Assembly (NCBI GenBank): GCA_003223325.1
Contig: QHYS01000124.1
Location: 1,803 to 45,452 of the forward strand
Length of the DNA: 43,650 nucleotides
DNA from: Acidobacteriota bacterium
GTDB lineage: Bacteria; Acidobacteriota; Terriglobia; Acidiferrales; UBA7541
Reading direction: 5' to 3'
Below the pieces are notes generated by a model. That model ran no database searches and had not been told where the DNA came from. It saw only the letters and a list, made by a program, of their open reading frames with translations. Below are positions 1 to 43,650 of this stretch, one piece after another. A program made the translations under genes and the position numbers. The stretch's first letter is position 1, and each line of letters starts with the position of its first letter.

Positions 1-397
1 ATCTCCTTTTGACTTCAAGAACTGCATGATCATACACCCATCCCTGTTCTGTTCAGTTGGGAAAGACTCCCCGTACGTATAGCTCTCAAGGCCGCATGAA
101 TACTGGCATGTGCTCGATTATTAGGGGCTGAGGCGAACGCAAATCTGCGCTCGCAGACATCCATTTTCTCTTGGGGCGATTTCCTAACGGAAATCATGAT
201 TTGACGATCGCTCTGGGTAACGATAGTACCTCGGTTCCATTGGCAGGTGCTGGAACCAAGCGCAAGAATAAGGCATGGCAACAAGCGCCTCCGAGTTCCT
301 CGCGGATACGCTACCCGTCGAAAGACCTCCAGCGAAAGCCGGTTCCGACTCGCCACGGCTAATCAACTCGGAACGTAAACACCGGAATGGCGTTCCG
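1..397. other. Region with no gene seen
   Basis: No convincing coding region, RNA gene or repeat was seen upstream of the first PilZ protein. An in-frame ATG at 275 would lengthen that protein by 41 residues. The extra residues are basic and proline-rich and look like translated leader rather than part of a domain. The stretch probably holds the promoter and leader of the PilZ gene, but no promoter hexamers stand out. Confidence 0.4.
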
Positions 398-1015
398 ATG
401 AAGGGGAACCAGAGGCTACGTCTCGAGCTGCCGGTGTTTGTTTACAGCCGCTCGACAGATCAGGAACCTGAACCTTTGCACGAGATGGCACGCTCTCTGG
501 TTGTCTACGCCCGCGGTGGTGTCCTGCTTCTAGGTGCAACTGTGAAGTTGGGACAGGAGTTGCTCTTAGTTAATCCTCGGAGCGAGGTACAGGCAGTGTG
601 TCGTGTTGCCGGATTCGAGCCGTGTCCGCCCATGGTGAGACTCGAGTTCACAGAGCCCGTCCCAGGGTTTTGGGGTGTTGCCTTCCCTCCTGAGGACGGG
701 GATCCCGCCGAGCGCAAGCTGCCTCGGGTGCCCCGCCGTTCTCGTCGAGTTGAATCTTCCCTGCCCATACAAGTTCGCCAAGCGGCGGAGTCAGCAAGTG
801 AGGCTAGGGACCTGTGTATCACGCAGAATATTTCGCGTGACGGGCTTTATTTCAGGAGCGGGCTCCTCACCTACCGCGAGGGCATGCGTCTCGCGATCAG
901 CTTCCTACGCCATTCGGGTCTTTTTGCTCCTAATTCCAAATACATAGGGCAGATAGTGCGTGTGGATCCGATCGAAGATGGCCTCGTAGGGGTCGCGGTC
1001 AGGTTGGTAGGGTAA
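398..1015 (+). CDS. Tandem PilZ-domain protein
   Basis: This is a cytoplasmic protein of about 205 residues with two PilZ-like halves; PilZ domains usually bind cyclic di-GMP. The second half is canonical: an arginine-rich motif (RRSRRVESSLPIQV) is followed by NISRDG, matching the RxxxR and (D/N)xSxxG signatures. The first half has the same beta-barrel pattern (RLRLELPVFV, then VVYARGGVLLL) but lacks the D/NxSxxG motif, so it probably does not bind ligand and may resemble the YcgR-N/PilZN type. The ATG at 398 is chosen because the domain begins there; the ATG at 275 is the alternative. Neither has a strong ribosome binding site. The gene stands alone, and its effector target cannot be deduced. 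Two further PilZ proteins lie in this window. Confidence 0.85.
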   Translation: MKGNQRLRLELPVFVYSRSTDQEPEPLHEMARSLVVYARGGVLLLGATVKLGQELLLVNPRSEVQAVCRVAGFEPCPPMVRLEFTEPVPGFWGVAFPPEDGDPAERKLPRVPRRSRRVESSLPIQVRQAAESASEARDLCITQNISRDGLYFRSGLLTYREGMRLAISFLRHSGLFAPNSKYIGQIVRVDPIEDGLVGVAVRLVG

Positions 1016-1371
1016 CGTAAAAGCAGCCCGCCAGATCCGTCGCAGTCATAAGCCACTGACGCCGTTATTCTTACCATAGCCGTCGCCTCCTCAACAAACA
1101 CAGTTACTGAATTCCCTGCGACGACGAGCGTGTTACTCGATTCCTCCCAGGTTGCGATCATGCGCAATGCAATGCCAGGTAATTAGCAAAGTGCCGAGAC
1201 AACAGCAGCGGCGCTCTTGCACAGTGCCTTGAAATTGCTGCCCCGCTTTTTCTATCTCTCCTTTTGGTAAGCTGTTCTGGGACAAACCACTTCACAACGC
1301 ATTGGCATGGCACGTGCCCTTCTCCCTTTTGAATTTAGCGGAATATGCGGAGCCTTGGCGAGGGAGAAGCC
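1016..1371. other. Intergenic region, no gene seen
   Basis: About 356 bases separate the tandem PilZ gene from the oxidoreductase gene. Reading frames here are short and lack ribosome binding sites. No hairpin with a T-tract was found after the PilZ stop. A GAGGGAG ribosome binding site at the far end belongs to the next gene. Confidence 0.4.
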
Positions 1372-1998
1372 ATGAAACTAATTGTATTGGGAGCTACGGG
1401 AGGTACGGGATTAGAAATTGTTCGGCAGGCAATTGAGCATGGTCATCGGGTGACGGCACTCGTCCGCAATCCGGAGCGCTTGAAACCTTTCGGCGACCGC
1501 ATCGGTGTCAGTCAAGGAGACCTGCTCAACAGTGCCGAGATGGGAAAGGCAATTCACGGTCATGACGCGGTCCTATCTGGATTCGGGCCACGCTACCCTG
1601 TAGCGAAAGCTGAAAGGGACCTTCTACGGCGCTTCGCAGTCACATTGACGAGCGCCATGTTAGAAGTCGGAGTCAGGCGCGTGGTGATCGAGTCGGTGGC
1701 ATTCCTGTTCAAGGACTCCATCATCCCTCCGGCGTACTTTCTGGGTCGGTTGTTCTTCGGCGATACGGTCGCCGATGCATCTGGAATGGAGGACGTTTTT
1801 CGGAAGAGTGGACTCGACTGGACCATCGTGCGCCCACCCGAACTTACAAATAGGCCTCCTACGGGGAAGTACCGGGTCAGGGAAGGCCACCTGCCTCGTT
1901 TCGGCTTCGCCATCTCGCGTGCGGATGTCGCTGATTTCATGATCGGAATCGCCGAAAGAAATACGTCCATCGGCAAAGTCGTAGGCGTGAGTAATTGA
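1372..1998 (+). CDS. NAD(P)H-binding NmrA/SDR-like oxidoreductase
   Basis: This is a 208-residue atypical short-chain dehydrogenase of the NAD(P)H-binding (NmrA/BLVRB-like) type. The Rossmann motif GATGGTG is at residues 7-13. The RNPERL segment after the second strand is typical of NADP-preferring members. Later features are a D(A)VLSGFG strand and WTIVRPPELTN, the usual loop near the end of this family. No signal peptide is present, so it is cytoplasmic. An ATG at 1345 is in frame, but AGGGAG lies five bases before the ATG at 1372, which decides the start. The substrate is unknown; relatives reduce flavins or quinones or act as redox-sensing regulators. No gene partner is evident. A TIGR03435-like fragment begins just downstream. 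Confidence 0.88.
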   Translation: MKLIVLGATGGTGLEIVRQAIEHGHRVTALVRNPERLKPFGDRIGVSQGDLLNSAEMGKAIHGHDAVLSGFGPRYPVAKAERDLLRRFAVTLTSAMLEVGVRRVVIESVAFLFKDSIIPPAYFLGRLFFGDTVADASGMEDVFRKSGLDWTIVRPPELTNRPPTGKYRVREGHLPRFGFAISRADVADFMIGIAERNTSIGKVVGVSN

Positions 1999-2004
1999 GA
2001 GCGA

Positions 2005-2135
2005 AGTTCCCAACCTGATTCCTTTGGACCGACGTTCCTGGAGGCGGTGAGGAAGCAATGCGGACTCAAATTGGGGCCTGAGACCAGGCCTATAGATGTA
2101 TTGTCGTCGACCATCTGGAGCATCCCTCCGAAAAC
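2005..2135 (+). pseudogene. Remnant of a TIGR03435-like protein, C-terminal end
   Basis: Translation from 2005 gives a stretch containing FGPTFLEAVRKQCGLKLGPE and then TRPIDV. After a one-base change of frame near 2099-2101 it continues as IVVDHLEHPSEN. From memory, this matches the typical end of the acidobacterial TIGR03435 family (a PSLFTALQEQLGLKLEP-like segment, then VLVIDHVEKPSEN and stop). Only the last 45 or so residues remain. The frame is broken, the expected stop after PSEN is lost (TGT), and there is no start. It lies directly behind the oxidoreductase gene, so the rest of the original gene has been deleted or replaced. The function of the family is unknown. Confidence 0.62.
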
Positions 2136-2605
2136 TGTCGCGAACGCGCGCGGCTTAAACGCCATGTATTCAGACGCTGTCTCTGCCAACAGCGTTCAGT
2201 TTCGGGCAGAGCAACCCGTGTAGAATTGCGGGCATCGTCCAGAGCATTGTGCTAGCGTGTGCTTGCTTGGCCCATCGGTTCAAATTTCCGCTCGCTTCAC
2301 GTGTTGAAGCTCATCGCACGAGTTGAGCATTTCTGTTGCAGGAACGGTCCACAAAATCGCCGCGCGCCCGGCTGCGTGAGAGGCATGGCACACGCGCGCC
2401 TGCGTACGCCACAATGGTGCAAACGCAGGCGCCGGGGGCGAGGTCACTGTCGTCGAGTTATCAACCAAAATGCCACATGATCCAAGCGCCGCGTGTCGCA
2501 GCTCGGGTTCACGTCCATGGCATATACACATTTGACGCGTCCACGGAAATGGCGTAGAAGGTGCACCTGCGGGCTCACATCCTTCGAATCCACGAGGAGG
2601 CGGAG
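2136..2605. other. Non-coding region, possibly decayed sequence
   Basis: About 470 bases lie between the TIGR03435-like remnant and the small cupin gene. Reading frames are short and basic, with biased composition in every frame, and none has a ribosome binding site. A piece near 2276-2295 resembles a tRNA T-loop but has no pairing stem. The last 12 bases before 2606 carry the strong GAGGAGG site of the cupin gene. Confidence 0.4.
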
Positions 2606-3028
2606 ATGAGAAGCGCAGGATTGTTCGCAATGTGTGTCGCAGCAACCATCCTCATGATTCTTGGGGCGCCCATAGTAGGAGGGCAGGAAAAGGGGGAGGG
2701 GGCACAAGACCTGTTGCAAGTTTGCGGGAAGAACTGCACGGTGCAGTTCGAGAACATCGACGTACGAGTGATTGAAGTGGTGATGAAAAAAGGCAGCAAA
2801 CTGGGGATGCATACTCATCGTTGCCCTTTCGTTTGGTTGGCACGGGGACCAGGGGAGGTGAAAGTCACCTTGCCAGATGGAACCTCCGAAACCCTTACGG
2901 TCAAAGCTAACCAAGCACAATTTTCGAATGCTGTAACGCATGCCATGGAAAACGTCGGCTCGACGGATTGGCGGTCCGTGGTCGCAGAACAGAAGTGTAC
3001 CCCTTTGGCGACGCCGGACCGTCGCTGA
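2606..3028 (+). CDS. Small secreted cupin-like protein
   Basis: This 140-residue protein has an N-terminal hydrophobic segment (LFAMCVAATILMILGAPIVG) that acts as a signal peptide or lipid-free anchor. The rest is a single cupin barrel. The first cupin motif is GMHTHRCPFVWLARG, which keeps the HxH metal pair but has no glutamate at the usual position. A SNAVTHAMENVG segment carries the last histidine of motif two. The enzyme or binding activity cannot be told. The start is fixed by GAGGAGG five bases before the ATG at 2606; an upstream ATG at 2561 lacks such a site. It is expected in the periplasm. Two larger secreted cupins at 23867 and 24653 are only distantly alike. Confidence 0.75.
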   Translation: MRSAGLFAMCVAATILMILGAPIVGGQEKGEGAQDLLQVCGKNCTVQFENIDVRVIEVVMKKGSKLGMHTHRCPFVWLARGPGEVKVTLPDGTSETLTVKANQAQFSNAVTHAMENVGSTDWRSVVAEQKCTPLATPDRR

Positions 3029-3364
3029 GAAAACCAGCCTATTTGGCGAATCACAACTTCGAGGCTGGCACCGACCTTTTCCCGGGGAGAAGAAGGAATG
3101 GAGAAGGAGTACGTGCCCCGGATATTCGGCGAAATGTCACCTTTGCTCCGTTTGAACAGAGCGATCATCGGCGTCTGTAATTCCACCGGCACCATCGAGC
3201 GTCGCCGTCGCACTGTCGTAATGCGATCCCCTGGTGGGAGGCATCGCCACCAAAGAAAAGGTGGCCGCTAATTGACGGTGTACGTAACGCTCCGCCCGGT
3301 TTGTTTTTCTCCATCGGCGGCGTGGCGCCTAGGGCGGATAATCCTGTTCGATGCTGAGGGGTGA
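3029..3364. other. Convergent intergenic region, no gene seen
   Basis: This region lies between the plus-strand cupin and the minus-strand small cysteine-containing gene. No supported coding region is present. No T-tract terminator was recognised for either flanking gene. Confidence 0.4.
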
Positions 3365-3544
3365 TCAGTGAGTCTGTGAGGGCTTCGGATAAGGGGAATT
3401 TCGTTCCATCCACATTTCCCAGCAGGAATAGGTGCGACCGTTTGGGTCGTTGTCTGTGTGGAAGGTCATGTACTCGTCAGAGCCGAACTTCTTGAATCGG
3501 GCATAGGGCCCGGTAATCTCCTCTCCACATAACTGGCACGTCAT
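3365..3544 (-). CDS. Tiny CxxC zinc-binding-like protein, 59 residues
   Basis: This short gene starts with ATG at 3544, preceded by a perfect AGGAGG at a five-base distance, which is strong support for translation. The product begins MTCQLCGEEITGPYARFKKF, followed about ten residues later by FHTDNDPNGRTYSCWEMW. The Cys-x2-Cys, His and downstream Cys spacing suggests one structural zinc site of a treble-clef or TRASH/YHS-like kind. The tail (ERNSPYPKPSQTH) looks disordered. The gene behind it in the transcript direction's origin, at 3642-3896, has the same cysteine arrangement and the same kind of ribosome binding site, so the two may be a cotranscribed pair. No family is recognised with certainty and no function is assigned. 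Confidence 0.6.
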   Translation of the reverse strand: MTCQLCGEEITGPYARFKKFGSDEYMTFHTDNDPNGRTYSCWEMWMERNSPYPKPSQTH

Positions 3545-3641
3545 GGCAACCTCCTAGAGGGTCGATGGTTTGTCTTGGGGTAGCCGGACAGGGACTGCCG
3601 GCAGGAGGCACGGGAGAAACGAAATGACCGCTTCAATGTGC

Positions 3642-3896
3642 TCATGTTGCTGCAGGCCCTTCGACCTTGGCGCGATGGAACTCCTGACGAAGATCGAGCT
3701 TCTTCCTGTGGAGATATTCCGCGTATTCCCGATTCAGCAGTTGTTCCAGGCAGCGGTTATCGTGGAAGAAAAAGGTCTCGTGAGAGATGTGTTGGCCCTC
3801 CCCGATCCAACGAGGGTCGGAAGGGGTGATAGCAGTATTGCAACCGGCGCAAGCGTGTTCGCCAACGGTGTTCGTCTTAATCGTCAAACGTTCCAC
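3642..3896 (-). CDS. Small CxxC zinc-binding-like protein, 84 residues
   Basis: The product contains HACAGCNTAITPSDPRWIGE, then FFFHDNRCLEQLLNREYAEY and a charged helical tail. The CxxC, His and Cys arrangement ending in an aromatic FFFHDNRC loop resembles TRASH/YHS-type treble clefs, which often bind metals or other proteins. The start is taken as GTG at 3896 because AGGAGG lies six bases upstream; the in-frame ATG at 3929 has no such site. A plus-strand reading frame covers the same bases but has less natural composition. The gene lies 97 bases before the 59-residue gene on the same strand and shares its layout. Function unknown. Confidence 0.6.
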   Translation of the reverse strand: MERLTIKTNTVGEHACAGCNTAITPSDPRWIGEGQHISHETFFFHDNRCLEQLLNREYAEYLHRKKLDLRQEFHRAKVEGPAAT

Positions 3897-4150
3897 CAGA
3901 AGCCTCCTTTTCGAAGTCTTAGTGTCCATCGGAACGGCTCAAAGACAATTCCGATAGAGGAGAGAAAAGGACAATGAAAATCCCGAATCATCGTCATCCT
4001 CTTGTCTGTGTCCTATGGAATCGCATGAGACTTCCTTTGGGCTCGGCTGTTAAAAATCGTGGCGGATTCGGCGGTGGCCTCTTGGATAGAATTTTGACGA
4101 GTTTCTAGCGCGTGATACTTGCGCTCTCGCAAGGAGGCTTTAACCTGTCC

Positions 4151-4191
4151 AAATGTGACGCCAATCGGCATAGCAAATCTGACGCGAATCG
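4151..4191. repeat. Two 17-bp direct repeats, 24-bp period
   Basis: The segment AAATgTGACGCcAATCG at 4151-4167 recurs as AAATcTGACGCgAATCG at 4175-4191, with 15 of 17 bases identical and a spacing of about two helical turns. It lies upstream of the small zinc-protein pair (first start at 3896, minus strand) and past the end of the epimerase gene. Such paired direct repeats can be response-regulator boxes, but this is only inference. The remainder of 3897-4246 holds no gene that could be recognised. Confidence 0.35.
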
Positions 4192-4246
4192 AAATGCGGA
4201 CCGCGTAGCCGCCAGGGTTGTGGTAGGCTCTGGATTCCCATACGTA

Positions 4247-5221
4247 TCAGACCACTTCAATCATTGTGGAACGAAGATGGGCCGCGGTGCGATCGATGAT
4301 CTCTTGCAGCGCGATCTTCGGCCGGAATCCGGTGACCCCGTCTAACTTCTCGACCGAGGGAACGCGCCGCTGCATATCTTCGTACCCTCGCCCATATGCT
4401 TGGTCGTACGGTGTGTACAAGATCTGGGAACGGCTACCGACACGCTGCCGGACAAGCATCGCCAAGTCTTCGATCGAGATCTCCTGCGTGCCGCCGATGT
4501 TGAAGATCTCGCCGAAAGCTCGGGCGTCAATCAGCTTTGTGACCGCTTCCACTGCATCTCGGACGTCGCAGAAACAGCGCGATTGCTTCCCGTCCCCGTG
4601 AATCGTGATGGGAACTTCTGCGAGGGCCTGCTGAACAAACGTGGGCAGCACCATGCCGTACCGCGCATTCTGCCTAGGCCCTACGGTGTTGAAGAAACGC
4701 ACCACAATCGTCGGCAATTGTTTCTCTTCCCAGTAAGATAGCGCTAAACACTCATCTAGAATTTTCGAAGCGGCGTAGCTCCAACGGCTCTTTCGCGTCG
4801 AGCCGAGAACAAGGTCGTCATCTTCGCAGAAAGGAACCTTGTTGCTCTTACCGTACACTTCCGAGGTAGAAGCGATCAGGACAGGCGTTCGGTTCCTGGC
4901 TGCGGCCTCGAGCACGATCTGTGTTCCAGTAACGTTGGTTTCGATAGATTCGACAGGGTGTTCCAATATCAGCTTCACGCCGAGCGAAGCGGCAAGGTGC
5001 ACGACGAAATCCGCCTCGCCTACCAGCTTTTCGACCGTGTAACGATCCTGAATGCTCCCCCAATTGAAATCGACTAGGCGGGCGTCCACCAAGGGCTCGA
5101 GGTTCCCTAGTCTCCCTGTGGATAGGTTATCGAGCACACTAACGCGGTAGCCTCGCCGGACGAGCCGTTGCGCGAGATGGGAACCGATAAAGCCTGCGCC
5201 GCCGGTGATGAGGAAGCGCAT
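4247..5221 (-). CDS. NAD-dependent epimerase/dehydratase (nucleotide sugar)
   Basis: This 324-residue extended short-chain dehydrogenase acts on a nucleotide-diphosphate sugar. GGAGFIGSH at residues 7-15 binds NAD. STSEVYG (118-124) and YAASK (149-153) supply the catalytic Ser/Thr, Tyr and Lys. VRFFNTVGPRQN (174-185) is the substrate-loop motif shared by UDP-glucose 4-epimerases, UDP-glucuronate decarboxylases and dTDP-glucose dehydratases. Length and motifs fit a UDP-glucuronate decarboxylase or 4-epimerase, but the exact sugar cannot be read from sequence. It starts three bases after the stop of the GT2 gene, so the two are almost certainly cotranscribed and probably translationally coupled. 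The likely role is precursor supply for a surface polysaccharide. Confidence 0.92.
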   Translation of the reverse strand: MRFLITGGAGFIGSHLAQRLVRRGYRVSVLDNLSTGRLGNLEPLVDARLVDFNWGSIQDRYTVEKLVGEADFVVHLAASLGVKLILEHPVESIETNVTGTQIVLEAAARNRTPVLIASTSEVYGKSNKVPFCEDDDLVLGSTRKSRWSYAASKILDECLALSYWEEKQLPTIVVRFFNTVGPRQNARYGMVLPTFVQQALAEVPITIHGDGKQSRCFCDVRDAVEAVTKLIDARAFGEIFNIGGTQEISIEDLAMLVRQRVGSRSQILYTPYDQAYGRGYEDMQRRVPSVEKLDGVTGFRPKIALQEIIDRTAAHLRSTMIEVV

Positions 5222-5224
5222 TTT

Positions 5225-6586
5225 TCAATCGGCTCCCTGTTGTTCAAAACCGACGCGAGGTATTGGCTGCCAGCGCCGGTCGCCTCGGAAATAATTGACT
5301 TGCCCGCGCAGACGCCAAAGGACGTGCATAAATCGGAACGGAAAGAGTTCCAGCGCTGACTGAAAGATCAATCTCATCCGGTCTTGCGCTGTGTATCGAG
5401 GATAGCGCCGCTCACTCTGGCGAATCGAAAGGACGGAGAGAAGTACGGTTAACGCATAGCCCCCGCCAAGGATCGCCGGTGCCAGATTCCAGTTCAGACA
5501 GCCAACGATTGCGGCCAGGCCGACCGTAATCCAGCCAATCGCCTCCACAAGCGGTGCAAATAATTCGTAAATCCATAACCAAGGCAGCAGGACAAACCCG
5601 ATTCGCCCGTACTGCGGCCGGAAGAGCATTGACCGGAAACGCCATAACACGTCGCAAAGGCTGTTGTGCCAGCGTGCTCGCTGGCTAGCGACGTACCGGT
5701 AGTTTGCGGGAACCTCGGTCCAGACCTTTGCATCGGGAGCAAAGCGAATGCGGTGGGGCAAATTGTTGGCGAGGATAAAGCGGTGGATCTTGAGAGTCAT
5801 ATCCATGTCTTCCGCCAGTACGTTGGCGTAACCGCCGACCGCTCGCAGTAAGTCGGTCCTGAACAATCCCATTGCGCCCGATATGTTCGTCGTCATGTTC
5901 AAGAACGACCATCCCAGCCTGGACATAAAGAAGGCGCGAGCATATTCAATGACCTGTGCCACTTCGAAATAATGGCGCGGGGAGTGGATCGCCCGCAGCT
6001 GGCCGCCAGCAACATCACAGCCGTTCACCACGTGGAGATTGCCGCCGACTGCAACGGTAGCGGGGTCTGCCAGGACGACGGATATCAGCCGCCGCACTGC
6101 CTGCTTTTCGGGCAGGCTATCGGTATCCGTCACGAGCACATATTCGCCGGAGGCGATTTCCAGAGCGGCGTTGGATGCATCACCCTTGAAGCCCGCACTC
6201 AGCTTGCGGACCACGACGAGCCGCGGGTCGCTCGAACTGCGCCACACGCTCAGAATTGGCCGGTGCGGCAGCCTGGACACAACCGGCGAGTCGTCGAGCT
6301 CGATCTGGTACGCTTTTTGAAGCGATTCAAACGTCGCATCGGTACTCTCATCGTCCACGAACAAAACTTCCAGGTTCGGGTAGTTCAGCGCCAAGAAGGA
6401 GTATGCAGCGCCAAGGATGCACGCTTCCTCGTTCTTGGCTGGAGCGATGATGGTGACTCGCGGCAGGGAAAGATGGGACAGCGCCAGATCCCGGACACAC
6501 GTCTCTTCACCATGGCGCTTGCTGTAACGCCACGCGAGGATCATCAGCGCCATATAGCTGATCGTGCTCCCGGCGTAATACCACAA
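5225..6586 (-). CDS. Processive-type GT2 glycosyltransferase, membrane protein
   Basis: About 453 residues with an N-terminal membrane segment (residues 2-20), a GT-A catalytic domain and hydrophobic helices near residues 325-380. The motifs of BcsA/PgaC-type synthases are all present: FVDDES (76-81), DTD (154-156), AEDMD (258-262) and QRARW (302-306). It probably polymerises or transfers sugar at the cytoplasmic face of the inner membrane for an exopolysaccharide. The start is uncertain. The listed start is TTG with no clear ribosome binding site, and the frame stays open upstream towards the end of the YaiO-like gene 40 bases away. It lies between an outer-membrane barrel gene and a sugar epimerase on the same strand, which fits a polysaccharide export or modification operon. 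Confidence 0.9.
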   Translation of the reverse strand: MWYYAGSTISYMALMILAWRYSKRHGEETCVRDLALSHLSLPRVTIIAPAKNEEACILGAAYSFLALNYPNLEVLFVDDESTDATFESLQKAYQIELDDSPVVSRLPHRPILSVWRSSSDPRLVVVRKLSAGFKGDASNAALEIASGEYVLVTDTDSLPEKQAVRRLISVVLADPATVAVGGNLHVVNGCDVAGGQLRAIHSPRHYFEVAQVIEYARAFFMSRLGWSFLNMTTNISGAMGLFRTDLLRAVGGYANVLAEDMDMTLKIHRFILANNLPHRIRFAPDAKVWTEVPANYRYVASQRARWHNSLCDVLWRFRSMLFRPQYGRIGFVLLPWLWIYELFAPLVEAIGWITVGLAAIVGCLNWNLAPAILGGGYALTVLLSVLSIRQSERRYPRYTAQDRMRLIFQSALELFPFRFMHVLWRLRGQVNYFRGDRRWQPIPRVGFEQQGAD

Positions 6587-6626
6587 GAAAACCCAGCTTG
6601 CGCGGGCGATGATCGGTCCGATGGTG

Positions 6627-7454
6627 TTAGAAGCGAAGTGCGTAAGATACCCCGTAGGAATCGTCGGCTAGATGATTTGCGCCATACTGGACGCGAAAGT
6701 AATAGGCGCCCGCGCTGGTGCTTCTCGTCAGCCAGAAGTGCACTCCGGCACCGAATGCCCGCGACGAAACGTTGTTGATTTGTAAAATGTCAGAGAGCTC
6801 GGAGTCGAAAGCGACCGCTGGCGAGACGCTGAGTCGCCGCGTCAGCGTCACGTTCAGCTTGGCGCCGCCTGAGGGCGCCCACGAGCTCGCTCCGGCAACG
6901 GTCGTGCGGATCGCGCCGGCGCGGAGGGTCAGCGCCCAGTCTCGTGGCAAGTAAACGACCACCGTCGGATTGACGAGCAAAATATTGATGGACGGTGAAA
7001 GGTGATAGCCTCTTTCTGTCACATTGAAATCCGTTTCTACTGCGCGAATTGCACTCCGACGAATTCCACTCCGACCGGATTGGTACAGAGTGCGCCCCGC
7101 CTCGAAGCTTGCCGACCATTCTGCCGTGCTGCTGGTGTCGGAATTTCGGCTTCCCCCGGCGGTCAGATATGTTTTGGCGTCGGGTTTCCACGTGACGTAC
7201 GAAGCGCCACCACCAAAACGCTCGCCAAAATAAACGCCGCCGGTGGCCACAGCTTCCAGCGTCCATCGCGGAAGAAGCCGGACCGTGGCGGCGATCCACC
7301 CGACGCGTGACGTTCGACGTGTGCTGTAGTCCTGTCCATCGAAGCCAAAACTGACTTGACCTTGCGTGCGGTCGCCGTCGCGGTTGGTTTGCGCATGGGC
7401 TACCGTAGCAAGAGAGACAAGGGCAATTACTCCGACAATCTGTTTGACAGCCAT
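6627..7454 (-). CDS. YaiO-like outer-membrane beta-barrel protein
   Basis: This 275-residue protein has a signal peptide (MAVKQIVGVIALVSLATVAHA). The rest is alternating amphipathic strands rich in Gly, Ser, Thr and aromatics, ending in YALRF with a terminal phenylalanine as expected for BAM-assembled barrels. The blocks TRRTSRVGWIAATVRLLPRW, WTLEAVATGGVYFG and SFEAGRTLYQS resemble the YaiO outer-membrane family (TIGR04390), often found beside glycosyltransferases. It is the first gene of a minus-strand operon continuing into GT2 and the epimerase. Its probable role is passage or anchoring of the polysaccharide in the outer membrane. A GGGGG run precedes the ATG. The family name is an inference from pattern; the barrel call is firmer. 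Confidence 0.75.
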   Translation of the reverse strand: MAVKQIVGVIALVSLATVAHAQTNRDGDRTQGQVSFGFDGQDYSTRRTSRVGWIAATVRLLPRWTLEAVATGGVYFGERFGGGASYVTWKPDAKTYLTAGGSRNSDTSSTAEWSASFEAGRTLYQSGRSGIRRSAIRAVETDFNVTERGYHLSPSINILLVNPTVVVYLPRDWALTLRAGAIRTTVAGASSWAPSGGAKLNVTLTRRLSVSPAVAFDSELSDILQINNVSSRAFGAGVHFWLTRSTSAGAYYFRVQYGANHLADDSYGVSYALRF

Positions 7455-7628
7455 CTAACCCCCGTAAAGAACGGGACTGATCGACGGAAACCGATGATTT
7501 CCGTGCGCTTCACACGACGATGGTTTTCGAATTGAGCGTAAGGGCAGGAGCTGCAGGGTCTAATGGTAAGTCGAAGCCATTCTGAATGGGAGACGCGGGC
7601 GGTACGGACTACACCCTAGGTACGGAGC

Positions 7629-7683
7629 GGAGATACAAGGGGTAGTACGAAAGTCTTAGGACTCCATAAATGGCCGTATCTCC
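7629..7683. repeat. 8-bp inverted repeat in intergenic region
   Basis: GGAGATAC at 7629-7636 and GTATCTCC at 7676-7683 form a perfect inverted repeat with a 39-base loop. The surrounding 7455-7735 stretch is the leader of the YaiO-GT2-epimerase operon and also the trailer of the cytochrome-YVTN gene. It contains no gene. The repeat could be an operator pair or an RNA stem; no T-tract follows, so it is not a standard terminator. Confidence 0.3.
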
Positions 7684-7735
7684 AGTGAAATGAGAGGCTC
7701 TTTTCGGCTCAGTCTAAGACCTAGGCGTGTCGCGT

Positions 7736-9235
7736 TTAGAACGCAACAACTCCGTGGGGCCATTCATCTGTCTTGATTCTGCGAATTACTTTCATTTGTG
7801 TGAGATCGACGACCGCAATAGCGCCATCCGCCGTAGTGTCTACAATCGCAGTCTTTGCGTCCGGCGTCACCGTCATGTTGAGCGGGAAATGGCCCACTTC
7901 CATCTTTGCCTCCGGCGTCAAAGTTGCCACATCGAACTCCTGCACGAAGCCGGGTTGGTCTAATACTTGTTTGCCGTCCCTGGTGCCCAAATCGTGGAAG
8001 GTTATATAGAGCTTGCTACCATCCGGGGAAAGCGCAAATGTACTCGGAGGCAGATCAAAAGGAATCGTCTTAATTACCTCGTCTCTTGTGGGGTCTACGA
8101 CCAGCAACTGCGTGCCATTAAAATTGCCGACGAAAACGTATTTCCCGTCGGGCGTCGCGATAATGCCGTCCGTACCTGTGGCGGCTGGAATGTCCTTCAG
8201 AAGCTTCATCTGCTTAAGATCGACGACGGAGATGTGTTGTACATCTTTATTCGCCGTGTAGGCCTTGTTGAGCGAGGGAACCACGGCGATCGAATGCGGA
8301 TGCGGCACACCGACCCTCACCGAACCCATCACCTTCATCTTCTTTATGTCCACGACGATCACTTCGCCCCCATTCGATTCACAGGAGGCGTACAAAAGAC
8401 CGGTCTTCTGATCGAGCGCTAACCCGTGTGGCGCCCAGTGCGGACTAATATCGATGGTGCTGGTGATCTCCATTTTCTCCACATCGATCACTTGGATCTG
8501 ATTTCCGGGGCTCTCGTACTGATCCCAGGGGCCATCTTTGTACGCAATGCTGACGTACGCGACGCCCGCCTCCCGATCAATAACCATTTCGTGAGGACGC
8601 TTCAGTGTGGAAATGTCTTTGAGGAGTTCCCCGGTCGCCAAATCAAAAAACTGGACGCTTGACGCATGCTCGTTGGCTACTGCGATTCGCCCGCCGTGGC
8701 CGGCCTGACTTTCCGCCCCGTCCAACGACCGTGGTGTCTCCACATCGCCAGCAGCTTGTGGCTTTTTCTCCTCGAAGCGGATCGCCTTTAGTACCTCAGC
8801 CTCACGCGCCAGTTCGGTTTTGCCCGCCGGAAAACCGTCTTTGGATAAGACGAATGCCAGGATGTCGGCGGTCTGCTGACGGCTTAAGCTTCCGGGGTCG
8901 TCTTGTGGCATCGAAACTTTGATCCGTTCCAACAAATCGTCGACCGAGAGGCCGTACCAGTTCGACTTGAACTCAGCGCTATTGAGCGCTGGTGCGATTT
9001 CACCGCCACCGAGGTCCGGTCCGTGGCAGCGAGCACACCTCTGCGCGTAGAGCGTCTCTCCCCGGTTGGCTTGCTCCGGTGTGTAGATTCCATCCCACAC
9101 CGACTGCGTCGACTCCGTCGAGGATGTCGCCGGCGCTTGTTGCGAAGGAACCGGTCGTTTGGCGCGCGCTGACGAGCAAAAAACGACTCCTGCTGCCGCA
9201 GGGATGAGGGCCAGAATTGCAATTTTTGTTTTCAT
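7736..9235 (-). CDS. Cytochrome c fused to YVTN beta-propeller
   Basis: A secreted protein of about 499 residues. A signal peptide (KIAILALIPAAAGVVFCSSARA) is followed by a monoheme cytochrome c domain with CARCH at residues 67-71 and a likely Met ligand in VSMPQDD. The rest is a YVTN/Lvp-like seven-bladed propeller with repeats such as GGRIAVANEHASSVQFFDLA, NQIQVIDVEKMEIT, GEVIVVDIKKMKVMG and GAIAVVDLTQMKVI. The heme would accept electrons, and the propeller may bind a partner or metal. It lies 77 bases after the PQQ dehydrogenase, which has no heme, so it is a plausible electron acceptor for that enzyme in the periplasm. The start is the ATG at 9235; a GTG at 9262 in frame is possible, but the signal peptide begins properly at the ATG. 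Confidence 0.88.
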   Translation of the reverse strand: MKTKIAILALIPAAAGVVFCSSARAKRPVPSQQAPATSSTESTQSVWDGIYTPEQANRGETLYAQRCARCHGPDLGGGEIAPALNSAEFKSNWYGLSVDDLLERIKVSMPQDDPGSLSRQQTADILAFVLSKDGFPAGKTELAREAEVLKAIRFEEKKPQAAGDVETPRSLDGAESQAGHGGRIAVANEHASSVQFFDLATGELLKDISTLKRPHEMVIDREAGVAYVSIAYKDGPWDQYESPGNQIQVIDVEKMEITSTIDISPHWAPHGLALDQKTGLLYASCESNGGEVIVVDIKKMKVMGSVRVGVPHPHSIAVVPSLNKAYTANKDVQHISVVDLKQMKLLKDIPAATGTDGIIATPDGKYVFVGNFNGTQLLVVDPTRDEVIKTIPFDLPPSTFALSPDGSKLYITFHDLGTRDGKQVLDQPGFVQEFDVATLTPEAKMEVGHFPLNMTVTPDAKTAIVDTTADGAIAVVDLTQMKVIRRIKTDEWPHGVVAF

Positions 9236-9312
9236 CACGCGTGTGCTCGCCGGCGTGGCCACAACTGTACATCCTTCCAGCGGCTCGCGCCGACCGCAAG
9301 GCGAATTCCCTC

Positions 9313-11496
9313 CTAATTCGGTAGACTGTACGCTATATACTCGCCTGAGTAGGCGCCACCACTGACGGCGACCACAATATATTGCTTGCCATCCAACATG
9401 TAGGTCATTGGGGTGCCGCTCTGGATGGCCGGCATCAAAACCGCCCCAACTTGCTGACCGGTCTTCTTGTCGTAAGCCCGCAGCATAGCGCCGCGCGGAT
9501 GCTCCGGCGTCGTCGTAATCTGTGGATCGCCCATCACAACTAGAGTCTTGGTTATCACCAATCCCACGCCCGAAGTGCCGGCCTGCCCCGTCTTTGGAAT
9601 GTGCAGACCTTTCAACGCCGGATGGTTGCGGATGTTATCCGGTGTGTCGCCATGCGGCACCTGAAACAGGACCTGACCGCGATCGAGATCGATCGCCGCG
9701 AGGATCCCATATGGCGGTTTTACGATGGGTATCCCTTGGATATTGAGGCTGCCACCGCCCTCATCAGGAGGTGGACCAGCGGCCGCGTCGCCAGCAGGCG
9801 AATGCGCTCCAGAAGTTGCGGACGCTTCAGGCACTGCGGGCAGGTCTGCGCGCGTGCGGTACCCGGAATCGGCGGCGCAACAATCACCAGGCCCCCAAAC
9901 TTCGACGATGGGCCGCCCAGCGGTCCCTGCGATGTAGCGAATATCTGAAAATCCCTGCGGGCTGGCGATGAGCGATCTCACGCCCGGCGTATTGCCGGCT
10001 GGCGCGTATAGGATGTGTGTCTCGGGATCGAATCCGCCGCCGGGCCAGTTCGTCGCGGTACCGACCGTAATCGCACCCAGCATTCCCTTGACGTCGCCGA
10101 GCATTGGCGGGTTGAACGGTGTGTCGGCCCAGCGGAACCGCTTGGCTCTCTCGACAGCTTCGGCTCGAAGCGCTGGAGTGAAGTCGATCAGGTCATCGGG
10201 TACTTTGAAGAAGTTGCGCGCATAGCGCAGGCTGTCTGGCGGGTACGGCTGCGTCGGTGAGGTCTTTTCGCCCGGCACGTCGGATTGCGGAACCGGCCGC
10301 TCTTCGATCGGCCAAACCGGCTGACCTGTCACGCGATCGAAAACGTAAAGCCAGCCCTGCTTGGTCGGCTGCGCCACCGCCTTAATTGCCCGTCCATTGA
10401 CGTTTATGTCCGCCAGGATCGGCGCGGCCGAAATGTCAAAGTTCCACAAGGGGTGGTGCACTAGCTGGTAATGCCACTTCCGCTGGCCGGTCTTCAAGTC
10501 GAGACAGACCACGCTTTCGGCAAACAGATTCTTGCCTGGCCGGTGGCCACCATAATAGTCCGACGTGGGCGTCTCGACCGGCAGATAGACCAAGCCCAGA
10601 TCTTCGTCCACAGTGATCTGATTCCACACACCCGTATTGCCGTTCTCCGCCCAGGATTTCTGTTCCCACGTGTCGTTGCCGAATTCACCCGGCCCAGGGA
10701 TGTCGTTGAACTGCCATATCTTTTTCCCCGTCCGCACATCGAACGCGCGAACCAAGCCTTTGGTGTTGTTGTGGGTCTCTACGGTAGCGCCTTCTCTCAT
10801 GGAGGAACCCACGATCACCATGTCGCGAGCCACAGTAGGCGTCGAATGGACACCGATCTCGCCCGTTTCCAAATCGATCTGTTGGTTAACTCCCTTCACC
10901 ACGCCGACCTTCAGGTCGACAATGCCGTACGTTCCGAACGAGTCGATCAGTGCGCCGTTCTTGGCATTGAGCTCCACGAGGCGATAGCCGGTCGTAATGT
11001 AAATAACGCGATCGTCGCCTTTGCCGTCTGTCCAGTACGACACACCACGGCCCGATAATTGGCGTGGGGCGACCGCGGCGCGCTTGCCTTCGCGCATGCT
11101 GTGCGACCAGATCAGCTCACCTGTTTTTGCGTCGAGTGCAATCACCGATCGCCGCGTTCCTGCGGTCGTATAGATGACGCCCTTCACCATCAGAGGCGTT
11201 CCCTCTAATTTGTATTCGGGAAACGGTCCGAAATTGTCGGTCTTGAATCGCCAGGCGACTTCCAGCTTGTTGAAGTTAGAGGCGTTGATCTGATCGAACG
11301 GGGAGTACCTGGTCCCTTTGACATCGCCCATGTTGCCCGGCCATTCGCCGTTCTGCGTCGAAGGCTGCCCTTGACGGGAGAACTGTTCTGGCGCGGGCGT
11401 TCCTACAAAGATTTGCCCTGAGACCTGGGGTGCGACGCACATCCCCGCAACAACGACGATTAGCGCCGACACGGATCGGAATAGTTTCCGCAACAT
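9313..11496 (-). CDS. PQQ-dependent quinoprotein dehydrogenase, no heme domain
   Basis: About 727 residues with a signal peptide (FRSVSALIVVVAGMCVAPQVSG) and then an eight-bladed quinoprotein propeller. Typical blocks include GEWPGNMGDVKGTRYSPFDQ, ALDAKTGELIWSH, VHHPLWNFDISAAPILADI (the glucose/alcohol-dehydrogenase segment with the catalytic-type Asp near residue 354), YVFDRVTGQPVWPIEE and AYDKKTGQQVGAV. It would oxidise an alcohol or sugar in the periplasm using PQQ. The substrate cannot be assigned. There is no CxxCH motif. An insert near residues 530-580 carries adjacent cysteines (539-540) followed by a proline-rich, low-complexity stretch, unusual for the family. The ATG at 11496 is chosen because GGGAG lies eight bases upstream and the signal peptide follows; an upstream start at 11592 is unlikely. 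Confidence 0.92.
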   Translation of the reverse strand: MLRKLFRSVSALIVVVAGMCVAPQVSGQIFVGTPAPEQFSRQGQPSTQNGEWPGNMGDVKGTRYSPFDQINASNFNKLEVAWRFKTDNFGPFPEYKLEGTPLMVKGVIYTTAGTRRSVIALDAKTGELIWSHSMREGKRAAVAPRQLSGRGVSYWTDGKGDDRVIYITTGYRLVELNAKNGALIDSFGTYGIVDLKVGVVKGVNQQIDLETGEIGVHSTPTVARDMVIVGSSMREGATVETHNNTKGLVRAFDVRTGKKIWQFNDIPGPGEFGNDTWEQKSWAENGNTGVWNQITVDEDLGLVYLPVETPTSDYYGGHRPGKNLFAESVVCLDLKTGQRKWHYQLVHHPLWNFDISAAPILADINVNGRAIKAVAQPTKQGWLYVFDRVTGQPVWPIEERPVPQSDVPGEKTSPTQPYPPDSLRYARNFFKVPDDLIDFTPALRAEAVERAKRFRWADTPFNPPMLGDVKGMLGAITVGTATNWPGGGFDPETHILYAPAGNTPGVRSLIASPQGFSDIRYIAGTAGRPIVEVWGPGDCCAADSGYRTRADLPAVPEASATSGAHSPAGDAAAGPPPDEGGGSLNIQGIPIVKPPYGILAAIDLDRGQVLFQVPHGDTPDNIRNHPALKGLHIPKTGQAGTSGVGLVITKTLVVMGDPQITTTPEHPRGAMLRAYDKKTGQQVGAVLMPAIQSGTPMTYMLDGKQYIVVAVSGGAYSGEYIAYSLPN

Positions 11497-11851
11497 GTTC
11501 TTCACTCCCTTTCCAAGCTTTAGGCGATGGATTATAGCACCGACGGCCGGGTGTTGATGAAAGCGCGCTGGTTCACGCCTGTAGCGCGCCAAAATTCAAA
11601 AAAGGTAGCTTCTCAGCGCAAGAATCCTCGTGAGAAGTATGTGGAGACCCTACGAGCGCGCCGTCGTCAAAGGAGGTGTAGATTCGTACCAAGCATGCAT
11701 TATATATTGTCAAGTCTTAAAGACCGGGGAAACGGGGTGCGCGTGGCGGAAGTGCGTCACGACGCAACGAGCCGCGGTAGGCGGAGAGGATAGGTGAGCT
11801 CTCCACATGCAAGGACTGTTCGATCAGTCTGTTTGAGGCGGCACTGTAGCC
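11497..11851. other. Divergent intergenic region
   Basis: This 355-base stretch separates the minus-strand PQQ dehydrogenase from the plus-strand PilZ-SPOR gene, so it must hold promoters in both directions. An AT-rich patch at 11698-11714 contains TATAAT on the minus strand at 11699-11704, but no matching -35 was found at 17 bases. A short plus-strand reading frame here is basic and unsupported. Confidence 0.4.
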
Positions 11852-12826
11852 ATGCACGAACGTCGTCTGAGTGAGCGGAAAACCCTAGGGCAACTCGGCT
11901 ATATCGGGCTGACGAACAACGGCGCGACTTTGCTGGATGTTTCTGAGGGGGGCCTCGGCTTTCACGCGGTCGCTCCCATGACACCAAGCGGGCCACTCCC
12001 TTTCCGGTTCTCAGTCAATTCCAACCAAATCGAAGGTGTTGGCGAATTAATATGGATCGACGAAGCGAAGAAGACCGGTGGCTTGCGCTTTACTCAGTTG
12101 TCCGCGAGTATCCACGAACAAATCCGAAGCTTACTAAATGAATCAATTCCACGACTTGGCGATCGCAAGGACACTGCGGCTCTCGCCTCCCTGACAAACG
12201 GAACAGTCTCAGATGCCGAACCTAGGTCGGGCGCTTCCCCTCGTTCCGAGATCTCCTGTCCCGAAACCTGCGGATACGCGCTCTGGTCGCCGAACAAGCC
12301 CTACTTTGAGGGGCAGAACCGCCGTCCCCTTAGGGCAATCGTTGTGTCCGTTCTGGCGATGATAATGGCAATACTCTTGCTCCGCGACGTCGGTGAGTGG
12401 CAGATTTGGCTGGCGAGAACGTTCGGGGAAAGCGGAGCGCATGCCGTCGCGCCGGCGACCACGCCCGCTGCCAATGTATCCGCCAGGAAGTCTAAGACCG
12501 AAGGGGCACCGACGCAAGCATCTCCAGAATCTGCGAGCACGGCCATACCCTCAACCCCTGAAGCTTCAGCGGCCGATACTATAGTGCGGAAGTCTCCACT
12601 TACAGGCGGCGCACTCTTTGTGCAAGTCGGGGCATTCACACAGGAGGCCAACGCCGGCAAGCTGGCCGAAAGCCTTCGGCAAGAGAATTTCCCCGCGTTT
12701 ATCATTACATCTTCCAACGGTGCCTACTACCTGGTCCACGTAGGCCCATACCGGGACGAAAAGTCGGCGCGAATCGCGCTAAGCGAACTGGGAAGGGCCG
12801 GCTTCGAGCCATTCATTCGTCATTAA
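11852..12826 (+). CDS. PilZ-transmembrane-SPOR fusion protein
   Basis: 324 residues with three parts. Residues 3-95 form a PilZ domain with RRLSERK at 4-10 and DVSEGGLGF at 29-37, fitting the cyclic di-GMP binding signatures. A single hydrophobic segment (161-177, RAIVVSVLAMIMAILLL) follows a soluble linker. A Pro/Ala/Ser/Thr-rich linker (195-250) leads to a C-terminal SPOR domain (254-322: LFVQVGAFTQEANAGKLAES, then YYLVHVGPYRDEKSARIAL). SPOR domains bind denuded glycan strands at division or remodelling sites. The order implies PilZ in the cytoplasm and SPOR in the periplasm. The protein could therefore couple cyclic di-GMP to septal or cell-wall localisation; this is inference. It starts with ATG at 11852 and appears to be a single-gene unit. 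Confidence 0.9.
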   Translation: MHERRLSERKTLGQLGYIGLTNNGATLLDVSEGGLGFHAVAPMTPSGPLPFRFSVNSNQIEGVGELIWIDEAKKTGGLRFTQLSASIHEQIRSLLNESIPRLGDRKDTAALASLTNGTVSDAEPRSGASPRSEISCPETCGYALWSPNKPYFEGQNRRPLRAIVVSVLAMIMAILLLRDVGEWQIWLARTFGESGAHAVAPATTPAANVSARKSKTEGAPTQASPESASTAIPSTPEASAADTIVRKSPLTGGALFVQVGAFTQEANAGKLAESLRQENFPAFIITSSNGAYYLVHVGPYRDEKSARIALSELGRAGFEPFIRH

Positions 12827-12893
12827 GTATTCAAATTACTCTTTTGATGTGCTGGACGGTCCAAGTCCAAGCACCGCTGCATGGGCGAGCGGA

Positions 12894-14111
12894 TTAGCTA
12901 CGAGACCGGAGATCACTCCTTAGCTTAGTTTGCTCGCTGGCGATCATTTGCGCATAGAGCATTTCATATTGTGCGACAACCTTGTTTATGTCGTGGACCT
13001 TGATAATTTCCAGACTTCTTTCTGCCATCTGCCTCCGCAGTGGCTCGTTGGAAAGAATTGTGACAGCGGCTGCAGCCAGGGCTTGCGCGTCGTCCTCTGG
13101 AAACAAGAGTCCATTTTCTCCACGATGCACTAATTCCGGCAGCGCCATTGCATTTGCGGCGATGACCGGCAAGCCGGAAGCCATCGCTTCCATCGTCGCG
13201 ATGCTCTGCAATTCTGCGACGCCCGCGATGACGAAAACATCAGCGGCGCGGTAGAGTCGGGGAACCTCCTCCTCCGGCAGGTGTCCCAGGAACGTTACGC
13301 GATCCTTCAACCTTAGATTGGCAACCAGGGTCTCGAGATCATTGCGCAATTTACCCGGCCCTGCCACCACCAGTTGAGCGTCGACGCGCTCAACGATGCT
13401 GGGCATAGCACGGAGAATAACGTCAATTCGTTTTTCCTTATCCAGTCTCCCTACGTATAGCAAGATGAGGCGACCGGGAATTCTATGGCTTTGTATTCGC
13501 TTCGAACAATTAATGTCGGGACTGAAGCGGCGAAGGTCGATGCCGCAGGATACTGGAATAATCTCCTTCCCCAAACCCGGCCTTTGGCTGTGTTTGGCCG
13601 CCGTCGCGGTGGGAGCGGTTACAAAATGTAGCTGTTTGTAAATTTGGACGAACCGACTCCAAAGATAGATCCGCACTTTCGCTTCAGCTTCGCGAGGCAA
13701 ATGTATATGATGCGCTACGTTCTCAGGCACCATATGATTGGTTCCCATTACCGGTATCCTGAACTCTCGTGCGACCTCCAAAACGGCGTTGCTCAACAAA
13801 AAGTGGTTTTGGATATGGACAACATCCGGTCTGCTCGCCCGCAGAAAGTTCCGAATCGATCTCTTGACAAGAAGGGGTGGCGAAAAGCGGAATTCGGGAT
13901 AAAGAAGAAGCGGCAACGAATGAACCCCAAATACTCTTACGCCCTGTCGCAGGAAGCTTTGGGCGCGAACGCCTCGGGAAGGGCAAATGACCGAAGCTTC
14001 GTGACCTCGCTTCGCCAAAACCATCGCGAGGCGGTACGAGAAATAAGCCGCCCCATTCACATCAGGAGGATATGTATCTGACGCGATCAGTATTTTCACG
14101 GCTCTAAGCAT
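12894..14111 (-). CDS. Glycosyltransferase family 4
   Basis: A 405-residue cytoplasmic GT-B glycosyltransferase. The N-terminal Rossmann half begins with VKILIASDTYPPDVNGAAYF, and its glycine-rich acceptor loop is NGAA. The C-terminal half has VSCGIDLRRFSP (187-198), LYVGRLDKEKRIDVILRA and the E-x7-E motif (E300 and E308 in AELQSIATMEAMASGLPV) that binds the nucleotide sugar. HIQNHFLLSNAV and GTNHMVPENVAHH resemble PimB/alpha-mannosyltransferase and diacylglycerol glucosyltransferase types. Likely reaction: transfer of a hexose, probably with retention, to a lipid or glycan acceptor in the envelope. It stands alone on this strand, convergent with the PilZ-SPOR gene. Confidence 0.9.
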   Translation of the reverse strand: MLRAVKILIASDTYPPDVNGAAYFSYRLAMVLAKRGHEASVICPSRGVRAQSFLRQGVRVFGVHSLPLLLYPEFRFSPPLLVKRSIRNFLRASRPDVVHIQNHFLLSNAVLEVAREFRIPVMGTNHMVPENVAHHIHLPREAEAKVRIYLWSRFVQIYKQLHFVTAPTATAAKHSQRPGLGKEIIPVSCGIDLRRFSPDINCSKRIQSHRIPGRLILLYVGRLDKEKRIDVILRAMPSIVERVDAQLVVAGPGKLRNDLETLVANLRLKDRVTFLGHLPEEEVPRLYRAADVFVIAGVAELQSIATMEAMASGLPVIAANAMALPELVHRGENGLLFPEDDAQALAAAAVTILSNEPLRRQMAERSLEIIKVHDINKVVAQYEMLYAQMIASEQTKLRSDLRSRS

Positions 14112-14201
14112 GGTAGCGCTTCATCGCGCCCGGTGTGAACTGCAACTGCAAGTGTCTGCAGTGCAAACTGCGCGTTTCGATTTACTGGGAAGAAATCCCT
14201 G

Positions 14202-14234
14202 AAAAAAAAGGGGGCGCCGTTAGTTAGACGCCCC
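14202..14234 (-). terminator. Rho-independent terminator
   Basis: On the minus strand a GGGGCG stem (complement of 14229-14234) pairs with CGCCCC (complement of 14211-14216) across a 12-base loop, followed after one C by eight T residues (14202-14209). It lies 24 bases beyond the stop of the cytochrome/propeller gene at 14258 on the same strand, as expected for its terminator. This is the clearest terminator in the window. Confidence 0.8.
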
Positions 14235-14257
14235 AATGACTGCTGAGGGGGATTAGA

Positions 14258-16465
14258 TTATTGTTTGCTATTATCGCGTTTCAGAAGTACCAAGTCCTTG
14301 ACGAATTGGAAGTGCGCCGCGAGCGGCTTGGACCCCTTGCCTCCCTCGATGAGCCAGGGCGCGCGATCGCCGTTCGCCGCCCACAATCCGCGCCCCTTCC
14401 AGCCGGCATTCGGGTCGTCGATGCGACCATCGAATCCTTTGGCGTAGAATCCCAACGGATAGGGCACGCGCAACACCACCATGCGACCATTCGCATAAGC
14501 GATCAGGCCGTCGTTGAGGTTGCCGGTGGACATCGGCACATCTTCACCCAAGCCGAAGATGTTGTGCTGGTCCACCCATGTATAGTAGCTCGATTCCGCG
14601 CTGTTTTCTCCTATGCCCTCGAAGCCGGGACCCGGATATTTGTAGAATGACCAGCCTTCCGGGCAGTGATCGCCGGTGGCTTTGGGCCCGTTGAGCGGAC
14701 TTTTGCATCTGCTACGGTCAAAACTGCCGAGGTGACCACTCGCCAGTGAAACCCAGACGACGCCTTTCTTGTCGATATCACCGCCGCGCACGCCAAAGCC
14801 GGGCTGCGGTACGTTGTAGATCTCGGCCAGGGTGGTTTCCGGTGGATGGGGGCCCGGCACAACCCTGACCACGGAGCCAGGATTTCCGCGGACGGCGCCC
14901 CAGACCGATCCGTCTATCGGGCTTGGCATCACCGCGTAAAAGCCGGCCACGATGCGCTTATCCTTGGTAGGATCGACCGGCTGGTTGGGCTCGACGTAAT
15001 CGTCGCGCTTGCCGTTTCCATTAGTGTCTAGGATCAGCGCCGTCCAGCCCTGTGACTTGGCTGCATCGTGGGTAGCGTCCCACATCTTCGTGTTCAGCCA
15101 CCCCACCACAGGACCGCCGCCGCTGGTCCATAGCGTGTCGTTCGCGTCAAAGCCGAACTGCAGATGATGCGTGCCAAAGCAGGTATCGATGAACTCGTAG
15201 TCCCTGGTCTTCGGGTTAAAGACGGCTATTTCTCGGAGATTTTTCTCCAGCGGAAAAAGCTTGGCCGATGGAAGATCTGAGCCCGCCTTGCAGAAATCGG
15301 GATTATCTGGCCCGCGCACCGCAGCCGCCAGCCACAACCTGCCGTCCCTGCCGATCATCGAATTGTGATTGTTAATTCTCTGGTTCCAGATGGCCTCGTC
15401 GCCCCAATAAGGCGACGGCATCAGTGGCTTTAGAGCCGCCACGTGACCCGGTCCTAGGCTGAGCGGCATCTCAGGATCGCGGACCGGCGCATGGAACTTG
15501 GTGGCCGTGTTCTTGACCGGATCTAGAATGGGGATGAAATCGGAGCTGTATTCCGGCGAGCCAAAGAGTGGGCCATAAGCGTTGACTGTGGGATTCCGCT
15601 TGTCGCTGGCAATCAGGTCGTGCAAGTAATGCTTCTCGTCCATCCAGTCCCGCAGTGTCACGACGATATTGCGCTCGACCCCTTGCGGCCGCTGCGGCTT
15701 AGCGTGCGGCAATTCGCCTCTAGCCACGCGGTCAGTCCAATCCGCCAAATTCTTGACCGCAAGGGGACCCATCCCGGACAACTGGCCCATCATAAATTGC
15801 GCCGCCTGTCCCGATTGCACTCGGCGTATCCAAGCCTCTTCGGAAGAGGGGAAGTGCCCAAGGCTGGGCTCAATTGTTCGCGTCGAGAGCTGGCCCAGTT
15901 GATGGCAGCCTACGCAGCCGTTGTTTTTCATCTCGTTGAGCCACTCGGTTTGCGTCATCTTGCCGGCGATGCCGGCCTTCTGGCCCCCGAATTGATCTGC
16001 CGACGGAATTTTCAGCATCGAGTACCAGTAAATCGCCGGATAGTACCGCGCTGCCGCGGCCTCGTCGGGAGCCAGCGTCGCGGTGAGGTTCAATTCCCGG
16101 CCTGGTTCGGCCATCATTTTCGGACTATCTACTAGCCCGTAGCCGCGGACCCAAACGCTGTAAGTCGCTTTCGGTAGCTCAGGAATGAGGTAGCGGCCCC
16201 GGTCGTCAGTGACGACGATCTTGATGTACCTCACCGGCAGGTCGCGCGTCTCAGCGATCACCCAGACGCCCGCTTCGGGTCCATTGGAGCTTGTGACCAC
16301 GCCACCGATGTCATCGCCGTCTATGGCGACGGCGGCCCCCGCTGCAGATTGATCCGCGCGTTGCGCGTGCGCAATCGCCAGGACCGAAAAAAGAACCAAA
16401 GACAGAAATGGGGCTATCCCGATTCCTCGCCTAACAAACCTGTAAACTCGGCTCCGCTGCGCCAT
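14258..16465 (-). CDS. Carboxypeptidase-regulatory / cytochrome c / propeller protein
   Basis: A secreted protein of 735 residues. A signal peptide (GIAPFLSLVLFSVLAIAHA) leads to a carboxypeptidase-regulatory-like beta-sandwich (about residues 48-130, with IGGVVTSSNGPEAGVWVIAE and VTDDRGRYLIPELPKATYSV). A monoheme cytochrome c segment has CVGCH at 184-188. The long C-terminal half resembles Vgb/SMP-30-like six-bladed propellers, with blocks such as MIGRDGRLWLAAAVRG, FGFDANDTLWTSGGG and GGDIDKKGVVWVSLASGHLG. Function unknown; it is probably a periplasmic electron-transfer or substrate-binding protein. The start is ATG 16465, as GGAGG lies five bases upstream; a GTG at 16477 is inside that site. 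It is followed by a clear terminator and preceded by the Kelch gene 44 bases upstream on the same strand. Confidence 0.82.
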   Translation of the reverse strand: MAQRSRVYRFVRRGIGIAPFLSLVLFSVLAIAHAQRADQSAAGAAVAIDGDDIGGVVTSSNGPEAGVWVIAETRDLPVRYIKIVVTDDRGRYLIPELPKATYSVWVRGYGLVDSPKMMAEPGRELNLTATLAPDEAAAARYYPAIYWYSMLKIPSADQFGGQKAGIAGKMTQTEWLNEMKNNGCVGCHQLGQLSTRTIEPSLGHFPSSEEAWIRRVQSGQAAQFMMGQLSGMGPLAVKNLADWTDRVARGELPHAKPQRPQGVERNIVVTLRDWMDEKHYLHDLIASDKRNPTVNAYGPLFGSPEYSSDFIPILDPVKNTATKFHAPVRDPEMPLSLGPGHVAALKPLMPSPYWGDEAIWNQRINNHNSMIGRDGRLWLAAAVRGPDNPDFCKAGSDLPSAKLFPLEKNLREIAVFNPKTRDYEFIDTCFGTHHLQFGFDANDTLWTSGGGPVVGWLNTKMWDATHDAAKSQGWTALILDTNGNGKRDDYVEPNQPVDPTKDKRIVAGFYAVMPSPIDGSVWGAVRGNPGSVVRVVPGPHPPETTLAEIYNVPQPGFGVRGGDIDKKGVVWVSLASGHLGSFDRSRCKSPLNGPKATGDHCPEGWSFYKYPGPGFEGIGENSAESSYYTWVDQHNIFGLGEDVPMSTGNLNDGLIAYANGRMVVLRVPYPLGFYAKGFDGRIDDPNAGWKGRGLWAANGDRAPWLIEGGKGSKPLAAHFQFVKDLVLLKRDNSKQ

Positions 16466-16509
16466 ACATACCTCCACGGGGTTTAATGGAATTTACAGCG
16501 GGGATTTTA

Positions 16510-17502
16510 TCAGGGTTGCCTGAAGACGAGCAATTCGTCCGACAGCGAACCGCCGCCGCATCCCACAGCGCCGCCCACAAAATAGGCGTACTGCCCGACT
16601 ACTGCTGCTCCAAAGCCGTGTCGCCCTGCGGGCAGCGGTGCGAGCATCAGCCACCGATTCGTTTTTGGATCGTAGGCTTCGGTTTCAGAAAAAGTTTCGC
16701 CACGTTTGCATTCGCCGCCCGCATAGAGGATCAGCCCCTGATAGTGGACCGCCGCTCCGCTGCTTCGTGCCGTCGGAAGCGCGGCCGCCGATTGCCAGGA
16801 ATTGGCCGCCGAGTCATAGACTTCGTGCAGATTCGTGTTGTCGCTGCTGTCAGCGGTACGCCCGCCAATGACATGGATCTTCCCATCCACGACAATCACT
16901 CCCATATGATCGCGGGCTGTAGGGAGCGGCGCGGCCTCGTTCCATTTCCCGCTCGAAGGGTCGTAGACTTCATGGGTAGCGACAGTTACCTTGTCAAGTC
17001 CGCGCCCTCCTATCGCGTGGATTTTGCCACCAACCACGGCAACGCCGACCGAGCCGCGCGGGCTGCTGAGCGGCGCAAGTTGCCGCCAACTGTCGGTCGC
17101 GAGGTCGTATTCGAAAACGAGATTGAGTGCCCCGACATGCACATCTCTGGTGAAACCGCCGATCACATACAGCTTGTCGTTGAATCCGACGGCACCTGCA
17201 TGCGTCACTGCATGAGGGATCGGAGCGCGGTCGCGCCAGCGATCTTCCGTGGGATCGTATTCCTGATTGAGCTGCGAGGCCGACTTGCCAAGGGCTGTAC
17301 CACCTAGCACGTAGATCTTCCGGCCCAACTCCGCGACCGCAACTTCTCCGCGCTTGGTGGGAAGTGGTGCCCTTCTCGACCAGTTCCCGTGCAATTTAGG
17401 CGCTTCGGACTGTGTAAGGGGTATGCCGACTGCCAAACCGGCAAGAACCAGGTAAGACGCTACCATCCCGTGCAAGAGTGATTGGGCTGCAGGAAGCCTC
17501 AT
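16510..17502 (-). CDS. Secreted Kelch-repeat propeller protein
   Basis: This 330-residue protein has a signal peptide (LLHGMVASYLVLAGLAVGIPL) and about six Kelch repeats. Each has the double-glycine (KIYVLGG, KLYVIGG, KIHAIGG, KIHVIGG, LILYAGG, YAYFVGG) and a later YDP...W pair. It forms a complete six-bladed propeller in the periplasm or at the surface. Kelch propellers bind proteins or glycans; sialate mutarotase and galactose oxidase are related folds, but no catalytic residues identifying them were seen. CGAGGT four bases before the ATG supports the start. It is probably transcribed together with the cytochrome/propeller gene that follows 44 bases later. Confidence 0.88.
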   Translation of the reverse strand: MRLPAAQSLLHGMVASYLVLAGLAVGIPLTQSEAPKLHGNWSRRAPLPTKRGEVAVAELGRKIYVLGGTALGKSASQLNQEYDPTEDRWRDRAPIPHAVTHAGAVGFNDKLYVIGGFTRDVHVGALNLVFEYDLATDSWRQLAPLSSPRGSVGVAVVGGKIHAIGGRGLDKVTVATHEVYDPSSGKWNEAAPLPTARDHMGVIVVDGKIHVIGGRTADSSDNTNLHEVYDSAANSWQSAAALPTARSSGAAVHYQGLILYAGGECKRGETFSETEAYDPKTNRWLMLAPLPAGRHGFGAAVVGQYAYFVGGAVGCGGGSLSDELLVFRQP

Positions 17503-17525
17503 TGGGACCTCGTATGGGTCTCGGT

Positions 17526-17555
17526 TTTACGAGATTATGATCTAAATGTCGTAAA
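17526..17555. promoter_or_regulatory. Inverted repeat, possible operator
   Basis: TTTACGA at 17526-17532 and TCGTAAA at 17549-17555 form a 7-bp perfect inverted repeat with a 16-base spacer. It is just upstream of the Kelch gene start and inside the 211-base divergent region shared with the plus-strand jelly-roll gene. The position suits a regulator acting on one or both promoters. No binding protein can be named. Confidence 0.35.
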
Positions 17556-17713
17556 TCTCAAATTAACCAGGCAGCGGGTGCCACTGTTGGCAACCTCTTC
17601 GCTCGAGTAGCTCGGGATCAAAAGTGAAAAAACCGCCCCAAGCAAATGATTGGGAGTATGCTCGCGGTGGCAGGAATTCGAAACGAGAAACCTGGATAAC
17701 TAAAGGGGGAAAG

Positions 17714-18415
17714 ATGCGCAAACAAGATCTCATTCGGCTGGTTACGTGTGCCGCGTTGGCCACTGCCCCCATGATGACGCCGACGATTGCAGCCGGGCAA
17801 GCGACAGCTACTTCCGCCGTGGCACCCACGCCGCCCGCGCCGCAGATGCCCCCTTCCCTCGTACCTGCGCAGGTCGTCGATCTGATGACACCGGACGGAT
17901 CAGCGGTGTTCGGCGCGCAGTGGAGAACGATGGAGGCGAGGATCGTCGAAGGACCAGCGATAGCAAATGCCATGCCCGGGTATAAAACGTCGTACGACAT
18001 CCAGCCACACGCCGGCGAATCCGGCTTCGATGACTCGTCGTGGCCGACAATCAGCGCCAAGGGGCTGGCCGACCGGCGTGGCGGGGGCAAAGTGTCCTTC
18101 ATCTGGTACCGTACGAGCCTGACGATACCAGCAAAAATCGGGAACTTCGACACATCGGGTGCCACGGCGGTGTTGACGGCTTACGTCGATGATTACGCCG
18201 AAGTGTGGGTCAATGGGCAGATGCCGCGCCGCGCCGGCTACCCGAGCCCGGCCGCCGTCCAAGGCTTCAACATGCCCAATCGCGTGGTGCTGGCCGATGC
18301 TGTCAAGCCGGGCGACAAGTTCCAGATCGCAATCTTCGGCATCAACGGGCCGATTTCAGTCGCACCGATGAATTTCGTGTGGTTCCGCGAAGCGAAGATC
18401 GAATTTTTTCGCTGA
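17714..18415 (+). CDS. Secreted jelly-roll (galactose-binding-like) protein
   Basis: 233 residues with a signal peptide (LIRLVTCAALATAPMMTPTIAAG), a Pro/Ala-rich linker and one beta-sandwich. The blocks YDIQPHAGESGFDDSSW, FIWYRTSLTIPAKIGNFDTS, AYVDDYAEVWVNGQMPR and QIAIFGINGPISVAPMNFVW resemble the galactose-binding-like module seen at the front of many bacterial SMP-30/gluconolactonase proteins. Here the protein ends after this module, so the hydrolase part is absent. It probably binds carbohydrate or another protein in the periplasm. GGGGGAAAG before ATG 17714 supports the start; an upstream ATG at 17624 would not give a proper signal peptide. The cytochrome c/copper monooxygenase gene follows 176 bases later on the same strand. 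Confidence 0.75.
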   Translation: MRKQDLIRLVTCAALATAPMMTPTIAAGQATATSAVAPTPPAPQMPPSLVPAQVVDLMTPDGSAVFGAQWRTMEARIVEGPAIANAMPGYKTSYDIQPHAGESGFDDSSWPTISAKGLADRRGGGKVSFIWYRTSLTIPAKIGNFDTSGATAVLTAYVDDYAEVWVNGQMPRRAGYPSPAAVQGFNMPNRVVLADAVKPGDKFQIAIFGINGPISVAPMNFVWFREAKIEFFR

Positions 18416-18591
18416 AGCGACTGCAGAGTCGTTTGTACGTTACGGCGCACCAAGCTGGTGGTCTGGAAGATGATATGACCGATATGAGCAAATTTGGTTC
18501 ACTCAGGAGGGTCTCAGGTGTATAACTCTACCTAGCTGGGAAGCCAAGACGGAAATTCGTTACGCGCGAGTATGAAGTGAAAGGAGCGTCT

Positions 18592-19989
18592 ATGCTTCGA
18601 TTTGTCGTCGCGATTTTCCTGGCGGCTGTCGGGGCCTTTGCCGCCGATGGCCCTTCCTCCACTATTCCGCCCGAATCGATCACCTTCAACAAGGACGTGC
18701 TGCCGATCTTGCAGAAGAACTGTCAGGGCTGTCATCGCCCCGGCCAGATTGCACCGATGTCGTTTCTCGACTACCAGGGTACGCGACCGTGGGCAAAGGC
18801 AATGAAGGCGGCGATTACGAGCAGGAAAATGCCCCCGTGGTTCGCCGATCCGAACTACGGCCACTTTTCGAACGATCGCGCCCTGAAGCAGAGCGAGATC
18901 GACACGATCGTGGCGTGGGCCGACGGCGGAGCAAAAGAAGGCGATCCCAAAGACGCGCCGCCCCCGGCGGCATGGCCAGCCGATGGCTGGCAGATCCAAC
19001 CCGACTATATCGTAAAAGGACCGCGGTATGACGTCCCGGCGACGGGTATCATGGAGTGGACCAACGTGGTCATGCCGAGCGGTTTAACTGAGGATACCTG
19101 GATTACGTCCCTCGAGATCAAACCCAGCGCGCTTCAAGTGACGCATCACATCTGCATCCGCTTCATCGCTCACACGCCGGATATAAAGTATGGCGTCCCA
19201 GTCTGGGTGGATAAACAGCGCGACGAAAGCGGGAGTGAACTGCCCAGGCCCAAGGGCGAAAGACAGCAGCTCCCCGGAGTGGCGGGAGTCGCGGTGGACG
19301 ACCGAGAACTCCGCGCCAGAAGCGTGAACCCCGGCGGACTAGATGGCTGCTATGTCCCCGGTCTCCAGGCCGCCGACTATCGCGTGTTTAACGCGGCCAA
19401 GCTGATCCCCGCCAATAGCGACATCGTGTTTCAGTTGCACTACACCGCCATCGGCAAGCCCATGACCGACGAACCCGAAGTGGGCTTTACCATCGCAAAG
19501 GAACCGCCCCAGCGCAGGTTCATCTCTTACAACACCCAGCCGGCGGTGGGTACCGATAGCGAAGTCTTTCGCATTCCGCCCAACGACGGGAACTGGGCAA
19601 GTCCTCCGGCCGAGATCCTGTTTAACGAGGACGCGCAACTGGTCTGGATGATGCCGCATATGCACCTGCGCGGGAAGGACATGACCTACCGTCTCGAGTA
19701 TCCGAGCGGCGAGCAGCAAATCATTCTCAACGTGCCTCACTACGACTTTAATTGGCAGCTCGGTTACTACACGGACATCAAGGTTCCGAAGGGCAGTCGG
19801 ATGCTGGTAGATGCCCACTTTGATAACTCGCCCAGCAACAAGTTCAACCCCGATCCCAACCGGCCCGTGTATTACGGAGATCAGACTTGGGAAGAGATGA
19901 TGGCCCCGTTCTTCGGCATCGTGGTCGATGCGAAGGTTGATCCCAAAAAAGTGGTCACAGTGAAGGGCACCCCCGGTAGGGGCGCGTAA
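18592..19989 (+). CDS. Cytochrome c / copper type II monooxygenase-like protein
   Basis: 465 residues with a signal peptide (RFVVAIFLAAVGAFA). A cytochrome c domain has CQGCH at residues 44-48 in the context KNCQGCHRPGQIAPMSFLDY. The rest resembles the two-domain copper type II ascorbate-dependent monooxygenase fold of peptidylglycine and dopamine hydroxylases. It has a His-His pair (VTHHIC, 185-186), FQLHYT (His 283) and MMPHMHLRG (HxH, 356 and 358), plus HFDNSPSNKFNP near the end. These histidines fit the two copper sites. Its predicted role is copper-dependent hydroxylation, or a redox relay, in the periplasm with electrons delivered through its own heme; the substrate is unknown. AAAGGAG five bases before ATG 18592 sets the start. 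It is a paralog of the gene at 20840-22315, which lies on the other strand. Confidence 0.85.
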   Translation: MLRFVVAIFLAAVGAFAADGPSSTIPPESITFNKDVLPILQKNCQGCHRPGQIAPMSFLDYQGTRPWAKAMKAAITSRKMPPWFADPNYGHFSNDRALKQSEIDTIVAWADGGAKEGDPKDAPPPAAWPADGWQIQPDYIVKGPRYDVPATGIMEWTNVVMPSGLTEDTWITSLEIKPSALQVTHHICIRFIAHTPDIKYGVPVWVDKQRDESGSELPRPKGERQQLPGVAGVAVDDRELRARSVNPGGLDGCYVPGLQAADYRVFNAAKLIPANSDIVFQLHYTAIGKPMTDEPEVGFTIAKEPPQRRFISYNTQPAVGTDSEVFRIPPNDGNWASPPAEILFNEDAQLVWMMPHMHLRGKDMTYRLEYPSGEQQIILNVPHYDFNWQLGYYTDIKVPKGSRMLVDAHFDNSPSNKFNPDPNRPVYYGDQTWEEMMAPFFGIVVDAKVDPKKVVTVKGTPGRGA

Positions 19990-20058
19990 GGATAGTCGGA
20001 GAGATCTTGGTTGCGGCTAACGACCCCCAAGTGTCTGATTAAAGTAGCGACGACACCC

Positions 20059-20805
20059 TTACTTGATGGCCGGTGGCAGGCCATACCCTGCAAGCGGCAG
20101 ATTGGATATGAACCAGATCACAATATCCGGTTCGAGATCCGGCTGCTTCGCGAAGATCGACGCCGCGTGTCCCGCATTGGTGAACATTTCGAGGTGGCTG
20201 TCACTGTTGGTGGACAGGGCGACTAGTTTCTTGGTCGCTGCCGCGGCGCCGCGATCTTCGTCGCTCGCTACGCCGAGAATCGGAACCTTGGGTGAATCCT
20301 GGATATAAGCTTCACCCTCCGGATCAGTACTACCAGACAAGAGGACGAGCGTTCTGATCTCTGGATGACGCCGAGCGGCGTGAACGGCTTGATTCACAGC
20401 GCAGTTACCCGCGACGATGCCGATTGCTCTCGGGTTGACAACGCTTTGGGACGTCAGGAAGCTCAAGGCTGCGTCGACGTCGCTGGGCATCTGATCCATG
20501 ATTTTTTGCCGCTGTGCTGGAGAGTCCGTGTACTCTCCGGCCTGGCTTCCGCCGAAACCACGGAAATCGAATGTCAGCACGTTATAGCGAGCGCTGTTCA
20601 GCATGGTCGCAAGTTGATCGTAGATGTGACGATCACCATCACACTGATGCAACAGAAGCACTCCGGGCGCTGGTCTCTCTGCCGAATAGAACGTGCCCTT
20701 CAGGGTGAATCCATCGGCAGCGCGGAAGGTGACGTCTTGCTTCTCGGCACGCGCGTTCGTCACGAAGACAACAATCAACAGCGCGACTGACCACAATGTC
20801 TTCAT
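20059..20805 (-). CDS. Secreted alpha/beta hydrolase, dienelactone-hydrolase-like
   Basis: 248 residues with a signal peptide (LWSVALLIVVFVTNARA) and an alpha/beta-hydrolase fold. VLLLHQCDGDRHIYDQLA forms the oxyanion loop and FDFRGFGGSQAG follows strand four. The nucleophile position is a cysteine in GIVAGNCAVNQ (Cys 135), as in dienelactone hydrolases. Asp in ASDEDRG and His in NAGHAASIF (about 213) complete the triad. Secretion is unusual for a dienelactone hydrolase, which is normally cytoplasmic. It lies 34 bases after the cytochrome c/copper protein on the same strand and is the third gene of the epoxide-hydrolase operon, suggesting it opens a lactone or ester formed by that pathway. 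The start is ATG 20805, before the signal peptide. Confidence 0.85.
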   Translation of the reverse strand: MKTLWSVALLIVVFVTNARAEKQDVTFRAADGFTLKGTFYSAERPAPGVLLLHQCDGDRHIYDQLATMLNSARYNVLTFDFRGFGGSQAGEYTDSPAQRQKIMDQMPSDVDAALSFLTSQSVVNPRAIGIVAGNCAVNQAVHAARRHPEIRTLVLLSGSTDPEGEAYIQDSPKVPILGVASDEDRGAAAATKKLVALSTNSDSHLEMFTNAGHAASIFAKQPDLEPDIVIWFISNLPLAGYGLPPAIK

Positions 20806-20839
20806 CGAATGAACCCCCACGCGAATTAAGCAAATCTCG

Positions 20840-22315
20840 TCAGAAGCGCTCCCCTGTCAATTCTTGCTCATTCGCCTTTCGATCCGTGACGAAGCCCATG
20901 TTAGGGGTACCCATCTCTTCCCAACTCTGCCCGCCATAAAACACCCACTTGCTTTGGTCGGGGTTGTATTTATTGCTCGCCGAATTGTCGTACATGAACT
21001 GGACGTGCATCCGGGAACCTTTCGGTATCTTCAGCGAGGTTCGGTATGTGAGCTGCCAATTGAAATCGTAGTGGGGAACGTCGAGGACGATCTCTTCTCG
21101 GCCATCGGGATAAATCAGCGAGTATCGGACACTCTTTCCCCGCACGTGCGCGTGCGGTCGGAGCCACACGAGTTCGATGTCCCTCTTGAACGTAATGTCC
21201 GCCGGAGGACCTGAATAGTTGCCATCGTAAGGCGGGATCGCCAGTTTCTCATTGGCTTGTTGCCGGCTCAAAATCGAATTATTCAGGGCTGAGTCAGTGT
21301 TTACCGCGGCGTCGCCCTCGCCACCGCCTTGGGAGACGAACATCTTCGGCGGAGGTACCTTTGCGACCGTGAAGCCAATCCTGCTGCTGTCAACGACCGC
21401 GGCGCCGTTCGTCGTGTAATGAACGCTCACAACGATGTCCGATCCCGCAGGCACAAATACGCCAGCGTGGAGCGGGCGGTAATCTTCAAACGGCAACCCT
21501 GGTAGGTAACAAAATTGATTGCCTCCGCGGACCGATGGCCGGCCCTCGCGCCGCGTCTCCACGGTGCTGCCTACCGGCCGCGAGACCACGATGCCTTCTC
21601 TCGGCGGCGTGCTTCCGACATGAGTCTTCGCAACTCCGTCGTCATCTCTTGGGACTTCGACCCACTCATATACGTTGTACGGAGTCGTGGGCTTGTGTTT
21701 CGCGAAATCAAAGCACAGGTGATGCACCACCGCCGTCGCTCCCGGGCGAATCTCTACCGATGTGACCCACGTATCCTCTTTGAACGGAGCCGGAACCGCC
21801 AGTTGCTCCCATTCTTTTATCCCGGTGGCAGGAACCGGATAAGGCGGCAGCTCAACCGTCACATCTGGCTGGATGTTCCAACCGCCTTCGGGCCATTGAA
21901 CCGATGGGGGCGCATTCGCCGGATCGCCCGCCGGCGCGCCGCTATTCACCCAAGCCACAATCGTGTCGATCTCCGCCTGATTCAAAGAACGGTCGTTGTC
22001 AAAATGACCGTATTCCGGATTGGCGAACCAAGGCGGCATTTTTCTTGCGGCGACTGCGTTCTTGATGGCTCTGGCCCAGGGACGAGCGCTCTGATAGTCG
22101 AGGAGGGAAAACGGCCCAATTTGACCCGGCCTATGGCAAGTCTGGCAATGCTCCTGAACGATCGGCAGCACATCCTTGTAGAACGTAGGAGTACTGTCGC
22201 TAACAGCAGTCTCGTCAACCTTTGCACTCGTGCGAGGAGGTTTCGCCGCCCACGCAGTAGCACCCAACGCCAGCCCGACGGCCGTCAAACCAGCAACAAG
22301 GCTCTTCGTCGTCAT
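20840..22315 (-). CDS. Cytochrome c / copper type II monooxygenase-like protein
   Basis: 491 residues, paralogous to the protein at 18592-19989. After a signal peptide (LVAGLTAVGLALGATAWAA) comes a cytochrome c domain with CQTCH at residues 57-61. The copper monooxygenase-like region follows, with VVHHLC (198-199), VSVHYTT (His 299) and RPHAHVRG (388 and 390). The late motif reads FMYDNSASNKYNP, where the sister protein has AHFDNS, so one histidine is exchanged for methionine. It carries an insert between the domains (around 225-265) that the sister lacks in this form. GGAGG six bases before ATG 22315 sets the start; the 45 upstream residues of the open frame are not natural. It sits between epoxide hydrolase (52 bases upstream) and a dienelactone-hydrolase-like gene. 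Confidence 0.87.
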   Translation of the reverse strand: MTTKSLVAGLTAVGLALGATAWAAKPPRTSAKVDETAVSDSTPTFYKDVLPIVQEHCQTCHRPGQIGPFSLLDYQSARPWARAIKNAVAARKMPPWFANPEYGHFDNDRSLNQAEIDTIVAWVNSGAPAGDPANAPPSVQWPEGGWNIQPDVTVELPPYPVPATGIKEWEQLAVPAPFKEDTWVTSVEIRPGATAVVHHLCFDFAKHKPTTPYNVYEWVEVPRDDDGVAKTHVGSTPPREGIVVSRPVGSTVETRREGRPSVRGGNQFCYLPGLPFEDYRPLHAGVFVPAGSDIVVSVHYTTNGAAVVDSSRIGFTVAKVPPPKMFVSQGGGEGDAAVNTDSALNNSILSRQQANEKLAIPPYDGNYSGPPADITFKRDIELVWLRPHAHVRGKSVRYSLIYPDGREEIVLDVPHYDFNWQLTYRTSLKIPKGSRMHVQFMYDNSASNKYNPDQSKWVFYGGQSWEEMGTPNMGFVTDRKANEQELTGERF

Positions 22316-22367
22316 ATAACACCTCCAACAACGACCACATCCAACAACGATGACAGCTTCATCCACT

Positions 22368-23633
22368 TCAAGTCCGCAGTTTGCGGAAAAAATCCCGCAG
22401 GTCCGCCACAAAAAGTTCCGGCTGCTCCCAGCACGCGAAATGTCCTCCACGTGGCATTTTTGAGTAATGCACCAGATTATAGTTCCGTTCGATCACGCTT
22501 CGAGGAGCATTCAGCGTCGGCAGTTCGCGCGGGAAGGACGCGAAACCGGACGGCACAGTAACCCTGCCGCCTATGCTGGTCTTGTCGTCAATCATTCCGC
22601 GGTAAAACCACACCGAAGTCCCGATCGTATCCGTTGCCAGATAAATCATCACATCGGTAAGAACCTGGTCTTTCGTGAAGACGGGATCGAGCGTGGCCCC
22701 CGAATCGCTCCAGAGCCTCAATTTTTCTGTTATCCAGGCCGCGGTGCCGAGCGGGTTATCGGTGAGCGCGAACGCAACGGTCTGGGGCTTGTGCTGATGT
22801 TCATTGAAGTAGTCCCTTTCGGCCGCCACAAAAGCGGTCACTGTGCGTACCCAGGCGCGTTCCTCCTCCGTCTGTTCCGCTTCCGGAGGCGCGGGTCCTC
22901 CTCCGCCGTTGAAGTGAACTCCAAGGAGTGAGTCCGGGTATTGGCGGGCCAATTGCGCGGTGACGCCGCTTCCCAAGTCTCCTCCCTGGGCGCCGTATTT
23001 TGAATACCCAAGCACCTCGGTCATAAGCCGGTGCCAGAGAGTCGCCGTTGTGGGCGCCCCGATGGGCTTACTGGGCTTCGACGAAAAGCCGAAGCCCGGG
23101 ACCGAGGGCACGACTATGTCAAACGATTCCCCGGGCGCGCCACCGAAGTGCTGGGGATCGCTCAACGGCCCAATCGCTTCGAGGAACTCCAAGACCGAGC
23201 CCGGCCAGCCGTGCGTCAAGACCAAGGGAACCGGATTAGGTCCCTTCCCTTTTACGTAATAGAAGTGAATATCGAACTCACCCACCCGAGCCAGGAACTG
23301 AGGGTAGCGGTTCAGGCTCGCCTCCGCCTTACGCCAGTCATATCGCGTGGTCCAATATTGGGCCAACGCCTTCATGTAGTCCCAGTTCGCGCCATAGCGC
23401 CAGTCCGTAGCGTCCAGCCGGTCGGGCCAGCGCGTGTCGCGCACACGGCTGAGAATGTGTTTGATCGTCGCCTCGGGAACGTTTACGCGGAAGGGACGCA
23501 ACGCCGCGCCCTGAACTTCGCCCTTGACTTCGGAAGATAGGCTCGGCTGCTCCAGGATGGGAAGCCCAGCCGCGAGGAGAGGCATCGCTAGTACCGCACG
23601 CCGCGACACCTTCCGATTGCCATCGGATTCCAT
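22368..23633 (-). CDS. Epoxide hydrolase with Tat-like signal
   Basis: 421 residues. The N-terminus has a twin-arginine-type signal (SRRAVLAMPLLAAGLP). An epoxide-hydrolase N-terminal domain follows (FRVNVPEATIKHILSRVRDT, then RWPDRLDATDWRYG), and then an alpha/beta-hydrolase core. HGWPGS (141-146) is the oxyanion motif, QGGDLGS holds the nucleophile Asp (about 219), and GGHFACWEQPE carries the catalytic His. FYRGMIDD and similar tyrosines of the lid are present. It converts an epoxide to a diol, here probably in the periplasm. TGGAG six bases before ATG 23633 sets the start. It is the first gene of a three-gene operon with a cytochrome c/copper monooxygenase and a secreted dienelactone-hydrolase-like protein. 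Confidence 0.92.
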   Translation of the reverse strand: MESDGNRKVSRRAVLAMPLLAAGLPILEQPSLSSEVKGEVQGAALRPFRVNVPEATIKHILSRVRDTRWPDRLDATDWRYGANWDYMKALAQYWTTRYDWRKAEASLNRYPQFLARVGEFDIHFYYVKGKGPNPVPLVLTHGWPGSVLEFLEAIGPLSDPQHFGGAPGESFDIVVPSVPGFGFSSKPSKPIGAPTTATLWHRLMTEVLGYSKYGAQGGDLGSGVTAQLARQYPDSLLGVHFNGGGGPAPPEAEQTEEERAWVRTVTAFVAAERDYFNEHQHKPQTVAFALTDNPLGTAAWITEKLRLWSDSGATLDPVFTKDQVLTDVMIYLATDTIGTSVWFYRGMIDDKTSIGGRVTVPSGFASFPRELPTLNAPRSVIERNYNLVHYSKMPRGGHFACWEQPELFVADLRDFFRKLRT

Positions 23634-23866
23634 GGTCAGCTCCAGAAGAAAGGATTGCCGTGGCCTACTTGGGCTGTCTAGCTTGCGAGTAAGATACACC
23701 GGGCCGCCGCCGCATACAATTCTGCTGGGGTGGAAGATTCGTTCGACGGAACCACATTGCTACGGAGTATCGCACTACGCCGAGTCTTTGCCTGATCCCC
23801 ACCACGACGGTTGCTGCGATTGCTAGGCCAGCCAGATTCCAAAGCGCCGACTGATCGAGCATAACA

Positions 23867-24370
23867 TCATGGGCGCGGCACATGCATTGAGAACAGCACG
23901 AGCACACCATTGATGGAGCTGAACCAATGCGGCGTGTTTTCCGGAACGAGAATGAAATCTCCTTTCGCGATGGAGCGCGACGTTCCGCCTTCAATCCCGG
24001 AGCCACTGAGGTTCGTGGAATTGGTTCGAGTCTCCTTGACGAGCTTGCCGCCGGTCATCAAAGTCGCTGATCCATCGATCACGTAGAACATCTCTGCCTC
24101 TTTTTCATGGACGGCAGCGGGGCCAACCGAGGCGCGGTATTCAAGATGCCCGTCATACGATCCCAGTTCGAGCATGGGTTCCGCGACGGTTGGTTGGCCT
24201 TCCTTGCGCTCGCTTTTCGCTTTGGCAATAAGCGCGGTGACATCAGCAGCAGAGGTAAAGGTCTTAGTTGGCTTGTCAGACGATTGCGGGGACGGTTGCC
24301 TCGCGGGCGGCTCCGCCAACGCCACCGCAGCCGCAAGAGTGAAAGCGAGACTGATTATCATTGTGCGCAT
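23867..24370 (-). CDS. Secreted cupin-domain protein
   Basis: 167 residues with a signal peptide (MIISLAFTLAAAVALA) and one cupin barrel. VGPAAVHEKEAEMFYVIDGS is the first cupin motif with a His and two Glu residues. GDFILVPENTPHWFSSINGV is the second, with the final His. It is related in layout to the adjacent gene at 24653-25151: both have a V(I/S)GSATL-like strand, a GG-rich insert and KGD(x)IxVP(x)xTxHW. It probably binds a metal and a small ligand in the periplasm. GGAGG four bases before ATG 24370 sets the start. An open frame extends upstream to 24493 but without support. The ligand and pathway are unknown. Confidence 0.83.
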   Translation of the reverse strand: MRTMIISLAFTLAAAVALAEPPARQPSPQSSDKPTKTFTSAADVTALIAKAKSERKEGQPTVAEPMLELGSYDGHLEYRASVGPAAVHEKEAEMFYVIDGSATLMTGGKLVKETRTNSTNLSGSGIEGGTSRSIAKGDFILVPENTPHWFSSINGVLVLFSMHVPRP

Positions 24371-24652
24371 AAAACCTCCAAGTGTGCTTCGCCTATTACC
24401 AGCCTGAGCGATCCTGCCACAGGGCCTTTTAACCTGACTTTCCGATTTAGACCCGTGGCTTGCCGCATCGTACGCTTCTCCTGCCCTCGACACAACGGAT
24501 TTGCCGCCAGAGCCGCCAGAGCGGGACGCACGAAATCAGAAGGAGCCTGACGCCCAACTCCGAGAAGCGCGTCTTTCGGAAGAAAATGCCCTGCAGCCGT
24601 CCAAATTCGGAAATTACAATTTATCGAGTGCGAAAAAAAAAGAAGAGGCGCT

Positions 24653-25151
24653 CTAGGGCACAGGAACCTCCAGATAGCGGAACGGTGTTACCACGTTCTT
24701 ATACCAATGAATGGTGTCGAGAGGAACAATATACACATCCCCTTTGCCGATACGATGTGACTCGCCACCCTGGATGGGTTGGCCGCCAAACTTGTCAGGG
24801 GCTGTAGCTTTGGCCGTTCCGCCGATGACCAAGGTCGCAGCCCCGCTCACCACATACACGACAGCAGTATAGCCTTTATGGCTACACCCCTCCGGTTTGC
24901 ACGCAGCCTTCACAGATTCCCGACTGTGCGTATCCACGCTGTAGGTCCCCTTGCTGGAGGTGTCGCTCCATAGGAGGTCGCTGCCCCCCATTGCCGACAG
25001 CTTTGGTAAACGATGCATTTAGTTTCTCGTGATCGAAGACGGTAACAACTCCGGAAGGTGAATTTTCTTGTGCGATTGTTTGGCCATGCCAGACCGCGCC
25101 GATCGCCACAACTGCCAGACCTGTCAGAAAGGTCTTTCGAATACTCAACAT
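24653..25151 (-). pseudogene. Secreted cupin gene, frameshifted in a G6 run
   Basis: The first part (25151 to about 24990) encodes a signal peptide (MLSIRKTFLTGLAVVAIGAV) and VVTVFDHEKLNASFTKAV. The frame then breaks at a run of six G on the minus strand (24984-24989). Removing one G joins it smoothly to SDLLWSDTSSKGTYSVDTH and on through the cupin motifs HKGYTAVVYVVSGAATLVIG and GKGDVYIVPLDTIHWYKNV to the stop, giving a product of about 165 residues. The two parts match the undamaged paralog downstream in length and layout. The shift may be a true inactivating mutation, slippage-based switching, or a sequence error in the homopolymer. If real, the cell would make only an 89-residue secreted fragment. 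Confidence 0.75.
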
Positions 25152-25362
25152 CGTTGTCGTGCCTCCACTTATGATTTGTGCAGAAATTCTGCCCCTTCGA
25201 AGGGTACCCTAACTCTGGCTCTTAAACATCTCGTGCACAACCGCCGCCGAGAATGCGGCGCATCATGTTTGCTCTTGGACAAGGAGCCCTTCTTGTGCTT
25301 TCCATACCATCCTCTTCAAGCGCCCGCGGGTAACGAGGGCGTTCGGTGCCGGGCCAGCCTCC

Positions 25363-25374
25363 CACTGGCCAGTG
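25363..25374. promoter_or_regulatory. 12-bp perfect palindrome before a PilZ gene
   Basis: CACTGGCCAGTG is a perfect palindrome 49 bases before the PilZ start at 25424, inside the divergent region shared with the frameshifted cupin gene. It could be a regulator site. The rest of 25152-25423 holds a small CGCCGC/GCGGCG hairpin (25242-25260) and no gene. Confidence 0.3.
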
Positions 25375-25423
25375 CGAATTGGCATGACCTAAAGAGAGCT
25401 TCCCGGCCCAGGGGGTGGTTGTT

Positions 25424-25759
25424 ATGGAACGTCGCGCAACCCGACGCTTCCGAATGAAGCTGCCGATGACGGTACGCTGGACGAACCAATCGGGAAACGG
25501 CGAAGCGCAAGCGGAGTCCGAGGACATCGCGTCTCGAGGCGTTTACTTCTTCCTGCCGACAGAACTTGAGAACGGTTCGCCCATCGAGTTGGTCTTTGTT
25601 ATGCCACACGAAATAACCCTAGCCGAGCCTGTTCGCGTCCGCTGTCAGGGACGCGTGCGACGGACGGAAATCGAGCAGGCCCACCGTGTAGGAGTGGTGG
25701 CCGAGATTGAACGTTACCAGTTCTTGCGTGAAGACGAGAAGGCTGGCTCCAAGGCTTGA
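25424..25759 (+). CDS. Single-domain PilZ protein
   Basis: 111 residues made almost entirely of one PilZ domain. ERRATRRFRMKLPMTVRW carries the arginine motif, and SEDIASRGVYFFL carries the second motif with alanine at the usual serine position. VRVRCQGRVRRTE and HRVGVVAEIERYQFL are the closing strands. It should bind cyclic di-GMP in the cytoplasm, though the changed motif may weaken binding. GGGGGTGG five bases before ATG 25424 supports the start. A small gene follows 53 bases downstream on the same strand. No output domain is attached, so it probably works as an adaptor. Confidence 0.88.
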   Translation: MERRATRRFRMKLPMTVRWTNQSGNGEAQAESEDIASRGVYFFLPTELENGSPIELVFVMPHEITLAEPVRVRCQGRVRRTEIEQAHRVGVVAEIERYQFLREDEKAGSKA

Positions 25760-25812
25760 AACTCCAGGCGATAAGAGGGTGAGATAAAGCGACCTGACGC
25801 GGAGACAACACT

Positions 25813-26055
25813 GTGAAACGCACGACAAAATGGGGAAGCCTCGGCGAGCGCGTCGCGCAGCTCCAGGAAGGCGAGAGCATCGTTCTCGAGTGTGACGGCG
25901 ACGCGGCCGAAGAGGCTCACAAGGTACGCAACGGCCTGAACGGCATCGCGGCTTGTATCTTGGTCCGGCGCACCGTGAAGGTTGTCGGCGGGAAGATTGT
26001 GATCACGCGCGTGGGAACCTGGCGGCGGCCGCTACCCAGTTTTAGAGTTGGTTAA
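25813..26055 (+). CDS. Small conserved-looking hypothetical protein, 80 residues
   Basis: The product starts from GTG with GGAG eight bases upstream and follows a PilZ gene by 53 bases. It contains WGSLGERVAQLQEGESIVLE, then CDGDAAEEAHKVRNGLNG and RRTVKVVGGKIVITRVGTW. The pattern suggests an alpha/beta fold with a helix of charged residues between two strands. The composition is natural and the length suits a complete small domain. No family is recognised. No signal peptide or membrane segment is present, so it would be cytoplasmic. Confidence 0.6.
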   Translation: MKRTTKWGSLGERVAQLQEGESIVLECDGDAAEEAHKVRNGLNGIAACILVRRTVKVVGGKIVITRVGTWRRPLPSFRVG

Positions 26056-26223
26056 CAGTCCGACCTCCGCCAGCCTTGAGGGCGTACAGTGCTCGGACGG
26101 GCATCCATGAAAGGAAGTAGCCTCTCGGTGCGTCGCTGCTTCGTACAGACGGTCCACCCGGAGTGGAACAGAGCACGTCCTTAATCCTCTCAGCAACGGC
26201 CGGGTACGCCTAGGACACGACCC

Positions 26224-28704
26224 TCAGAAGAGAGGACCGAGAGCCCAACTCCATCCCAATAGGCGATCAGGCGCACGGAAGTGCGATCGGTCCGGCAGCA
26301 GGAACGATTTCGCCAGTCGGAGTGGATTCACGGCAAGGTCGAGCCGTAACGGCTGTTCGACCATGGGGACTTGCCAGCGTAATTCCAAGCCACTCGAAGC
26401 GCGGAGAATTCCGTTCGTGCCGGTGAGAAGGACGGGGCGATCTGGTCCCAGCCAATTCGGAAGCAACCAGCCAGATCCAGTGTCATAGAACCCTACGACC
26501 TGAGTGCGTGGCGCTAGCGGAACGCGATACTCTACGTTCATCGCAGCAATGAGATTTGCACCGGTGGGAATCGCTTGAAAGCTCTCTTTGCCAGACGTAT
26601 CAGTCAAATCTTCGACAGCGTAGGGAGCCATTTCTCCCTGTCGAAACCCTCGCAACAGCTCGTTTCCGCTGAAGTAGCGATTCGGGAACAACAAGTTGCC
26701 ATGGAAACTCGAAACTGCGGCGGCGTAGCTCCGGAAAGCCCAGCTATTTCGTCCGTTCGTTAGGGGGTCGCGCCCCAGACGGTCGTACTCCACTGATGAA
26801 CGTACAAAATTTTCGTCGCCACCGAGCCGCCCGCCGGAAACTGACGGACCTATGTCCCAGTGTTGGGAGCTGTTTTCACCCGCCCAGTCGAAGCCAAATG
26901 AATGAATCGCTGTGCTCGATCCAGTTTGGTTACTCGCCAAACCGGTTAGACTCGGAGGCAATTCCACCGCATATTGCGTATTTTGACGCGAGATCGCGTA
27001 ATTCGTAATTAAAGTTTCATTCGGAGCCACCGGATAACCCCAGCCAACCCCGAATCCTGAACTGCGCGTGCTCAGGAAACGCCGATTGCCTAAGACCCCA
27101 GGGAGATGCGGACGAAGCACATCTTGAAACACTGTAAGTGAAGCTGACACCCGACTGCCAAATATACCTTCCTCAGCGATCCGCACAGCCAGGTGCAAGC
27201 TGTCTGGGCCGCCCTCGATATGAGAATCGATCAGTTCCTCGCCACCGAGCAAATTGAAGATGGTGTATGCGGCACCGATCGTACCGCCGAGATTGTTCCA
27301 CCCGCCGATGAGTGAGATCTTCTGTTGGCCGACTTCGCTGACGCGGATGGAGACCTCCACGCTGCGGTGTGCATCGTCAAATTGGACATGGACATCTTCG
27401 GGTTTAAACGAGCTTACAGGCTCACCTTCTCGAAGGGGAATGTGCCGCCGATAGTAACTGTCGCTGAATCGCCGCTCGCCTGAAAAGTTCAGCCGACGAA
27501 GAGTGTATAGATCGGGTGGGCGAATCAAAAAAATGGCTCTGGCTGTTCCGCTTGCGGGATCGAGTTGCTGGCTAACAGCAACGCCCGGCGCAAGGGGGTC
27601 GGCTCTCGAGAAAGATAATGGCAGGTGGGAAAGCTTGTCGCGCAAACTCATGATCTTTTGCTGCGAGTAAGAAGTGCCCGGTTTTACTCCCGAACGTACA
27701 ACCAGGGCTTCCGCGCGCTCACGGAATCTCGCGGCGGCCGGTTCATCGTGGACCTCGACGGCGCCAAGTTGGTAGAAAACCCCCTCGCTGACAGGCACGG
27801 AAATATGGAATTGAGAAACCATGCGACGACGTCGGAAGGGAAACCAGCGCGGTTCTAAATGATAAGCCGTGTCGACGGTGGGCTTGCCAATGCGTGCTGT
27901 CGGATAGCCGTGATTACGATAGTATTCGGCTACCCGATCCAGGTCTTCGTCCAGCCACTCTTGTGTGTAGATGTCCTTGTGGCGAAGGCTTGCAAAACTG
28001 GCTTTCGGTGCGACGTGTGCCATTTGGCGCTGTAGCACTTTCTGAGGGAAAACTTGGTTGCCAGAAAAGGTCAGCTCAGTTATGGCGACTCGTGGTCCGT
28101 CCTGGATTTCAAAACGAGCTTGGACCGTGGCCGTCGATTCTTGCTCTAGGAGTACGCGCACATCAGCTTGCGGATGCCCCAGCTCTTGTAGCTCGCCCTT
28201 GATGACGCGCGAAGCGCGCCAAAGCTCAACGCGATCCAGCGGCGCGGAGACTTTCAACGTGATCTTTCTTTGCGCTAACAATCGCATGATGCGTTCGCCG
28301 GAGAGAAGTTCTGAGCCGTGAAACTCAACTTGACTAAGATAAGGCCGCTCTCCCACTTCAAACACCAGGCGTAGGTCAGAGTATCCGCCTACGACAGCCG
28401 AGTCCTTCATGCGCACAGCTTCGGCCCTGACAGAATCGAACCAGCCCAAACTCGCGAGCGCGCGTACGTCTCGCTCAACCACCCGTTGGTCGATTGGATC
28501 GCCCACATGCGAATTTATGTGCTGTTGGAGGGCCTCGGAAAAAATACGCTTGAGCCCGATAAATCGGATTTCACGGATAACACCCTCTATCGGCTGTGCC
28601 GCTCGATCCGTGTCCAATCGAAATCGGGCATTACTCTCGAACGACGAACACAGAAGCTGAGGCGGGGTGGCCAAAAACAGCATGGCCAGGAGGTACGGTC
28701 CCAT
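26224..28704 (-). CDS. BamA/TamA-like Omp85 outer-membrane protein
   Basis: 826 residues. After a signal sequence (GPYLLAMLFLATPPQLLC) come several POTRA domains through roughly residue 440, with blocks such as VIREIRFIGLKRIFSEALQQ, LSQVEFHGSELLSGERIM, AITELTFSGNQVFPQKVLQ and LYTLRRLNFSGERRFSDSYY. The remainder is a 16-strand-type barrel ending in WALGPLF. The barrel has the Omp85 loop motif in NELLRGFRQGE (RGF). Such proteins insert or export outer-membrane proteins. The architecture is near BamA, but the absence of bam neighbours and the extra divergence suggest a specialised Omp85 paralog. GGAGG four bases before ATG 28704 sets the start. It lies alone between a small plus-strand gene and a membrane protein. 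Confidence 0.9.
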   Translation of the reverse strand: MGPYLLAMLFLATPPQLLCSSFESNARFRLDTDRAAQPIEGVIREIRFIGLKRIFSEALQQHINSHVGDPIDQRVVERDVRALASLGWFDSVRAEAVRMKDSAVVGGYSDLRLVFEVGERPYLSQVEFHGSELLSGERIMRLLAQRKITLKVSAPLDRVELWRASRVIKGELQELGHPQADVRVLLEQESTATVQARFEIQDGPRVAITELTFSGNQVFPQKVLQRQMAHVAPKASFASLRHKDIYTQEWLDEDLDRVAEYYRNHGYPTARIGKPTVDTAYHLEPRWFPFRRRRMVSQFHISVPVSEGVFYQLGAVEVHDEPAAARFRERAEALVVRSGVKPGTSYSQQKIMSLRDKLSHLPLSFSRADPLAPGVAVSQQLDPASGTARAIFLIRPPDLYTLRRLNFSGERRFSDSYYRRHIPLREGEPVSSFKPEDVHVQFDDAHRSVEVSIRVSEVGQQKISLIGGWNNLGGTIGAAYTIFNLLGGEELIDSHIEGGPDSLHLAVRIAEEGIFGSRVSASLTVFQDVLRPHLPGVLGNRRFLSTRSSGFGVGWGYPVAPNETLITNYAISRQNTQYAVELPPSLTGLASNQTGSSTAIHSFGFDWAGENSSQHWDIGPSVSGGRLGGDENFVRSSVEYDRLGRDPLTNGRNSWAFRSYAAAVSSFHGNLLFPNRYFSGNELLRGFRQGEMAPYAVEDLTDTSGKESFQAIPTGANLIAAMNVEYRVPLAPRTQVVGFYDTGSGWLLPNWLGPDRPVLLTGTNGILRASSGLELRWQVPMVEQPLRLDLAVNPLRLAKSFLLPDRSHFRAPDRLLGWSWALGPLF

Positions 28705-28858
28705 GACACCTCCAGATTGCTGCAAAGATGCGTGGCGCTTAGGGCGGGTTGCTCGAATCAGTCGCTGAACGTGTGGCAAAAGTCGAAAAGCAGGCGGCCG
28801 AAGGCCATCGCTTCAACCGAACCTTAGCGGCACGCCTGCCTCTGCTGTATGAGGGCGA

Positions 28859-29518
28859 TCAGGCCCAGTGTTTCAGCGGCACGCGGCGGCGGAGACGGTG
28901 TAGAGCAAGAGGGAAAGCCACAAGCAGCGCCACTAGAGTCATGTATAGCGGCACAATCCAGTTCGCCAAAGTGTTTTGTGGAATGGCAAATACTGCCAGG
29001 AAGTAACCAATGGCGAAGATGACCCAGGCGAGCGGTCGGTCGCGATCCGGCTCTGACCAGACAAAAATGATCGTAGGGATGGCCGCACAAATATCAGCGG
29101 CGATCGCAACGTATAAGGCGTATTGCGCAAGATTGGGATCTCGCCGCATCAACATCCACATCGCCAGCGACACCACGCCAAACAAGAAACAGAAACGTTC
29201 GAAGAGTCTTGGTTTCTTCCATTTGCTGCCTCTCCAGACACTCAGGATCGTGATCAGGGTCGGATTTGCGAAGCCGAAGATCGCTGGCCAAACGTTAGCT
29301 TCCGCGCCTGAGCTTCGGTAGGTAAGCAGCACGGCGAGACCGATGAGGGACCAAAGCGACCAAGTAGTTGGGACGGGTTGAATCTTGCCTTCGTACGTCC
29401 TGATGGCGTACGGAACGATGCTCAAGAAGACCAAGCCACCGGACCAGGCACCTATGGACTGAGCACTCAATATTCCCGACTTACTCCGTTTCTGGTGGCG
29501 GCAGCCTGTTGTATTCAA
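28859..29518 (-). CDS. Multi-pass membrane protein, unknown function
   Basis: Up to 219 residues with about seven hydrophobic helices and a basic C-terminal tail. The first helices read SGGLVFLSIVPYAIRTYEGK then PTTWSLWSLIGLAVLLTYRS. The proline followed by YAIR and the later P-x-TW-x-xW recall PQ-loop/SWEET-type transporters, but the second half is not clearly a repeat of the first, so this is only a suggestion. The start is uncertain: the listed codon is TTG and no ribosome binding site is evident, and an internal TTG at 29470 is an alternative. It has 155 bases before the Omp85 gene and is not clearly coupled to it. Confidence 0.65.
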   Translation of the reverse strand: MNTTGCRHQKRSKSGILSAQSIGAWSGGLVFLSIVPYAIRTYEGKIQPVPTTWSLWSLIGLAVLLTYRSSGAEANVWPAIFGFANPTLITILSVWRGSKWKKPRLFERFCFLFGVVSLAMWMLMRRDPNLAQYALYVAIAADICAAIPTIIFVWSEPDRDRPLAWVIFAIGYFLAVFAIPQNTLANWIVPLYMTLVALLVAFPLALHRLRRRVPLKHWA

Positions 29519-29620
29519 GCTATAGTAAACAGATGTCTAGTTCCGGAATCAACATAAGATACCTTCGGAAGGGTCCAAAGGGCACTCCAACGGATGACTC
29601 CAATAGGAGTGAGTTGTGAG

Positions 29621-31348
29621 TCAGGGGAAAGAAGGCGGAGCCATGCGGCGTTTGGTCGCATGCTCAAAAGCATAAGCAAGCTCAATTAGCCTCGGCTCGC
29701 TGCATGCCGTTCCCGTGAAGCTGACCCCGAAGGGTGCTGGTTTGGCATCGAATCCGTCGGGAAAGGGCGGTGTCGGCTCATTGGGAATCCTTCCGAACGG
29801 AACAATTACGGTGGGATAACCTGGTTTTGCTGCAATGGCCGCGCCAGTCGCGCCGGGAAATACCAAAGCATCCAGATGATTCTCCTTGAGTGCCGCGTCA
29901 ATGCCGTGGGTACCCGCCAACACAATGTCCTTAGCACGGTCGGCTTCATATCGGGCGCGATCCGCGTCCACGTCCATTTCATCTGAGATGTCGAGCTGAG
30001 ACTGCCCGTACTTAATGGCGCCGGCGGCTTGGTGAGCGAGATTGAACTGACGAAGATCGGTGAGCGATTTTACCGGTGCGGTTGGCCCCAGGCTTCGCAG
30101 CCAGTTGTTGAAATCGCGTTTCATCCCGTATTTGAAAACCGTCGAGCAATTCTCATCTTTTCCCTTGCCGTTCTGATCACCTGAGCAGTAGTTCCACAAA
30201 AGCAGATTGGCCTGCGAGTCCGGTGAGATGATGCTCGCAATGTCAGCCGGATCGACGATCTTTGCTCCCAGTTTCTTGAGAATCTCAACTGCCTCGGCCA
30301 TGACTATTTTCTGTTCCGGCTTGAGGCCCCCGCTCGGAAAGAGCGTGTCCGGCGGCACCACTTCGTCGTAGTAGAAAGCTCGTGGAATGCCGATGCGTGC
30401 ACCCCGCAAGCCATTCGCTTTGAGAAAAGGTCTGTAGTCATGATTGGGCGGACGTTTGCAGGCGCTCGTGGCTGCATCATTTGGATCAGGCGCGGCACCC
30501 TCCATGGCTCCCAGCAGGATCGCAGCATCCGTCACAGTTTTGGCCAGAGGACCAGGGGTGTCCTGATCAGCCGTGATCGGGATGACGCCGCGCCGGCTGA
30601 TGCGTCCCACGGTTGGCTTGATTGCTGCCAGCATATTTTGATTTGCCGGATTCAGAATCGAGCCAGAGGTCTCCGTCCCGACATTGGCTGCCCAGAAATT
30701 CGCCGCTGTGCCAACACCCGAGCTCGATCCCCCGGCCCCCAGCGCGGGGCGGCCATCGCTGGCTTCCCGTGGATCACGCCTCGGGTCGTAGGGATTCATC
30801 CCATATCCGGCAATGGCGTTGTAGTTACCAGGCATGGGCGTGGGTGCGCCTGCGACCCAATTCGCCAATTCGGTCATGCTCGTCTTGGCAATAATCACGG
30901 CTCCCGCGCGCCGAAGATTTGTTGTAAGCGTCGCCTCGTAAGGCGGTACGAAACCATCGAAGGCGAGGGCTCCGCCCGTTGTGGGCATGTTGGTCGTTTG
31001 GATGTTGTCTTTGAGCGCGATAGGAATTCCATGAAGCGGACCACGCATTCTGCCGCGGGCGCGTTCCCGATCAAGCGTCTCGGCCTCTTTCAGTGCGTTC
31101 GGATTCACGGTAATGACCGCATGCAGCTTGTCTTCATAGAGCGCGATTCGGGTCAGATACTGTAGGACCAACTCTCGCGACGTGACCTGCCCCGCCCGCA
31201 TTGCTGCTTGCATCTCAGGGATAGTGGCTTCTACGACGGTAAACGATCGCTGAGCACGGTTCAGCGTATGGGGTTTCTCTTGATTCTGAGCAGAGGCGGT
31301 GAGAACGGACACCAGAGAAAGTAATACCGGGACCAGCCGCTGTTCCAT
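29621..31348 (-). CDS. Secreted amidase (amidase signature family)
   Basis: 575 residues with a signal peptide (LVPVLLSLVSVLTASA). The amidase signature fold is clear: GIPIALKDN with the catalytic Lys 113, GGSSSGVG (206-213) with the cis-Ser, and GTETSGSI (224-231) with the nucleophile Ser 230, where SGS replaces the more common GGS. RRGVIPITADQDTPGPLAKT is the usual downstream block. The enzyme hydrolyses an amide (R-CO-NH2 or a related bond), here outside the cytoplasm. The substrate is not known. It begins 33 bases after the cytochrome c-PQQ dehydrogenase and is the last gene of a CHRD-dehydrogenase-amidase operon. Confidence 0.92.
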   Translation of the reverse strand: MEQRLVPVLLSLVSVLTASAQNQEKPHTLNRAQRSFTVVEATIPEMQAAMRAGQVTSRELVLQYLTRIALYEDKLHAVITVNPNALKEAETLDRERARGRMRGPLHGIPIALKDNIQTTNMPTTGGALAFDGFVPPYEATLTTNLRRAGAVIIAKTSMTELANWVAGAPTPMPGNYNAIAGYGMNPYDPRRDPREASDGRPALGAGGSSSGVGTAANFWAANVGTETSGSILNPANQNMLAAIKPTVGRISRRGVIPITADQDTPGPLAKTVTDAAILLGAMEGAAPDPNDAATSACKRPPNHDYRPFLKANGLRGARIGIPRAFYYDEVVPPDTLFPSGGLKPEQKIVMAEAVEILKKLGAKIVDPADIASIISPDSQANLLLWNYCSGDQNGKGKDENCSTVFKYGMKRDFNNWLRSLGPTAPVKSLTDLRQFNLAHQAAGAIKYGQSQLDISDEMDVDADRARYEADRAKDIVLAGTHGIDAALKENHLDALVFPGATGAAIAAKPGYPTVIVPFGRIPNEPTPPFPDGFDAKPAPFGVSFTGTACSEPRLIELAYAFEHATKRRMAPPSFP

Positions 31349-31381
31349 GCCCAGAGATTCTATGCCAAATCAGGTGCTAAA

Positions 31382-33535
31382 TTAGTGGTTAGCCGGCTGA
31401 GTGGCTAGATTGCGCGAGATTGTAGGCGCTTTGCTTGTATTCTTTTCAGGCAATGCGAAGACATAAAGCGCATTGCCAGTCTGAGGATGGTGCACGTCAG
31501 GTTCTATCATCCGGGGAACGTTGCGCGGACTCCCGCCGCCTAAGCCAGTAGTGACGGCGATGTATTGTCTCCCTCCGACACTGAACGACACCGGAAAGCC
31601 TTGTACGGACGTGCCGAGTCGAACCTGCCAGAGAACCTCCCCTGTATTTACGTCCAAGGCTCGGAAGTTCCGATCCAGATCGCCGACGAACGCGAGGCCG
31701 CTGCCAGTTGACAATACCGACGTCAAGAACGCGGGCCTTTGATTATGTGTCCAAACCTCTTTCATCGTCTTCACGTCGAACGCAGCGACTTTGCCAACAT
31801 TGCCGTCAGAACCGGGCATCTCATAAAAACGCCGGTCGCCCGAGGTGCCGCCGGAGCCTTCGACGAACTCGACCTTGCGTCCGGACATCTCCATACAGCT
31901 CTGGCTTAGAGGAATGATCAGCACCTTGGTTCCAGGGTCGTAGCTCATTGCCTGCCAGTTGTGCCCGCCCTCGGTGCTAGGACACGACGGAATCCACTGA
32001 CCGGTTTTGGATGCAATGATGTCCGGCCGATAGGCAAGCAGTCCCCTTTTCCGATCCAGCCAGGTGAAGACGTTCTGAAAGATCGTTTCCTTCGCGTCTA
32101 TGAACTCGCCGGTTTTCCTATCGAGCTTCCACAGAATGCCAGCCTTGCCGATGGTGAAGGCGACTTTTCGATCGCCGATGTCAACTAAGACTCGCTCATA
32201 GACTTCGTCGAGGTCGAGCGACTCACCGGGAATATGCTGGAAATACCAGGCGAGAGTTCCATCATTTGGACGCAAAGCTAGTGTCGCACTCGAGTACAGT
32301 GCTGCCGCCCCGCCGGTTCCCCGGCTTGCCTGCACCCATGGCTTGGCCTGTGCCACGCCCCAGTAAGTGAGGTTCAACTCTGGGTCGTAGCTTCCCGTGA
32401 TCCAAGTCTCGGCGCCAACCCGCAGCATGTTGGGAACATTGCCCCAGGTATCACCGCCGGGCTCGCCGGATCGCGCCTCCGTGTTGAACCGCCAGAGCAC
32501 TTTTCCGTTCGCGGGGTCGAACGCAGTGATGAAGCAGCCCTGCTCGCTATCTTTAGCCTTATAGCGATCGCAGCCCCCGAGCCCCTGCACAATCTTGCCA
32601 TCGATCACCGTACGTGCGTTGAGTGCGGCGAGATGTGCGTTAGTCGTTGCGACGAACACCTTGTCCTGATAAATAGCGATGTTCCGCATGGCACCGGTGC
32701 CGCCACTCTGCTGTCCTCCTGAACTCACGCGGTTTTCCCAAATCAAGTCGCCGGTGCGGGCATCGAGCGCTTGAACGATGTTGTTCGTATTCGGCACATA
32801 GATAATGCCGTTATGCACCAAAGGCGAAGGCTCGTTCGCGCCGCCCTCATTCATCGCCCACACCCAGGCGAGGCGCAGATCGTGCACGTTCTCGCGCGTG
32901 ACCTGGGTCAGGGATGTGTGATTCCATGCCTGATAGTTACCACGGATCATCAGCCAGTCGTTGGCATCGGGGCGACGCAGCATTTCGTCGGTAACCGGGA
33001 CATAGTCCTTCACTTCGCGGCTGAATGTGAGACCTGCGGGCGGGCCAGCTTGTCTGGTACGGGCTGTCGGCGCGGCTAATTGTGTGGGAGCTTCCTGCTG
33101 TGCGGCGGCAGGCATTTCGCCGTTGGCGATTTCGCCGATTCCTAACGCGCTTATTGCCGTCAGCGGCTCGCTGCCCGCAGTCGCGCCATTAGACTGAAGG
33201 ATGAAGGCAACCAGGGCGACCACGCCCTGTTCCCCGATCGAGCCCGCCTGGCCGGGCGGCATGCTCGTTGAAATCCGCTCGAACAAATCTCGCGTTGTGC
33301 GGCTACGCCACGCGCTCAGGAAATTCGGTCCAGCCAGCGGGAGCGCCTCGTTGCTGCCCTTGAGATCGGGCATGTGGCACATGGCGCAATTGGCCAGGTA
33401 GGCCGCTCGACCGGCGCTCGACTGTTCGGCAGTATAGGAGTCCGACTTCGCCGGTTGTTGTCCGCGAGCGCTCATCGCGCCAACAAAAATCACGGCGACC
33501 ACGGCCATCAACAGGCGTGCTCTGGTTCTGGTCAT
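31382..33535 (-). CDS. Cytochrome c-PQQ quinoprotein dehydrogenase
   Basis: 717 residues with a signal peptide ([18 protein letters not shown]). An N-terminal cytochrome c domain has CAMCH at residues 50-54 and a Met in [10 protein letters not shown]. An eight-bladed PQQ propeller follows, with blocks such as [73 protein letters not shown] and [15 protein letters not shown]. This is an alcohol-dehydrogenase-type quinohemoprotein, but the usual order (heme at the C-terminus) is reversed. The periplasmic enzyme could pass electrons internally to its heme. GGAG five bases before the ATG supports the start. It lies 12 bases after the CHRD gene and 33 before the amidase. Confidence 0.92.
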
Positions 33536-33547
33536 GTTAGCTCCTCT

Positions 33548-33988
33548 TTAACGCAACACCCATCCCCACAGGTTCCCCTCGGAAGCTTGTTCGGAGTCAA
33601 TTTGCACGTAGAGGCGGCCATTCCTGAGATCCTCGACTTCTGAAGATGTCAAATCGGCCGACCCACTGATGCTTCCGGCCCTCTCTTTGATGACCGTGAG
33701 ATCGTAGACCGCGGGCCCCCGAATACCCTTTTGCGGTCCGATGTGGACGCTCGCGCGAATCGCAGGTGACCGCATTCCCTCAAACGTCCCTGCGATCGTT
33801 AGCTTGTTACCTACCAAGACCGCCTTCAACGAACCTGAGCCGGCCACGGTAGACAGCATGGTCGCGTCCACTGGGACCGTTGAGAGACGTGCTTTGAACG
33901 ATTCCCCATTCTGGCCAATGGCTGGGCATCCCACCAGCAAAATGAAGGCGCCAACCAAAGCGGCGATGCATCCGTGCTGATTCACCAT
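33548..33988 (-). CDS. Secreted CHRD-domain protein
   Basis: 146 residues with a signal peptide (CIAALVGAFILLVGCPAIGQ), possibly a lipoprotein since LLVGC precedes PAIGQ. One CHRD domain follows, with GSLKAVLVGNKLTIAGTFEG, SPAIRASVHIGPQKGIRGP and VEDLRNGRLYVQIDSEQAS, then NLWGWVL at the end, matching the usual CHRD pattern. CHRD domains are beta-rich binding modules of unclear function in bacteria, often secreted. It is the first gene of the operon with the cytochrome c-PQQ dehydrogenase and amidase, 12 bases apart from the former. No strong ribosome binding site precedes the ATG. Confidence 0.88.
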   Translation of the reverse strand: MVNQHGCIAALVGAFILLVGCPAIGQNGESFKARLSTVPVDATMLSTVAGSGSLKAVLVGNKLTIAGTFEGMRSPAIRASVHIGPQKGIRGPAVYDLTVIKERAGSISGSADLTSSEVEDLRNGRLYVQIDSEQASEGNLWGWVLR

Positions 33989-34133
33989 TGTTGTGGGTTA
34001 CGAGAATGCTTCAGTCTAAGGCCTGCAAGGCATCTTACGCCTACAGTTTCCCGGCTTGCAAACCTTGGGACCTCTTCTCTTTGTCGGCGAGTGACCAGTG
34101 AGATATCTGGAGTCTCCTCAGCCTACAAAGCCT

Positions 34134-35162
34134 TCAGGGGACCACCTCAAAAGCTAGAATCTGCGGCGCGTTCTGGGCGTTTCCCGGAACGCCTACATAA
34201 TATCGGTTCAGTTCGGGCACCAACCGGGCCGTTTTAGCGCCCGGCTTTGTCGGAATTGTCGCGATGACCTGGTAATTATCGGCGTCGCGCTGCTCTACCA
34301 CGCTGATTGCGCCCGGCGAGCCCTGTAAGCCTCCGCAAGCCACATAGAGGCGATGATGAGCGGCATCGTAGGCCAGATCGTCGGCATACTCGGCCACGGA
34401 AAGACTGGTGACTTCCTTGCCCGTGTCCGTGTTGACGACCACCAGCTTGGATGGCTTGCGTGTAACTACGAACAAACGACGCCGGGCCTCATCGTATTGC
34501 ATGGGAACGTTTTGCTCGCCTGCCGTAATGGGCCAAGTCGCCACTACTGCCCTCTTGTTGCGATCCACTACACCAATTTCATTTGCGCCGGTCATGTTGA
34601 CAAACAGCCGCGATCCGGAAGTTTCAATAGCCATGGACTCGAGCCGATTGGTATCGAGTTTCATATCGGCGATCTTCTTACCGATCTTGGTATCCACAAT
34701 ACTGATCAGGCAATAGGGCGTATGAGCTTCGCGGCCGCCGTTGACGACATACAGATACTTGCTGGCAGGATCGTAAGCCACGGGATCCGCATCGACGGTC
34801 AACGCGACGCGGCCAGTCAATGCGTAGGAGTCGTACTTGAGTATCTTGATCTCAGAGGCCTCGCCATCTACGACAAAGAGTTCGTTCATCTCCGGAAAAA
34901 CCAGAACATTGTGAGGTTCCTTGAAATCCGTGAGGGCACGGATGTGCTTGTTGGTCTTGAGATCAAAAACCTCAACAGCTGGATCTTCCTCCGAGGTGAC
35001 GAAGAGCCGCTGGCCCTTAAGATCTACCCCGAAATGATCCCACTTGCGGGTTACGCCGGGCACGGAGATGGTCTGCAGCAGTCGAAGCGGCACCTTCTCT
35101 TGAGCCGGGGACTGCGGCGCGAAAATTACAGCCAAGGCAAAAGCGAACGCGACTTTCTTCAT
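34134..35162 (-). CDS. Secreted YVTN beta-propeller protein (paralog A)
   Basis: 342 residues with a signal peptide (VAFAFALAVIFAPQSPAQ) and about seven propeller blades. Repeats include WDHFGVDLKGQRLFVTSEED, AVEVFDLKTNKHIRALTDF, KYLYVVNGGREAHTPYCLIS, RLFVNMTGANEIGVVDRN and RRLFVVTRKPSKLVVVNTDT. It is one of four paralogs here (37857, 40027, 42165), which share the same order of blade motifs and a C-terminal RYYV(G/A)VP block. GAGGA four bases before ATG 35162 supports the start. The protein is expected in the periplasm; the ligand is unknown. It is the last of the minus-strand array. Confidence 0.88.
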   Translation of the reverse strand: MKKVAFAFALAVIFAPQSPAQEKVPLRLLQTISVPGVTRKWDHFGVDLKGQRLFVTSEEDPAVEVFDLKTNKHIRALTDFKEPHNVLVFPEMNELFVVDGEASEIKILKYDSYALTGRVALTVDADPVAYDPASKYLYVVNGGREAHTPYCLISIVDTKIGKKIADMKLDTNRLESMAIETSGSRLFVNMTGANEIGVVDRNKRAVVATWPITAGEQNVPMQYDEARRRLFVVTRKPSKLVVVNTDTGKEVTSLSVAEYADDLAYDAAHHRLYVACGGLQGSPGAISVVEQRDADNYQVIATIPTKPGAKTARLVPELNRYYVGVPGNAQNAPQILAFEVVP

Positions 35163-35172
35163 TTTTTCCTCT

Positions 35173-35379
35173 TCAATGTCCGGACCGAGACCCCTGCAGA
35201 CGCATTTTTTCGTTCGCATGGCGTATCTGCTCAAAGGCCTCTTTGCGGACGACATGCTCAATATTGACTTTGATTTCAGGGTCCTCCACATGTGCCACCG
35301 GAACTCTTCCTTCGCTGTTTGTTAAGGCAAAAAGCGTCGACTTAGTGGTTCCCCACACAGTCGCGATCGATTGATACAA
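35173..35379 (-). CDS. Possible small protein, 68 residues
   Basis: This open frame from a TTG reads VPVAHVEDPEIKVNIEHVV, then RKEAFEQIRHANEKMRLQG, a natural helical composition. It stops ten bases before the YVTN gene. There is no ribosome binding site, and only low support. It may be a decayed fragment or a leader. The rest of 35163-35475, upstream of the NHL gene end, holds no other feature. Confidence 0.3.
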   Translation of the reverse strand: MYQSIATVWGTTKSTLFALTNSEGRVPVAHVEDPEIKVNIEHVVRKEAFEQIRHANEKMRLQGSRSGH

Positions 35380-35475
35380 ATTAAATTACGCGGAAAAATA
35401 CCACAGCAAGGAATACGCTTCACAACTCTGGCCCCCACGTCGGATCAAAGTCCCGTCGCTCTCCCGATATCGCCC

Positions 35476-36636
35476 TTACCGGCTGCTGACAATCCTAAAC
35501 TTCTGAACTCGGTGTCCGGCCTCGTTGCCTACTCCTACTTCGGCGACGAAGATGTTACCTTTCGAGTCGATCGCCATGGTATGGCCATGAGAAAATTCAC
35601 CGGCCTGGTGTCCTGGCCGGCCAAAACTCGACAGGAGCTTCCCACTGGCGTGATCAAAAATTTCCACCTGCTCGTTTTCTTCATTTAGAACAAACATGAA
35701 CGTCTGCCCCTGATCAGGAGAGAAGCCTATCCATCCGGACGTGCCCCACGCACGAGGCAGATAGCCAGGTCCGGGAGGCTGGGTTCGCTCGCCGTAATTC
35801 ATGCGCAAACGGCTCATCTCTTCATACGGAACCAGGATGTTCTTTTTGAAGTTGCCCATTTTGTCGAACACCTGAACTCGATCCCCACGCCGGTCGCACA
35901 CGTATACCAAGGCGTCGTTGCCTATTGAAACGCAGTGTGGGACTTGCATAAATTCGTCGCCAGCGCCGGATTCCTCTTCAGTCTTCGTACGCTTCAGAAC
36001 CCATTGCCGCAGGAAATGACCGTTGCGGTCGAAGACCACTAAACGGTGGTTACTACCAGGTTCTTCGCCATCGGAAACGTAAACGTCGCCGTTGGTTGGG
36101 TCGACGGCGATTCCTCCAGGTCGAAAGAATCCTGTATGGCTTGAATTCAGTGCGATTCCCCCGACAGTGCCATCGGAAGAATCGACAACACCTTTGGTCC
36201 CGATCTGCAGCAGGAGCTTGCTCCCATCGTGAGAAAATTTCTGCACGATTCCGTCCTGATTGCTTGGAAGCCACACGTTGTTATCGCTATCCACGTAGCA
36301 AGCGTGGCGGCCGGCGCCTAGCACTTTGGGATCTCCCCAGGTGTTAACGACATTACCTTCGGGATTAAACTCAATGATGGCAGGTGCCTGGAAGGCGGCA
36401 TCGAGCTCGTTATCGGTCAGATTCTGGCGGTTGACAACGAAAACGTGATCCCGGCTATCTGTACAAACGCCGCCGACCGAGCCGGTTACCCACCCGTTCG
36501 GCAAGGGCTTGGGCCAGAACGGATCGACCTCGTACTTGGGCGGGGCAACCTGCGCGTCCAAGGTGGCCGGAAGCGCTCCACACGCAATAGCCAACACGAG
36601 CTCCACAGCCATCATTGCCGCAATCTTCAAGTTCAC
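35476..36636 (-). CDS. Secreted NHL-repeat six-bladed propeller (paralog 2)
   Basis: 386 residues with a signal peptide (IAAMMAVELVLAIACGALPA). Six NHL-type blades follow, for example GGVCTDSRDHVFVVNRQN, GGIAVDPTNGDVYVSDGEEP, NHRLVVFDRNGHFLRQWVLK, VYVCDRRGDRVQVFDKMGNF and HTMAIDSKGNIFVAEVGVGN. It is a close paralog of the neighbouring gene at 36682, sharing long blocks such as VDSSDGTVGG / VDSSDGTLGG and WIGFSPDQ/DRAQT. NHL propellers bind proteins or act as lactonase-like scaffolds; no catalytic residues were identified. The start codon is GTG at 36636; an internal ATG eight codons in is an alternative. It lies 45 bases after its paralog. Confidence 0.88.
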   Translation of the reverse strand: MNLKIAAMMAVELVLAIACGALPATLDAQVAPPKYEVDPFWPKPLPNGWVTGSVGGVCTDSRDHVFVVNRQNLTDNELDAAFQAPAIIEFNPEGNVVNTWGDPKVLGAGRHACYVDSDNNVWLPSNQDGIVQKFSHDGSKLLLQIGTKGVVDSSDGTVGGIALNSSHTGFFRPGGIAVDPTNGDVYVSDGEEPGSNHRLVVFDRNGHFLRQWVLKRTKTEEESGAGDEFMQVPHCVSIGNDALVYVCDRRGDRVQVFDKMGNFKKNILVPYEEMSRLRMNYGERTQPPGPGYLPRAWGTSGWIGFSPDQGQTFMFVLNEENEQVEIFDHASGKLLSSFGRPGHQAGEFSHGHTMAIDSKGNIFVAEVGVGNEAGHRVQKFRIVSSR

Positions 36637-36681
36637 TTTAGTCTCGATGCAGTCTGTGCCTAAGATGTCTCGATTCCAACC

Positions 36682-37821
36682 TCACTGGTCGCCCGCCGCT
36701 TTAAATTTCTGAACTCTATTGCCGGCCTCATCCGCACCCAGCTCAGCGACGTAGATGTTGCCCTTAGAATCGACGGCCAGCATCTCCGCAAAGGTGAATT
36801 CCCCGACTTGATGGCCCGCCCGCCCGAACTTCGAGAGGACGTTGCCGCTGGCGCGATCGAGAATTTCGACCTGCTCGTTATCTTCATTTAAGACATACAT
36901 CAACGTCTGGGCTCGATCAGGGGAAAAGCCTATCCAGTCAGCCGTGCCCCACACGCGAGTCGCGTGCCCGGGCCCCAGCTTTTGGCGTTGGCTTCGCTGC
37001 TCATATGGGATAGAGACATTTTTTTGAAACTTTCCCACCTTGTCGAAGACCTGGATCCGATCGCCACGCCGATCACACACGTAAACCAAGCCGTCGTTGC
37101 TTATTGCCACGCAGTGTGGGACTTGCGTGAACGCCTCGGCTGCGGCCTTCTCGGGCTCAGCGTATAGGGCCCATTGGCGCAAGAAGTGCCCGTTTCGATC
37201 AAATACGACCACCCGATGATTGCTTCCAGGCTCTTCGCCATCGGCGACAAAAACGTCACCATTACTCGAATCTACCGCGATAGCCGAAGGTCGGAAGAGA
37301 TAGGTGCGACTCGCATTTAGGGGCAAGCCGCCAAGAGTGCCGTCGGACGAGTCCACTACGCCCGGCGTGCCGATTTCCAGTAGCAGTCCTTTCCCGTCGT
37401 GCGTGTATTTCTGCACGAAACCGCTGCCGCTGCCCGAAATCCAAAGATTGTTCTCGTAGTCTACGAAGCAGCCGTGAAGCGCCTCAGGAAGCATTCCGCG
37501 GTTACCCCATGAATTGACCACGTTACCTTGCGGTTCAAATTCGATCACGGGAGGCGCCTGGCGTCCAGAGTCCAGCTCGTTCTCGGTCAAACCTCCCCGG
37601 TTTAGGATGAAGACGTGATCTTGGGCATCCACACATACGCCACCAACTGCCCCAGTGACCCACCGGTCAGGCAGCGGTTTGGGCCAAGATGGATCAACCT
37701 CAAACTTCGCTGGTCTCGCCTGCGCATTCAGGGGAATTGGAGATGAAATCCCAAGCACAAAAGCGAGCCACAAACCTGCCGCGGCCCATGCAGGCAAGCA
37801 CCTTGTAGCATTCGAGGTCAT
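36682..37821 (-). CDS. Secreted NHL-repeat six-bladed propeller (paralog 1)
   Basis: About 379 residues with a signal peptide (AAAGLWLAFVLGISSPIPLNA) and the same six-blade NHL pattern as its neighbour: FEVDPSWPKPLPDRWVTGAV, GGVCVDAQDHVFILNRGG, SGFVQKYTHDGKGLLLEIG, FVADGEEPGSNHRVVVFDRN and LAVDSKGNIYVAELGADEAG. The two genes arose by tandem duplication, since they run in the same orientation and are 45 bases apart. The start is ATG 37821; GTG 37845 would lie 11 bases after the previous gene's stop. Both lack clear ribosome sites, so translational coupling is possible. The ligand is unknown. Confidence 0.86.
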   Translation of the reverse strand: MTSNATRCLPAWAAAGLWLAFVLGISSPIPLNAQARPAKFEVDPSWPKPLPDRWVTGAVGGVCVDAQDHVFILNRGGLTENELDSGRQAPPVIEFEPQGNVVNSWGNRGMLPEALHGCFVDYENNLWISGSGSGFVQKYTHDGKGLLLEIGTPGVVDSSDGTLGGLPLNASRTYLFRPSAIAVDSSNGDVFVADGEEPGSNHRVVVFDRNGHFLRQWALYAEPEKAAAEAFTQVPHCVAISNDGLVYVCDRRGDRIQVFDKVGKFQKNVSIPYEQRSQRQKLGPGHATRVWGTADWIGFSPDRAQTLMYVLNEDNEQVEILDRASGNVLSKFGRAGHQVGEFTFAEMLAVDSKGNIYVAELGADEAGNRVQKFKAAGDQ

Positions 37822-37856
37822 ACGATGATGTTCGGATCTGCACACGGTAATAATGT

Positions 37857-38876
37857 CTACGGCACGATTTTGTAGACTCGCAGTTCCGCCACCTTGTCTC
37901 CGTGGCGGGGAACCGCTAGATAGAAACGGTTCGTTTCAGAAAGGAGAAATGAAGTCTTCGCGCGGAAGCCTCCGGAGACGTGTCCGATTCGAGTATAGTG
38001 ATCCGCAGCATCTTGTTGAAACACGTCCACGAATTCATTCCCTGAAGCGTAGATTCGCTTGTTCCGCAAGTCGTAGATGATGTCATCCACCATCTCAATC
38101 GTGGGGACAGCGGTCACAATCTTGCCAGAGTTGGAATCGAGGACGACCAATTTGGCCGGCTTTCCCGTGACCGTGAACAAGCGATGATGGTGCTGATCAA
38201 AAGCCAAAGTCACATTCAGCTCGCCTTCCAGAACCACCGGCCAGGTGGTCAGCAGCTTTTGGGTATTTCGGTCAAACACACCGATGGCGTTTAGACCGGT
38301 CAAGCTGGCGAAGAGTCGCGATCCTGGTTTTTCGAGGACGAGGGCCTCGACGCGATTTGTGTCGACCTTAATATCTGCCATTTTTTTGGTAGCGGTGGTA
38401 TCAACAACGCTAATGAAAGAGTATGGCGTATGGGCCGCCCGGCCCCCATTGACGATATACATGTGTTTCGTCGCGGAGTCGTAGGCCATAGAATCACAGT
38501 CCACTTGGAGCTTCACTGATCCAGTCGACTGATAGCTACCTGAATCGTAGAGCTTGAGTTCCCCAGCGCCGCCATCGACTATAAACAGCTTCTTGATGTC
38601 GGCCCGGTATACCAGCGAATGAGGCTCATCGAGATCCGTGATGCTATGGATGAGTTTATTCGTACGCAGGTCGAAGACCTCAACGACTCCTTGCTCCACC
38701 GCCAGGAACAATCGGTGTCCCGTGAGGTCCACCGCGAAATGATCGAAATCACCCTCGTGAAGATCGGGTAAGGGAATCGTCTGGATCAAAGTCATCGGTT
38801 CCCCAACGGCCAGGCAACATGTTGAGATCCCGAACAGAGCGAAAGTTACCCAAAGCGTGAAAAGGACTCTTCTCAT
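37857..38876 (-). CDS. Secreted YVTN beta-propeller protein (paralog B)
   Basis: 339 residues with a signal peptide (VLFTLWVTFALFGISTCCLA) and YVTN blades: FDHFAVDLTGHRLFLAVEQG, VEVFDLRTNKLIHSITDLDE, HMYIVNGGRAAHTPYSFIS, RLFASLTGLNAIGVFDRNTQ and KLVVLDSNSGKIVTAVPTIE. The blade order and the C-terminal NRFYLAVPRHGDKVAELRVY match paralogs A, C and D. GGAG four bases before the ATG supports the start. It lies between the PEP-mutase-like gene (28 bases upstream) and the NHL pair (downstream), all on one strand and probably one transcript. The product is probably periplasmic. Confidence 0.88.
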   Translation of the reverse strand: MRRVLFTLWVTFALFGISTCCLAVGEPMTLIQTIPLPDLHEGDFDHFAVDLTGHRLFLAVEQGVVEVFDLRTNKLIHSITDLDEPHSLVYRADIKKLFIVDGGAGELKLYDSGSYQSTGSVKLQVDCDSMAYDSATKHMYIVNGGRAAHTPYSFISVVDTTATKKMADIKVDTNRVEALVLEKPGSRLFASLTGLNAIGVFDRNTQKLLTTWPVVLEGELNVTLAFDQHHHRLFTVTGKPAKLVVLDSNSGKIVTAVPTIEMVDDIIYDLRNKRIYASGNEFVDVFQQDAADHYTRIGHVSGGFRAKTSFLLSETNRFYLAVPRHGDKVAELRVYKIVP

Positions 38877-38904
38877 GTTTCTCCTGACAGGACTGGGTTC
38901 TCCG

Positions 38905-39954
38905 CTACTTGGGCTGGAATTCAGGATCGTAGGTGCCTGGAGCTCCGCGAGAACCGAGTCGACTGGTCCAATACTCGATCACATAGTAGGTGTTAAGCCC
39001 GATCGTTTGATAGACCTCTTTATAGATGGGAGCATAGACGCTCGGATCCATGCCCAAGCTGCCGTTCTCCTTGAGTCGCGAAAGCGCGTCCTTAATCGTC
39101 TTGTAATACAAGAGAGTTATCCCGGAAGGATGATTCAGGATCTTCCAACCCATGGCATTGAGTTCGGCCGCGGTGAAGTTAGGCCTCTCGGGCATACCGT
39201 GCTCAGCGTTGGCAAAGTTGAGGGGGCCCTGGATCTCTTTCGGAATTCGCTTGGTTTCTTCGACGGTCCTCGGGAATAGCAAGACGTAATCAGCCCCTGC
39301 CTGGAAGAAAAGATTGGACCGGCGCACGCATTCGGAGAAGCCGTGAGTCTGCAAGGACGCAGTGCAGGCACCGACAACGAAATCTGGATCGCGTCGCGCT
39401 TGAACCGCGTAGCGGATCTTTTCCACCATCTCCTCGGTCGCAATCGTTTCTGTTTTGGCGTCCATATAATAGTGGAAGCGTTTCGGGCAAACCTGATCAT
39501 CGACGCAAAGACCGGCGGCCCCAGCGTGCTCGAGCACACGAACCGTGTGGAAAACATGAGCGGGCTCGCCGAATCCACCGCCGGCGTCGACCAAAAGGGG
39601 GATGTTTACTGTGTTCGTGATCCTGTTAGTGGCTCGAGCCAGGTCATCGAGGCTCAAGGCAGCTTCAACCTCGCAGGTAACTACGCCCAATCCAGGGCCG
39701 GACAAATTGACACAACGGAAGCCTACCGACTCAGCGATTCGTGCCGTGAGAGGGTCGTGAATACCGGGGGAATCGATGACGCCCGGGCTTCTAAGCATCT
39801 CTCGTAGTATGGTGGTCATTCGTTTTGGTGAACCGGGCCGAATACCCGCTTCCCCCTGGGGACGAGCCAAAGCTGGGAAAGAGGTTGCCGTTAAGCCGCC
39901 CAGAGCACCTAAGGACGTGTTTTTCGCAAAGTCGCGCCGCGATAGCCTCGCCAA
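38905..39954 (-). CDS. Tat-exported isocitrate lyase/PEP mutase-like protein
   Basis: 349 residues. A twin-arginine signal (LSRRDFAKNTSLGALGG) precedes a TIM barrel of the isocitrate lyase/PEP mutase superfamily, with PGIHDPLTARIAESVGFRCV and RATNRITNTVNIPLLVDAGG. The usual DADTGYG motif reads DAGGGFG (123-129), the EDQxxPKRCGH segment reads DDQVCPKRFHY (152-162), and the ARTDA segment reads GACTAS (195-200). A metal-binding Asp and a substrate Arg are therefore changed, so classical activity is doubtful. Export is also unusual for this fold. The start is TTG 39954, fixed by GAGGAGG five bases upstream; an earlier TTG at 40014 lacks this. It sits between two YVTN genes. A changed reaction or a binding role is more likely than C-C or C-P bond cleavage. 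Confidence 0.85.
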   Translation of the reverse strand: MARLSRRDFAKNTSLGALGGLTATSFPALARPQGEAGIRPGSPKRMTTILREMLRSPGVIDSPGIHDPLTARIAESVGFRCVNLSGPGLGVVTCEVEAALSLDDLARATNRITNTVNIPLLVDAGGGFGEPAHVFHTVRVLEHAGAAGLCVDDQVCPKRFHYYMDAKTETIATEEMVEKIRYAVQARRDPDFVVGACTASLQTHGFSECVRRSNLFFQAGADYVLLFPRTVEETKRIPKEIQGPLNFANAEHGMPERPNFTAAELNAMGWKILNHPSGITLLYYKTIKDALSRLKENGSLGMDPSVYAPIYKEVYQTIGLNTYYVIEYWTSRLGSRGAPGTYDPEFQPK

Positions 39955-39968
39955 TTTGTCCTCCTCAT

Positions 39969-39989
39969 AACGGGAAACGATATCCCGTT
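39969..39989. repeat. Short inverted repeat before TTG start
   Basis: AACGGG at 39969-39974 and CCCGTT at 39984-39989 form a stem with a nine-base loop, three bases upstream of the ribosome binding site of the PEP-mutase-like gene, inside a 72-base gap between two genes. It could shield the site or mark RNA processing; it may also be chance. Confidence 0.25.
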
Positions 39990-40026
39990 TAGCCCAGCCT
40001 GCTGTTACCTTCAAAATAAGCAGGCC

Positions 40027-41088
40027 TCATTGGATTTGGTACTCAAGAATTTGGGCGTTCGTAGTATCACGTTGGGGCACCGCCACATAGTACCGTCCGA
40101 GCGTAGACACTAACTCCGCAGTCCGGGCCCCAGGTCCGCTGGGGACCTGGCCGAGGGATACATAGTGGTCAGAGTCTAGTTGTTTGTACAGGTCGATCGA
40201 GCCATCTCCGGCAGGGCAGGCGGCGTAAAGGCGCTTCGTCTTTGCATCAAAGGCCAGATCATCGACGCCTTGATTGATGGGAAGCGCCTGGAGTTCTTTG
40301 CCCGTGGCTGTGTCAAATACGACGATGTGCCCGCTCCTGCAACCCACAAATAAACGGTGATGCGGTTCATCTAGCGCCAACGTTACCGCGGTCTTCCCTA
40401 GTGTAATGGGCCAGGTGGTGATAACTCTGCGAGCTACGCGATCAATGACCACGATGCGATTCTTGGCCACGTCAGTTTCATACAATCTAGGTCCGGATGC
40501 TTCAATGGTCATGCCATCGAGGCCCTCGCTGTCAACCGTTAGTGAGCCAAGGTTCTCGCCACTCGTCGTGTTAATAACGTTGATCGTGGAATAAGCCATC
40601 TTCGCGTCCTTACCGCCATTCTCTACGTAAAGCAACTTGGTTGTAGGATCATAGATACTTGGGTCTGCGTCGGGAAGAAGAGGCACACTTTTGATCAAGT
40701 CATAGGTTTTCCCGTCAAAAATCTTCAGCGCTCCTCCGTCTCCACCATCGGTGACGTAAAGGCGGTTTAGGTCTTCCCGATAGAGCAGATGGTGCGGAAT
40801 CTCGATTCCCGGGATGGTGTGGATGAGCTCGCGGGTCTTCAAATCGAAAACCATAACCGCTTTGGCTCCCTGAGGGGTAGTAAACAATCGCTGCCCTTTG
40901 AGGTCCACAAGGAGGTGGTCAAAACGCCCCATCACGTTACGGGGGAAATCGTATCTGCCCACCAGCTTAAGCGGTGTTCCGCTCGAAGCCTTGCCCGGAG
41001 CGGAAGTCTTTTGCTGCCGTGCAAAAATCGAGGCTGACAGCAACACCAAGATTCCAGAGGCCAATAGCAAAATGACGCTTCTCTTCAC
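40027..41088 (-). CDS. Secreted YVTN beta-propeller protein (paralog C)
   Basis: 353 residues with a signal peptide (VILLLASGILVLLSASIFA) and YVTN blades: FDHLLVDLKGQRLFTTPQG, VMVFDLKTRELIHTIPGIE, RLYVTDGGDGGALKIFDGKT, LYVENGGKDAKMAYSTINV, RLFVGCRSGHIVVFDTATG and RLYAACPAGDGSIDLYKQLD. Closest in wording to paralog D at 42165 (shared HRLFVGCRS, DGGTLE/DSEGLD region and DPDHYQSLG/DSDHYVSLG). It starts with GTG 41088, which overlaps the TGA of the AtuA-like gene as GTGA, so translation is probably coupled. Predicted periplasmic. Confidence 0.88.
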   Translation of the reverse strand: MKRSVILLLASGILVLLSASIFARQQKTSAPGKASSGTPLKLVGRYDFPRNVMGRFDHLLVDLKGQRLFTTPQGAKAVMVFDLKTRELIHTIPGIEIPHHLLYREDLNRLYVTDGGDGGALKIFDGKTYDLIKSVPLLPDADPSIYDPTTKLLYVENGGKDAKMAYSTINVINTTSGENLGSLTVDSEGLDGMTIEASGPRLYETDVAKNRIVVIDRVARRVITTWPITLGKTAVTLALDEPHHRLFVGCRSGHIVVFDTATGKELQALPINQGVDDLAFDAKTKRLYAACPAGDGSIDLYKQLDSDHYVSLGQVPSGPGARTAELVSTLGRYYVAVPQRDTTNAQILEYQIQ

Positions 41089-41579
41089 TTGATCATCTCC
41101 TCGATTTCATTTCGGAGCTTCATGTTTCTTTCGGCTCCCCGTATGGTCTGTTCGTCCAGTAGCCGCGCAGGTCGGAGCGGCGTGATGCGTCCGGCAAGGT
41201 AGGCCTTGAGAAGGTCCTTTTCAACCTCACCGCTGATGGCCGCTACCTTAAAATGCCAGTTGTTGACGCTGGCCAATTCTCGAACGATCCCGAGCATTCG
41301 TTCCAGATGAGGTTTCCCTCCAGCAAATCCAGCTGTCCCAATAAGCAATGGGATACCCGCCGCTAGGGCTTCCCGCATCATCAATTCCGTATCGCGCCTG
41401 ATCGCCTCAGAAGAAGCCTTTGTTTTTCCGGAACCGAGATAATAAGGACCGGCGTCTGTGGAACCGGCATCGCAGCCGATGAAGTCCGCGCCCGCCCGGA
41501 CAGCTCGAGAAAGGCTCTCTTCGAGAAATCCTGATCCCACGCCACCTGTGGCAGCGACCGCATTGACTGTGGCTTTCAT
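41085..41579 (-). CDS. AtuA/DUF1446-like protein, apparently C-terminally truncated
   Basis: 164 residues from ATG 41579, with ATVNAVAATGGVGSGFLEES, then GADFIGCDAGSTDAGPYYLG, PLLIGTAGFAGGKPHLERM and LDEQTIRGAERNMKLRNEIE. From memory these blocks match the N-terminal third of acyclic terpene utilisation AtuA / DUF1446 proteins, which run to about 440 residues. Here the frame stops after the first domain, just where the full family continues with its GADVVIAGR-type part, so the gene is probably a truncated or split form, or a natural short version. The start is uncertain (weak ribosome site; the frame is open to 41702). No signal peptide is present. Its stop overlaps the GTG of the YVTN gene. 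Confidence 0.55.
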   Translation of the reverse strand: MKATVNAVAATGGVGSGFLEESLSRAVRAGADFIGCDAGSTDAGPYYLGSGKTKASSEAIRRDTELMMREALAAGIPLLIGTAGFAGGKPHLERMLGIVRELASVNNWHFKVAAISGEVEKDLLKAYLAGRITPLRPARLLDEQTIRGAERNMKLRNEIEEMIK

Positions 41580-41877
41580 ACTTCGTGTTTTTGCCTCGAA
41601 GTCGAAGTTTATACGGCTGGCCACCAGTGTCCCGACTTTCCGCGTTATGACACGGCAACAAAAGAAGCGTTCAAGCGGCATACGGAGGCTGGACCTGGGC
41701 AACTCGATTTCGGCACAGGAATGGCTAGGAGGAATCTCAGGGTAGGTTTTAGATCCTCCGCCGGGGATTCATAGCTCACCGTAGGACACTCCGCGAGGTT
41801 ACGTTGAATATGTCGCGGAACATACCATCAGCGATCTAGATTTGACAAGTTCAGTTTCGATAGTGTGGGTTATCGCG

Positions 41878-41915
41878 CACCAAGTTGGTGCCCCGAATTC
41901 TGTCTAAGTTCGGGG
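41878..41915 (+). repeat. Two stem-loops before promoter A
   Basis: CACCAAGTTGGTG (41878-41890) is a near-perfect palindrome. It is directly followed by CCCCGAA (41891-41897) pairing with TTCGGGG (41909-41915) across 11 bases. They lie 22 bases before the -35 of promoter A in a divergent region, so they may be operator sites rather than a terminator. Copy B keeps a weaker form of the first. Confidence 0.4.
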
Positions 41916-41936
41916 CGTCGGGGCGTTCCTTTTTTC

Positions 41937-41965
41937 TTGACATTCGTTGCCATCGGGGATATTAC
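41937..41965 (+). promoter_or_regulatory. Sigma70-type promoter A
   Basis: TTGACA at 41937-41942 and TATTAC at 41960-41965 are separated by exactly 17 bases. This is a near-consensus sigma70 promoter, and the same hexamers and spacing occur in copy B. It is followed 85 bases later by a GGGGAGG ribosome site. It would drive the short leader frame and the YVTN gene at 42165. Confidence 0.75.
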
Positions 41966-42067
41966 GCGCCTCAAATCATAGGGTTTGGCCCGGTCCGTGC
42001 GTGTGTTGGATATCGGAAGGACCAGTGCAGCGATAAGGTTCATCGGCCCGTGGGGAGGTGGGTGGGT

Positions 42068-42133
42068 GTGAGAACGTTCAGGACCGGCAATACCAAGTCG
42101 GTTATACCCCAAGTCAAAGCCCTCTTGCATTGA
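42068..42133 (+). CDS. Short leader ORF or receptor 5' remnant
   Basis: A GTG with GGAGG nine bases upstream opens a 21-residue frame that contains RTFRTGNTKSVIPQV and ends in TGA 31 bases before the YVTN gene. Its first bases (AACG-TTCAG) can be aligned with the start of the TonB-receptor gene in copy B (AACGCTTTTCAG). It may be a leader peptide, or the broken beginning of a former receptor gene. Confidence 0.35.
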   Translation: MRTFRTGNTKSVIPQVKALLH

Positions 42134-42164
42134 ATTTAGTTGATGGGAGATCAAGGAGCTTATC

Positions 42165-43175
42165 GTGAGAAACCACGCTGTCTTGTCTATACTTCTTGTC
42201 CTCACCTTAGCAGGCTGGGTTAACTCTCAGTCGGCTTCACCGTTGGAGCTGGTGCGGACGATTTCGATGCCGGGCGTCACGGGACGCTTCGATGCCTTTG
42301 GCGTAGATGCGAAGGGTAATCGCCTGTTTGTCACTCCGCTCGACCATAAGGCCGTGGAAGTATATGACCTTAAAACCGGTAAGCTGATTCATAGCATTTC
42401 CGGGATTCAGAAAGCGCATGCAGTTCTCTATCGCGGCGATTTGGACAAGATCTTTGTCACCGACGGTCCCGATGGGGAGGTTAAGATTTTTGACGGGAAG
42501 AACTACGAGCTTGCCAAAGCCATTCGATCGCTCGCGGCACCCGACGGTATCCTCTATGATCCAGCTACGTATTACCTCTATGTGATTACGGGCGGTGAGA
42601 ACGCGAAGCTGGACTACTCTATAATCTCTGTCCTGGACACGAATAAAGAAGAACACGTCGGGGACATCCGAATTGATGGTGGCACGCTGGAGGAAATGCG
42701 CCTTGAAAAGTCGGGGCCCAGGCTCTTCGTTGTAAATCGAGAGAAAAACCGAATTGAGGTGCTGGACCGGAATAAGCACACGATTCTAACAAATTGGCCC
42801 CTCGCCCTCTGCAAAGTGCCAGTCGGCATGGCGTTTGACGAAGCGAATCACCGCCTATTTGTGGGTTGCCGCAGTGAGGTCATGGTCGCGCTCGATTCGA
42901 CATCGGGAAAGGAAATCACAACTATGCCAATCAGCAAAGGGGTCGATGACATGACCTTCGACGTAGCTACGAAGCGCATCTACATCGAGGCCAACACCGG
43001 TGCGATTGATATTTATAAGCAAAGTGACCCGGATCATTATCAATCGCTGGGAACAATTCCTATCGGGGTACCGGCGAAGCCGGGACTCCTCGTGTCTGAG
43101 CTGAGCCGATATTTTGTCGCGGTCCCGCAGCACGGCGATGTGGATGCCGCCATCCTGGAGTATGCGGTCCACTGA
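42165..43175 (+). CDS. Secreted YVTN beta-propeller protein (paralog D)
   Basis: 336 residues with a signal peptide (AVLSILLVLTLAGWVNSQ) and YVTN blades: FDAFGVDAKGNRLFVTPLDH, AVEVYDLKTGKLIHSISGIQ, KIFVTDGPDGEVKIFDGKN, RLFVVNREKNRIEVLDRNKH, HRLFVGCRSEVMVALDSTSG and RIYIEANTGAIDIYKQSD. It is the only one of the four paralogs on the plus strand. It starts with GTG at 42165, with GGAG six bases upstream. It is bracketed by leader copies A and B and precedes the TonB receptor, so the two products could work as a pair: a periplasmic or surface propeller and an importer. Confidence 0.88.
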   Translation: MRNHAVLSILLVLTLAGWVNSQSASPLELVRTISMPGVTGRFDAFGVDAKGNRLFVTPLDHKAVEVYDLKTGKLIHSISGIQKAHAVLYRGDLDKIFVTDGPDGEVKIFDGKNYELAKAIRSLAAPDGILYDPATYYLYVITGGENAKLDYSIISVLDTNKEEHVGDIRIDGGTLEEMRLEKSGPRLFVVNREKNRIEVLDRNKHTILTNWPLALCKVPVGMAFDEANHRLFVGCRSEVMVALDSTSGKEITTMPISKGVDDMTFDVATKRIYIEANTGAIDIYKQSDPDHYQSLGTIPIGVPAKPGLLVSELSRYFVAVPQHGDVDAAILEYAVH

Positions 43176-43180
43176 ATATC

Positions 43181-43440
43181 CAGTTTCGATAATTCAACGC
43201 TACCCTTTTAAAATTTGATCTAGGCGTTATCGTCTACCCAAGTTTGGTCTGTCCCTTCTCAGGGCGGTTCCGTTTTTCCTTGACATTCGTTTATATCAGG
43301 GATATTACCCGCCTCAAATCATAGTTTCTTGCCTGATAGGGATGTGGCGGTACTCGGGAATCTTAGTTTAAGGCAATCTGTAAGTCACCGACCTGTGGGG
43401 AGGTCGTCTTATGCCAGCCAACGCTTTTCAGACAAGGAGT
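43181..43440 (+). repeat. Leader direct repeat, copy B
   Basis: The second copy of the leader begins six bases after the stop of the YVTN gene and runs through promoter B into the first codons of the TonB-receptor gene. Its likeness to copy A is patchy, with conserved blocks at both ends and at the promoter. The conserved blocks keep nearly the same spacing as in copy A (about 92 versus 90 bases from -10 to GTGGGGAGG). Confidence 0.75.
43280..43308 (+). promoter_or_regulatory. Sigma70-type promoter B
   Basis: TTGACA at 43280-43285 and TATTAC at 43303-43308 with 17 bases between them repeat promoter A exactly in hexamers and spacing. It should drive the TonB-receptor gene, whose ATG is about 100 bases downstream, giving a leader of some 95 bases. 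Confidence 0.78.
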
Positions 43441-43650
43441 GGCGCTGTTCTCAGCGCGTTTCTGATTTTGGCCGTGGCTTTTCTGATGCTCTGGCAAACG
43501 CGGAGCTATGCGCAAGTCGTGGGCACGACGTTATCCGGCACGGTCACAGACGCGTCGGGCGCGGCCGTGCCGAATGCTCAGGTGTCGATCAAGAATACGG
43601 CCACGGCCGTAACACGCGGGGTTACGGCCGATTCGGTTGGATTTTACACG
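43411..43650 (+). CDS. TonB-dependent receptor, Oar-like, N-terminus only
   Basis: Eighty residues reach the window edge. After a signal peptide (AVLSAFLILAVAFLMLWQTR) comes TLSGTVTDASGAAVPNAQVS and TADSVGFYT, the start of a carboxypeptidase-regulatory-like domain. In acidobacterial genomes this combination opens TonB-dependent outer-membrane receptors of the Oar/CarboxypepD_reg type of about 1,100 residues. The plug and barrel lie outside the window, so the receptor call is an inference from the N-terminus. GGGGAGG seven bases before the ATG sets the start. It would be an outer-membrane importer for a large ligand such as a glycan or peptide. Confidence 0.75.
   Translation, partial: MPANAFQTRSGAVLSAFLILAVAFLMLWQTRSYAQVVGTTLSGTVTDASGAAVPNAQVSIKNTATAVTRGVTADSVGFYT

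Follow-up and report, generated by a model that had tools for sequence, protein, structure and literature searches.

The window analysed here is a stretch of 43,650 nt from the genome of a soil bacterium of the Terriglobia (Acidobacteriota), represented by one assembly of 377 contigs. The gene under study lies on its minus strand at 38905..39954 and codes for a protein of 349 aa (the window protein), which sequence, profiles, alignment and a structure model place in the PEP-mutase/isocitrate-lyase (PEPM/ICL) fold and in a clade designated DxG/HYH, with an eroded active site. The gene is contained in an open reading frame at 38905-40014 (minus strand, 369-residue reading) with no frameshift and no internal stop, separated from the upstream propeller gene by a 12-bp gap. 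The TTG at 39954 is the likely start, as a Shine-Dalgarno sequence AGGAGG (39960..39965, minus strand) is read at a spacer of 5 nt; the same gene and start had been called in an earlier sequence-only reading. Residues are numbered by the 369-residue reading, with E. coli PrpB equivalents beside (D143=D85, R217=R158, D219=D160, H170=H113, E172=E115).

The gene is part of a minus-strand run with short gaps, and most genes of the run begin with a signal-like stretch (by eye). The run comprises an AtuA fragment (41085..41702), a YncE-like beta-propeller with signal-like start (40027..41088; 54% identical to one in the DxG cluster of genome G412), the window protein gene, a second YncE-like beta-propeller with signal-like start (37857..38876), and two NHL propellers (36682..37845 and 35476..36636) that are 61% identical to each other, all propellers being assigned by profiles and comparison. 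Further along are a YncE-like propeller (34134..35291) and CHRD, cytochrome-quinoprotein and amidase genes. The embedding in a propeller array is thus as described before, with a YncE-like propeller on either side and the NHL propellers on the downstream side. The YncE query gave 28 matches in the genome, clustered on few contigs, so a chance propeller neighbour within 5 kb is not very rare (about 1 in 20, a rough estimate). The AtuA fragment is an open frame corresponding to the N-terminal third of AtuA (PF07287/DUF1446), with its stop codon reaching 4 bp into the next gene. Its 205-residue product has no Pfam match; it shares 58-59% identity with the AtuA of locus L072 across some 140-150 residues, and aligns with the AtuA of G412 (447 residues) only as far as residue 162. 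The C-terminal half of AtuA was not found in the window genome, and searches for DUF4387 there, run without a positive control, gave no match. As the AtuA remnant is located two genes upstream, the window protein gene probably belongs to a remodelled catabolic operon.

The window protein is a member of the PEP mutase/isocitrate lyase superfamily, matching the Pfam profile PEP_mutase (PF13714) over the barrel at residues 76-312 with E 2.1e-30 and 106.5 bits (curated cut-off 31.5). It does not belong to the 2-methylisocitrate lyases in the narrow sense: TIGR02317 (prpB) gave 1.2e-43 and 149 bits, short of its 354-bit cut-off, and KRFHY stands in place of K[KR]CGH. The scores for the PEP mutase, phosphonopyruvate hydrolase and CPEP phosphonomutase equivalogs were likewise below their cut-offs (83.7/319.6, 85.5/374.4, and 115.2/420.1 bits, respectively). 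A sequence search of the PDB returned 2,3-dimethylmalate lyase (4.7e-30) among others. The structure model has a mean pLDDT of 87.1 and a pTM of 0.83, and is confident from about residue 41. It matches the superfamily end to end, with a VIA Z-score of 34.5 to 2-methylisocitrate lyase 1xg3 (rmsd 2.1, 283 aligned residues) and 33.6 to 3fa3, and a Foldseek value of 1.9e-23 to 1mum, so the full barrel that had been claimed is there. In common with PrpB and 2,3-dimethylmalate lyase, the window protein has the whole barrel, D85, the KR loop start and the end-to-end structure; unlike them, it has no catalytic Cys and no D87, a shortened D58 loop, Cys for Arg158, and a Tat-type signal. It also shares the fold of oxaloacetate decarboxylase PA4872 (Z 31.5 over 250 residues), a superfamily member without the lyase Cys that keeps the aspartates of the site and is not known to have an export signal. 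One other superfamily member was recognized in the genome, a canonical protein with DADTGYG..KKCGH..ARTDA.

Three unusual motifs singled out in the sequence-only reading, DAGGGFG, KRFHY and GACTAS, are each read in frame and fall at the alignment positions given there, but two of them are not losses of this protein. In an alignment of 140 proteins (148 matches, 141 distinct, of which 140 were long enough), the position of D87 is Gly in 78 and Asp in 58, with four other rows. The 78 DxG rows have the signature DAGAGFG..GEPxH..KRxHYH and a gap at the D58 loop, three residues shorter than in DxD rows. D143 (D85), Gly at D87 and K178 are each present in 78/78, and Tyr182 at the H125 position in 77/78; among the 77 members other than the window protein, H153 is found in 76, the last loop His in 76, Arg217 in 77, and Asp219 in 76. 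In the 58 DxD rows the residues are N153 (57), Cys180 (55), Gly181 (55) and His182 (54), and the D58 loop is longer, with Asp in 57. Because the conserved residues differ consistently between the two sets, DxG is a coherent second active-site type, with no D58 loop aspartate, no D87 and no catalytic Cys, and with a Glu, the GEPxH His and KRxHYH in their place. A metal-motif loss private to the window protein is therefore ruled out, DxGxG and HYH being features of the clade.

In trees the DxG/HYH rows form one clade of 78 with SH-aLRT 99, both with and without the motif columns, and the window protein is placed inside. All 78 DxG rows and every second DxD row were used, with three odd rows dropped from the first tree and five from the motif-free tree. 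Its members come from Pseudomonadota, Actinomycetota, Chloroflexota, Nitrospinota, Myxococcota, and Acidobacteriota including Terriglobia; they are annotated as 'isocitrate lyase/PEP mutase family protein' and, as far as searched, are uncharacterised. Close relatives of the window gene are rare: only three others (55, 47 and 51% identical) were found among 89 genomes of the same family, and at the order level 4/95 genomes have the gene, its own genome counted. A scan of 84,980 species gave 352 relatives, of which 80 were kept. Its candidates were found with two patterns, one of which included the GxG motif (and partly GEPxH), so the choice of pattern itself accounts for part of the GxG frequency in the scan; the counts for HYH and R158 and the tree built without motif columns do not depend on it.

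Within this clade the window protein has changes of its own. At GACTAS (39355..39372, minus strand), the Arg that binds the substrate carboxylate in the superfamily (R158/R159) is Cys at 217, so this carboxylate-binding residue is gone, as had been claimed; Arg is found in 77/77 other DxG members and in 58/58 DxD rows. D160 at position 219 is Ala (Gly in L141), His170 (H113) is Cys in the window protein alone, and Glu172 (E115) is Asp, as in six other DxG members. At DAGGGFG (39568..39588, minus strand), D85 is kept and the Gly for D87 is the clade feature, but the middle Ala to Gly change occurs in no other DxG member. In the KRFHYY loop (39466..39483, minus strand), the last His of the clade form KRxHYH (His183) is Tyr only in the window protein, and Phe in the sister L069. 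From the rest of the clade the window protein thus differs in lacking R158, which no other member lacks, as well as D160, H113 and the last loop His, and in its Tat-type signal; DxGxG, GEPxH, KRxHY, the D58-loop gap and the tree position are common to both. Altogether, seven of 34 columns conserved at ≥95% in the other DxG rows are changed, the second highest number of 78.

The accompanying claim that metal-binding residues are gone was too strong. According to the passages on PEP mutase in PMC7916636, the protein binds the metal through Asp85, the waters of the metal are held by Asp58, Asp87 and Glu114, and Arg159 is next to the keto oxygen; those on M. tuberculosis isocitrate lyase in PMC7609661 describe Arg228 (equivalent of R158) as holding the carboxylate of the substrate and Cys191 as the acid. 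PDB entry titles record structures of Coxiella methylisocitrate lyase with R152Q and E110Q mutations, presumably at the same Arg and Glu as R158 and E115. Asp85, the direct ligand on this assignment, is kept in the window protein, which also has a Glu at the D58 position or close to it and an Asp in place of E115. The arginine is thus lost, but metal binding need not be. Retention of D85 (143), E117, D172, H153, K178, R179, H181 and Y182 leaves room for an intact metal site and a partly intact loop, and for a changed activity.

The N-terminus is of Tat type by eye. The 349-residue protein begins MARLSRRDFAKNTSLGALGGLTATSFPALA, with the twin-arginine start MARLSRRDFAK followed by NTSLGALGGLTATSFPALA, a weakly hydrophobic stretch and an AxA site; the signal peptide would be MARLSRRDFAK-NTSLGALGGLTATSFP-ALA (39865..39954, minus strand), with the cleavage site inferred. 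TatC is encoded in the genome, and a clearly homologous signal is present in the DxG protein of L073. By its motif, hydrophobic stretch and AxA site the window protein is a putative Tat substrate, which bears out the signal noted earlier. These two are the only Tat-type signals in the clade (2/78), and L069, placed between them, has none; a Tat regex at first look flagged 8/78 DxG rows, six of which were set aside by eye as upstream frame extensions. L073 keeps R158, D160, E115 and HYH, so an exported member need not have lost its activity.

Tat-type signals were also found in 6/107 Acidobacteriota superfamily proteins, picked by similarity and not randomly, the window protein excluded from the count. 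The Tat label needs at least three changes on a 115-row tree, and therefore Tat-type signals on PEPM/ICL barrels are recurrent in this phylum. The other Acidobacteriota proteins are on separate branches (L160/L162/L163; L161; L164) and resemble the window protein in being Tat-type barrels with odd motifs. L160 (2380-3429), L162 (2117-3139) and L163 (2247-3224), all on the minus strand, have DADQAGE, EDS and GRTV, and their genes overlap the start of an apparent exported amidohydrolase gene (by eye). The 325-aa ORF of L164, with DLDNLGEP, LCDG and VRCQG, has another unusual active site. No description of exported superfamily members was found in the open-access literature, most subscription journals being outside the reach of this search.

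The gene neighbourhoods appear to connect the DxG clade with the AtuA/DUF4387 pair, since both are near DxG genes in several loci (L127, L135, L147, L084 and L083). AtuA was found in 10/76 and DUF4387 in 8/76 DxG loci; neighbour clustering left out 20 DxG rows without a self ORF. In L083, a tandem pair of DxG genes (7965-9770, plus strand) is located between DUF4387 and AtuA. In G412 the DxG gene is surrounded by AtuA and DUF4387, by MFS carriers and YncE propellers, and by genes for a class V aminotransferase, a phosphodiesterase, an isopropylmalate-type dehydrogenase and an MmgE/PrpD protein whose start is Tat-like. Unlike relatives with AtuA and DUF4387, the window locus has AtuA truncated and DUF4387 not found. 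In the open-access literature no paper on the two together was found, and DUF1446 was found only as an unknown beside methylaspartate genes, in a passage of PMC4682846. Propeller neighbours are present in Terriglobial loci L069, L070, L071, L072 and the window, and absent in L073; YncE, NHL and Vgb queries gave no match in the 71 non-Terriglobial of 76 DxG loci. DxGxG relatives thus do form one clade, but the idea that Tat signals and propeller neighbours define it is ruled out by 2/78 and 0/71. MmgE/PrpD-like genes with Tat-like starts also occur in the Terriglobial DxG clusters of L149 (9169-10671, minus strand) and L068 (7186-8691, plus strand).

Counted over sites at which two relatives agree, changes on the window branch amount to 11/34 in active-site segments and 27/108 elsewhere, compared with 0/23 and 31/112 for sister L069 and 2/27 and 36/116 for L073; the segments were hand-picked after the alignment had been seen, and the counts are small. 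The window and L069 differ in the active site (Fisher p 0.0018) and not elsewhere (p 0.76). With three agreeing relatives the counts are 6/25 and 16/80 for the window and 0/19 and 17/81 for L069; the contrast weakens when L073 and L071 serve as the agreeing pair (window 10/29 and 29/110; L069 4/29 and 30/110). Within the window branch, enrichment of changes in the active site over the scaffold is not significant (Fisher p 0.51, 0.49, 0.78): the signal is protection lost relative to sisters, not enrichment within this branch. The scaffold shows an ordinary branch length (0.37 without the motif columns, on a path of 0.77 to L069). Taken together, the normal scaffold rate and the active-site changes indicate normal constraint on the scaffold and relaxed constraint on the active site. 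Part of the erosion may predate the split from L069, which is already without P118 and the last loop His. Changes at codon positions 1/2/3 are 37/180, 34/219 and 59/119 (0.21, 0.16, 0.50) on the window branch and 35/178, 32/217 and 65/125 (0.20, 0.15, 0.52) on the sister branch. This equal bias means that the gene is under purifying selection, maintained at least until very recently, and it disfavours a pseudogene.

A relaxed active site on a normal scaffold is consistent with a maintained protein freed from lyase chemistry, and the earlier suggestion of a new activity or a binding role holds as a reading of the sequence. We give about an even chance to the window protein being an exported, periplasmic pseudoenzyme derived from an AtuA-linked DxG/HYH enzyme. 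It would probably bind something rather than cleave it, as the scaffold is kept and the substrate-holding arginine of nearly all relatives is lost. The ancestor may have been an enzyme for a 2-oxo or 2-hydroxy acid, encoded in a catabolic operon with AtuA and DUF4387; this lineage would then have gained the Tat signal, the protein folding in the cytoplasm, possibly metal-loaded, before export, and substrate cleavage would have been lost. At present it could be a non-catalytic periplasmic protein that uses what is left of the metal/carboxylate pocket, or the surface of the barrel, to bind either a small acid or one of the co-operonic propellers as a partner. Against this reading, GACTAS is carried by one sequence only. 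A sequence or assembly error could produce such an odd site in a single assembly of 377 contigs, where Arg to Cys can be one base, but several separate in-frame substitutions across the segments without a frameshift make it highly improbable.

Possible, if rather unlikely, is a periplasmic enzyme of changed activity, whose persisting metal site (D85, E117, D172, H153, H181) would serve a substrate that does not make the standard carboxylate contact. D85 and several clade-specific potential ligands are retained, and the Tat-type proteins on separate Acidobacteriota branches, three of them adjoining the apparent amidohydrolase, suggest that exported chemistry may recur; however, almost no relative in the set has lost R158 or D160, and active-site constraint looks relaxed rather than shifted to few sites. 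The truncated AtuA, the missing DUF4387 match, and relative G405, with only a DxG gene fragment containing a stop, would agree with a decaying remnant of an AtuA/DUF4387/DxG-lyase operon, an explanation made improbable by the intact frame, the strong ribosome site and the sister-like codon-position bias; the AtuA fragment is also biased (38/121, 28/142, 38/65). The G405 fragment (C89:35167-35376, 41% over 70 residues) lies next to an otherwise G412-like cluster and represents an independent loss.

Annotation merges two things: a PEPM/ICL clade that is large and coherent, and an exported offshoot that is rare. The former has a re-wired metal site without catalytic cysteine and is tied to the uncharacterised AtuA and DUF4387, and its chemistry is testable on ordinary members; in the latter, catalysis has seemingly been given up and the fold kept. 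Going beyond the pseudoenzyme reading, we propose only tentatively, and with some doubt, that a PEPM/ICL lyase was turned into a secreted protein with a binding or scaffold role and no catalysis, in an operon that also encodes exported propellers and a quinoprotein and has kept an AtuA N-terminal fragment. Part of a cytoplasmic catabolic operon would then have been re-used outside the cytoplasm, in a phylum whose barrels gained Tat signals several times.

Two further genes of the window, both on the minus strand, were noted. An epoxide hydrolase (EHN and alpha/beta hydrolase) at 22368-23699 has a Tat-like signal KVSRRAVLAMPLLAAG. A carboxypeptidase-regulatory domain protein at 14258-16477 has one CxxCH, and its first domain resembles the propeller proteins flanking the DxG gene of L069.

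Follow-up and report, generated by a model that had tools for sequence, protein, structure and literature searches.

The window, a stretch of 43,650 nucleotides comprising bases 1803-45452 of the 45,452-base contig C106, ends where the contig ends and stems from a fragmented 6.1-Mb assembly of a soil acidobacterium. Close to this end lies the gene Y42165 (42165..43175, + strand), which encodes a YncE-like (YVTN) seven-bladed propeller protein of 336 aa with a signal peptide. It is followed on the same strand by the start of a gene for a TonB-dependent receptor (CarboxypepD_reg; 43411..43650), which is cut by the contig end. On the opposite strand, the window carries the propeller gene Y37857 (37857..38876), whose family in relatives forms a divergent pair with the propeller of the receptor operon, a gene of the PEP mutase/isocitrate-lyase superfamily (38905..40014), which is found near this cluster in relatives, too, the paralogous propeller gene Y40027 (40027..41088; 50% to Y42165), and a truncated AtuA-like gene of 205 aa (41085..41702; full-length relative 481 aa). 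The repeat finder also listed an inverted repeat of 35 bp (40700-40734 and 42474-42508), which is due to the coding similarity of the opposed paralogs Y40027 and Y42165.

The best NCBIfam match of Y42165 is YncE, with 65.6 bits compared to a cut-off of 400 for the YncE equivalog NF052280; the gene product is YncE-like, not YncE. The full receptor of 1157 aa is encoded on contig C190 of the same assembly, which overlaps the contig end (43145-43650) over 506 bases with 98.6% identity and no gaps. This overlap is better explained by strain variation at the contig break than by a second copy of the locus, while it is possible that C190 represents a recent duplicate. The receptor shows matches to PF13620 (CarboxypepD_reg, 77.6 bits), PF07715 (plug, 30.0 bits), and PF25183 (OMP_b-brl_4 barrel, 604.9 bits), all above the Pfam cut-offs, and reaches 25.4 bits against the PQQ receptor PqqU, where the cut-off is 1200, so that the window pair falls outside both equivalog families. 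Beyond the receptor gene, C190 encodes a DUF5074-type propeller, followed by a convergent second receptor with its own propeller. In the whole genome, 86 receptor-like matches, corresponding to about 70 receptors, and 32 propeller matches were found. At least six propellers are located directly beside a receptor compared to about one expected, which is an excess of about six times by a rough count that assumes 5500 genes. As a side observation, an 18-kb contig of the same genome (L052, G000:C145) harbors approximately 10 propeller genes, none of them adjoining a receptor gene.

Both the propeller gene and the receptor gene are preceded by a leader on the + strand. Copy A (41869..42059), upstream of Y42165, comprises a sigma70-type promoter, a conserved block, a 5' UTR, and a vestigial receptor-type Shine-Dalgarno sequence; copy B (43226..43404) is located upstream of the receptor gene. 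The promoter TTGACA-17-TATTAC is present at 41937..41965 (A) and 43280..43308 (B), both on the + strand, and these are its only two occurrences in the window (0 expected from shuffles). Directly behind it, the block CGCCTCAAATCATAG occurs on the same strand at 41967..41981 and 43310..43324; it is identical at 15 of 15 positions and constitutes the longest identical run between the copies. The motif GTGGGGAGGT is found at 42050 (A) and 43395 (B), at distances of 90 and 92 bases, respectively, measured from the first base of the -10 hexamer. An earlier sequence-only reading had described these elements as two imperfect copies of a leader of about 240 bp and had proposed a pairwise alignment. The local alignment of 41869-42059 with 43226-43404 gave a score of 106, compared to 25.3 ± 3.5 (maximum 45) for 1000 dinucleotide shuffles, which bears out the two copies together with their common promoter, block, and spacing. 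The identity extends above chance beyond the hexamers, since for the stretch between CGCCTCAAATCATAG and the Shine-Dalgarno sequence none of 1000 shuffles was as good. Upstream of the -35 hexamers, where the 11-mer CAGTTTCGATA occurs at both 41852 and 43181, the similarity is marginal (52/1000 shuffles), and 3' of GTGGGGAGGT no similarity was detected (179/1000 shuffles). Thus, the solid part of the copies amounts to about 190 bp and not 240 bp. Judged by these alignments, A and B are diverged, old copies of one leader. A run of 15 identical bases is short for homologous recombination, and C190 still carries the end of Y42165; deletion of the propeller gene by recombination between the copies, as had been envisaged, is therefore possible in principle but unlikely.

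Copy B leads directly into the receptor gene, as had been read from the sequence, and its GGAGGT represents the receptor's own Shine-Dalgarno sequence, six bases 5' of the start codon ATG at 43411. In copy A, the GGAGGT is situated 100 bases 5' of the propeller gene, which has a Shine-Dalgarno sequence of its own (AAGGAG). Eight nucleotides behind the GGAGGT of copy A, there is a 21-codon GTG frame (42068..42133, + strand, stop at 42133), in which the sequence-only reading had seen a broken receptor start. This assignment had to be dropped: compared with the receptor start, the encoded peptide scores below the shuffle mean and shows no resemblance, and the DNA of the frame has no match elsewhere in the genome. 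Possibly the frame constitutes an upstream ORF, or it is nothing at all. Just 5' of promoter A, a hairpin (CCCCGAA-TTCTGTCTAAG-TTCGGGG, 41890-41916) is present, which is absent from copy B and from the leader of the congener G003.

For the occurrence of the leader in other organisms, as also suggested earlier, 89 genomes of the family were searched. Outside the window's genome (G000), the leader is present only in G003 (Acidobacteria bacterium isolate gp2 AA84; contig G003:C24, the same sequence as QHYQ01000048.1), one of three congeners (G001-G003), which places the window in an acidobacterium of subdivision 2. There it stands before an ortholog that is 87% identical to the receptor of the window. 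Among the other genera, only weak matches at chance level were found, in G019 and G081. The assembly of G003 has gaps, and the contig in question breaks off at the leader; the two-copy state is seen in the window's genome alone. The G003 promoter reads TTGACA-17-TATACG, and in all three leaders both hexamers are present at a spacing of 17 bp, within the 16-18 bp of a sigma70-type promoter, and conserved between the homologs. None of the leader RNAs has a match in Rfam, and since their predicted folding does not surpass that of shuffles (z = +0.7 to +1.7), the leader appears to be a plain, constitutive-looking sigma70-type leader with predicted promoter activity. The idea of a general receptor leader was rejected, as the regions 5' of 28 other receptor genes in this genome are different.

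The receptor gene of G003 is followed by an AtuA-like gene that is reduced to a short start, by a remnant of a DUF4387 gene, and by the ortholog of Y40027 (88%). In the window, Y40027 and the truncated AtuA-like gene lie beyond leader A and point in the opposite direction, the breakpoint between the two genomes being located just upstream of the AtuA-like gene, at about 41634. This different placement indicates that the segment has been rearranged between the two species. The AtuA-like and DUF4387 genes are being lost in both genomes.

With Y42165 alone as query, no comparable loci were retrieved from other acidobacteria, whereas an alignment of related propellers yielded 28 loci. The typical cluster consists of a divergent Y37857-type propeller gene, a Y40027/Y42165-type propeller gene, often an amidohydrolase gene, genes for an OmpR-type response regulator and a histidine kinase, and a receptor gene, the product of which is 51-57% identical to the receptor of the window. 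Often a DUF5074 propeller gene lies behind the receptor gene, and AtuA-like and PEP-mutase-like genes are found nearby. The order propeller-(amidohydrolase)-response regulator-kinase-receptor is conserved in at least 13 other acidobacteria, and in these a site of about 26 bp, TAAACnnAAATTAATnTTnnnTTAAG, is located before the propeller gene and again before the receptor gene. Locus-by-locus comparison of the two upstream regions gave the consensus (C)TAAACAGAAATTAATCTTGnnTTAAG, which can be read either as a near-palindrome (18 of 26 positions) or as TAA/TTAA-like repeats with a period of 11 bp. TTAA-like repeats at this distance are usual for OmpR-type regulators. Examples of site positions, among many others, are 5870 and 9183 in locus L099, 5907 and 9187 in L093, and G030:C75:43819 and 48597; two loci have a third site, located before a further propeller gene of the cluster.

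Among 399 sampled genomes of the class, the site occurs in 23 genomes with at most four copies each, whereas the pattern read backwards, which was used as a control, occurs in none. Same-strand site pairs 3.3-5 kb apart are present in 11 of the 399 genomes (0 for the reversed pattern), and in the annotated examples one site lies before the propeller gene and the other one before the receptor gene; loci L098 and L099 add two further genomes with paired sites. A response regulator with at least 63% identity to that of L099 is encoded in 26 of the 89 family genomes. The site is present in 17 of these 26 genomes but in only 1 of the 63 genomes without the regulator (Fisher's exact test, 6.5e-11, a value that is inflated by the relatedness among the genomes). 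Judging from this co-occurrence, the response regulator probably binds to the ~26-bp site. As the site on the receptor side extends over the final codons of the kinase gene, its conservation could be partly due to coding; in L099, however, this gene has 73 leucine codons, and the only TTA among them falls within the site, which speaks for a constraint beyond that of coding. In a search of the open-access literature, neither the site nor the regulon was encountered, and we know of no described regulon with such a site.

In the window, there is no such site within six mismatches, and G000-G003 contain neither the site nor a response regulator above 54% identity, the best homolog (54%) being encoded elsewhere in the window's genome. 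The arrangement of a two-component-controlled propeller-receptor operon, with regulator and kinase genes between the two genes and a site before both, is accordingly absent from the window. Three receptors of the genome, that of the window among them, are almost equally close co-orthologs of the relatives' receptor, and Y42165 has neither a close ortholog nor a firm place in the propeller trees. Strict orthology of the window locus with the relatives' cluster is therefore likely, but not proven. The propeller trees, which were meant to separate cassette duplication from capture, left Y42165 unplaced.

Overall, we consider it fairly probable that receptor and propeller form a pair under shared control and that in the lineage of the window, which has neither the sensor system nor its sites, both genes are driven by a copied sigma70-type leader. 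In the majority of relatives possessing the cluster, the OmpR-family two-component system encoded between the genes probably controls both of them via the repeated site. The genus of the window has neither the system nor the sites, and here both genes start with diverged leader copies, so that propeller and receptor would be transcribed in parallel from separate promoters. The direction of copying may have been from the receptor to the propeller gene, as suggested by the stranded Shine-Dalgarno sequence in copy A. The same two kinds of genes, at what seems to be one and the same cluster, are thus marked by a different cis-element in each of two sets of lineages, which is most simply accounted for if receptor and propeller have to be produced jointly. 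Thus, the earlier proposal of shared regulation gains support from the homologous leaders and from another common cis-site for the same genes in at least 13 relatives. More tentatively, and with somewhat less than even confidence, a single genus might have lost an ancestral two-component regulon that had one site each before the propeller operon and the receptor gene, and a duplicated constitutive leader might have taken over its function, the leader copy taking the place of the lost sites while co-expression survived.

It could also be that the leader copy is a local duplication accident without regulatory meaning, not very old, in which hexamers and block persist as a working sigma70 promoter. 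The conserved part consists mostly of promoter, start region, and Shine-Dalgarno sequence, while the intervening 5' UTR has diverged, and other receptors of this genome have TTGACAT promoters as well, both of which would fit such an accident. However, the block behind the -10 hexamer is identical throughout although its flanks differ, and relatives independently have a common site for the same gene pair; we therefore regard the accident as a rather unlikely though serious competitor. Slightly less credit is given to a tandem duplication of a leader-receptor unit, after which the first receptor was lost and its leader fused to the neighboring propeller gene. Such a history would explain why leader A retains the receptor's Shine-Dalgarno sequence at the same distance, and it would have ample material in a genome with about 70 receptors, many of them paired with propellers. 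But no receptor DNA or peptide is left between leader A and the propeller gene, and relatives have the propeller before the receptor without an extra receptor. The same two observations speak against the sequence-only idea that the propeller gene had inserted into a receptor copy or taken its place. A structured, riboswitch-like RNA controlling both genes, for which the length of the two 5' UTRs (about 85-190 nt) might speak, is largely refuted and highly improbable, as besides the missing Rfam match and the poor folding the UTRs of A, B, and G003 are of unequal length and have no common stem.

If control by a copied leader has indeed replaced the sensor system, the propeller would be a working partner of the receptor, and the pair would have survived a complete change of cis-element and regulator. 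Functionally uncharacterized TonB receptors and propeller proteins are encoded by the dozen in Acidobacteria, and a common control that is kept through a change of promoter and regulator would point to a functional receptor-propeller pair. The probable dedicated sensor system of the relatives and its DNA site would moreover offer a testable route to the presumed ligand, and the locus may serve as a case for studying regulatory rewiring with a co-expressed pair preserved.

Several known systems resemble parts of this picture. An expansion of diverged TonB receptor paralogs is known from Acidobacteria such as Ca. Solibacter (PMC3174227), and the genome of the window is similar in its large, diverged receptor family; that study deals with how many paralogs there are and how far they have diverged, and neither shared leaders nor propeller partners are among its subjects. 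Acidobacterial xoxF3 clusters contain YncE and a TonB receptor (PMC10875860), so that in the same phylum propeller and receptor are encoded together as in the window. In contrast to these clusters, no xoxF3 methanol dehydrogenase gene was identified beside the window pair, the neighbors of which are PEP-mutase-like, AtuA-like, and further propeller genes. The relatives' cluster is similar to OmpR/PhoB-family regulons with repeated sites, as regulator and kinase genes lie between the genes that carry the common site, unlike in the genus of the window, which is without the site. In E. coli (NC_000913), pqqU (yncD) and yncE likewise place a TonB-dependent receptor gene beside a gene for a YncE-like periplasmic propeller; there, the genes are divergent and share one intergenic region, whereas those of the window are in tandem with duplicated leaders. 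An arrangement as in E. coli is present elsewhere in the window's genome (L120, 4569-5751; G000:C147), where about 136 intergenic bases separate a divergently oriented pair of propeller and receptor genes.
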